A stretch of DNA of 42,490 nt from Chitinophagales bacterium (lineage in GTDB: Bacteria > Bacteroidota > Bacteroidia > Chitinophagales > UBA2359), in contig JAEUUX010000151.1 of the NCBI GenBank assembly GCA_016787295.1, positions 1 to 42,490 of the forward strand. Reading direction: 5' to 3'. The notes under the pieces are model-generated. The model worked only from the letters and a program-made list of their open reading frames with translations, searched no databases and had not been told where the DNA came from. Position 1 is the first letter of the stretch. Each line of letters begins with the position of its first letter. This document shows positions 1-42,490 of this stretch, piece by piece. Made by a program: the position numbers and the translations under genes.

Positions 1-395
1 TAAGTTGCTGGCAGTTGCGGTAGTAGAACCACCTGCTGACCATGCGTAAGTATAAGTTGTTGCTCCACTTGGCGTAACGGTAATGCTACCATTACTTTGT
101 CCGCATGTTGCTTGCGTAGGCGTGGCAGTAGCAGTTACAGCGGTGGAGTTGCTAAGACTTGTTGTGACAACGGTAGAACAACCAGTATTACCTGTGACCG
201 TAACGGTGTAAGAAGCATTAGGAGCTAAGTTGCTGGCAGTTGCGGTGGTAGAACCTCCTGCTGACCAGGCGTAAGTATAGGTTGTTGCTCCACTTGGTGT
301 AACGGTGATACTACCATTACTTTGTCCGCACGTTGCTTGTGTTGGCGTGGCAGTAGCAGTTACAGCGGTGGAGTTGTTAATCGAAGCCGAAGCCG
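1..395 (-). repeat. Tandem 225-bp SprB-repeat DNA duplication
   Basis: Bases 1 to about 165 match 226 to about 390 with few substitutions (both begin taagttgctggcagttgcgg). The period is 225 bp, or 75 codons, so the reading frame of the adhesin is kept. Near-identity of adjacent units indicates recent unequal recombination or gene conversion, and the array probably continues past the left edge. Confidence 0.85.
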
Positions 396-3294
396 AAGCA
401 GTACAACCTGTACTTGCCGTAACTGTTACAGTATATGTATTTGGTGCAACATTAGTAGGATTACTACCCGATAAACCTCCCGTCCATGTATAGGTAGTCG
501 CGCCTGTGGGTGTAACGTTAATGCTACCGTTATTCTGTCCACATGTGGGTTGTGTAGTGGTGGCGGTGGCGGTAAAAGGAGGCAAAGGAACAATATTAGT
601 GTTGCTATTGATAGTTGTTGTACAGCCGTTGGGAGCGGGTGCTGTGACGCTACCTAAAGTGCAAGTAATGCCTGCCGCAGAAGGAATAGGAATAGTAGTA
701 AAACTACCTGTGCCGCTGGCATTAAGAGTCAAAGTCTGGGGAGTACCAGCTACTACGAAGTTAACCGTACTATTGGGCGTACCTGTAAAATTGATGATAG
801 CCGTTTGTCCCACGCAGTTGCCGCCCGAAATGGCAGATATGTTGGCAAAAGGAGAGGGGTAAACGATAACAGAGGCAGTGTTAGTACAACCACCTGTTGC
901 AGTGACTGTAACAGTATAAGTAGTTGCGGTTGTTGGGCTTGTGAAAGTGTTAGCAGCAGGATTGCTCGTGCCTGCCACGTTGCTCCAGTCGTATACATAA
1001 CCTGAACCGCCTGTTGCTGTAGCTGTTAAAGTGGTATTAGCTCCCGGCGTACACACCGAACTAACACCACCATTGATACTTACTGTGGGGGGCGTACAAG
1101 GACTAGTACAAGTAACGTTAGCTACCCAACCAGGACTTTGAACACCATCAGTATTAGAGCGAAAAACAAAAGTTAGGCAGCCACTTGGGTGTGTAGAAGT
1201 AAAAGCAGTTCCCGCAGGAATGGGGAAAAAACTGCACCAGTTATTATTACCACTTGCTCCGCCCATAGGAGGTGAAGCGGTGCTGTTACCATTGTATATT
1301 TCTAAGTGATCCTTACCATCAGGGCATCCATCATCAAAAGCATCAGTGACATTAAAAGAAGTAAAAGTTACTGTTACTACCCCGCCTGGTACATCAGGAC
1401 AGAAAGTATAGGTAATATTGCTGCCACCATTGTAATTAGCACTCGCACCGCCCGGATCGGTAAAGGTTGTTCCGCATACGCTTGGCGCGGGTGCGCAGCT
1501 AACATTTGCCAACCAACCTGCACCTACTGTTCCGCTATCAGATGTAAATGAAGCATATAGGCAGCCATTGGCAGCGGTTGAGGTAATAGTTCCGGGGTTT
1601 GTATTGCCCGAAAAAGTACCCAGAATCGTTCCTGTGGCACTACCATTGCGAATGACCAATTGGTCATGAGTAGCCTCAGTAGCAAATGAAGAAAAACTTA
1701 AGGTAACAAAATCGCCCGGAGTACTAGGGCATATTAACCATGTGTCACTTGCATTGTTGCAATAGTTATTACTGCCATTAGCATCGGTGAATGTGCCACC
1801 GCAAGCGATAGTTTGTGTAACGTCTAAGTAATTGATTTGGAATGGACAAGCAAAGTTAACGCAGTTGTCGCTATTGGCATCGTAGGTAACGCCGCCACCT
1901 ATGCCCGTCACATATCTATCATAAGTGACAGGCACTACCCAAACAGTAGAGGGCCAAGTGGGGTCAGATGTAGACACGCCGCTACAATTCGTTTCGCTGG
2001 TATTGTAATCATGATTAGCATCGGGGTCGACATCTAAATAGCATGGATTAGATGTCGAATAAGTATTGGGGTTTGTGAGGTCAAAACCTGATGGGTCACA
2101 GTCAAAAATAGCAAAAGCAATACCGCTTGGATAAACGCCACCAGCAGGTGGAGGCAAAGAGTAGTCGCCATTGGTCAAGATGCTCAATACTTGTCCCGAA
2201 TAGAGGTCAAAAGGACCAATGGTATTGGCAGTCGCTGTACCATCTATGGCAAAATGAAAAGTACCTGCGCTAGAACAAGGTGATGTTTGGTCACCGCAGT
2301 TCACGCAGGTATCGTCTATGTTGCCACTAAAAACAGGTCCCGAACAACCCGATAAAGTCAAGAATATGTTGGTATAATTACCCGTGTTTAGACCAGTAAT
2401 TGTAATAACGCCACTTGCATTAGAAGTATAGGAAGTGGACGGAAAAGACGGAGAGGCATTAACGGCATAGGTTGTATTGGGCGTTAGACCGCTAAAGGTA
2501 ATGGTGCCGTTGGTGCCAGGACAATCTGTTGCGTTGGTTTTTGAAAGAGTATAACTTGGCACGCCGGGCGCGGTTAATATCACATTGGGAGCAGTGCCAC
2601 CACAACCCGATGCAGATGCACTAATGTTAGTATAGCTGCCAGCATTGAGGTTGGGAATGGTGATAACACCACTTGCATTGGCAGTATAGTTAGCAGCGGG
2701 AACGGTGGTGCCATCATCGGTATAGCTAACGGAATAAACCGTGCCAGCTACCAAACCGCTTAGTGCAATACTACCATTGGTGGCAACACAAGAACTGGGG
2801 TTTGTTCCGCTGGAGCTAATTACTGGTGGGTTGCAAAAATTGAATGTGTGAACACACACAGCACTACTATAGCCAGGATGCGTATCAATAGCTACACTCG
2901 TAGGTCCGCCTGACACAGTAATAGTGAAATTATTGCAAAGGGTATTCGGACTTTGTGCAATAAAAGCTGAATTGGTACTATACTGCAATATATTACCTGA
3001 AATGACTCCTGTATAAACATTGTTGGCAGAGGTATTATAACTGGCAGGAGAAAAAGAGGTAACAGTAGCAGTAGCAGGCTGAAAGGTGAAACGAAGTTTA
3101 TCGGGGTTGCCTTCCAAACCTGAATACTCGGGGCATACATTAAAAACGAAGGTTATTGTACCATTGGCATTGTTAGTTTGTGAGACCAACGATGCCGTAG
3201 ACTCATCACATGCTTTTGTGCTTAGTGGACAAAACAATGCGCTCAAAAGCAGTACGCAGAAGCATACACGCAAAAGTTTAAAATGTTCGTTCAT
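1..3294 (-). CDS. Giant secreted adhesin with CUB-like domains and SprB repeats (N-terminal 1098 codons, runs off left edge)
   Basis: I read every minus-strand codon from the ATG at 3294-3292 to base 1 and found no stop, so at least 1098 residues are present and the C-terminus lies outside. Residues 1-28 form a signal peptide (hydrophobic VCFCVLLLSALFCPL, then STKA). Next come Cys-rich Ig-like stretches. Two beta-sandwich repeats of about 100 residues (about 498-600 and 608-733) have the CUB-like pattern seen in Bacteroidota surface proteins (F-T-D-x-x-G, then D-x-L-x-I-x-N-G, ending in G-W-x-A-N-V). From about residue 900 there are SprB-type repeats (TCGQSNGSITVTPSGATTY). The last two are nearly identical at DNA level with a 225-bp period. 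Such proteins are usually exported by the type IX system and act in gliding or adhesion. The T9SS tail cannot be seen here. The call of a secreted repeat adhesin is firm; its ligand is unknown. Confidence 0.88.
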   Translation of the reverse strand, partial: MNEHFKLLRVCFCVLLLSALFCPLSTKACDESTASLVSQTNNANGTITFVFNVCPEYSGLEGNPDKLRFTFQPATATVTSFSPASYNTSANNVYTGVISGNILQYSTNSAFIAQSPNTLCNNFTITVSGGPTSVAIDTHPGYSSAVCVHTFNFCNPPVISSSGTNPSSCVATNGSIALSGLVAGTVYSVSYTDDGTTVPAANYTANASGVITIPNLNAGSYTNISASASGCGGTAPNVILTAPGVPSYTLSKTNATDCPGTNGTITFSGLTPNTTYAVNASPSFPSTSYTSNASGVITITGLNTGNYTNIFLTLSGCSGPVFSGNIDDTCVNCGDQTSPCSSAGTFHFAIDGTATANTIGPFDLYSGQVLSILTNGDYSLPPPAGGVYPSGIAFAIFDCDPSGFDLTNPNTYSTSNPCYLDVDPDANHDYNTSETNCSGVSTSDPTWPSTVWVVPVTYDRYVTGIGGGVTYDANSDNCVNFACPFQINYLDVTQTIACGGTFTDANGSNNYCNNASDTWLICPSTPGDFVTLSFSSFATEATHDQLVIRNGSATGTILGTFSGNTNPGTITSTAANGCLYASFTSDSGTVGAGWLANVSCAPAPSVCGTTFTDPGGASANYNGGSNITYTFCPDVPGGVVTVTFTSFNVTDAFDDGCPDGKDHLEIYNGNSTASPPMGGASGNNNWCSFFPIPAGTAFTSTHPSGCLTFVFRSNTDGVQSPGWVANVTCTSPCTPPTVSINGGVSSVCTPGANTTLTATATGGSGYVYDWSNVAGTSNPAANTFTSPTTATTYTVTVTATGGCTNTASVIVYPSPFANISAISGGNCVGQTAIINFTGTPNSTVNFVVAGTPQTLTLNASGTGSFTTIPIPSAAGITCTLGSVTAPAPNGCTTTINSNTNIVPLPPFTATATTTQPTCGQNNGSINVTPTGATTYTWTGGLSGSNPTNVAPNTYTVTVTASTGCTASASASINNSTAVTATATPTQATCGQSNGSITVTPSGATTYTYAWSAGGSTTATASNLAPNASYTVTVTGNTGCSTVVTTSLSNSTAVTATATPTQATCGQSNGSITVTPSGATTYTYAWSAGGSTTATASNL

Positions 3295-3797
3295 TAGAGG
3301 TGACGTTTGTTCCTAAGAAAATGTAAGTTTAATTTTGGTCAATAAAGATTAAGTACTTTGCAAGTGATAAAGCGGCTAACAATTGTAAAAAAACAGAAAG
3401 GTTTTAAAGATAGAAAGGTTTTAAAGACAAGAATAACTACGGTAGTGTTTTTTAGCAGCGAAATATAAAGGTGGAAAAAAGTGTGGTTTTATGGTATAAT
3501 AAAAAACGCCACAAAGGTACGATATTTTTTAAACATCACACTTTTGTGGCGAAAATATTCTGTATGTAAACTGATTGCTGGTTCGGTGTTGATGATAAGT
3601 GATATTTTTGAGCCGAATGAAAGGTAGTGGTATTAAAAGGTTTGGGGTGTATTTGTTCGAATGGCGAAGCGCGTTAGGGATTGTAAGGGTGGCGTTAGCC
3701 AGTGCGGAGAGCAACGCAGCACCATAGCGAAGCGAAGCCCTGTAAAGCCCGACCCGCAGGGAAACGCCCAAATATTATAAAGAAAGTTGGCTAATCG
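3295..3797. other. Intergenic region upstream of the adhesin gene
   Basis: No convincing gene is present. On the minus strand a TACCTTTG -7 box (3512-3519) could start a roughly 210-nt leader for the adhesin. It is overlapped by a 9-bp inverted repeat, cgccacaaa (3507-3515) and tttgtggcg (3543-3551). A 16-bp direct repeat (agaaaggttttaaaga, 3395-3410 and 3412-3427) lies nearby. The GC-rich block 3658-3769 is described separately. Confidence 0.55.
3658..3769 (-). repeat. GC-rich intergenic element, probable dispersed repeat
   Basis: Read on the minus strand, the block starts gggcgtttccctgcgggtcg and ends in ccctaacgcgcttcgcc. It contains several short G+C-rich self-complementary stretches and stands out from the AT-rich surroundings. 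From memory, closely similar sequences (gggcgtt-ccctgcgggtcgggct ... ccctaacgcg) recur between genes in many Bacteroidota. An 80-codon frame runs through it but has no protein character. Only one copy lies in this window, so dispersal is inference. Confidence 0.5.
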
Positions 3798-5180
3798 TTA
3801 AATTTTACCGCTAACTTTATTGCGTTTGATGAATTGTCCATAGCCTTTGTCTACTAAACAAGTGTCGTTGTCGATAACAACTTTGCCACGCAACAAAACG
3901 GTTTTGGTTTTGCCGGTTAGTTTCCAGCCTTCATAGGCAGAATAATCGACGTTCATATGGTGGGTGTCGGCGGAGATAGTGTGTTTTTGTTTGGGGTCGA
4001 AGATAACGATGTCGGCATCGGCACCAACAGAAATGCTACCTTTGCTCGGGAAAACGCCAAATAGTTTAGCGGGATTGGTGGCTATTATTTCTACAAATTT
4101 GTGCAACGAAATGCGTCCTTTATTAACGCCTTCGGAGAACAACAACTCGAAGCGATGTTCTATGGCAGGGTGTCCGTTGGGGATTTTTGAGAAATCATCT
4201 TTGCCCATCAATTTTTGTTCCCACTTGAAAGGACAATGGTCGGTGGCTACGACTTGTACTAAACCTTGGTTGATGCCTGCCCAAAGGGTTTCTTGGTCTT
4301 TCTTTTGGCGCAAAGGTGGACTCATGACCCATTTTGCTCCATCAAAATCTTTGTTGTAGAGGGAGGCATCGAGGGTGAGGTATTGTATGCAGGTTTCGAC
4401 AAAGACGTTTTGGTTGCGGCGGGTGGCATTTCGCACAGCGTTTAGCGCTCCTTCGCAAGTGAGGTGGACAATGTAGCCAGGCACACCCGTATAGTTTGCC
4501 ATATCAGCAAAACGCCCTGATGCTTCGGCTTCGGTCACTTCGGGTTGTGAAAGATAGTGGTAGAGGGGTGAGAGTTTGCCTTCGGCGCGGTGTTTGGCGA
4601 TTAGGTAGTCTATCATGTCACCGTTGGTAGCATGAACCGTTACCATACCACCGCAGCGTTTCACTTCTTCCATTAGGGCTACCATTTGGCGGTCGTCTAT
4701 CATGAGAGCGCCTTTGTATGCCATAAAAGTTTTAAAGGAGGTGATACCTTCTTCTTCTACCATTTTTTTGATTTCTTGTCTGGTATCGGGATTGAAGTCG
4801 GTGACAGCCATATGGAAAGAATAATCTCCCACAGCATTGCCATCGGAGCGCCCTTTCCATTGGTCTAAGGCGTGTTGCAAGGATTTGCCTTGTGTTTGCA
4901 AAATAAAGTCAATAACCATTGTGGTGCCACCAAACAAAGCGGCACGGGTGCCTGTTTCGTAGTTGTCGGACGAATAAGTTCCCATAAAAGGCATGTCTAA
5001 ATGGACATGTGGGTCTATACCTCCGGGCAATACCAATTTGTTTTTGGCATCGATAACTTGTTCGGCTTTGTGGGGAAGGTTCTGTCCAATTGCCACAATT
5101 TTTTCGCCTTGTATATAAACATCACCAATAAAGTCGCTGGAGCTGGTGATGATTCTGCCATTTTTGATTAAAATACTCAT
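3798..5180 (-). CDS. hydA: Dihydropyrimidinase / D-hydantoinase family amidohydrolase
   Basis: The 460-residue protein is a binuclear-metal cyclic amidohydrolase expected to open dihydrouracil or dihydrothymine (or hydantoin) rings in the cytosol. The metal and catalytic residues are all visible: H58 and H60 (DPHVHLD), the carboxylated lysine K150 and substrate tyrosine Y155 (SFKTFMAYKG), H182 (VHATNGD), H238 (VHLTCEG) and D313 (ATDHCPF). I chose MSILIKNGRI as the start because similar enzymes begin there; an in-frame ATG 14 codons upstream gives an unlikely extension. A TATATTTG -7 box lies at 5210-5217. No other reductive pyrimidine-degradation gene (PydA/B, beta-ureidopropionase) is adjacent, so the physiological substrate is open. 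Confidence 0.9.
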   Translation of the reverse strand: MSILIKNGRIITSSSDFIGDVYIQGEKIVAIGQNLPHKAEQVIDAKNKLVLPGGIDPHVHLDMPFMGTYSSDNYETGTRAALFGGTTMVIDFILQTQGKSLQHALDQWKGRSDGNAVGDYSFHMAVTDFNPDTRQEIKKMVEEEGITSFKTFMAYKGALMIDDRQMVALMEEVKRCGGMVTVHATNGDMIDYLIAKHRAEGKLSPLYHYLSQPEVTEAEASGRFADMANYTGVPGYIVHLTCEGALNAVRNATRRNQNVFVETCIQYLTLDASLYNKDFDGAKWVMSPPLRQKKDQETLWAGINQGLVQVVATDHCPFKWEQKLMGKDDFSKIPNGHPAIEHRFELLFSEGVNKGRISLHKFVEIIATNPAKLFGVFPSKGSISVGADADIVIFDPKQKHTISADTHHMNVDYSAYEGWKLTGKTKTVLLRGKVVIDNDTCLVDKGYGQFIKRNKVSGKI

Positions 5181-5209
5181 CTTGAAAATGATTTTGGGGA
5201 ATAAGACGG

Positions 5210-5217
5210 CAAATATA
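5210..5217 (-). promoter_or_regulatory. Bacteroidota -7 box for hydA
   Basis: TATATTTG on the minus strand matches TAnnTTTG and lies 29 nt before the chosen ATG. No clear -33 TTTG is visible. Confidence 0.5.
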
Positions 5218-5364
5218 AGCACTTTTTGTTTGACTAATACGAGTCACTACGAAAAAAAACTTAGCCATAACGATTTTTTGAGCATAAAAATACATTTTGG
5301 ACACAAAAACACCCAAAACTATCAGATATAATGAACTTTTTTGACGTTTGTTTGTTTAAAAACA

Positions 5365-6708
5365 TTATTGTCCCAATGCTTTAGCCAAATTAGTTTTTGC
5401 AACCAATAAGTTATACAAAGCACTTAGATAGAGTGATTGGTTTTGGTAGATTTCTTTTTGTGCTTCTATCAATTCGAAGCTTGACCCTATGCCTGCTTTA
5501 TATTTTGTTTCTACAGTTTTGTAGATTTTTTTTGCCATATCGGTCGTTTTTTGCTGCATTTGCAATTGCTGGGTAGCATTTTTATAAGCAAGTTGAGCTT
5601 GTTCTATTTCGAGGTATAGGCTTCTGTTGAGGATAGATTGGGTGTTTTTTAGTTTTTGGCGGGTAATGTAGCGTTGCTGTAATTGATATTTTTTGCTAAA
5701 ACCATCAAAAATAGGGATATTGACACTCACGCCCACCAATGCTTGCGACAACCAAGATTGACCATCAAAAATATTGAGTTTGTTGGATTGAAAAGTGTTT
5801 TTATAGGATAAGAAAGCGGCAGCCGTTGGATAGTATTGTTGTTTGATTTGGCGAATGTCTAACTCGTTGAGTTGTTCGGCAATATTCAGGCGTTTGAGTT
5901 CTAAGCGGCGCGTGGGTGAAAGGTCGTCGAAATCGAGAGTGGTATTGGCATCTATAAAATCAGAAAGTTGTTCTTTGAGAGCAATGGGTTGATTAAAGTC
6001 GAGACCAATGAGCATTTTCATTGCCAACAACAAATTCTCTTTTTGTTTGTCCAAAATGTCTTGCGTGCTGTTGAGGTTGAGGATAGAAAGTTGGAGGCGT
6101 TCCACGTCCAACAGTTCCACAAAACCTGCTTTGTTGAGGGCATCTGTTTCGTAGAGGGTTTGTTGTAGCAGTTTGATATTGTCTTGCAAGTTGCGTTTGT
6201 TTTCGTCGATGACAACAATGCCATGATAGAGGTCTCGCACTGTGTTTTTGACTTGTTGTTCATTGATTTTGACTTCCATTTCGGACTGTTCTACCAATTT
6301 TTGGGTAGCTTCTAAGGCAACAAAGTATTGCCCGCTAAAAATCAACTGACTCACATCGAGACCTACGGGGATATTGTTTTTTGTACCAAACTCCAACTCG
6401 GCGAAAGTGCCGGGAGGTCCGCCAAAAAATTCGGCAGGTACTAAAGATTTGGGTAAAGCTAAAAAGCGCTGATAGCCTATGCTTGCATTCACTTGTGGCA
6501 AACCTGCTGCTCGGTATTGTTTGTTGACATGGCGAGCATTGGTAATATCCAATTTGCTATTCATTACGGCAAGGCTATTTTGGAGTGCCAAATCGGTGGC
6601 TTCCTGAAGACTGAGGCGAAGGGTGTCTGTTTTGGCTGTTTGGGCAAATGATACTATAGAATATAGCCAACTGAATAAAAAAAATAGTTGTTTAACTTGT
6701 TTTTGCAT
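5365..6708 (-). CDS. TolC-family outer membrane efflux protein
   Basis: The 447-residue protein begins with a signal peptide ending in VSFAQ. It has the two-fold repeated architecture of TolC/OprM-like channels: long amphipathic helices rich in Gln, Leu and Ala, alternating with short beta segments. LSLQEATDLALQNSLAVMNS is the typical N-terminal helix start, and the closing segment (YKAGIGSSFELIEAQKEIYQNQ) is typical of the second repeat. It would form the outer-membrane duct of a tripartite exporter. Unusually, no membrane-fusion or RND/ABC/MFS partner is encoded beside it; the next gene on this strand is hydA, 184 bp away. The partner must be elsewhere or shared. Confidence 0.88.
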   Translation of the reverse strand: MQKQVKQLFFLFSWLYSIVSFAQTAKTDTLRLSLQEATDLALQNSLAVMNSKLDITNARHVNKQYRAAGLPQVNASIGYQRFLALPKSLVPAEFFGGPPGTFAELEFGTKNNIPVGLDVSQLIFSGQYFVALEATQKLVEQSEMEVKINEQQVKNTVRDLYHGIVVIDENKRNLQDNIKLLQQTLYETDALNKAGFVELLDVERLQLSILNLNSTQDILDKQKENLLLAMKMLIGLDFNQPIALKEQLSDFIDANTTLDFDDLSPTRRLELKRLNIAEQLNELDIRQIKQQYYPTAAAFLSYKNTFQSNKLNIFDGQSWLSQALVGVSVNIPIFDGFSKKYQLQQRYITRQKLKNTQSILNRSLYLEIEQAQLAYKNATQQLQMQQKTTDMAKKIYKTVETKYKAGIGSSFELIEAQKEIYQNQSLYLSALYNLLVAKTNLAKALGQ

Positions 6709-6760
6709 TAGATTTATTTTGTGACTAACAATACAACGCGGCTACGTTGCAAAACGGCTG

Positions 6761-6768
6761 CAAAGGTA
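6761..6768 (-). promoter_or_regulatory. -7 box for the TolC-family gene
   Basis: TACCTTTG on the minus strand exactly fits TAnnTTTG, 52 nt upstream of the ATG at 6708. Confidence 0.6.
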
Positions 6769-6905
6769 CAACAAAAAATGCAAAGCATTGATGTTGAGTA
6801 AAGGAAAAGATTATTTTTAACCTCATAATGAATTGACCAATGGTATGAAATCGTTAAAATCAATACCGATTTTGTGAACAAAGAAAATCAAAAAAATTTA
6901 ACTAT

Positions 6906-8468
6906 ATGAACTTATCAACGTGGAAGAACGACTTGCCTGCAAGTATTGTTGTTTTTTTTGTAGCACTACCTTTGTGTTTGGGTATTGCTTTGGCTTCCGA
7001 TGCACCACCTTTATCGGGCTTAATTGCTGGAATCATTGGGGGCATTGTGGTAGGAAGTCTTAGCGGGTCGCATGTTGGCGTATCGGGTCCCGCAGCAGGA
7101 TTAGCAGCCATTGTAGCGAGTGCTATTGCTAGTTTGGGTAATTTTGAGGCTTTTTTAGTAGCCGTTGTTTTAGCAGGTATTATCCAAATTCTATTTGGTG
7201 TATTGCGTTTGGGTATTATTGGTTATTTTTTTCCCAACAGTGTCATTATTGGTATGTTGAGCGGCATTGGCATTATTATTATACTCAAACAGATTCCGCA
7301 CCTATTTGGTTATGATGCCGAACCTGAAGGCGCAGATGAATTTTTTGAGGCATCAGGTGAGAATACACTTTCTGCCATACAACATCTTTTCAGCCACTTT
7401 ACACCTGGTGCTGTGGTCATTGGATTGGCAGGTTTGGCATTGATTTTGTTTTGGGATAATATTTTGGCACAACGACATCGTATTTTCAAACTGATACAAG
7501 GACCCATTGTGGCGGTGGTTATTGGTACTTTGTTGAAGCTATATTTTGATGGCAACGAAGCTATGCGTATCGGAAGCGAACACTTGGTGCAAGTTCCCGT
7601 AGCTGAAAGTTTGACTCAATACAGTAGTTTCTTGTCTTTTCCCGATTTTAGTCATCTAAGCAACACTAATGTGTGGGTAATTGCTTTTAGTATGGCGGTT
7701 ATTGCGAGTTTGGAGACCCTATTATGTGTCGAAGCTACAGATAAATTAGACCCTGCAAAAAACGTTACACCCACCAACCGCGAATTGTTTGCACAAGGAG
7801 CAGGCAACATATTATCAGGTTTGATAGGTGGTTTGCCACTTACACAGGTTATTGTGCGAAGCTCTGCCAATTTGCAATCTAATGGCAAAAGCAAATTATC
7901 GACTATTTTGCATGGTGTTTTTTTATTGATAGCAGTATTGGCATTGCCCAGCGTGCTGAACCACATTCCCAAAGCTGTATTAGCTTCTATTCTGATTTTG
8001 GTGGGATACAAATTAGCTAAACCTACTTTGTTCAAAAAAATGTGGAATTTGGGCTGGACACAATTCCTACCCTTTATCATCACCATATTAGTCATTGTGT
8101 TCAAAGACCTTTTGTGGGGTGTTTGTGTCGGATTAACCATTGGTGCCATTGTGGTAATGGTAAAAAGTTATCAAAACTCTTTGTTCTTACACGAACAGGT
8201 TTCACAAGACCACACCTTAGTAAAAATGGCTTTGGCAGAAGAAGTAACCTATCTAAACAAAGGCGCCATTAAAAAAGCCTTAGAGGAATTAACGCCTAAT
8301 TCGCGCTTAGAGCTTGATGTGCGCAACACCAAATACCTCGACCATGATGTAAAAGAAGTGTTAGAGGATTTTGTTACCCAAGCAAAAAACAAGAATATTC
8401 ATGTCACCTTGCATTCCGAGAGAGGAACAATAGAAAACCCAAGCAGCTATATTGAGTTTTTTAAATAA
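6906..8468 (+). CDS. SulP-family inorganic anion transporter with short STAS domain
   Basis: The 520-residue membrane protein has about a dozen hydrophobic segments. It starts with the SulP hallmark near the N-terminus (LPASIVVFFVALPLCLGIAL) followed by the G-rich SGSHVGVSGPAAGLAAIV stretch. Residues from about 440 to 510 form a compact STAS-like domain (VTYLNKGAIKKALEEL, then LELDVRNTKYLDHDVKEVLE). SulP proteins move sulfate, bicarbonate or dicarboxylates across the inner membrane with Na+ or H+. Bacteroidota versions of this short type are often suspected bicarbonate carriers, but nothing here fixes the substrate. The gene is transcribed alone and ends before a strong hairpin at 8675-8711. 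Confidence 0.9.
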   Translation: MNLSTWKNDLPASIVVFFVALPLCLGIALASDAPPLSGLIAGIIGGIVVGSLSGSHVGVSGPAAGLAAIVASAIASLGNFEAFLVAVVLAGIIQILFGVLRLGIIGYFFPNSVIIGMLSGIGIIIILKQIPHLFGYDAEPEGADEFFEASGENTLSAIQHLFSHFTPGAVVIGLAGLALILFWDNILAQRHRIFKLIQGPIVAVVIGTLLKLYFDGNEAMRIGSEHLVQVPVAESLTQYSSFLSFPDFSHLSNTNVWVIAFSMAVIASLETLLCVEATDKLDPAKNVTPTNRELFAQGAGNILSGLIGGLPLTQVIVRSSANLQSNGKSKLSTILHGVFLLIAVLALPSVLNHIPKAVLASILILVGYKLAKPTLFKKMWNLGWTQFLPFIITILVIVFKDLLWGVCVGLTIGAIVVMVKSYQNSLFLHEQVSQDHTLVKMALAEEVTYLNKGAIKKALEELTPNSRLELDVRNTKYLDHDVKEVLEDFVTQAKNKNIHVTLHSERGTIENPSSYIEFFK

Positions 8469-8674
8469 GCAGAAAGGGAAAAAATAGACAAACTATTGTA
8501 TTTATTCCTTTTGGCAATTTGCATGGAAGGTTTTTTGTTATTACAGCATGATTTGCTTGTGTTGTTTTTTGTTTTTGAGGATTATTGCATAATTTCTTAA
8601 CAAAATATTGGGTAAACGTACAAAAAAAGCTTTTTTAAAAGCCACATCAAATCAGTTTAGTCCTTATGGAATGC

Positions 8675-8711
8675 AAAACAGCAGGTAGTGATTTTCGCTA
8701 CCTGCTGTTTT
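8675..8711. terminator. Convergent-gene terminator between sulP and kdsA
   Basis: A perfect 14-bp stem (aaaacagcaggtag, 8675-8688; ctacctgctgtttt, 8698-8711) with a 9-nt loop is followed by a T-rich run on the plus strand. It lies between convergent genes and could serve both, more strongly in the plus direction. Confidence 0.85.
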
Positions 8712-8729
8712 ATTTTTTGCCATAAAAAA

Positions 8730-9542
8730 TTACTGTATGGCAGCGCGGATACGGACTAATTGTGTGAGCAAATCATTTAAGCGGTCTAAGGGCAACATAT
8801 TTGCACCATCAGATTTGGCTTCGGCGGGGCGAGGATGTGTTTCTATAAACAAACCATCAACACCTACCGCAATACCTGCCCGCGCAATTGTTGCAATGAG
8901 AGCAGGTAATCCTCCTGTCACACCGCTTGTTTGATTAGGTTGTTGCAAGGAGTGGGTACAATCCAACACCACAGGCACGCCCAATTGTTGCATAGCAGGA
9001 ATACCCCTGAAATCAACAACCAAGTCGGTATAGCCAAAGGTGGTGCCACGCTCGGTTAGTATGATATTATTATTGCCTGCTTGTTGCACCTTCTCGGCAG
9101 CAAAACGCATAGCCTCGGGAGACAAAAATTGTCCTTTTTTAATATTAACTGCTTTGTTGGTGGCGGCGGCTGCCAAAAGCAAATCTGTCTGTCGACACAA
9201 GAAGGCGGGAATTTGCAACACATCGACATATTGTGCTGCTATTGATGCCTCTTCTGCGGTATGAATATCGGTCACAACGGGTATGCGGAACTCTTGGCGG
9301 ACGCGTTCTAAAATCTTCAATGCTTTCTCATCGCCAATACCTTGAAAAGAATCGGCTTTTGAGCGATTAGCTTTGCGATAAGAAGCCTTGAAAATATAGG
9401 GAATGTGTAACTTTTCGGTTATTTGGACGATGCGTTCTGCGATTTGCAGTACAATTGTTTCTCCTTCCACCGCGCAAGGTCCTGCCATCAAAAAGAAGTT
9501 GTTATGCGGGTTTTGGGCTAAATAAGGCAGTTGTGGTATCAT
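8730..9542 (-). CDS. kdsA: 2-dehydro-3-deoxyphosphooctonate aldolase (KDO-8-phosphate synthase), metal-dependent class
   Basis: The 270-residue cytosolic enzyme condenses phosphoenolpyruvate with arabinose 5-phosphate to make KDO-8-phosphate for lipopolysaccharide. Diagnostic stretches are FLMAGPCAVE, FKASYRKANRS, VVTDIHT, LTERGTTFGY and ETHPRPAEAKSDG. Cys23 in AGPC replaces the Asn of the E. coli enzyme; this marks the metal-dependent class known from Aquifex. Length is normal for the family. The start at 9542 is preceded by a TACCTTTG box only 10 nt upstream, so the mRNA probably has an extremely short leader. No other KDO gene is adjacent. Confidence 0.95.
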   Translation of the reverse strand: MIPQLPYLAQNPHNNFFLMAGPCAVEGETIVLQIAERIVQITEKLHIPYIFKASYRKANRSKADSFQGIGDEKALKILERVRQEFRIPVVTDIHTAEEASIAAQYVDVLQIPAFLCRQTDLLLAAAATNKAVNIKKGQFLSPEAMRFAAEKVQQAGNNNIILTERGTTFGYTDLVVDFRGIPAMQQLGVPVVLDCTHSLQQPNQTSGVTGGLPALIATIARAGIAVGVDGLFIETHPRPAEAKSDGANMLPLDRLNDLLTQLVRIRAAIQ

Positions 9543-9552
9543 TTTTTAGGGG

Positions 9553-9560
9553 CAAAGGTA
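9553..9560 (-). promoter_or_regulatory. -7 box very close to the kdsA start
   Basis: TACCTTTG on the minus strand ends 10 nt before the kdsA ATG. With initiation a few bases after the box, the transcript would have about 2-6 untranslated bases. Confidence 0.6.
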
Positions 9561-9704
9561 CACTTTTTTAAGCAAATATTGTCTTTATACTGTTTAAAAG
9601 CCATGTTTTGGGGATTAATTTTGTGTTTGTTGTTTGTTTGGGGAGTGGGTATGTTTGATGACGAGATGATGGTTACAATAAAAAATTTTTGACGAAACCT
9701 CAAG

Positions 9705-9775
9705 GAGGTGATATTATTCAACAAAACACAACAAATGCTACAGATATGGGATTTTTCACCCAAAATCATAGAAGA
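9705..9775 (-). repeat. Left, shortened copy of a repeat flanking the 21-bp array
   Basis: Bases 9705-9733 match 10236-10264 at 28 of 29 positions (gaggtgatattattc, then acaaaacacaaca), and the stretch around 9757-9775 (caaaatcatagaagaac) matches 10355-10370. The right copy has about 60 extra bases between these blocks, so this copy looks internally deleted. Confidence 0.65.
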
Positions 9776-9778
9776 ACA

Positions 9779-10135
9779 TCGTTAGTTCATAGTAATGAAT
9801 CGTTAGTTCATAGTAATGAATCGTTAGTTCATAGTAATGAATCGTTAGTTCATAGTAATGAATCGTTAGTTCATAGTAATGAATCGTTAGTTCATAGTAA
9901 TGAATGGTTGCTTCATAGTAATGAATGGTTGCTTCATAGTAATGAATGGTTGCTTCATAGTAATGAATGGTTGCTTCATAGTAATGAATCGTTGGTTCAT
10001 AGTAATGAATCGTTAGTTCATAGTAATGAATCGTTAGTTCATAGTAATGAATCGTTAGTTCATAGTAATGAATGGTTGGTTCATAGTAATGAATCGTTAG
10101 TTCATAGTAATGAATCGTTGCTTCATAGTTTGATG
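9779..10135. repeat. 21-bp tandem repeat, 17 units
   Basis: The unit is 21 bp with invariant core ttcatagtaatgaa. Units 1-6 start tcgttag, 7-10 tggttgc, 11 tcgttgg, 12-14 tcgttag, 15 tggttgg, 16 tcgttag, and the last diverges (tcgttgcttcatagtttgatg). Since 21 is a multiple of three, open frames run through on both strands (SLVHSNE heptads on plus, IHYYELT heptads on minus). I read this as a non-coding minisatellite, because neither frame has a supported start, a signal or a partner gene. Confidence 0.9.
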
Positions 10136-10235
10136 ATGACATTATAAAGGTCTTGTTTGTTATTACCAAAACACCTCCGACACGATAACAAGATTATAGC
10201 CTCAAAACAATAGAATTATTAATAAAAACCCCGAT

Positions 10236-10370
10236 GAGGTGATATTATTCGACAAAACACAACATAATGTCAGCCCATTGAGGTTTTTAGCTTTTCCTGT
10301 GCTATCCAAATAACGATATTCATAACACTTCGCTCCCAATACACGACTTTTCGCCAAAATCATAGATGAA
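10236..10370 (-). repeat. Right, longer copy of the repeat flanking the 21-bp array
   Basis: This copy shares its two end blocks with the left copy and holds an extra middle section. A minus-strand frame through it reads LAKSRVLGAKCYEYRYLD. I do not recognise it as a protein family and treat it as a dispersed repeat or decayed element. Confidence 0.5.
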
Positions 10371-10517
10371 CCATAAAAAAACGAACAAAACACTATTGAA
10401 TTTTCACAAAAAACACAAAATTGTTGCACAATACCCCAAAATACTTCTCAAACAACATTTTTTCATGTTTTTTAAAGAAAAAAACGAACAATAGCGCCAA
10501 AAGTGAAAATAAAACCG

Positions 10518-10525
10518 TACCTTTG
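10518..10525 (+). promoter_or_regulatory. valS leader -7 box
   Basis: TACCTTTG exactly fits TAnnTTTG, 19 nt before the leader-peptide ATG at 10545. Initiation near 10531 would place the leader peptide and hairpin in the transcript. Confidence 0.65.
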
Positions 10526-10544
10526 CACAAAATTTTATAGCCTT

Positions 10545-10598
10545 ATGTTAAATTGTCTATCCAATACTGTCGTGGTCGTCGTCACAACTTATCTATAA
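10545..10598 (+). CDS. Valine-rich leader peptide of valS (candidate attenuation peptide)
   Basis: The 17-codon ORF reads MLNCLSNTVVVVVTTYL and stops at TAA 10596-10598. Five consecutive valine codons (GTC GTG GTC GTC GTC, 10569-10583) sit immediately before the end. It lies between the promoter and a 15-bp hairpin in front of valyl-tRNA synthetase, the arrangement of ribosome-mediated attenuation leaders such as those of his, ilv and pheST. Low charged tRNA-Val would stall the ribosome on this run and raise valS expression. The peptide is visible directly; its role is inference from position and content. Confidence 0.8.
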   Translation: MLNCLSNTVVVVVTTYL

Positions 10599-10673
10599 AG
10601 ATGAGAGGGCAACGCATGGATAGCAATTAAGCAACCAACAACCTTCTTGTTTTTATAGCAAGAAGGTTGTTGG
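10551..10673 (+). promoter_or_regulatory. Candidate valine attenuator of valS
   Basis: Hairpin 3:4 is ccaacaaccttcttg (10635-10649) with caagaaggttgttgg (10659-10673), a perfect 15-bp stem with a 9-nt loop, followed by a moderately T-rich stretch (ctttagtgctttat). An upstream pairing joins aattgtctatcca (10551-10563, inside the leader ORF) with tggatagcaatt (10617-10628) with one bulged base. A weaker competitor pairs the purine stretch after the leader stop (10597-10608) with ccttctt of the terminator arm. Ribosome position on the Val codons could choose between these. The terminator is strong in stem but weak in U-tract. Confidence 0.65.
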
Positions 10674-10732
10674 CTTTAGTGCTTTATCCTATAATTTTGT
10701 TCAGTTATCCACTTATAAAATCAGGCATATCC

Positions 10733-13396
10733 ATGGAAAAAAACTATCAACCCGAATTCACCGAGCAGCGCTGGTATGAGCATTGGCTCAAGCAAGACTT
10801 TTTTAGCTCGACACCCGACGAACGTCCGCCCTACAGCATCGTTATTCCACCGCCCAACGTGACAGGTATTCTCCATATGGGACACCTGATGAACAATACG
10901 GTGCAGGATATTTTGATACGTCGCGCCCGCATGAAAGGTTTTAATGCCTGCTGGGTGCCTGGCACCGACCACGCCTCCATTGCCACCGAAGCCAAAGTGG
11001 TGCAGATGCTCCGCAAACAAGGTATCAAAAAAGCCGACCTTACGCGCGAAGAATTTTTGAAATATGCCTACGAATGGAAAGACAAATATGGTGGCATTAT
11101 CTTTCATCAACTTCAAAAATTGGGCGCTTCGTGCGACTGGAATAGGGCGCGTTTCACGATGGACGAAACCTATTACCGCGCCGTTATCCGCACTTTTGTT
11201 GACCTATACCAAAAAGGACACATCTACCGCGCCCTTCGCATGGTCAATTGGGATCCCGAAGGTTTGACAACGGTTTCGAACGAAGAGGTGATTTATGGCG
11301 ATACCGACGAACAAGATTCGCTCTACCATATTCGCTACCGCATCGAGGGAAGCGCGGACGAGTGGGTGACGATAGCCACAACCCGACCCGAAACGATTTT
11401 TGCCGATACCGCCATTGCTGTAAATCCCAGCGACGAGCGTTTTATGCACTTGATTGGCAAAAAAGCGCTCATACCTTTCATCGAGCGAGCCATTCCTATC
11501 ATTGGAGATACTTATGTTGAGTCTGATTTTGGAACAGGTTGCCTCAAGGTAACACCCGCTCACGACATCAACGACTACGAAATTGGACAACGCCACCAAC
11601 TGCCAATCATCGACATTCTGAACGACAACGGTAGCCTAAACGAAGCCTGCCAAATGCCCAATTACATTGGCAAAGACCGTTTTGAAGTGCGAAAAATGGC
11701 AGCCGAAGATTTGGAAAAAGCAGGTTTTTTGGTGAAAACCGAAACAATTTTTCACAAAGTAGGACGCTCCGAACGCACCAATGCCGTCATCGAACCCAAA
11801 CTGTCGTTACAATGGTTTATTGCGATGAAAAAATTGTGCGAACCAGCTTTGGAACACGTCTTGAACGATGATGTGCGTCTTTTGCCCGAAAAATTTAAAA
11901 ATACCTACCGCCACTGGATGGAAAACGTGCGCGATTGGTGCATTTCGCGCCAATTGTGGTGGGGACATCGCATTCCAGCTTATTTCTATGGCGAAGGCAA
12001 CAACGATTTTGTGGTTGCCGAAAGCATAGAAGCCGCCTTAGAATCAGCACAAAAAGCCAGCAATAATCCCGCCCTTACCACCGCCGATTTGCGCCAAGAC
12101 GAAGATGTTTTAGACACTTGGGCATCGTCTTGGTTGTGGCCTATTGCCGTGTTTGATGGTTTCGAAAATTATGTTTTAGGAGACGGAACGATTAAAAAAC
12201 CCACAGCAGAACTTGCGTACTATTATCCGACCAACGCATTGGTAACAGGTCCCGATATTTTGTTCTTTTGGGTGGCGCGGATGATCATTGCGGGCTATGA
12301 ATACATGAACGAAAAACCATTTCAGGACGTATACCTCACAGGTTTGATACGCGACAAATTGGGCAGAAAAATGTCTAAATCCTTGGGCAATTCTCCCGAT
12401 GCCCTCGAACTAATTGCCCAATATGGTGCAGATGGCGTTCGTACAGGCATTTTGTTCTGTTCGCCCGCTGGCAACGACTTATTGTTTGATGAAAAACTGT
12501 GCGAACAAGGCAGAAATTTCAACAACAAAGTCTGGAATGTTTTACGACTTATCAAAGGTTGGGAAGTTCGCGAGGGCAGCAACGAAGACAATACGCCCAT
12601 TATCGCTTGGTTTGAGAGCAAATTGCACCAAATTAATAGCGAGATAGAGCAATTGTTTAGTCAATATCGCATTTCGGAGGCATTGAACAAAATCTATAGC
12701 TTTGTGTGGGACGATTTTTGTTCGGTATATTTGGAGATGATAAAACCCGATTACCAGCAACCGATAGACCGTGCGAGTTATGACAAAACTTTGTTTTTCT
12801 TTGAGCAATTGATGAAAATTTTGCATCCTTTCATGCCCTTCATCACCGAAGAAATTTACCACCAAATTGCCCAACGCAGCGAGCGCGACTGCATTGCGGT
12901 AGCAGCCTATCCCGAAGTGGGAACGATTGACAGCGCCGCCATTGCGCGCGGCGAAGCCCTGAAAGAGTTGCTCACCAAGTTGCGCGATGTGCGGATTAAA
13001 AAGAACATCAAACCGCGCGATCCGCTACCTGTTTTTGCGACCGTTGCCAACAGCGATTTTTATGCACCTTTGCGTCCTTTGTTGCAGAAAAAAGCCTTTT
13101 TGTCGGAGCTAACTTTCACCCAAGAAGAGGTAGCCAATAGTTCGCCTTTTATGGTAGGCACCGATACGTTTTATGTCGTCTTGGGCGAAAGCATCGACCT
13201 TGCCGCCGAGCGCGAACGCCTCCAAAAAGAATTGGACTACAACATAGGTTTCCGCGATTCGGTGTGGAAAAAATTGGGTAACGAGAAATTTGTTAGCAAT
13301 GCTCCCGCCGCCGTATTGGACAAAGAACGCCAAAAATTAGCCGATGCCGACCTCAAAATAAAACTCTTGGAAGATAGTTTGGTACGCCTCAATTAG
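10733..13396 (+). CDS. valS: Valyl-tRNA synthetase
   Basis: The 887-residue class I synthetase charges tRNA-Val in the cytosol. The HIGH motif is HMGH (residues 48-51, in NVTGILHMGHLMNN) and KMSKS is at about 547 ([11 protein letters not shown]). The editing domain (TTRPETIFADTAIAV) and an ending coiled-coil tail (LAAERERLQKELDY) are present. I start at MEKNYQPEFT. The upstream in-frame ATG at 10667 lies inside the attenuator hairpin and would add a hydrophobic stretch not found in the family. Expression is probably set by the valine leader upstream. A hairpin terminator follows at 13416. Confidence 0.95.
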   Translation: MEKNYQPEFTEQRWYEHWLKQDFFSSTPDERPPYSIVIPPPNVTGILHMGHLMNNTVQDILIRRARMKGFNACWVPGTDHASIATEAKVVQMLRKQGIKKADLTREEFLKYAYEWKDKYGGIIFHQLQKLGASCDWNRARFTMDETYYRAVIRTFVDLYQKGHIYRALRMVNWDPEGLTTVSNEEVIYGDTDEQDSLYHIRYRIEGSADEWVTIATTRPETIFADTAIAVNPSDERFMHLIGKKALIPFIERAIPIIGDTYVESDFGTGCLKVTPAHDINDYEIGQRHQLPIIDILNDNGSLNEACQMPNYIGKDRFEVRKMAAEDLEKAGFLVKTETIFHKVGRSERTNAVIEPKLSLQWFIAMKKLCEPALEHVLNDDVRLLPEKFKNTYRHWMENVRDWCISRQLWWGHRIPAYFYGEGNNDFVVAESIEAALESAQKASNNPALTTADLRQDEDVLDTWASSWLWPIAVFDGFENYVLGDGTIKKPTAELAYYYPTNALVTGPDILFFWVARMIIAGYEYMNEKPFQDVYLTGLIRDKLGRKMSKSLGNSPDALELIAQYGADGVRTGILFCSPAGNDLLFDEKLCEQGRNFNNKVWNVLRLIKGWEVREGSNEDNTPIIAWFESKLHQINSEIEQLFSQYRISEALNKIYSFVWDDFCSVYLEMIKPDYQQPIDRASYDKTLFFFEQLMKILHPFMPFITEEIYHQIAQRSERDCIAVAAYPEVGTIDSAAIARGEALKELLTKLRDVRIKKNIKPRDPLPVFATVANSDFYAPLRPLLQKKAFLSELTFTQEEVANSSPFMVGTDTFYVVLGESIDLAAERERLQKELDYNIGFRDSVWKKLGNEKFVSNAPAAVLDKERQKLADADLKIKLLEDSLVRLN

Positions 13397-13415
13397 TAGT
13401 GGATATATGACAATG

Positions 13416-13446
13416 CCCCCAAAAATCAAAAATAGATTTTTGGGGG
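13416..13446 (+). terminator. valS terminator, identical to the one at 15615-15645
   Basis: Stem cccccaaaaatc (13416-13427) with gatttttggggg (13435-13446), loop aaaaata, followed by tgtttttttt. The 31-nt core is identical to the terminator behind the RloB-like gene. Confidence 0.9.
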
Positions 13447-13485
13447 TGTTTTTTTTATTTTTTTCAAAAAGTCAAAAATAAGCTG

Positions 13486-13493
13486 TATATTTG
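13486..13493 (+). promoter_or_regulatory. -7 box for the AAA15 ATPase gene
   Basis: TATATTTG fits TAnnTTTG, 28 nt before the ATG at 13522 and just after the valS terminator, so the defence pair has its own promoter. Confidence 0.55.
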
Positions 13494-13521
13494 CAAGAAA
13501 ATTACAAAAAAAGCCTTTATT

Positions 13522-14832
13522 ATGCTAATACAGTTCAAAATAGCCAATTTTAAATGCTTCAAAGACGAAGCAATTTTGAGTATGCGTGCGGCTACACACC
13601 TTAAAAATGATGTAGGGCAACATAAGTTTAGCCCTATTGTCAACAAACCCGATTATCAATTATTGCCAAGTGTAGCTATCTATGGTGCCAATGCCAGCGG
13701 AAAATCGAGCATTGTTCAGGCATTATCCGTCATGCTCCAAATGGTTTTACATTCTGCCAATGAATCGAACAGTACTACCGAATTGCCATCGTTTGCACAT
13801 CGTTTACATACCATAAGCATACAAGAACCCACCTTGTTTGAAATCATTTTTTTGCACCATAACATTAAATATCGCTATGGTTTTGCCATACAAAAAAATC
13901 CAAATGCAATAGCGGAAGAGTGGTTATACACAAGCGATACTACCAAACAAAAGCAAAAAGAAGTGGAGATTTTCTATCGAAAAGAGCAAGATTTTGATGC
14001 CCACAGTTCGTTTAAAATTGGCAATACAATAAGCAAAATGGTGCGCCCAAACGCCCTATGGCTATCTGTAGCAGCACAACTCAACGACCCTATTGCTACC
14101 AATGTACAAATGTGGTCGAAAAAATGTCATACCCTTTCGGGAATGAGAACAGGATATAAACAATTTACCGCCGAAGAATCACAAAAAAATCCTATTTTCA
14201 AAAAACAAGTATTGGAACTGATGCAAGCCGCCGATTTAGGAATACTTGATTTTGAGGTAGCAGATATACCTGATGAGGAAATAGCGAATCTACCCAAAGT
14301 GATTAGAGACTTAGTGGCTGATAAAAAAGTCCAAATGGGCAAATCCATCAAAACACACCACCAAGTATACAACGAATACAATTTGCCTACTGATGTTGCT
14401 TTTTTTGATATGGAAACAGACGAATCCGACGGCACCATGAAATACTTTGCTTTGGCGGGACCGCTACTTGATGCTTTGCAGTCGGGAGATATATTGGTGG
14501 TTGATGAATTGGAAAGTCAACTGCACCCACTACTTACCCAAAAAATAATCGATTTGTTTAACAAACCCCAAAGCAATCCTAATGGGGCACAGTTGTTGTT
14601 TACTACGCACAATACCTACCTTTTGGAAAGTATGCCGCGCGACCAAATTTGGCTAACAGAAAAAGATAATTATGGAGCGGCTACACTTGTGGCGGTAAGC
14701 GATTACCAAGTGCGCGAAAACGAAAATGTGCAACGCAACTATCTTTTGGGCAAATATGGCGCTATTCCCTACCTACGCCCCTTTGAGACAATTACTACTT
14801 CACCCCAAAAACCACAACCTACCGATGTCTAA
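13522..14832 (+). CDS. AAA15-family ATPase of an RloAB/AbiL-type defence pair
   Basis: The 436-residue SMC/OLD-like ATPase starts with the family pattern MLIQFKIANFKCFKDEAILS and has Walker A GANASGKS (55-62). The Walker B/signature region is GDILVVDELESQLHPLL (about 325-342), followed by the switch LLFTTHNTYLLE. There are no membrane segments. Ligand-binding AAA15 proteins of this type pair with RloB-like or TOPRIM nucleases in abortive-infection systems (AbiL, the related PARIS). Its stop overlaps the start of the RloB-like gene by 8 nt, so the two are translationally coupled. Assignment to the family is firm; the trigger and target are unknown. Confidence 0.88.
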   Translation: MLIQFKIANFKCFKDEAILSMRAATHLKNDVGQHKFSPIVNKPDYQLLPSVAIYGANASGKSSIVQALSVMLQMVLHSANESNSTTELPSFAHRLHTISIQEPTLFEIIFLHHNIKYRYGFAIQKNPNAIAEEWLYTSDTTKQKQKEVEIFYRKEQDFDAHSSFKIGNTISKMVRPNALWLSVAAQLNDPIATNVQMWSKKCHTLSGMRTGYKQFTAEESQKNPIFKKQVLELMQAADLGILDFEVADIPDEEIANLPKVIRDLVADKKVQMGKSIKTHHQVYNEYNLPTDVAFFDMETDESDGTMKYFALAGPLLDALQSGDILVVDELESQLHPLLTQKIIDLFNKPQSNPNGAQLLFTTHNTYLLESMPRDQIWLTEKDNYGAATLVAVSDYQVRENENVQRNYLLGKYGAIPYLRPFETITTSPQKPQPTDV

Positions 14833-15598
14833 AGTCCCTCATCCCAACGATAAGAAACGCACGAAAGATTACCAAGAGCGACAGAAGCGCCAAAACGGAG
14901 GCGAATCGGATCGTGGTAATGCAACGCTTCCACAAAAGGAAAGTTTCTTAATTTTTTGTGTTGGCAAAAATACTGAACGCCAGTATTTTGAGCATTTTAA
15001 AACAGCTACTATAGAGGTTGCTTGCCCGCCTGATGCGGCAGGAAAAGATCCTTTGACAATGGTAGAAACTGTTCTCGAATGCCTGCCAGCATATCAAGCA
15101 AAACTTAAACTCGAGAAAGGTGAGGAATATCAACATATTTGGATAGTGTTTGACAAAGACAATTTCGAGGACTACAACTTTAACAATGCCATCAATAAAG
15201 CTACTGCTCATGGTATAAAAGTTGCTTGGTCGAATCAGGCTTTTGAGTATTGGTTTATATTGCACTTTATGGATCATCAAGGTGGCGGCATGCATCGAGA
15301 TGGGTATTATGACCTTATTAACCAACATATCGGAAAATATGGTGAAAAATATGACAAAGATTCAAAAAATGTAAGCCGCAAAATGTTCGATATTTTGGCA
15401 GCTATCAATCCCGATGACAATGTTAAGCCTAAGCGCACTTTCAGACAATTGGCATGGCAACGTGCAAAACGTATTTATGAGCATCACCAACAAGAAGGAA
15501 ATACGCCAGCTATGTCGGAGTCTTGTACCACTGTTTTTGAGTTGGTCGCATTGTTAGACCCTACCATAGCAAAAGATAATGCTGGAAAATGCAGTTAG
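14825..15598 (+). CDS. RloB-like (TOPRIM-type) protein, partner of the AAA15 ATPase
   Basis: The 257-residue protein starts at MSKVPHPNDKK, whose ATG overlaps the previous stop (ATGTCTAA). A longer frame upstream only repeats the other gene in another phase. RloB-type features are the basic N-terminus, FCVGKNTERQYFEHF with a conserved Glu, IWIVFDKDNF with acidic residues, and NQAFEYWFILHF. These resemble a TOPRIM-like metal-binding nuclease core. In known pairs the ATPase senses infection and this partner delivers the toxic cut, possibly on tRNA or DNA. That role is inferred here. Confidence 0.85.
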   Translation: MSKVPHPNDKKRTKDYQERQKRQNGGESDRGNATLPQKESFLIFCVGKNTERQYFEHFKTATIEVACPPDAAGKDPLTMVETVLECLPAYQAKLKLEKGEEYQHIWIVFDKDNFEDYNFNNAINKATAHGIKVAWSNQAFEYWFILHFMDHQGGGMHRDGYYDLINQHIGKYGEKYDKDSKNVSRKMFDILAAINPDDNVKPKRTFRQLAWQRAKRIYEHHQQEGNTPAMSESCTTVFELVALLDPTIAKDNAGKCS

Positions 15599-15614
15599 GC
15601 ACAACACAGCAACA

Positions 15615-15645
15615 CCCCCAAAAATCAAAAATAGATTTTTGGGGG
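15615..15645 (+). terminator. Terminator behind the RloB-like gene
   Basis: The 31-nt hairpin cccccaaaaatc-aaaaata-gatttttggggg is identical to that after valS, with an added aca/tgt extension of the stem, then a T run. Confidence 0.9.
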
Positions 15646-15749
15646 TGTTTTTTGCCATATTTCATCAACCAAACAAACGTAATTCGTAATTTTCCCTTCT
15701 TTCTTTCTTCGGGCATACAAAAAACTACCATCACTTTCCAAATAATACC

Positions 15750-15757
15750 TACCTTTG
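15750..15757 (+). promoter_or_regulatory. -7 box for the DUF2400 gene
   Basis: TACCTTTG fits TAnnTTTG and is the only good box between the terminator at 15645 and the gene at 15919. Confidence 0.55.
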
Positions 15758-15918
15758 CAACCCAATAAAAGCTAAGAAAACTTTTATTGAGCCTTGTTTG
15801 GGTTATTACACAATTGTAACGTATCGTTTTTAACAGTTATTGTGTAAAACATGAAAGGAGCTATATTTTTACAAAAAGCAATTATTTTACACAACTTATC
15901 CAATACCATTGACCCTCT

Positions 15919-16701
15919 ATGTCTCTCCAAAATCTGTATTGTTTTTTAGAAGAAAAAACCGAGCAATATAACCATATAGATTTCGTTGCAACTGACCCGA
16001 TTAGCATTCCGCACCGTTTTGGGCAGTTACAAGACATCGAAATTGCTGCTTTTTGGACGGCTATGTTGGCTTGGGGACAACGAAAAACCATCATTAACAA
16101 GGCGACCACTTTGTTTGCCATGATGGACAATGCCCCACACGATTTTGTGTTGCATCATAGCGAAAAAGACCTATCAGCGCTATTGCAGTTCAAACATCGG
16201 ACGTTCAATGCGGTTGATGTGGCGTATTTTTTGCGTTTTTTGCGACACCACTACCAACAACACAATAGTTTAGAAACAGCTTTTGTGGCAACACTTTCGC
16301 CCCAAGATACTGATGTGGGTAATGCTTTGCGCGGTTTTTATGACTACTTTTTTTTCTTAGAATCCGCACCACAACGCACCCGCAAACACATTGCTACACC
16401 CGCGCGGCAGTCGGCTTGCAAACGTCTCAATATGTTTTTGCGGTGGATGGTGCGACGCGATAATAAAGGCGTAGATTTCGGTTTGTGGCAGCATATTTCT
16501 CCGAGTCAACTGCTCATTCCTTTGGACGTACATGTAGACCGCATCGCGCGACAATTGGGTTTGTTGCAAAGCCGCGCCGCCGATTGGAAGGCTGTATTGC
16601 AACTCACCGAAGTATTGCGACAGTTTGACCCACTTGATCCTGCCAAATACGATTTCGCTTTGTTTGGCTTGGGTTTGGAGGGATATTTTGAGCAAAAATG
16701 A
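15919..16701 (+). CDS. TIGR02757/DUF2400 family protein
   Basis: The 260-residue protein matches a conserved bacterial family of unknown biochemical function. The signature is at the C-terminus: LLIPLDVHVDRIARQLGLL, then LRQFDPLDPAKYDFALFGLG. The helical make-up and the LDVHVDR loop recall HhH-GPD DNA glycosylase folds, but no catalytic Lys/Asp pair can be assigned by eye. It has no signal peptide and no membrane segment, and it is transcribed alone. Function is unknown. The long structured leader upstream is unusual for this gene. Confidence 0.88.
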   Translation: MSLQNLYCFLEEKTEQYNHIDFVATDPISIPHRFGQLQDIEIAAFWTAMLAWGQRKTIINKATTLFAMMDNAPHDFVLHHSEKDLSALLQFKHRTFNAVDVAYFLRFLRHHYQQHNSLETAFVATLSPQDTDVGNALRGFYDYFFFLESAPQRTRKHIATPARQSACKRLNMFLRWMVRRDNKGVDFGLWQHISPSQLLIPLDVHVDRIARQLGLLQSRAADWKAVLQLTEVLRQFDPLDPAKYDFALFGLGLEGYFEQK

Positions 16702-16816
16702 ACGGTTGTTTAGGTTTATTGGGTGTTTTTTTATGCAAAGCAATTAGTATTAAAGTGTCATCGTTGTCAGTTTATGTGTCATCGTTGTCAATCGAAGTTG
16801 CTAATTGGAAAGTAGT

Positions 16817-17257
16817 TCACTCCCTTTGTTCGTCATATTTAAGAATAAAACGCTCCAATTGTTGTTCATTCCAGTTGTTTTTTTCTAAAACGTGGTTGTT
16901 AAATAGGCGTTTAATAAGACGTTTTCGGAAACCAATACCGCCTATTAAACGCATTTTTTTGTTGGAAGGAAAAAAGATGATTTCGCAATGATGAGTCGTA
17001 GCTGTTGGCAAGCGTGTATCATCATAATAATTGGGATTTGTGTTAATATAGTAGGACTTGACGTATAACAATTCTTCGTTTTGCAGCGAAAACAAAGAAA
17101 AATGCCTTCCCCATTGTCCATCTTTTTTCCACAAACAATAAGGCTCATTATTCACCCACACTGTATCGCGCCGAAAAACAACCGTTTGCGCCAATACTGC
17201 AAGGCTACTTTGCTGAATGATGAGCATGAAAAATAAAATTTGGATATACTGATTCAT
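16817..17257 (-). CDS. Small secreted protein of unknown function
   Basis: I do not recognise this 146-residue protein. The start MNQYIQILFFMLIIQQSSLA gives a signal peptide ending near VLAQ; a longer in-frame extension would run through the aconitase terminator and is rejected. The mature part begins VVFRRDTVWVNNEPYCLWKK and has a basic, Asn-rich C-terminus (KRLIKRLFNNHVLEKNNW). It lies 92 bp after aconitase on the same strand but behind a terminator hairpin, so it is probably a separate unit. It is likely periplasmic or surface-exposed. Confidence 0.65.
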   Translation of the reverse strand: MNQYIQILFFMLIIQQSSLAVLAQTVVFRRDTVWVNNEPYCLWKKDGQWGRHFSLFSLQNEELLYVKSYYINTNPNYYDDTRLPTATTHHCEIIFFPSNKKMRLIGGIGFRKRLIKRLFNNHVLEKNNWNEQQLERFILKYDEQRE

Positions 17258-17289
17258 ATTGAACAAAATGGTATTGTGATATAATAACA

Positions 17290-17325
17290 AAAACCCTCGA
17301 CAAGTAAAGACTTGTTGAGGGTTTT
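17290..17325 (-). terminator. Aconitase terminator
   Basis: The arms aaaaccctcgacaag (17290-17304) and cttgttgagggtttt (17311-17325) pair with one G-T, loop taaaga. Read on the minus strand it is followed by a T-rich stretch. Confidence 0.85.
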
Positions 17326-17349
17326 TTATGGTGAAAGATATTGTGTTTT

Positions 17350-19620
17350 TTATGCCAAATTGCGGCGAATAACATTCAGCGCACCACCGGCTTTGAACCA
17401 TTCTATTTGTTGTTCATTGTAGGTATGGTTAGCAGCAAAACTTTCTACTGTGCCGTCGGCATGTGTTAGCTCGATGGTCAAAGGCACATTAGGAGCAAAG
17501 GCTGTTAGACCTTTAATGGCGATGCTATCGTCCTGACGCACTTTGTCATAATCGGCTTTATCGGCAAAAGTAAGTGCCAACATACCTTGTTTTTTGAGGT
17601 TTGTTTCGTGGATACGTGCAAAAGATTTAACCAAAACAGCTCTAACGCCCAAATGACGTGGTTCCATGGCGGCGTGTTCGCGAGAAGACCCTTCGCCATA
17701 GTTTTCTTCGCCCACTACAACAGAACCAACATTGGCAGCTTTGTAAGCACGTGCCGTATCAGGTACAGCGCCAAATTCACCGCTTAGTTGATTTTGCACC
17801 AAATTGGTTTCGCCATTAAAAGTATTAAGCGCGCTTATCAACAAATTGTTAGAGATATTGTCCAAATGACCGCGATAGCGCAACCAAGGTCCTGCCATCG
17901 AAATATGGTCGGTGGTACATTTGCCTTGTACTTTGATGAGGAGCTTCATACCCCTCAAATCGGTGCCTTCCCATGCTGCAAAAGGTGCTAACAATTGCAA
18001 ACGTTGTGAGTTAGGCGATACGACAACATTAACGGAGCTGCCATCTTCGGCGGGTTGTTGATAACCTGCGTCTTGTACATCAAATCCCAAAGGTGGCAAT
18101 TCGAAGCCCGTTGGCGGGTCGAGTTTTACTGCCTCGCCATCTTGGTTGAGGAGGGTGTCGGTCAAGGGGTTGAAGGTCAAATCTCCTGCCAAGACCAAAG
18201 CTGTAACAATTTCGGGCGAAGCTACAAAAGCAAAAGTATTAGGGTTGCCGTCGTTGCGTTTGGCAAAGTTGCGGTTAAAAGAGGTGATGATAGAATTTTT
18301 GCGTTTAGGGTCGTAGGAGTGGCGGGCCCACTGTCCGATACAAGGACCACAAGCATTTGCCAATACCATACCACCAATTTTATCGAAATCGGATAAAATA
18401 CCATCGCGTTCTACGGTATAACGCACTTGTTCGGAGCCGGGTGTAATGGTAAATTCGGCTTTGGCACGAAGGCGTTTGTCTACGGCTTGACGAGCAATAG
18501 AAGCAGAACGGCTAAGGTCTTCATACGACGAATTGGTGCAAGAACCAATCAAACCCACCTCTAATTGGCGCGGATAGTTGTTGTCACGAACGGCTTGTGC
18601 GAATTGTGAGATGGGCCACGCCAAATCGGGTGTGAAAGGACCGTTGACATGTGGCTCAAGTTCGTCTAAATTGATTTCGATGACTTGGTCAAAATACTGT
18701 TCAGGATTGGCATAAACGGCTGCATCGCCCGTAAGGTGTTCGGCAACGGCATCGGCAAGGTCTGCCACTTCGGTGCGGTCGGTGGAGCGGAGGTAACGGC
18801 TCATGGTGTCGTCATAGCCAAACAAAGAGGTAGTAGCACCAATTTCGGCACCCATATTACAGATAGTTCCTTTGCCTGTACAAGATATATTGGCAGCGCC
18901 TTCGCCAAAGTATTCTACAATGTAACCCGTTCCGCCTTTAACGGTCAAGATACCAGCTACTTTCAAAATAACGTCTTTGGCACTTGTCCAACCGTTCATT
19001 TTGCCGGTCAATTTAACACCAATGATTTTGGGGTTCAACAATTCCCAAGCCATACCTGCCATTACATCAACAGCATCGGCACCACCAACACCAATGGCAA
19101 TCATGCCCAAACCACCTGCGTTAACAGTATGCGAGTCGGTGCCAATCATCATGCCGCCCGGAAAAGCATAGTTTTCCAACACTACTTGGTGAATGATACC
19201 TGCACCCGCTTTCCAAAAACCAATGCCATATTTGTCGGAAACGGAAGCCAAAAAGTCATATACTTCGCGGTTGATGTCGAGGGCATCTGCCATATCAGAT
19301 TTAGCGCCTGTTTTAGCTTGGATAAGGTGGTCGCAATGTACTGTTGAGGGAACAGCTACTTTTTTGCGTCCTGCGGTCATAAACTGCAACAGCGCCATTT
19401 GGGCAGTTGCGTCCTGCATTGCCACACGGTCGGGAGCATAATCAACATAATCTTTTCCGCGCTGAAAAGGTTGTGCCGGAAATTTATCTTCCCACAAGTG
19501 GGCATACAATATTTTTTCGGTGAGGGTGAGCGGGCGATTAAACAAAGCCCGCGCCTGTGCGATTCGCTGTGGTAGTTTTTCATACGCCTTGCGAATCATC
19601 GAGAGGTCAAATAATGCCAT
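17350..19620 (-). CDS. acn: Aconitate hydratase, mitochondrial-type
   Basis: The 756-residue [4Fe-4S] enzyme interconverts citrate and isocitrate in the TCA cycle. Cluster cysteines are in GSCTNSS (about residue 361) and ACGPCIGQW (about 424 and 427). The substrate loops [23 protein letters not shown] and [21 protein letters not shown] are intact, including the swivelling C-terminal domain ([16 protein letters not shown]). Length and motifs match the roughly 750-residue mitochondrial-type group rather than the 890-residue AcnA. The DUF1003 gene ends 57 bp upstream on the same strand and may be co-transcribed. No citrate synthase or isocitrate dehydrogenase gene is adjacent. Confidence 0.95.
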
Positions 19621-19677
19621 GGTATGTAAATTTAAATTGTTTGTATTTGGTAGAAAATGAGATTACTCGGCAATACC

Positions 19678-20382
19678 TTAATTTTTGTGGTAAATGGCTT
19701 TTGTGTGTTGCAATATATCGTTCAACATTTCAGTTTGAATCTGTTGAATTTCTAACAATTCTTGTTGTTGGTGCATGATAAGGTGGTCTATTTTTTCGTG
19801 CAGAATGCGAATCTCCAATTCTGATTTTAGATTGATCATATAATCTTTTTTGGCACGTTCGCGGTCTTTTTCTTCTTGTCTGTTTTGGCTCATCATGATA
19901 ACCGGTGCTTGTAAAGCGGCAATACACGATAAAATTAGGTTGAGCAAAATAAAAGGATAAGGATCGAATCCGCGATTATGATAAATAAACGCATTGGCAC
20001 TTATCCAAATCACCAAAAAAGTAATGAACGAAATAATGAAAGTCCAACTACCCCCAAAAGTTGCGATTTTGTCTGCTACTTTTTGTCCCAAAGTAAGTAG
20101 TGGAGCATCTTCTATACGGTTAGTGATAGTTTGGGATTCGGAGAGCGTTGCAAGAACAGTTTTTTCCAATTCTCCCAACTCACCAACTTCTTTTAATAGG
20201 CAAGTTGAGATGTATTTTTGGCGATATTCGTTCAGTTCGCTCACGGATAGAAAACTTTCTGTTGCGAAATTGGGATATTCTTGTTGTATAAGCTCCAAAA
20301 TAGCCGAACGGATAGTTTTTGCAGCTACTTTTTCTGTGATAGGAAATGATAAATTGGATAAACTGCTTTTGAATGTTTCCAT
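19678..20382 (-). CDS. DUF1003 family membrane protein
   Basis: The 234-residue protein has a soluble N-terminal half with an LTLGQKVADKIATFGGSWTF entry to the DUF1003 core. Two transmembrane segments follow (FIISFITFLVIWISANAFIY and PFILLNLILSCIAALQAPVIMM). The C-terminal coiled coil is charged and rich in Lys, Glu and Gln (QNRQEEKDRERAKKDY). That order is typical for DUF1003. The function of the family is unknown; it is predicted in the inner membrane with the coiled coil in the cytosol. It lies just upstream of aconitase. Confidence 0.88.
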   Translation of the reverse strand: METFKSSLSNLSFPITEKVAAKTIRSAILELIQQEYPNFATESFLSVSELNEYRQKYISTCLLKEVGELGELEKTVLATLSESQTITNRIEDAPLLTLGQKVADKIATFGGSWTFIISFITFLVIWISANAFIYHNRGFDPYPFILLNLILSCIAALQAPVIMMSQNRQEEKDRERAKKDYMINLKSELEIRILHEKIDHLIMHQQQELLEIQQIQTEMLNDILQHTKAIYHKN

Positions 20383-20442
20383 ATATGATTAACGCTAAGA
20401 AGGCTTGAAATTAGGGGATACAAAAATCCCAAAACGACATGG

Positions 20443-21095
20443 CTAATCCATCAATCGTTCCAAAATAATTTGTTTGAGTTTTCGGAGAATGAAAATAATT
20501 TGGTGCAGATGGGTAATTTCAGAAGCATTGAACGAATTGCTAATCACATATTGTTTGCCAATTAGCACAGAAAAAAACCAAAATCGCCCTTGTACATAAC
20601 AGCCATACAAAGGTTTTCCGTTATTATTATTCGCTTGTGCAATGAGCATCGCACCAAGCATTTTACCTATAGGGTCACTATTACAACGTTTGTCCTCAAA
20701 TTCTGCAAAAAAATAGGCGGTCTCTATCATTCCTTGTATACCTTTTGCCAATAACATATCAGGAGTGCAACGCATCAGAATGCCATTTATGCTAGCAGAA
20801 ATTTCGCGACTGTAATAGATGTCTATAGGTTGTTCGAGCTTTGCCAATAATAACAACAGACCAATGTTTTTCATTTTTAGCTCCTCTTTATTCCAGAAGT
20901 CTGCCCCAATGCTTAGTTTTGTTTGTATTTCTTTGAGCAAAAATAACTCTATGGCATCAAATCTACACCACTATCTATCGAAGAAGCATCTAATCATTCA
21001 CTAAGTATAGGTTGCGGTGGCACTAATCGCTCCAAACCAAAAGTGTCTATCAAAATTGGTTCTAAAAGTGCTAATGCTTGTCGTTTTTTTGCCAT
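20443..21095 (-). pseudogene. Broken gene for a conserved ~200-residue hypothetical protein
   Basis: The 5' part starts ATG 21095 (MAKKRQALALLEPILIDTFG ... PPQPILSE) and meets TGA at 20996-20994. Reading through, the frame continues LDASSIDSGVD, and a shift of -1 near 20960 joins it to FDAIELFLLKEIQTKLSIG ... ADFWNKEELKMKNIG, which runs to 20443. The two halves look like one protein. From memory, intact relatives read PPQPILSEWL at the stop, so a TGG-to-TGA change plus a frameshift would explain the break. The 3' piece has only a TTG start (20940). It ends in IIFILRKLKQIILERL. Family function unknown. A sequencing error cannot be excluded. Confidence 0.65.
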
Positions 21096-21129
21096 AATGG
21101 TTTAGGTTTTGAGATAAAACATCAAAAAA

Positions 21130-21246
21130 CTATTGCAATACGCCTGTTTCGCTATCATAAAAAACCTTTCCTTGTGCAAGGACTTGCTCCCAAAGGTCGG
21201 GGTTCGTAATGCGGTCGGGGCGGGTTAGGTCAAAGGTATAGGGCAT
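21130..21246 (-). CDS. Small ORF, 38 residues, between cysS and the broken gene
   Basis: The ORF reads MPYTFDLTRPDRITN, then PDLWEQVLAQGKVFYDSE, and ends TGVLQ. Its composition is protein-like and codons match the neighbours. It lies 58 bp after cysS and 34 bp before the broken MAKK gene on the same strand, suggesting a two-gene unit. I do not recognise the family. It could be a small partner protein, or noise that happens to be open. Confidence 0.5.
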   Translation of the reverse strand: MPYTFDLTRPDRITNPDLWEQVLAQGKVFYDSETGVLQ

Positions 21247-21304
21247 TTTTTTGTTCAAAAGCTACAAAAAGTGCGTGATAGGTGTTGTGAATGACGTTTA
21301 TACC

Positions 21305-22813
21305 CTAGCCCAAATTCCAAGTAGTACCTTCTTTGCCGTCTTTCACACTAATCCCCAAGGCGGTCAATTGGTTGCGAATAATATCGCTGGTTGTCCAATC
21401 TTTGTTGGCGCGGGCATTGGCTCGAATCTCCAAAATCAGTGACATCAAACCGTCTGTCACGCCGCTATCTGCTGCATTTGTTTCGTCCAACAAACCTAAA
21501 ACATCGATAATCATGCTCGAAAAAACCATTTTTAGGCGCTCAAAAGTGGCGCTTTGCAGGTCGCCCAAAGGTGCTTGTTGGTGGTGATAGGCATTGATTT
21601 TGGCAGCAATACCAAACAAAACCGCAATGGTTTGGGGCGTATTAAAATCGTCGTTCATGCAGGCATAGCACTCGTCTAAAAGTGCATTGAGGGCTACGTC
21701 TTCGGCTGTAGATGATGTTGCAAAACTATTGGCAGGTGACAATTTGGGCAGCAGTTGGAAGGCTGCCATAAGGCGGCGATAGCCTTTTTCGGCGGCTTGC
21801 AGGGCTTCGTTCGAGAAGTCTACGGTGCTGCGATAGTGGGCTTGCAAAAAGAAAAAACGAACGGTCATGGGCGAATAGGGCTGCTCGAGCAGCGGGTGAC
21901 TACCTGCAAACAATTCGTGTGGCAAGAAAGAATTACCGAGCGATTTGCTCATTTTTGTGCCATTAACCGTTAGCATATTGGTATGTAGCCAATATTGTGC
22001 GGGCTGTTTGCCGCAACATGCCATACTTTGCGCAATTTCGTTCGTGTGGTGTGTTGGTGCTAAATCTAAACCACCACCATGAATATCGAACTGTTCGCCC
22101 AAGTATTTTTGGCTCATAGCGGAGCATTCCAAGTGCCAGCCCGGAAAACCTGTTCCCCAAGGCGAATTCCATTTTTGAATATGTTCGGGTTTAGCTTTTT
22201 TCCATAAAGCAAAGTCCAATGGGTTGCGTTTTTGGTCTTGTCCATCGAGTTCGCGCGTATTGCTATATAAATCTTCCAATTTGCGCCCGCTCAACTGCCC
22301 ATACGGATACAATTCGTTCAGGCGATTCACATCACAATAAATAGTGCCATCAATTTCGTAGCCATAACCATTCTCGACGATTTGTTGGGTCATATCAATT
22401 TGTTCTACGATATGACCAGTGGCAGTTGGCTCGATGCTGGGCGGTAGGGCATTGAATTGTTCCATAACATGGTGAAAACCCACTGTATATTGCTGCACTA
22501 TTTCCATTGGTTCTACTTGTTCTAAGCGGGCTTGTTTGGCTACTTTGTCTTCGCCTTCGTCACCATCGCCGACCATATGCCCTGCATCGGTAATATTGCG
22601 GACATAGCGAACCTGATACCCCAAATGTTTGAGGTAGCGATACATGACATCAAACGAAATGAAAGTGCGGCAGTTACCCAAATGTACATTTTGATATACC
22701 GTCGGACCACACACATACATACCGACTTTGCCTGCTACTAAGGGACGAAACACTTCTTTTTGACGAGTCAAGGTATTATATAACTTGATTTCTTGTTGTT
22801 GGTATAAAGACAT
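21305..22813 (-). CDS. cysS: Cysteinyl-tRNA synthetase
   Basis: The 502-residue class I synthetase charges tRNA-Cys. It shows the zinc ligand Cys35 in MYVCGPTVY and the HIGH-type motif HLGN (44-47). The zinc-site stretch is [10 protein letters not shown] with the [15 protein letters not shown] segment, and KMSKS is at about 284 ([12 protein letters not shown]). Length is normal. The downstream porin-type gene ends at 22862 on the same strand, so cysS could be the second gene of a loosely spaced unit (48 bp gap), although the two functions are unrelated. Confidence 0.95.
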
Positions 22814-22861
22814 ATAAAGGAAAAAAGTTTTTTGCGAAAATAAAATTACCCTATTTTTGTG

Positions 22862-23935
22862 CTACAATTTAATAGACAAAGCGGTGGTCAATGTAACATT
22901 GTCAGCATCGACTCCATTGGGGGTTTGAAAAATGGCGTTGCGAGCGCGATAGTATTTGCCTTCAATTCGCCATAAAACGTTGCTGGTTATTGAATGGTCA
23001 TAGTTCAGCGAAGTTCCCCAAATTTGGGAATTATTGGACGGTGGAATAGCGATGATAATTTGTTTGGCATCATTAAAATACTCCAAACGCCACACTAATT
23101 TGTTGTTATGATTGATTTTGTAGCGGGTTAATAATGTTGGCACATACCAAACACCGTACTTTTGGTTATTGTATTGGTCGGTGCCGATGTCGAAACCGAG
23201 AGTAATACCCCATTTTGTAGCAGGGTCAATAAGAAGGTAAAAATTGTGGTAAGTTCTAAAAGCACTTAAGCTATCAGGTTTATCAGTGCCAATAAAATTG
23301 CTATAGTTAAGGGTAAAAATGTTATTGGGGTGATAATATACTTGGAAGCCAGCGCTTGGCATTTGTACAGCCGTAGGTTTTTGGATACGCTGCCAACCAT
23401 TTAACAATAAAAATGCCAATTGTAATTGTCCGTTGCGAGAGGTATGACCCAACTTTACACCTGTTTCAAAATAGGGTGAGTTTTCGGCAACCAAACTGCG
23501 TGTTAATGTCCAACAGTCTGCTCCAACAGCACTTTCAAAACCTATGTGGGAAGGCAAAACACCCACATCGAGCCACCAATTGGCTTGTTTTGTCAGGCGA
23601 ATACCCATATTGGCTTCATACACCAACTGCGCCCAAGAGGGTTCGGCGCTCAAATTATATTGGGCATAATTGCCTATCATTAATGCCAAGTTAGCCCGAA
23701 TATTTTTTCGGGCGTAGTTAGCTTTGGCATAAGCTAAATTAATGTTGACTTCGTTGTGGCGTTTATAGTTATAGAGAAAACTTTCTTTTTCGTGTTGCGA
23801 TGGGCGAGAAAAACTATAGGAATAATAGGCTTCGGCATAGCCGCTATATTGTATTTTTGCCACCGAGTCGGCGGGATTTTGTGCTAATACTGTACAAGAT
23901 AAGAAAAGCAACATGCCGAAAAGTAAATAATACAT
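22862..23935 (-). CDS. Outer membrane beta-barrel protein, bbp2/OmpL-like porin family
   Basis: The 357-residue protein has a signal peptide (MYYLLFGMLLFLSCTVLAQ). The mature part alternates short amphipathic strands rich in Tyr, Asn and Trp. Typical marks are YSGYAEAYYSYSFSRP at the N-terminus, the conserved stretch DVGVLPSHIGFESA, a SLVAENSPYFETGVKLG segment, and a final strand ending in hydrophobic residues (TTALSIKL). This fits the putative beta-barrel porin-2 family of Bacteroidota. It is expected in the outer membrane, with transport substrate unknown. The fit to bbp2 is by eye. Confidence 0.78.
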   Translation of the reverse strand: MYYLLFGMLLFLSCTVLAQNPADSVAKIQYSGYAEAYYSYSFSRPSQHEKESFLYNYKRHNEVNINLAYAKANYARKNIRANLALMIGNYAQYNLSAEPSWAQLVYEANMGIRLTKQANWWLDVGVLPSHIGFESAVGADCWTLTRSLVAENSPYFETGVKLGHTSRNGQLQLAFLLLNGWQRIQKPTAVQMPSAGFQVYYHPNNIFTLNYSNFIGTDKPDSLSAFRTYHNFYLLIDPATKWGITLGFDIGTDQYNNQKYGVWYVPTLLTRYKINHNNKLVWRLEYFNDAKQIIIAIPPSNNSQIWGTSLNYDHSITSNVLWRIEGKYYRARNAIFQTPNGVDADNVTLTTALSIKL

Positions 23936-24136
23936 GACAATTTGGGATTAGAGAACGATAAAAATTTCGACTATTTTTTTGTTGTCTATTGTTCACCCAA
24001 TTGGGCATAAAGAAAGAAGCCAAAAGCGCTGCAAAAGTACGAAAAAAATAGAACGATTCCTAATGTTTTTGTGTATGGTATGCGCCAAAAGCAAAAAACT
24101 CCTCAGCCAGATAGCTAAGGAGAAATGGAATAGATG

Positions 24137-24209
24137 TGACTTTGCTGGGGCTCGAACCCAGGACCCCATCATTAAAAGTGATGTGCTCTACCAACTGAGC
24201 TACAAAGTC
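24137..24209 (-). tRNA. tRNA-Lys (anticodon TTT)
   Basis: The 73-nt cloverleaf has acceptor GACTTTG/CAAAGTC with discriminator A, D arm GCTC-AGTTGGTA-GAGC, anticodon loop CTTTTAA on stem CATCA/TGATG, and T arm CTGGG-TTCGAGC-CCCAG. CCA is not encoded (cat follows). Confidence 0.97.
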
Positions 24210-24268
24210 AATGCACATTCACTAACTAACGAACATGCCCTGCATATTGGCTTTTTTCAATTGCGGTG

Positions 24269-24276
24269 CAAAGGTA
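24269..24276 (-). promoter_or_regulatory. -7 box for tRNA-Lys
   Basis: TACCTTTG on the minus strand, 60 nt upstream of the tRNA 5' end. Confidence 0.55.
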
Positions 24277-24359
24277 CGGCTTTTTTTTTGAACTGCAATA
24301 CTTTGGTGTATTTTTTTTGAAAAAAAATGCAAATTGTTTAAAACTTAGTCAAAAAAGCC

Positions 24360-24367
24360 TACTTTTG
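24360..24367 (+). promoter_or_regulatory. -7 box for pdxJ-dapB
   Basis: TACTTTTG fits TAnnTTTG, 29 nt before the pdxJ ATG. Confidence 0.5.
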
Positions 24368-24396
24368 TCCAAAAATAATCCCACCATAGTTTTTAA

Positions 24397-25119
24397 ATGA
24401 CCCGATTAAGCGTAAATATCAACAAAGTTGCCTTGTTGCGCAACGCTCGTGGCAGCAATTTGCCCGATGTGGTACAAGTAGCCAAAGACTGCGAACGTTT
24501 TGGTGCCGAAGGCATTACAGTGCATCCACGCTCCGACGAGCGCCATATTCGCTACCGCGACGTATATGACCTCAAACCTGTTGTTCAGACGGAGTTTAAC
24601 ATAGAGGGCTATCCCGACGAACGTTTTTTGCAGATGGTGTGCGAAGTGCGTCCGCACCAATGCACCTTAGTTCCCGACCCGCCGAATGTGCTAACCTCCA
24701 ATGCAGGTTGGAACACCATCGAACAGTCCGCCTTGCTCACCGATGTGATAGCTCGCCTCCATGCGGCAGGCATTCGCGTGTCTTTGTTCATCGAGACCGA
24801 CAAAGACCTGATTGCTGGTGCTAAAAAAGTGGGTAGCGACCGTATTGAGTTCTACACGGGGCCATATGCAGAAACGTTTGCACAAAACCCCGCCCAAGCT
24901 ATTACTCCTTACCAAGACTGTGCGCAATTTGCGACCGAAATAGGTTTGGGGATCAATGCGGGTCACGACCTCAATTTGTTTAATTTGGCATATCTCAAAC
25001 ACCACATTCCGCAATTGTTGGAAGTGTCTATCGGTCATGCGCTGATTGCCGATGCCTTGTATTTGGGATTAGAAAACACCATTCAACGCTACAAATTACA
25101 ATTAGTCGGCAACCAATAA
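24397..25119 (+). CDS. pdxJ: Pyridoxine 5'-phosphate synthase
   Basis: The 240-residue TIM-barrel enzyme makes pyridoxine 5'-phosphate from 1-deoxyxylulose 5-phosphate and 3-amino-2-oxopropyl phosphate. Motifs: [16 protein letters not shown] at the start, [50 protein letters not shown] and [15 protein letters not shown], all typical of PdxJ. Length is normal. dapB starts 13 bp after its stop, so the two form an operon although they act in separate pathways (vitamin B6; lysine and diaminopimelate). Confidence 0.95.
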
Positions 25120-25132
25120 CGAAACGAACAAG

Positions 25133-25861
25133 ATGAAAATAGCATTGATTGGCTATGGCAAAATGGGAAAAGCCATCGAAAGCCTATTACAGAACTATCC
25201 CGACCTGCAAATTGTGGCTCGATACAACAGCCAAAACGCCCACGAATTGACCATCGAAAACCTCCGAAAAGCAGACCTTGCCATAGAGTTTACGCGTCCC
25301 GAACTGGCACCGAATCACCTTGAACTGTGTTTGGCAGCGGGCATTCCTGTGGTGTGCGGCACCACCGCTTGGACACAGCAACACGGCGAGCGCCTGCGTA
25401 TGGCATTCAAAGAGCAAGGTGGCAGTTTATTGTGGGCATCAAATTTCAGCATTGGTGTAGCGATTTTTACGGAAACCGCCCGCCGATTAGCCGCGCTAAT
25501 GGCAAAGCAGGGAACAGCCTACCAGCTCGAAATCACCGAAATTCACCATACGCAAAAATTAGATGCTCCCAGCGGTACGGCTATCAGCCTCGCACAAGCT
25601 ATCATGGACAGCGACCCACACAAAACGGCATGGGAAGCGAACCCTACCGATAATCCCGCACATATTGGCATTGTGTCGGTGCGCGAAGCAGCCGTCAAAG
25701 GCACACACCATATTTGCTATGACTCCGAACATGATTCTATTACCCTAAGCCATATCGCTCACTCCCGCAACGGTTTTGCACAAGGTGTGATTACAGCTGC
25801 TTTGTGGTTGTATGGCAAAAAAGGGGTGTTTGGTATTGATGATGTTTTGGCAGAAATGTAA
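25133..25861 (+). CDS. dapB: 4-hydroxy-tetrahydrodipicolinate reductase
   Basis: The 242-residue enzyme reduces hydroxy-tetrahydrodipicolinate with NAD(P)H in diaminopimelate/lysine synthesis. It has the Rossmann start IALIGYGKMGKAIE, CGTTAWT, the active-site loop EIHHTQKLDAPSGTA with the catalytic His pair and Lys, and the C-terminal SHIAHSRNGFAQG. Length is slightly short, as is common in Bacteroidota. It is the second gene of the pdxJ-dapB operon and ends directly at a terminator. Confidence 0.95.
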   Translation: MKIALIGYGKMGKAIESLLQNYPDLQIVARYNSQNAHELTIENLRKADLAIEFTRPELAPNHLELCLAAGIPVVCGTTAWTQQHGERLRMAFKEQGGSLLWASNFSIGVAIFTETARRLAALMAKQGTAYQLEITEIHHTQKLDAPSGTAISLAQAIMDSDPHKTAWEANPTDNPAHIGIVSVREAAVKGTHHICYDSEHDSITLSHIAHSRNGFAQGVITAALWLYGKKGVFGIDDVLAEM

Positions 25862-25900
25862 AAAAATCCCCCCGAAAGTTTTTTTTGGGGGGGATTTTTT
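25861..25900 (+). terminator. dapB terminator
   Basis: The stem aatcccccc (25865-25873) with ggggggatt (25888-25896) is followed by a T run. A second G8 run follows directly (25903-25910). Confidence 0.85.
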
Positions 25901-26025
25901 TTGGGGGGGGATTAAAGATAAAGGTGCAATAGTTGGTTTATTTGGTCGATGTAATTCATTTTGGGAGTGTTTTTTTTACAATATCAAATAATTTATTTTA
26001 GTTACCATTCGCACTTTCAGTAACT

Positions 26026-26568
26026 TTATTTGTTACTTCTATTTCTTGTTACTTCTATTTCGACTTCTTCAGATAAGGTTTTAGTTTTGATAAATTTAAT
26101 TAGCTTTTGTAAATCAATGAAAATATAATACAAAATGGGAGCACCTCCTAAACGAATAACACCATATTTTATCTTAGTTTCAGGGTACTTATTATTTTCA
26201 AATATAGTATTATAAGGATAACGACTTTCATCTGGGTTATAATTTGCTAACTCCTCATCAAAAGTTATTACATATTTAGGTTTAAATTCTACTTTTTTAC
26301 CCTGCTTACTTATTTCATTTATGATTTCTTTGTAAATGTAAGTTTTTACAAAATTTTCAGTTCTTACAAACTCTATTTCAGTCGTTAACTTATCAGGGTC
26401 TAATGCTGAAAAGTTATCTAAACCACCTTTGTTTGCAAAAAAACTTTCCAAAATAGGCAAGATAAACCTTTCGTTCACTGCTTTCCTTGTTTTAGGTTTC
26501 AGTGAAGCAATAGGGTTAAATTGACTTAATACGCTACTTGGCGAATTATGTTTAATTTGGTTTATCAT
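26026..26568 (-). CDS. Third gene of the McrBC-like operon, unknown function
   Basis: I do not recognise this 180-residue protein. It starts by a 4-nt ATGA overlap with the nuclease gene stop, so it is translationally coupled and very likely part of the system. Visible features: a polar N-terminus (MINQIKHNSPSSVLSQFNPI), a helical stretch KTRKAVNERFILPILESFF, a central LTTEIEFVRTENFVKTYIYKE, and a hydrophobic segment ILYYIFIDLQKLIKFI near the C-terminus. There is no signal peptide. The last residues have been changed by a 16-bp tandem duplication (26030-26061); without it the frame would continue to ...EIEVTNKVTESANGN. AT-rich like its two partners. Confidence 0.75.
   Translation of the reverse strand: MINQIKHNSPSSVLSQFNPIASLKPKTRKAVNERFILPILESFFANKGGLDNFSALDPDKLTTEIEFVRTENFVKTYIYKEIINEISKQGKKVEFKPKYVITFDEELANYNPDESRYPYNTIFENNKYPETKIKYGVIRLGGAPILYYIFIDLQKLIKFIKTKTLSEEVEIEVTRNRSNK
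26030..26061. repeat. 16-bp tandem duplication at the 3' end of the third gene
   Basis: ttgttacttctatttc occurs twice in a row (26030-26045 and 26046-26061). The length is not a multiple of three, so it shifts the frame of the overlapping gene and moves its stop. Confidence 0.9.
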
Positions 26569-28238
26569 AATGCGTTAGAAAGTTTAACGTAATTTTCTTG
26601 TAACGTTTTGAAGTTTATTTTTACGACTTTGATTTGGCTTTGCTTAAATTCGTTACTTGTAAAGTTTGTAATATCAAGCCTTGATGTTTCAAAGTCTAAG
26701 TTATCAGAATAATATGGTATCCAAAATTCACTCGTAGTTTCTGAATTTTCAAAGTTCTTTTGAACTGCCCATTCATAAATTAACTGCTTGTGAATGTCCT
26801 CTTTGATTTTATTTTCTTCTTTTTCGTCAATCGCATTAGAATTATATATTTGATAATCTGACTGACGCATATATTTGTAGTCAATGATTTTAATACTTTT
26901 AAGCCATTCGGAATGTAACCAAGTCTTAACTATTTTTTGAAATTGAATTAAATCATCCTCAAACATAAATTTGAATTTTCCGCCTGTAGTATAATTATCT
27001 TCTACTTGAACAAATTTTTGAAATAACTCAATAATATAAGGTTGTGTATTCCTCAAATCCTGGAAGTTTAATAACCCAACTCCATAAGCTACTTTTCCTT
27101 GTTTCAGATTAGGTAATTGCTTATGCTGAAACAAATCATCAATGTAGTTATAAATTTTATTTGATAACACCGAATCAGGCTTTAAAAATCTTGGTGCAAA
27201 ACCTCTGTTTATTTCCATTTTGAAGGGATTTACTGCTAATTCAGGTTGTAAACCTAAATCTTTGCGTGTTACTAATTCGCCTTTTACATCTGCAAATAAA
27301 ACTTGTGGTAAATATCCATTTTCGGGTTTTAGCATATAAGTTTGGCACATATCTTCCCAAATGTCATAAAAATTGTTGATGCCAAAATATACGCCTTTGT
27401 CATCTTCCAACCTTTCACCCATTAAAAAAGCCTCAATAGCATCATAGAAGTGCCAAAAGTCCTCGTCTTTATAGGTTGTTTTGCTATCAATTTCCTCAAA
27501 TACATTTTTGAGAATATTGATAGTGTCCGCAAAAGTATCTTCTGCAAATAAACTGCTATCAGGTTGCAAATAATTGTCCTTAAACAAGTCTGTCAATTCA
27601 AAAGCCTTATTTGGAACACTATCTAACTCCTCTAATTCTTTTTTTATTTCTGTATAAATAAAGCAAAAAAGTTGTATAATGGGTGGACTTTCTTTTATAA
27701 GAACACTTTTAGCAATGTTCATTTCATCAAGATAGATTACATCATCATCAAGATATATGGCTTGGTGCATATACCTATGAATTTTTGAGTAATCTATTTC
27801 GTGGGAACGAACTTGCTTTTTCTCCAAAGAAGAAATACGTAACTCGTCATAACCTTCTAAAATTTTGTCTAAGGCGTTGAGTTTTCCGTAAAATACAACT
27901 TGTTCGTTATTTTCATTGACAAAACTAAAACCGTTTTCAAACTCAAAAACGCCATCTCGGTCTTTGGTTTTCTCTTCTTCTGTGAGTTGGTTTAGTTTTC
28001 GTACCTTGTATGTTTGAAAAGTACGGTACATTTTGAAAAAGAAGTTTTTAACCCTATCAAAAGAAGTAGGGTTATTTTCATCTGTTTCAAAATCATCAAA
28101 ACCTAAAGGCAACCAAAATTCTGCCTCATATCCTTCTATAGCTGTTTTTTGCAACCCCACAAAAGAATAATTTTTGCCGTTTAGATTCTGTCTATCAGCA
28201 TCGGTTTTGATAAATTTTATTTTTTTGAGGTCAAACAT
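26565..28238 (-). CDS. McrC/LlaJI-like PD-(D/E)xK restriction nuclease subunit
   Basis: The 557-residue protein follows the McrB-like gene with a 1-nt TAATG overlap. The N-terminal half has no clear fold assignment. The middle contains FYDIWEDMCQTYML, a segment typical of McrC/LlaJI proteins. The catalytic core is a PD-(D/E)xK type, with Pro-Asp in PRFLKPDSVL (about residue 355) and Asp-x-Lys in IKIIDYKYM (about 453), equivalent to DAKY of McrC. It should cut DNA when driven by the McrB-like NTPase. No methyltransferase gene lies nearby, pointing to a modification-dependent (type IV) or phage-specific target. Confidence 0.8.
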   Translation of the reverse strand: MFDLKKIKFIKTDADRQNLNGKNYSFVGLQKTAIEGYEAEFWLPLGFDDFETDENNPTSFDRVKNFFFKMYRTFQTYKVRKLNQLTEEEKTKDRDGVFEFENGFSFVNENNEQVVFYGKLNALDKILEGYDELRISSLEKKQVRSHEIDYSKIHRYMHQAIYLDDDVIYLDEMNIAKSVLIKESPPIIQLFCFIYTEIKKELEELDSVPNKAFELTDLFKDNYLQPDSSLFAEDTFADTINILKNVFEEIDSKTTYKDEDFWHFYDAIEAFLMGERLEDDKGVYFGINNFYDIWEDMCQTYMLKPENGYLPQVLFADVKGELVTRKDLGLQPELAVNPFKMEINRGFAPRFLKPDSVLSNKIYNYIDDLFQHKQLPNLKQGKVAYGVGLLNFQDLRNTQPYIIELFQKFVQVEDNYTTGGKFKFMFEDDLIQFQKIVKTWLHSEWLKSIKIIDYKYMRQSDYQIYNSNAIDEKEENKIKEDIHKQLIYEWAVQKNFENSETTSEFWIPYYSDNLDFETSRLDITNFTSNEFKQSQIKVVKINFKTLQENYVKLSNAL

Positions 28239-29431
28239 TATCGGTTTAAAATTTTGTCTACGAAGTTTTGAACTTGTGCCTTTGCTGTAAATTGTCCGAA
28301 AGTAACTAACTCACTTTCACTAACTCCAAGCAACTCAACTAATGGCTTTTTATTATTACTAAAAACACTATCCCAAATGAAGAACATTAGTTTGTTTTTT
28401 ATTTCTACCTCTGTTATGGTTGGCTTGTTTATGAAACGATAGCCGATTTGTTTATCTTCAATTTTACGGATTTCCTTATGTTTACTTCTAATAAAAGTGT
28501 TTAATTTATCTACAAAATCACACCATTCGAGTTTATCTTGCCCGTAAAGTGAAATTTTGCAGTCTTTCAACTTTTCACGTTGTTTTTCATCTTCAATTTC
28601 TATAAACTCCCAATCCCACCTACGTTTGAAGGCACTATCCATAAAATAAATGGAATTATCGGAAGTGTTCATCGTGGCTACAATGGAAAGATTTGAAGGA
28701 ATTTTGATATAATTATCATTCATATCAAATCTATCCTTTCCTGAAAGGTCTGATATAATATAATCAAGATATTTTTTCCAGTCTTTTTCTTCTAGTACTA
28801 CCTTTGTAGAGGTAGGTGTTTCTTTGTATGAATATTCTGTTGAACCTGCTTCTAACTTCTTTGTCAAGCCTATCTCTTTCAAAAGTGTGGTAGCCTCTAA
28901 ATCAGAAAGTAAAACAGGATATTCAGACCATCCATTAGACTTTCTATCTAAAAGTTGAAAAACAGTACCAAAAATCGCAGCAGAATTTCCACGATTTATT
29001 TCGTCAATTACTAAAAGTACGTCTTGCGTATTTCTTGTAACAAGAGCATACCTTCTTTCTAATTCCTGTGTTTGGTCAGGTGAGAAATCATCTTGTTTTG
29101 TAATCCCTATTTCTCGTTTATATTCGGATAGCGTTTCTTTTTTGTCTTTGTCGTATTGAATTGCTGAGTTAATGAGGTTTTTATAAGCAATCCCCAGTGC
29201 CTTCAAAAAATGTCCTGCATAAAATTTATATGATACCTTCCCACTATCATCAGTAAGTGGCATAAGTTTACCCATAAAATCACCATAAGTATATTCAGGG
29301 TGAAACACTGTAGGAATGTAGTTTTTACTTGTTACTTCAACACCTAATTTGAATGCAATAACCTCTTTAATTTCGTGGCTTTTTCCTGTTCCAGGGCTAC
29401 CAAAAAGAATTTTTTGAATAGGTTTTGTCAT
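28238..29431 (-). CDS. McrB-like AAA+ NTPase subunit
   Basis: The 397-residue AAA+ protein has Walker A GSPGTGKS (11-18), Walker B with the McrB extension VLLVIDEINRGN (138-149), sensor/consensus loop ATMNTSDNS (252-260; compare MNTADRS in McrB) and arginine-finger region KRRWDW (269-274). It lacks the N-terminal DNA-recognition domain of E. coli McrB and starts almost at the P-loop. Target recognition must therefore come from another subunit, perhaps the N-terminal half of the nuclease or the third gene. It lies 147 bp after the UpxY-like gene on the same strand. Confidence 0.9.
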   Translation of the reverse strand: MTKPIQKILFGSPGTGKSHEIKEVIAFKLGVEVTSKNYIPTVFHPEYTYGDFMGKLMPLTDDSGKVSYKFYAGHFLKALGIAYKNLINSAIQYDKDKKETLSEYKREIGITKQDDFSPDQTQELERRYALVTRNTQDVLLVIDEINRGNSAAIFGTVFQLLDRKSNGWSEYPVLLSDLEATTLLKEIGLTKKLEAGSTEYSYKETPTSTKVVLEEKDWKKYLDYIISDLSGKDRFDMNDNYIKIPSNLSIVATMNTSDNSIYFMDSAFKRRWDWEFIEIEDEKQREKLKDCKISLYGQDKLEWCDFVDKLNTFIRSKHKEIRKIEDKQIGYRFINKPTITEVEIKNKLMFFIWDSVFSNNKKPLVELLGVSESELVTFGQFTAKAQVQNFVDKILNR

Positions 29432-29578
29432 TTTTGAATTGTTTTTACTTGATATAATTTAATTGATTTTGAATAAAAACCTCCCCCCATCCACGGCTCC
29501 GCCGCCGTCAGTAACATTTGCATATTGTCACTGCCGCTACAAAAACCCGATAAGGAACCATACAGCAAAAAATGCTCG

Positions 29579-30115
29579 TTAAGGAGCTTTTCGCACAATG
29601 TTTTCATCTACGATTACGGTTGCAAAATACCCGAGTCCTTTAATTTCGACTCTAAGGCGATGTTGTCCATCTTGTTGGATAAGGTGTCCGCGAAAACCTT
29701 GTAAGGGTCCCGCCATAACTTCTACTTCGTCTCCGAGTGCGAATGGCGAAGGAGGCGAAGGTGGCATTTTTTCTATGACCACAGCTTCGGGACAAGCACA
29801 AAGGCGTTGTATACGGTCGACTTCCTCTTGGCTCAAAATGCAAATATGGTCGCCCATCGTCACGTATTTCAGAACGCCGCCCGCCAAATACACCTCTTTG
29901 CGCAGGTTGTCAAACGTTTTGACAAAAACGTAGGATTTGAAAAGTGGCACTTCTACCCATTTTTTGCGGTCGTGCCAAACCCGCAATTCGCGTTGCAGCG
30001 GTAGGTAGTTTTCTATGCCTATTTTTGATAAACGCTTGCTTGTTTGTTTTTCTGCATTGGGTTTTGTTACCAACACATACCATTTTTGTTGGGATTCTGC
30101 TATCTTGCTTTGCAT
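29579..30115 (-). CDS. NusG paralogue, UpxY/RfaH-type specialised antiterminator
   Basis: The 178-residue protein has a NGN domain (QQKWYVLVTKPNAEKQTSKR, then VWHDRKKWVEVPLFKSYVFV, residues about 11-110) and a C-terminal KOW domain (ALGDEVEVMAGPLQGFRGHL, about 124-165). UpxY proteins usually head capsule polysaccharide operons in Bacteroidota and let RNA polymerase read through their own operon. Here the next genes on the strand are the McrBC-like trio, not glycan genes. A -7 box lies at 30162-30169. Family assignment is firm; control of the McrBC-like genes is inference from order. Confidence 0.88.
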   Translation of the reverse strand: MQSKIAESQQKWYVLVTKPNAEKQTSKRLSKIGIENYLPLQRELRVWHDRKKWVEVPLFKSYVFVKTFDNLRKEVYLAGGVLKYVTMGDHICILSQEEVDRIQRLCACPEAVVIEKMPPSPPSPFALGDEVEVMAGPLQGFRGHLIQQDGQHRLRVEIKGLGYFATVIVDENIVRKAP

Positions 30116-30161
30116 ACGATTGAGTTACTAAATGTTGAATTTGGAGCGATAGATTCGTGCG

Positions 30162-30169
30162 CAAAGATA
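30162..30169 (-). promoter_or_regulatory. -7 box for upxY
   Basis: TATCTTTG on the minus strand. A TTG inside repeat copy A (30191-30193) sits 21 nt upstream and could be the -33 element. Confidence 0.55.
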
Positions 30170-30186
30170 AGTACTTTTTCTTTTGT

Positions 30187-30339
30187 TAGGCAAGTTTTGA
30201 GTGAAATTTTTTCGTTTTTTTCTTGGTACGCATTCGCGCTCAATCTATATATACCTATTTTTAGGTATTTTGTTTAAAAACCAACAGCACTTTTTGACAA
30301 AAACCAACAAGCACCACCTTCGGGACGATGCTTGTTGGT
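30187..30339. repeat. Direct repeat copy A (153 bp)
   Basis: Matches 33071-33223 over all 153 bases without gaps and with three substitutions (offset 2884). It contains the hairpin accaacaagca (30303-30313) with tgcttgttggt (30329-30339), T-tailed on both strands here, and ends at the presumed -33 TTG of upxY. Confidence 0.97.
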
Positions 30340-30497
30340 TTTTCATTTTTGCTGTTCATGTCAACAACAAGTACATTAGTTTTTAGTTCGCAACAAAGTA
30401 CAGAAAATAACACCCTATTTTGTCAGTTATTTTACCTGTACTGCCTATTTTTAGATTAAAACGACAGTACAGCATTTTCGTATTATGCGCTTGTGCT

Positions 30498-31466
30498 TTA
30501 TAGGAGTTTATCTCTTTCAATGGCATTTACTAAACCCAGAACAGCATCTCTAATTTGATTTCGTTCTATAATTGCTTGGTGTCTGTCTATTATTCCTTGC
30601 CTTATATCTTGCTCAAGGTTTGATAACCTTCCTTGTTGCATTATAACTTCGTTTTTATGTCTGTCAGAAGTAATTTCTTTTAGCTGCAAAAGTGCATCAT
30701 TTAGGTAGTCATTAGCTATAAGTATTTTCATTCTTTCAAAATTTGGGGTTATATAGGCGTTTTTAAAGATCAAAAAATGAATTGCATTTCTAACATAGGC
30801 AAGAAATGATTTTATTTGTTTGAAATAACCTGTTCCAAAAGTTGCTAAAAAAGAAAAAAGAAAAATAGGGAGATTTCTTGTTATTATATTTTTTAACCGC
30901 CTAACGATAGATACTAACCAATTTTCTTCCGGATTTATATATAGCTCAACCTCTTTCATTATCCCGCTATCAATTTTATTGTTACAATTATCATCACTAA
31001 AAAAACTCCACTTTGCCATCAATATACACCTTCCTTCTTCTATGGGTGTTATTTGCCACAAGTAGTTATTAGGAGGGGCTGCTACTATTGCCTCTTGATT
31101 CTTAGTATCAATAAAACCAATAGTGTCTATATAGATCGGTTCACTAGTCAATAATTCAGGTCTTATAGCACTTAGTTTCCCACCAGAAAACCAAGTGCTA
31201 TCATTACCACCATTAAACGTTAGCTCTAAGGTGAAGGGAACACCTACTGTAAGAGTGTCGACTTCGTTTTTAACTGTGGTCGTTGTTTTTAAATTCCACT
31301 TAGTCAAAGATTGTAGTCTGTCGGTATATAATTTTATTCTTCCTTCTTCACCGCTTTGTGATCCGGTGGGTGTCTTAGGTTCCAAATAGTTAGTGTATCG
31401 CTCAAATTGAAACAACCCCAAAGCAGTTAAAAGTATCCATAGAATAAAGCAAATAAAAAATTTCAT
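30498..31466 (-). CDS. Two-TM protein with periplasmic domain and cytosolic EAD11-like tail
   Basis: The 322-residue protein has TM1 at 3-20 (FFICFILWILLTALGLF) and an extracytoplasmic beta-rich domain of about 170 residues (KNEVDTLTVGVPFTLELTF). TM2 is at about 199-215 (LPIFLFSFLATFGTGYF), followed by a cytosolic tail. Residues 247-316 (LIANDYLNDALLQLKEIT, then QGRLSNLEQDIRQGIIDRHQ, then ERNQIRDAVLGLVN) follow the helical pattern I know as effector-associated domain 11, an adaptor domain of Bacteroidota conflict systems. The start overlaps the protease stop by 4 nt (ATGA). I suggest an envelope sensor or anchor linked to the protease. The EAD call is by eye, moderate certainty. Confidence 0.75.
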   Translation of the reverse strand: MKFFICFILWILLTALGLFQFERYTNYLEPKTPTGSQSGEEGRIKLYTDRLQSLTKWNLKTTTTVKNEVDTLTVGVPFTLELTFNGGNDSTWFSGGKLSAIRPELLTSEPIYIDTIGFIDTKNQEAIVAAPPNNYLWQITPIEEGRCILMAKWSFFSDDNCNNKIDSGIMKEVELYINPEENWLVSIVRRLKNIITRNLPIFLFSFLATFGTGYFKQIKSFLAYVRNAIHFLIFKNAYITPNFERMKILIANDYLNDALLQLKEITSDRHKNEVIMQQGRLSNLEQDIRQGIIDRHQAIIERNQIRDAVLGLVNAIERDKLL

Positions 31467-32848
31467 TGTAGTATTTTTATGTTTAGAGCATTAAATATTT
31501 GGTAAATCGGTGTTGCTACAGTATAACTATTACTAGCCCCTTCTATTGTACCTGCTATGACCATACCTACTACTATCCTTGAATCTTGTTTAAGCACTAT
31601 GCTTCCAGAGTCGCCCTTTTTGCTAAAAGTAATGCTATTATGTCCTTTTATTCGTAATTGATATTTAAAGGAATATGAAATTGTTAAACCGTTAGGTAGT
31701 GTGTGTGTATGTTTAAATGTAAGACTATCCTCTAATATCTTACCAGTAGTCTTACCTGATGCAGCACCATTTTTAGATACAGTACCACCTTGCAGTTTAT
31801 CGGAGTTTCTTACAATATTGTATGGTGATGATGTGTCTATATCAATATCACTATTCTTATCAAATTTGACTATTCCACAGTCTAAGTAATACCAATTTCG
31901 CCAATTCCACCATATAAACCCAAAATACCCCTTGGATTCTGCCCCAATAGTAATATTAGGAATTAATTGTATTTTATTATTGTCACAAAAAAGGTTGACA
32001 CTCAACACCCCCCTTCCTGCCTGATCAATTAAATCTTGGTCTTTGAATAACACATGTGCAGCGGTAAGCCAATAAGAATTCTGATCGTCATCTTTAACGT
32101 ACAAACCCATAGTACCTGTTTGGTTCGGTTCGATTACAGCTTTTATTTTTTTCTCGGAAATAGCGTCGACAGGAGGAAACTGCAAATAAAAATCCGCCTC
32201 TTCAAATTCTACAGGTATTCCTGCCATCTCACGAGGTATTTCGTATAAAGAAGTAGTGTCAGAAATTCGGGAAGAGTAAAATACTAAGATACTCTCTATA
32301 GTATTTTTTGAGACATATTTAACCCCAACACCTGATACATAAGGATTTTTCATTATAAAATCCTCTTCTTTATCCTTTACAAAAAGAACGTATTCGCGAT
32401 TCCCTTTCCCTCTTATAAACTCGCCGCCAGTCCAATAGGAGATTTCCAATAACCATTCAGGCTCTCCATTTTTATCAATTTGGTAAATTACATTATAAGT
32501 ATTTGCTTTTCCTTTAGGTTTTTTGAAATACGCTTTAAACTCAAGTTCTTCACCGGTTGCGTTATTTTTAATTAATGCTTCTACATTAGCAACAAACTCG
32601 GAATTTGTCCCCATACTAAATATCGTTTTTTCTATATGTACCAAAGGCGAAATCAATTCTTGTTCATGCAATAACAGAGGTGCCTCTAAATATTTGTCCG
32701 CTATCTTCATAGAAAACGTAAAACTGTTATTACTTTTTACGGCTGCTATATCATCTATAGAAGAAGTAGAGCCACTATTGGTTGTTACATTATTTGCATA
32801 AACTCTGATGTAAACAGGCGTATTGCCAAGAAGTTTTATCTCGTTCAT
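31463..32848 (-). CDS. Cytosolic trypsin-fold serine protease of the two-gene cassette
   Basis: The 461-residue protein has no signal peptide or membrane segment. The C-terminal half (from about 235) is a chymotrypsin/trypsin-fold peptidase with an intact triad: His265 (WLTAAHVLF), Asp323 (YLDCGIVKFD) and Ser414 (KKGDSGSIVL). The N-terminal ~230 residues form an unrecognised, probably beta-rich domain (VYIRVYANNV; EFKAYFKKPK). Trypsin-like peptidases without export signals are a known effector class in EAD-containing conflict systems, which fits its coupled partner. The promoter and a perfect inverted repeat lie about 190 bp upstream. The target protein is unknown. Confidence 0.82.
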   Translation of the reverse strand: MNEIKLLGNTPVYIRVYANNVTTNSGSTSSIDDIAAVKSNNSFTFSMKIADKYLEAPLLLHEQELISPLVHIEKTIFSMGTNSEFVANVEALIKNNATGEELEFKAYFKKPKGKANTYNVIYQIDKNGEPEWLLEISYWTGGEFIRGKGNREYVLFVKDKEEDFIMKNPYVSGVGVKYVSKNTIESILVFYSSRISDTTSLYEIPREMAGIPVEFEEADFYLQFPPVDAISEKKIKAVIEPNQTGTMGLYVKDDDQNSYWLTAAHVLFKDQDLIDQAGRGVLSVNLFCDNNKIQLIPNITIGAESKGYFGFIWWNWRNWYYLDCGIVKFDKNSDIDIDTSSPYNIVRNSDKLQGGTVSKNGAASGKTTGKILEDSLTFKHTHTLPNGLTISYSFKYQLRIKGHNSITFSKKGDSGSIVLKQDSRIVVGMVIAGTIEGASNSYTVATPIYQIFNALNIKILQ

Positions 32849-33005
32849 TTTTTAATTTTTAATTGTGTGTAAATTATTGTTTGAATAACCTAAACTGTTT
32901 ATTGTACAAAAAAGGTGTTTTTTTAAAAAAAATACGCTTAAGAGTCTTAAACCGATAAACTGTATCTAAGAAGGAGTTCTACACATTTTTTGTAAGGCAA
33001 TTCAG

Positions 33006-33043
33006 TTGTTTTACAAAAATACAAAAGGATTAATGTAAAACAA
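33006..33043. promoter_or_regulatory. Operator-like perfect inverted repeat at the cassette promoter
   Basis: ttgttttaca (33006-33015) and tgtaaaacaa (33034-33043) are perfect 10-bp inverted copies with 18 bp between. The right arm sits just after the -7 box, where initiation is expected, so it could be a repressor site or form a hairpin at the mRNA 5' end. Confidence 0.5.
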
Positions 33044-33046
33044 GCG

Positions 33047-33054
33047 CAAAATTA
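33047..33054 (-). promoter_or_regulatory. -7 box for the protease cassette
   Basis: TAATTTTG on the minus strand. The TTG at the end of repeat copy B (caa, 33075-33077) lies 20 nt upstream as a possible -33 element, the same role this repeat end plays at upxY. Confidence 0.5.
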
Positions 33055-33070
33055 AGTTCATTTTCAATGA

Positions 33071-33223
33071 TAGGCAAGTTTTGAGTGAAATTTTTTCGTT
33101 TTTTTCTTGGTACGCATTCGCGCTCAATCTATAGATACCTATTTTTAGGTATTTTGTTTAAAAACCAATAGCACTTTTTGACAAAAACCAACAAGCACCG
33201 CCTTCGGGACGATGCTTGTTGGT
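33071..33223. repeat. Direct repeat copy B (153 bp)
   Basis: Same 153 bases as copy A with three substitutions. Its hairpin (33187-33197 with 33213-33223) lies 8 bp behind the CHAP-like gene stop and serves as that gene's terminator on the minus strand. Confidence 0.97.
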
Positions 33224-33231
33224 GTGGTGGA

Positions 33232-33714
33232 TTATGGCTGAGGTCTATAAAAACGCAATTTACCGCGTTTTACATCTGCCAAACGCAAATCGCTCAAGCC
33301 TACTTTTCTACCCGAAAATTCGGTGTTTTGGTGTGCTAAAACATATTCGCCTTTGGCTTTCACCTCATAGACAATGGCGGTGTGTTGTGTCATGGTTTCG
33401 GTATGGATAACTTGCCCTTTGTTGTATTCCACCTTCACGTTTTCGAACTGTACAATGTCGCCCGGCAGAATGGCTTCTTTTTGTGGGTCAATGGCTTTGC
33501 CAAAACGTAAACGATGATCCCATTGTGCCTCGTTTTCTTCCAAAGCATATTTGGCTAAATCCCAACACTCGCCGCGCCCAACTTTTTTGTCTATTTTAGT
33601 GGTAACGTAGGCAATAATTTTTTGGTTCATTTCGGGTAGTTTTTGCTCTTGCGCCCACAGGCTACACGACCATAACAATACACCGAAAAGGCTTAATAAT
33701 AAGCAGTTTTTCAT
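33232..33714 (-). CDS. Secreted CHAP/NlpC-P60-like cysteine hydrolase
   Basis: The 160-residue protein starts at MKNCLLLSLFGVLLW with a signal peptide to about residue 21 (SLWAQ); a 40-codon extension upstream is rejected because it lacks export features. Papain-like residues are Cys50 in GRGECWDLAKYAL, His111 in TQHTAIVYEV, and possibly Asn130 in YVLAHQN, with the fold-typical PGDIVQFEN between them. It may cut peptidoglycan peptides or another amide in the periplasm. Its terminator is repeat copy B. Before the cassette insertion it was probably the direct upstream neighbour of upxY. Confidence 0.72.
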   Translation of the reverse strand: MKNCLLLSLFGVLLWSCSLWAQEQKLPEMNQKIIAYVTTKIDKKVGRGECWDLAKYALEENEAQWDHRLRFGKAIDPQKEAILPGDIVQFENVKVEYNKGQVIHTETMTQHTAIVYEVKAKGEYVLAHQNTEFSGRKVGLSDLRLADVKRGKLRFYRPQP

Positions 33715-33859
33715 GGTGATAGGGTAGTTTAATAATAAGAATGAATGATACAAAGCTCCCAAAATTTTTGAACATAACTGCCTGATAATCAAGCTATTAG
33801 CCAATTTTCTGAAAGTTTTTGTACGTATTATCATAGGTTAATAAAAATGTTGTGAACAG

Positions 33860-35017
33860 TTATTTCCACCAACTAAGGTAGTATTCTTTGTCTTCAATTT
33901 GCAGTGCTTGTTCGGTGATTTGCAACGGACGGAAGGTATCTACCATCACTGCCAATTCGTGTGTTGCTGTTTGCCCAATGCTTTTTTCTACTGTACCGGG
34001 GTGTGGTCCGTGTGGAATACCGCCGGGGTGTAGCGTGATTTGCCCGCGCTTAACGCTTTTGCGGCTCATGAAGTCTCCATCTACATAATACAAAACTTCG
34101 TCGGAGTCTACATTGCTGTGGTGATAAGGTGCGGGAATGGACAGTGGATGATAGTCATAGAGACGAGGCACAAACGAACACACCACAAAACCTTTAGTTT
34201 GGAAAGTTTGATGTACGGGTGGTGGTTGATGCACGCGTCCTGTTATTGGTTCAAAATCGTGGATAGAAAAACTATATGGATAGTTATAGCCGTCCCAACC
34301 GACCACATCAAAAGGATGAAAACCATAGTGAAACGGATAAAGTTGGTTTTGTTTTTTGATAAGCACCAAAAAGTCGCCTTTTTCGTCGAAAGTTTGCAAA
34401 TTGCTGGGTTTTTTGATGTCACGCTCACAGAAAGGAGCATGTTCCATCAGTTGTCCATTTTCGGATAAATAGCGGCTTGGAAACACAATTGGGCTGTTCG
34501 ATTCTACGATAAATAGGCGGTTGTCGGGTGTGTCGAAGCTAATTTGATAGATAGTGCCGCGCGGGATCACCAAATAATCACCATACTCAAATCGGATTTG
34601 TCCGTATTGTGTGTGTAGTGTTCCACTTCCTTCATGCACAAATAACATTTCGTCGGCATCGGCATTTTTGTAGAAATACTGGGTCAGAGAGTCGGTGGGT
34701 GCTGCCAGAATGATTTGACAATCGCTATTGACCAATACGGATTGGCGGCTGTCTAAATAATCTTTTTCGGGAGCGATATCGAAGCCTTGCAAACTGCGAT
34801 GGCACAATTGCTCATTAAACGCAATTCGGGGTGATATATTGCGCGGCGTGTCAATTTGTCGAATTAATGTGGGTGGAGCGCAGTGATATAGCAAAGAATA
34901 GTCGTTAGCAAAACCTTCGGTAGAAAATAGTTCTTCTGCATAAAGGCTACCATCGGGTTTTCTAAACTGTGTGTGCCGTTTGTGGGGAATGTTTCCCAAT
35001 TGAAAATAATGAGGCAT
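33860..35017 (-). CDS. hmgA: Homogentisate 1,2-dioxygenase
   Basis: The 385-residue cupin-fold Fe(II) enzyme opens homogentisate to maleylacetoacetate in Phe/Tyr catabolism. The signature PAPYHHSNVDSDEVLYYVDG carries the metal-ligand Glu, and LHPGGIPHGPHPG carries His ligands. VVGWDGYNYPYSFSIHDFEP and HQTFQTKGFVVCSFVPRLYD are also family-typical. It is shorter than the ~430-residue proteobacterial enzymes, as is usual in Bacteroidota. No hppD or fahA gene is adjacent. A CACCTTTG box (35041-35048) lies 23 nt upstream of the ATG. Confidence 0.95.
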   Translation of the reverse strand: MPHYFQLGNIPHKRHTQFRKPDGSLYAEELFSTEGFANDYSLLYHCAPPTLIRQIDTPRNISPRIAFNEQLCHRSLQGFDIAPEKDYLDSRQSVLVNSDCQIILAAPTDSLTQYFYKNADADEMLFVHEGSGTLHTQYGQIRFEYGDYLVIPRGTIYQISFDTPDNRLFIVESNSPIVFPSRYLSENGQLMEHAPFCERDIKKPSNLQTFDEKGDFLVLIKKQNQLYPFHYGFHPFDVVGWDGYNYPYSFSIHDFEPITGRVHQPPPVHQTFQTKGFVVCSFVPRLYDYHPLSIPAPYHHSNVDSDEVLYYVDGDFMSRKSVKRGQITLHPGGIPHGPHPGTVEKSIGQTATHELAVMVDTFRPLQITEQALQIEDKEYYLSWWK

Positions 35018-35040
35018 ATATGTTCATTTTTTATGGGTGG

Positions 35041-35048
35041 CAAAGGTG
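35041..35048 (-). promoter_or_regulatory. Variant -7 box for hmgA
   Basis: CACCTTTG differs from TAnnTTTG only at the first base. Confidence 0.4.
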
Positions 35049-35051
35049 TTG

Positions 35052-37202
35052 TTAGCGAGTGCCTACATCGGGATAACTAATCCGAACATGGTAGAAGCTG
35101 TGTAATTGTTTTTTCAATACTTTCCGAATTGTATTGAGGTCTTTGAAACTAAGGTTACAGTTGCTAAATTGTTGGTGATATATTTTGGAATCGATGATAT
35201 GGTCTACCAAACGGTTAATGTCGTCGTCGGTGGGATTTTTGAGGCTATGACTTGCTGCCTCAACCGAGTCGGATATCATCACAATGGCGGTTTCTTTGGA
35301 ATAGGGTAGGGGACCTTGATACCGAAATAGTTTTTCGTTTTGTTGTCCGTTGGGATTTTCTTTGAGATATTTTTGGTAAAAAAATTCGGTGCGCGAAGTA
35401 CCATGATGCGTCCTAATGAAATCAATAATAATGGCGGGTAGTCCTTCTTTTCGAGCGATGGCAATGCCGTCGGTTACATGCGACTTGATGATGTGCGCAC
35501 TTTCGATATAGGGTAAATCGTCGTGAGGGTTGATTTCTGTTTTTTGGTTTTCGATAAAATAACCGGGTCGCACCGTTTTTCCGATGTCATGGTACAGTGC
35601 GCCCACTTTGGCAAGTAGGGCGTTGGCTCCGATTTCGGTGGCTGCCGATTCCGATAGGGTGGCTACTTGCAAAGAATGCCAGAAAGTGCCGGGAGCTTTG
35701 TGTGACAGTTCGCGCAAAAGGCGGTTGTTGAGGTGGCTAAGTTCTGCCAATTTGATGTCCGAAACAAAACCGAACACTCGCTCAAAAATACTAATAAGCG
35801 GATAGGTTAGCAGCGTTAGAAAACAGTTGACAACTAACCATGCTGTTGTACTCAATTCTACCGAAGCCAAACTATTTTGCTGTATTAGGGTAGTGCCAAG
35901 ATAGGCGAGTATATAGACAACAAAAATAATGGCTGTATCGACAAAAAATTGTGACCAATAGTAGGTTTTTTCGTTTAAAACTATTGCTACTAATCCTACT
36001 ACAATTTGTACAAAAGCAAAATCATAGCCCAATGGCACAACATAACACGCCAGCAGTACGATGACCAAATGGGTGAAATAAGCAATGAATGTGCCAAAAA
36101 AATTGCGAATAATGATAGGAAACACACAAAAAGGCATAACATAGAGACTAAAATTGGCGTTTGTTTGACTTTGCACATCTGAAATATAACGAAATAAATA
36201 CAGAAAAATAACAATACCAATAAGCAAAAAAGCCAATTTGCGAAGGTTATAATATATGCCGGTCAGAAAAGTGTGTATGAAAGTTAAATAGGCAAGTAAA
36301 ACAATGATGGTAAGCAACAAATAACCGATGTCAATGCCATATTTTGTGATGGTATATTGGTTTTTCCGATTATCGATGCCACCATAATTATTTTTGAGTG
36401 TGATGAGTTTTCGGTAATGTTCTTCTTGCACAATTACTCCGCGTCGAATAATTTCTTCGTTTTGTTGGACACGTCCTGCTGTGGTAGCAATTTCGCTGAG
36501 GCGCGCTGCCAAAAATTTGCGGCTATTGAGCGTATCACACACAATATTGGCGTGAATGTGGTTACACACCAAGCGTTTGAGGTCGTCGGGCATATTTCGA
36601 AGCCGAACGCTATATTCTTGACAGGCTTGTGGCACGGTGGTCAAAAAACGGCTTGTCGAGACAGTTGTCGAAACATTGTTTTGTGACAATAAATTGATGC
36701 GCGAAAAACGAGCAACAAGTTGTTGGTATGCTTCGTTGCTGGTAGTATCACAACTGAGGTCAATAAGTCCGCGCCGATAGATGGAATCGAGCATTGTGGT
36801 GCCTAATTGCACAAACAAAACCGAATCAGCGGCGGTTAATTTGACCACAGCTAACAAGTTTTTTTTGATAGCGCTGTATTGATTTCGATAGTCTTGTTTG
36901 AAAGCGGCAATGGCTTGTTGTCCCAACAAAGAATCACGGGTATAGTAGGGCATGAAATTGTCTATAATCCGCTGTTGCTCCATTTTGAGACTATCAGGCA
37001 TTTTTTGTACCGTGAAAGTGAGCGGAGCATACAAATCCTTATAGTTCCATGGTTTGCCAATGTCAAAATCATAGTTAAATTGTTGACGTGGATACAATAG
37101 AAATATTGCCATTACACAAGCCGCTACCAATACATAGCGAGCAATGAAATGGTGTTTATTAACAATAAAAGCAACTATTTGACGCAAGTTTATCATATAC
37201 AT
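35052..37202 (-). CDS. 7TM-HD family phosphohydrolase (PgpH-like, candidate cyclic-dinucleotide phosphodiesterase)
   Basis: The 716-residue protein has an N-terminal TM (about 22-37) and a large extracytoplasmic 7TMR-HDED-type domain (about 40-270, including EIIRRGVIVQEEHYRKL). A bundle of about seven TM helices spans about 290-480. A cytosolic HD domain has ALYHDIGKTVRPGYFIENQ (HD about residue 538) and IDFIRTHHGTS. PgpH of Firmicutes degrades c-di-AMP with this layout, so the same activity is plausible but not proven here. The start could also be the Met two codons later. It is divergent from the DUF3276 gene. Confidence 0.88.
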   Translation of the reverse strand: MYMINLRQIVAFIVNKHHFIARYVLVAACVMAIFLLYPRQQFNYDFDIGKPWNYKDLYAPLTFTVQKMPDSLKMEQQRIIDNFMPYYTRDSLLGQQAIAAFKQDYRNQYSAIKKNLLAVVKLTAADSVLFVQLGTTMLDSIYRRGLIDLSCDTTSNEAYQQLVARFSRINLLSQNNVSTTVSTSRFLTTVPQACQEYSVRLRNMPDDLKRLVCNHIHANIVCDTLNSRKFLAARLSEIATTAGRVQQNEEIIRRGVIVQEEHYRKLITLKNNYGGIDNRKNQYTITKYGIDIGYLLLTIIVLLAYLTFIHTFLTGIYYNLRKLAFLLIGIVIFLYLFRYISDVQSQTNANFSLYVMPFCVFPIIIRNFFGTFIAYFTHLVIVLLACYVVPLGYDFAFVQIVVGLVAIVLNEKTYYWSQFFVDTAIIFVVYILAYLGTTLIQQNSLASVELSTTAWLVVNCFLTLLTYPLISIFERVFGFVSDIKLAELSHLNNRLLRELSHKAPGTFWHSLQVATLSESAATEIGANALLAKVGALYHDIGKTVRPGYFIENQKTEINPHDDLPYIESAHIIKSHVTDGIAIARKEGLPAIIIDFIRTHHGTSRTEFFYQKYLKENPNGQQNEKLFRYQGPLPYSKETAIVMISDSVEAASHSLKNPTDDDINRLVDHIIDSKIYHQQFSNCNLSFKDLNTIRKVLKKQLHSFYHVRISYPDVGTR

Positions 37203-37240
37203 GGTTCTGAACTATAACGAATAGTATCACTAAAGCGGTG

Positions 37241-37248
37241 CAAAATTA
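37241..37248 (-). promoter_or_regulatory. -7 box for the 7TM-HD gene
   Basis: TAATTTTG on the minus strand, 38 nt before the ATG and only 12 bp from the divergent plus-strand box. Confidence 0.5.
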
Positions 37249-37260
37249 AACAATTATTCT

Positions 37261-37268
37261 TACCTTTG
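37261..37268 (+). promoter_or_regulatory. -7 box for the DUF3276 gene
   Basis: TACCTTTG exactly fits TAnnTTTG, 63 nt before the ATG at 37332. Confidence 0.6.
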
Positions 37269-37331
37269 TACCCAAATCAACGGTTTTTTCTTTACATAGT
37301 TAATATTCTACAATTTTTAATACCCTTTTTT

Positions 37332-37697
37332 ATGAAACCTACCCATAAAAATACCATCGAAGCCCACAGCATAAAAGTTAAAGCAGGCAAACGTCGCACC
37401 TATTTTTTTGATGTAAAACTCACACAAAATGGTGAGTATTATGTTGTATTGACCGAAAGTTTATACAATAGAGATAGTGGTAGTTACGAAAAACACAAAA
37501 TCCACTTGAATCCAGAGGATTTTGATAAATTTTTAGATGGTTTGCACGATGCAATGAACTACATTGAGCAACATTATGATGATACGTCTCCAACACCCGA
37601 CCCCGACCGCTTGAGCTATAAAGCAGATATCGATTCGTCGGATGTTGATGTTACTGACATAGATCCTGATAGTGACGATTTGCGTTGGGACGCATAG
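37332..37697 (+). CDS. DUF3276 / PUR-alpha-like nucleic-acid-binding protein
   Basis: The 121-residue protein starts at MKPTHKNTIEAHSIKVKAGK. The in-frame ATG at 37266 overlaps the -7 box and is rejected. The single PUR repeat is clear: IKVKAGKRRTYFFDVKLTQN, YYVVLTESLYNR, then YEKHKIHLNPEDFDKFLDGL. The C-terminal ~35 residues are strongly acidic (DIDSSDVDVTDIDPDSDDL). The family is widespread in Bacteroidota and binds single-stranded DNA or RNA; its cellular role there is unclear. The acidic tail may limit or tune nucleic-acid binding. Confidence 0.88.
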   Translation: MKPTHKNTIEAHSIKVKAGKRRTYFFDVKLTQNGEYYVVLTESLYNRDSGSYEKHKIHLNPEDFDKFLDGLHDAMNYIEQHYDDTSPTPDPDRLSYKADIDSSDVDVTDIDPDSDDLRWDA

Positions 37698-38056
37698 GTG
37701 TATATTTTTTAATACAATTATGCCAAACAAAGGAAAGATATGTCTCAAAAACGGATAAAAAGTCTTGTACGAATGACGAAGCACCTTAGAGTGAGGTAGG
37801 GGCTGCTATAAAACAGATGCTTGCACCAAAGCAGTAGCGAGTATTCTAACAACCCCACTCCAACAAGAAAATACCCCAAAGATAATCACCGATCTTTGGA
37901 ATTACAAATTTGGTGAATGAATGCCCCAAAAACTTGTTGGAATTAACAAAATAACTGTACTTTGTCATAAAATTTACAGTTTTTTTGTTTTTTGGTGTAA
38001 AATTGTCACAAAATTGCAACCTTTTTAAAATTCTTGCGTATAATAGTTTAGTTTAG
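37698..38056. other. 359-bp intergenic region with inverted repeats, no gene seen
   Basis: There is no ORF with protein character. An 8-bp inverted repeat ccaacaag (about 37860-37867) and cttgttgg (about 37935-37942) encloses a second one, ccaaagat/atctttgg. The stretch 37760-37860 is less AT-rich than its surroundings (ttagagtgaggtaggggctg). It could be an RNA gene or element end, but I match it to nothing known. Confidence 0.4.
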
Positions 38057-38665
38057 ATGAACAACGAACCTTTTCCTCCTTCTTCTTGGCAGCCAAAACT
38101 GCCCGTACAAAAAATAATGGCGTATCTTGCCATAGCTGCCATCAGTGTTTTGTTTGTCACCCTAACAATGGCATATAAGATACAAAGTCAGCATTGGCAT
38201 TGGGAAACGTTTCCTTTTCCTAAGATATTTTTTGCCACTACTTTTGCTATTATAGTGAGTAGCTATACCATGCAAGCTACTGTTAAAGCATTTAAACGCA
38301 GCGACACTTTGTCGTTCCAACAGTTGTTAGGTGCCACAATTGTATTGGGAGCGTTATTTATGCTGGGTCAAGTGGCGGGTTGGTATAACTTGCATAAAAA
38401 TGGCATATTTTTTGATGGGAAGTTAGATGGTGCTTATCTCTACTTGCTGTCGGGGCTGCATGTCCTTCATTTATTGGTAGGTTGGTTGCTGTTGATTTAC
38501 CTATTACAAAAAAATTATCGTATTGCTCATCAACCTACCGAGATGGTACTGTTTTACAATGAACCTATACAATTGACGCGCGTCGAAATTATTGCTATTT
38601 ATTGGCACTTTGTCGACATTCTTTGGTTATATCTACTGTTTTTTTTGCTGCTTAATCATACCTAA
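38057..38665 (+). CDS. Haem-copper oxidase subunit III (cytochrome c oxidase subunit III family)
   Basis: The 202-residue protein has five transmembrane segments. It carries the family pattern SGLHVLHLLVGWLLLIYLL and closes with VEIIAIYWHFVDILWLYLLF. Subunit III stabilises the oxidase complex in the inner membrane. Bacteroidota commonly encode several five-TM copies. No subunit I, II or IV gene is in the window, so it is probably an extra copy or one separated from the main operon. The next gene starts 35 bp later and may share the transcript. Confidence 0.9.
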   Translation: MNNEPFPPSSWQPKLPVQKIMAYLAIAAISVLFVTLTMAYKIQSQHWHWETFPFPKIFFATTFAIIVSSYTMQATVKAFKRSDTLSFQQLLGATIVLGALFMLGQVAGWYNLHKNGIFFDGKLDGAYLYLLSGLHVLHLLVGWLLLIYLLQKNYRIAHQPTEMVLFYNEPIQLTRVEIIAIYWHFVDILWLYLLFFLLLNHT

Positions 38666-38700
38666 TTCTTTTAATTACTTTTTCCAAACCTTGTTTTTAC

Positions 38701-39918
38701 ATGAAAAAAATCATATCAACAATTATTTTACTAACTAACTTGTTGATTACCCTTTCTTATACCCTACATGCTTCCAATGACGACATTGGTCAAATAAATT
38801 TCAATTATTTCGGCACTCCAATCTCCATACAATACTCCAAAGACATGATAGCCGTGCCTTGGGACAATGAAATTTCGGAGCAATCTTTTCGTATTTTTCG
38901 TGATAAGATGCAAACCGTTGAGTATTTTCCTTTGTTGAGCAGTTTGTTTTATACCCGCAATGAATTACATTTAAACGACTGGTGCTATTATCTCTTATTA
39001 GTGATGACCGCTAATCAATTATATCCTACCCAAAACGATAACTATAAAACACTTTTTACATGGTTTTTTATGGAAAAAGCAGGTTACACTGTTCAATTAA
39101 ATTATGTGAAAGATGAAGTTATTTTATCTGTTTATACCACCGATGAAGTATATGACCTACCACGCCGCCCTGATGAGGTGAAAGGATGGTTTATTGATAT
39201 TTCGTCGCATTTCCGCAAAAGCAATAGTATTAGTGCTTTCAAAACCAATTTTTTTGCTTCGAGTACTGATTTTGGCAAAAGTTTTTCTTTTGCTTTCCGC
39301 GAGTTGCCCGCACTGAGTTCGGCGAGCGACAACAAAATGTTGACTTTCAAGCATGATAATGTTTATGACACTTTGCGAGTGCAGATCAATCCAAATGTTA
39401 TTAAACTGATGACCTATTACCCACAGTTGTCCATAGGCGAACATGCTTGCACTCCGCTCTCCCAAACAGCCTACGCTTCCTTGTTGCCACAGTTGCGCGA
39501 AAGAATCAAAACCCGTACCAACTACGAAGCCATCCGCTATTTGTTGAGTTTTACACGTCAGGCATTTAAATATGAAACGGATTTAACCGCATATAATATC
39601 CAAAATCTTACCTTTTCTGCTGAACAAACACTCAATTATCCTGCATCGGACTGCGAAGACCGCGCTATTTTGTTTGTTACATTAGTCAAAGAATTGTTGG
39701 GATTAGACGTTGTATTGTTGGACTTTCCCGACCATGCGAGTGCTGCCGTTTGCTTTGGTGACGAACAAGTATATGGTAGTAAAATAATTAAATATAAAGG
39801 TAAACAATTTACTATCTGCGAACCAACAGGACCAGGCAACCATCTACAGCCCGGTGATTTTCCCGAAGGTTTAGAAGAAGTCAGTTTTGGGATTATTGAT
39901 CCCTATAGAGTAAGATAA
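38701..39918 (+). CDS. Secreted transglutaminase-like protein
   Basis: The 405-residue protein has a signal peptide (ISTIILLTNLLITLSYTLHA). The first ~280 residues are an unrecognised beta-rich region. The C-terminal part is a transglutaminase-like cysteine-protease fold: Cys318 in YPASDCEDRAILF, His345 in FPDHASAAV and an acidic residue at about 374 in CEPTGPGN. Such bacterial proteins act in the periplasm as proteases or amidases. The TCEDRA/SDCEDRA pattern is shared with many uncharacterised homologues. It may be co-transcribed with the oxidase subunit gene 35 bp upstream. A strong terminator follows. Confidence 0.75.
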   Translation: MKKIISTIILLTNLLITLSYTLHASNDDIGQINFNYFGTPISIQYSKDMIAVPWDNEISEQSFRIFRDKMQTVEYFPLLSSLFYTRNELHLNDWCYYLLLVMTANQLYPTQNDNYKTLFTWFFMEKAGYTVQLNYVKDEVILSVYTTDEVYDLPRRPDEVKGWFIDISSHFRKSNSISAFKTNFFASSTDFGKSFSFAFRELPALSSASDNKMLTFKHDNVYDTLRVQINPNVIKLMTYYPQLSIGEHACTPLSQTAYASLLPQLRERIKTRTNYEAIRYLLSFTRQAFKYETDLTAYNIQNLTFSAEQTLNYPASDCEDRAILFVTLVKELLGLDVVLLDFPDHASAAVCFGDEQVYGSKIIKYKGKQFTICEPTGPGNHLQPGDFPEGLEEVSFGIIDPYRVR

Positions 39919-39969
39919 AAGTACATGAACAATAATAGTTTTCTACTCAACTATGCCACTTATCAACCT

Positions 39970-40014
39970 AAAACCGTTCCAGCCGTGTTGCTCAACATGC
40001 TTGGAACGGTTTTT
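39970..40014 (+). terminator. Terminator behind the transglutaminase-like gene
   Basis: Stem aaaaccgttcca (39970-39981) with tggaacggtttt (40002-40013), extended inward by a second short stem gtgttg/caacat, followed by a T run. Confidence 0.9.
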
Positions 40015-40133
40015 TTAGTGTGTTTTTTAGAGGAACGTTTTTTATAGTTGTTGTGTTTGTTAACATGTTTTAAAACAGCGAGTGTGTAACATGGATAAAG
40101 TTATTTTATGCGCATCGTTTTTGCATTTTGAAA

Positions 40134-40976
40134 CTATCTCAAAACCGTATGGTCGGCTTGTGGATAACAACCCAATATTCGCACCAAAGTAGCTAATTCT
40201 TTGAGGTGCTGAATGGCATGAACGACGGGTGTGTCGGTGGCGTTGCCCAAGAAATCCAAGTAAAATAGATATTTGAATGGCGAACCTTGCAAAGGACGCG
40301 ACTCTATTTTGGTGAGGTCTATGTCGCGCAGCGAAAAAGCGGCTAAGGCTTTGAACAATGCTCCCGGCACATTGGGCGCAGCAAAAACCAACGATGTTTT
40401 GTAACTAATATCGTTGGAGAGGGTGAGATAGGGGTAGCGCGATAATGCCACAAAACGCGTATAATTGGTGGGGTCGTCTTCTATTGAAGCGTGCAAAATG
40501 GGCAGTTGGTAGAGTTCGGCGGCTTGTCGGCTGGCAATGGCTGCCGTGTCGGTGCGTTGCTCATCGAGCAGCAAACGCACACTTCCTGCTGTGTCAAATG
40601 TCTGTATTTTTTCGGCATTTGGTAACAAACGTTGTAGCTGTTGTTCGCATTGGTCTAATGCCTGCCAATGAGAATAGACCCTTTTGATGTCGGTCAATGA
40701 CACATTAGGCAAGGCAATCAACTGATGATTGATGCGCAAAATTTCTTCGCCAACAATGTGTAGTTGGTGTCGCAACAGCAAATCATAATTGCGGTGGATG
40801 CTGCCCGCCAAAGAGTTTTCTACTGGTACCATACCAAAATCACACTCCGAATGAGCAACTTTATCGAACACTTCGTCGAAATGTTCGCAAGGTGTGGTGT
40901 GGCAATGCGTGCCAAAATATGCCTTTACTGCCTGCTCGCTATAGGCACCGTAGGTGCCTTGAAAAGCTATGTTCAT
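40134..40976 (-). CDS. pheA: Prephenate dehydratase
   Basis: The 280-residue monofunctional enzyme converts prephenate to phenylpyruvate for phenylalanine synthesis. I start at MNIAFQGTYGAYSEQAV, since nine extra upstream codons lack family support. Catalytic-domain motifs are GTYGAYSE, DFGMVPVENSLAGS and DPTNYTRFVAL. The C-terminal ACT domain with NVPGALFKALAAF and IESRP binds phenylalanine for feedback control. A TACTTTTG box (41001-41008) lies 24 nt upstream. No aroF or chorismate mutase gene adjoins it. Confidence 0.93.
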   Translation of the reverse strand: MNIAFQGTYGAYSEQAVKAYFGTHCHTTPCEHFDEVFDKVAHSECDFGMVPVENSLAGSIHRNYDLLLRHQLHIVGEEILRINHQLIALPNVSLTDIKRVYSHWQALDQCEQQLQRLLPNAEKIQTFDTAGSVRLLLDEQRTDTAAIASRQAAELYQLPILHASIEDDPTNYTRFVALSRYPYLTLSNDISYKTSLVFAAPNVPGALFKALAAFSLRDIDLTKIESRPLQGSPFKYLFYLDFLGNATDTPVVHAIQHLKELATLVRILGCYPQADHTVLR

Positions 40977-41000
40977 GGGTTTTAACGATTTTTTGTGGCG

Positions 41001-41008
41001 CAAAAGTA
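41001..41008 (-). promoter_or_regulatory. -7 box for pheA
   Basis: TACTTTTG on the minus strand fits TAnnTTTG, 24 nt before the ATG at 40976. Confidence 0.55.
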
Positions 41009-41067
41009 GAAATATTTAGGACAATGTAGCACTTTGGATAACAGAAAATTAGGTATTACTACCAAAT

Positions 41068-41113
41068 AAAAATCCAGCAGCACCATTTTGTAAAATTGGT
41101 CTGCTGGATTTTT
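41068..41113 (-). terminator. Terminator behind the secreted JAB-like gene
   Basis: The arms aaaaatccagcag (41068-41080) and ctgctggattttt (41101-41113) pair fully, with an inner accaa/ttggt-type stem. On the minus strand it lies 17 bp after the stop at 41131. Confidence 0.88.
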
Positions 41114-41130
41114 GCGAGATGTTAAAAGAT

Positions 41131-41991
41131 TTATTTTTTCTTCTTCTCTTTTTTTTCTTTTGGGGACTTCTCCTCTTTATCTATTTTGTCGAACAAAGCC
41201 ACAGGAACTACTACTAAACTGTTTTTTTCGCAATCCCAAATATTTAGGTATTTTTCCGAAATAACGTTATGTGATTTCCATTTGGCAAATTTTGCATAGA
41301 GCATCAGCGTACAAATGTCGGTGGCAGTAATAAAATCGCCTGTTTCTGGCGAATGGTTGTGCAGGCTGCCCACGATTTCTACATCTGCCTCTCCATTGGC
41401 AAATTCAATAGGAATAATATTTTGGTGGATAGCTTTTTTGGTGATTAATTGGTTGTCGGAATCGAAAGTAAGCAGATAATCATTGCCCAAAATAACCACC
41501 CCTTGTTGTTGTGTTCCTGTCAAGATATATACTTTTTTCTCATTACCTGTAATTATAGGAATAAAATTGAAATTGGTGTTTTGGTAGAATTTGAACAAAC
41601 TGTCACTTTTTACAAGGTCTATTGTTTGTTTTCGGAGGATATAAAGGTTGTTTTCGAGCGGAGAAAAATCCCTTTCTACCAAATCGAGTTTAGCATTTGC
41701 CAGAAGATAAGTGCTATCAAATATCGCTGTACCAATAACTTTGGGTGATTCTGATAAGGAATAAAACACACATTTGGCAAGTTCATTCTCGACATACGAA
41801 AAATAACCGCCAAGATTTTTGGGTTGTTTATAATTGGCAAAAAACAAATCGGTACCATACCAAGAAGCCATCTCTGTGCGATAAAGTAATTTCCCCTCTG
41901 CCACTATTGGTTGTGCTAACTTGGTCAAATCGGTTTGTGCCAACACATTTAGAGAGAAAAATAAAAAGTAGAAAAACAATAATCTTTGCAT
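41131..41991 (-). CDS. Secreted protein of unknown function with a JAB/MPN-like motif
   Basis: The 286-residue protein has a signal peptide (MQRLLFFYFLFFSLNVLAQ) and a Lys/Glu-rich tail (EEKSPKEKKEKKKK). I do not recognise the whole. Near residues 205-225 it reads ADVEIVGSLHNHSPETGDF, then ITATDI. This places H211, H213 and D225 much as in the HxH...D metal site of JAB/MPN isopeptidases, although the usual Ser is not at its normal spacing. A periplasmic or lipid-surface peptidase is possible. The middle part (KKVYILTGTQQQGVVILG) looks beta-rich. Treat as hypothetical. Confidence 0.6.
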   Translation of the reverse strand: MQRLLFFYFLFFSLNVLAQTDLTKLAQPIVAEGKLLYRTEMASWYGTDLFFANYKQPKNLGGYFSYVENELAKCVFYSLSESPKVIGTAIFDSTYLLANAKLDLVERDFSPLENNLYILRKQTIDLVKSDSLFKFYQNTNFNFIPIITGNEKKVYILTGTQQQGVVILGNDYLLTFDSDNQLITKKAIHQNIIPIEFANGEADVEIVGSLHNHSPETGDFITATDICTLMLYAKFAKWKSHNVISEKYLNIWDCEKNSLVVVPVALFDKIDKEEKSPKEKKEKKKK

Positions 41992-42333
41992 GTTTGATGA
42001 ATTTATTTAAAAGCATTAAATAACATAGAAAAGTTAGTTTGAGGTGTTTATAAGCACAGCGAAGATAGACGAAATTAGCTATTTTTGCAGCTATAAACTG
42101 TGTGTTTTGTTTTGTTGATACCAGAAATTATTGTGGAAATTGTGCAATAAAAGAAAATAGCAACAAATTGTACTTTTTTTTGCCATTGTAGGTAACGTTT
42201 TGGAGGAAGAAGGTATATACTAAGTAAAAAAACAAAAATTACTCCCAAAATGGTAATTTTTCCAATATTGCGTGCTACTTAAATTAGAAATATATTGCAG
42301 TTTAAAGCAGTTGTTATTTTCGTGAATGGTTCG

Positions 42334-42365
42334 AACACCCGATGTCGGCGAGACATCGGGTTGTT
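42334..42365 (+). terminator. Terminator-like hairpin
   Basis: aacacccgatgtc (42334-42346) pairs with gacatcgggttgtt (42352-42365) with one bulge, followed by cttttgg. There is no gene immediately before it. Confidence 0.55.
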
Positions 42366-42452
42366 CTTTTGGCAGATGGTTGCTGAAGTGAAATGGTGTT
42401 GGTTTTTTAGAAAAAAAACACTAATTTTCTCTTTATGCGATTAGACAGATAT

Positions 42453-42490
42453 TTAGTCTACCCCAAAAGTTAGTCCAAAGAACGAGATGG
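42453..42490 (+). mobile_element. Possible terminal inverted repeat of an IS3-type insertion sequence
   Basis: ttagtctaccccaaaagtta followed by gtccaaag resembles, from memory, IS3-group ends (…ccccaaaagttagac…). Only one end is inside the window and no transposase is visible, so this is a weak call. Confidence 0.3.

Follow-up and report, generated by a model that had tools for sequence, protein, structure and literature searches.

A McrBC-like operon with a hypervariable block in its predicted nuclease and a conserved third gene in a Chitinophagales bacterium

The window, by which we mean the whole stretch of DNA analysed here, comprises 42,490 nt of contig JAEUUX010000151.1 (GCA_016787295.1) from a Chitinophagales bacterium. 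It carries the three-gene McrBC-like operon that a first-pass annotation had proposed from the letters of the sequence, in which three open reading frames, here called B, C and X, all lie on the minus strand in the order B-C-X. The B/C junction reads TAATG, a 1-base overlap, and the gene after the nuclease does follow, as the annotation had claimed, by a 4-base ATGA overlap, a C/X gap of -4 that recurs at many other loci. As the B-C-X order was found at 30 further distinct loci, the operon is more than a chance arrangement. Its genes and features are as follows:

28238-29431, minus strand: B, predicted McrB-type AAA+ motor, 397 aa (Pfam AAA_5, 3e-6; PADLOC REase_II, 3e-34; solved McrB 6ut3, 3e-18)
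29378-29401, minus strand: B Walker A, GSPGTGKS, residues 11-18, invariant in both B alignments (A3, A10) except at one position
29027-29161, minus strand: B residues 91-135, first hypervariable segment, N-terminal to Walker B (mean pairwise identity 11-16%, against 81-86% in neighbouring motifs)
29000-29017, minus strand: B Walker B, LLVIDE, residues 139-144 (D143 and E144 invariant)
28712-28891, minus strand: B residues 181-240, second hypervariable segment, after Walker B and ahead of sensor 1 (mean pairwise identity 18-27%; close pairs also dip)
28658-28669, minus strand: B NTSD, the McrB NxxD GTPase signature (PMC11090510), residues 255-258, invariant
26565-28238, minus strand: C, predicted McrC/LlaJI-type PD-(D/E)xK nuclease subunit, 557 aa (hhalign to LlaJI R2; C-X fusion model against YdjA and McrC)
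27351-27359, minus strand: C WED, residues 294-296, invariant in 24 sequences; E295 is the likely motif I
27174-27182, minus strand: C KPD, residues 353-355, motif II ([KR]PD recurs in Bacteroidota-type rows)
26889-27158, minus strand: C residues 361-450, the hypervariable block separating motif II from motif III and a candidate module for recognising the target or trigger
26874-26882, minus strand: C DYK, residues 453-455, motif III (D453 and K455 invariant in 24 sequences)
26565-26568, minus strand: ATGA, overlap of the C stop and X start
26026-26568, minus strand: X, third protein, putative conserved accessory subunit, 180 aa (found at all 31 distinct loci, six of them with a C-X fusion)

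We identify B as a predicted McrB-type AAA+ NTPase, its best relatives among solved structures being McrB GTPase subunits. Because Walker A already lies at residue 11, B is without the N-terminal DNA-reading domain, in agreement with the first-pass annotation. Over twelve relatives B has the two hypervariable segments listed above. A census of McrBC systems (PMC11090510) noted that the GTPase domain can carry insertions, which it took for likely specificity domains.

C is likewise recognisable, by its motifs and remote relatives, as a McrC/LlaJI-type nuclease. The KPD...DYK PD-(D/E)xK site read from it earlier is present and is joined by E295, which sits in WEDMC. Searches with C gave no Pfam match (McrC and DUF2357 included), no PADLOC match, nothing near a curated NCBIfam cut-off and, against solved structures by sequence, no credible match. 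Its hhalign alignment to LlaJI R2 (E 1e-4) runs up to and through the VWED motif, and the pattern E...D...DxK...KQ is common to the two proteins. We modelled a natural C-X fusion from locus L020 (mean pLDDT 68.7), whose top match was YdjA from the YdjA-YdiS model of B. subtilis BsuMI (Foldseek 1.4e-6, Z 11.6), followed by the McrC proteins of E. coli and Thermococcus at Z about 6; the McrC alignments also cover the N-terminal half, and a Pfam DUF2357 match is absent.

The most variable part of C lies within the nuclease fold itself, where the block between motifs II and III averages 8-17% identity over twelve relatives. Compared with its counterpart at locus L006, the window C is mostly 80-100% identical through residue 300, falls to 5-15% over residues 361-440 between flanks of 75-100%, and returns to 75-94% in most bins after the block. 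The same feature takes a sharper form in a sister clade that lacks X (described below), whose C contains an exchangeable block of about 180 residues: L068 and L069 share 82-85% DNA identity on either side of the block and have no alignable DNA across 543 bases, and in comparisons of L068 with L069, L072 and L067 the flanks are 80-85% identical at the DNA level around 511-550 unalignable bases that begin at the same base each time. Fourfold sites flanking the block are 83-94% identical in the pairs L068-L069 and L067-L068, and 83-88% identical in L068-L069. Between the near-identical loci L024 and L025, 9 changes fall among 141 block residues, against 4 among 390 residues elsewhere (p 0.001). 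Module exchange with sharp edges is a pattern known from target recognition domains. The alignments indicate that the block of C has been swapped as a sharp-edged cassette among close relatives in the X-less clade, where the sharp edges were seen; in the window's clade the block is unalignable and the flanks are too diverged for edges to be traced in DNA. The part most likely to recognise an invader would be this exchangeable block inside the nuclease, rather than X.

X is, as first noted, a 180-residue protein of unrecognised family, with no match in Pfam or PADLOC, nothing near an NCBIfam cut-off and no credible match to solved structures by sequence. The structure prediction of X alone that the first-pass annotation had called for was made (mean pLDDT 72.6, from 22 sequences), and the model matched no known fold among solved or viral structures, a result that does not in itself prove a new fold. 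A STING-like fold was considered and rejected as not credible (Foldseek E 0.28, probability 0.06, Z 2.5 at an rmsd of 7.1). The window X is 78% identical to that of L006 and 20-28% identical to most cyanobacterial X, a distance over which B retains about 50%. Its pI is 9.2, within a range of 4.8 to 9.4 across relatives. Residues 106-135 form a variable stretch (17-23% identity), and divergence in close pairs is fairly even along X, with no variable block like that of a target recognition domain (TRD). Most X of the Bacteroidota type carry some 180 further residues, made up of a coiled coil and a beta domain with the conserved pattern WNTTDDLDLH...PQEN...GKH. This C-terminal extension was located at L007 (11614-12705), L008 (7681-8799), L009 (11604-12641) and L014 (12232-12672), in the last case in another frame, and it is absent from the window copy, L010, L076 and the cyanobacterial type. 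We found no remnant of it downstream of X in the window and no supported Pfam family for it, DUF2135 being reached by one member only, at 0.15.

The genome-neighbourhood search suggested by the first-pass annotation was run with X and with C as queries, and X was constant beside C. With X as the tblastn query against plasmids we recovered loci in Hymenobacter, Nostoc and Geminocystis, each in B-C-X order. With C as the query, chosen to avoid bias from X, about 85,000 genomes gave 21 loci. In these two sets X lies next to or is fused with C at 24 of 24 loci, and at the most distant of them, L026, it was confirmed by a profile built without that locus (4e-8). A search of 339 cyanobacterial genomes added six more distinct loci with full-length C, and X was present at all six; contigs judged by their length or handle to repeat L003, L009, L015, L017 and L024 were left out. 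Taken together, X comes immediately after C or forms the C-terminal part of a C-X fusion at 31 of 31 distinct loci, the window included, drawn from Bacteroidota, cyanobacteria and two proteobacterial contigs; some come from metagenome bins that may be misnamed (L020, labelled 'Rickettsiales', and L025, labelled 'Flavobacterium', look cyanobacterial). This conservation rules out X as a chance ORF. An X profile run against the same 339 cyanobacterial genomes returned 11 strong matches, all at the 11 C loci, and three further matches at E 0.005-0.008 that are apparently due to chance; a putative X homologue in genome G052 (L005) fell within a RecQ-like frame and was likewise set aside as chance. 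The system is rare in Bacteroidota, the window's own genome being alone among 395 sampled, and neither X in viral contigs nor C in viral contigs or phage records was found. B at L078 is in two parts, ORFs at 764-1090 and 3597-4193 that lie far apart, with C and X intact behind them, as an insertion would leave it; at L016 the C frame stops early.

The linkage of X with C is close enough that the two are at times one chain, as in the six fusions (L015, L020, L022, L023, L080 and L081). The X tree pairs the window with L006 (95/92), and a tree of the N-terminal half of C also groups them, whereas in the B tree a 98/98 branch separates the two and 0% of bootstraps pair them. From this conflict, a single case, we infer that C and X remained a unit through a replacement of B, which accords with the fusions. 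By sequence, X belongs to the C lineage.

The first-pass annotation had asked whether the third gene is absent next to close homologues of the other two. It is not, X being found with C as the query at all 31 loci; the loci without it form a more distant sister clade. This clade consists of twelve cyanobacterial loci (L062-L073). Their C is longer, at 603-695 aa in the intact copies, B precedes it at nearly all of them, and X was not found even at full sensitivity (best E 0.47). In the B tree the loci with X separate from those without it (branch support 83/52 and 92/96), so that a single gain or loss of X suffices to explain the distribution. If the reading favoured below is right, X would be a defined subunit family, for whose role the X-less sister clade would serve as a natural control, although the two clades differ in more than X.

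Comparison with described systems places the operon near, but not within, several of them. LlaI and BsuMI, both McrBC-like, combine a short motor with three ORFs for restriction (PMC1459862). The earlier suggestion of a third subunit not described for type IV systems needs qualifying in view of these two; of the X family itself, a literature search of partial coverage found no description. BsuMI (YdiR, YdiS and YdjA) resembles our operon in its short McrB-like motor (343 aa), LlaJI-type nuclease and third restriction ORF (PMC1459862), and YdjA is the protein best matched by the C-X model, but BsuMI is part of a restriction-modification (R-M) system with methyltransferases (PMC2614495). LlaJI likewise pairs a McrB-like R1 with a PD-(D/E)xK R2; it differs in the DNA-binding N-terminal half of R1, in its two methyltransferases and in having two restriction genes only. 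Type IV McrBC shares with the operon an AAA+ GTPase motor with Walker A, Walker B and NxxD motifs and a McrC-type PD-(D/E)xK partner, without a methyltransferase, but the specificity domain at the McrB N-terminus is absent from B, C has no Pfam McrC or DUF2357 match, and X is extra. CoCoNuTs, too, are multi-gene relatives of McrBC (PMC11090510), whose GTPases have NxD and coiled-coil fusions, whereas B has NTSD (NxxD), 397 aa and no added domain. The Lactococcus LlaI system, seen here as the L102 cassette next to AbiA, likewise has a short motor (LlaIB, 337 aa), related to B, a LlaJI-family nuclease that is a weak relative of C (1e-4), and further restriction ORFs; it differs in being associated with DNA methylases. 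X resembles neither the 252-aa protein encoded ahead of LlaIB nor the 413-aa HExxH protein encoded behind the nuclease gene (hhalign E 0.6 and 0.75). The latter, encoded at 7483-8724 of L102 with AbiA next, has a zinc-protease-like motif and is presumably ImmA/IrrE-like. The comparison of X with further restriction proteins covered the LlaI cassette, none of whose proteins resembles it.

Other conflict-type genes share the window. A trypsin-like protease (31463-32848, minus strand) overlaps by 4 bases a membrane-anchored protein that carries the effector-associated domain EAD11 (30498-31466, minus strand; E 6e-17), and this pair (30498-32848, minus strand), about 1 kb upstream of B, is a candidate second conflict system. 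Between the pair and B lies an UpxY-type antiterminator (29579-30115). The gene at 33232-33834 (minus strand) encodes a protein that looks secreted and matches a cysteine peptidase fold of the CHAP/AIM3 type (PF25459, 3e-20), and at 13522-15598 (plus strand) an RloA-like AAA_21 ATPase overlaps an RloB protein (E 2e-40 and 1e-42), a candidate defence pair.

We favour, with a little less than even confidence, the reading that the operon encodes a stand-alone three-subunit defence nuclease of a type IV-like or LlaJI-like kind, in which the trigger is read by C (and B) and X is an obligate partner of the nuclease. Hexamers of B, presumably with GTP as in McrB, would move DNA or drive the complex, and C would dock on B and cut. 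The trigger, which may be a modified base, a sequence or a phage structure, would be read by the exchangeable block that separates PD from DxK in C, helped by the hypervariable segments of B. X, as the constant partner at the C-terminal side of C, may assemble or position the nuclease complex, for example by dimerisation or stabilisation, a role that its fusions and its linkage to C suggest.

The first-pass annotation had instead offered specificity, sensing or inhibition as roles for X. Rather unlikely, in our judgement, is that X takes the place of the absent McrB N-terminal domain as a subunit for specificity or sensing, which would bind a modified base or phage trigger and pass it on to B and C. 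Such a role would fit a motor without a reader domain, the constant presence of X beside this C family, its greater divergence than B over long distances and the basic window copy. Yet charge is not constant among relatives, close pairs diverge evenly along X while C and B have blocks at 5-27% identity, and the X-less sister clade keeps its hypervariable nuclease block. We regard as improbable that the operon encodes an ordinary type II R-M enzyme of the LlaJI or BsuMI kind whose methyltransferases have been lost or whose host is protected by distant ones. B and C do resemble LlaJI R1 and R2, C resembles BsuMI YdjA, and the genome holds two C5 methyltransferases elsewhere; against this, neither the window C nor the rest of the genome has a Pfam RE_LlaJI match over cut-off, and, as the annotation had noted, there is no methyltransferase among the window ORFs scanned, nor one as operon partner at other loci in a rough motif scan (not a family search); one DPPY protein lies about 0.5 kb from the X-less locus L065. 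More doubtful still is X as an inhibitor or safety lock released upon infection, which would suit a small, translationally coupled gene beside a nuclease but which the six natural C-X fusions make less likely and without which the sister clade manages.

Alongside the favoured three-subunit nuclease, we consider it possible, and hold more loosely, that these systems form a separate McrBC-like branch in which recognition has moved from the N-terminus of the motor to an exchangeable module nested in the nuclease fold, with motor loops helping, while a dedicated nuclease partner with a fold not seen before was acquired or retained by one lineage. If true, this would raise the question of how so variable an enzyme spares its host, and McrBC-type machines would have a third means of carrying specificity, in a swappable nuclease block and without a methyltransferase.
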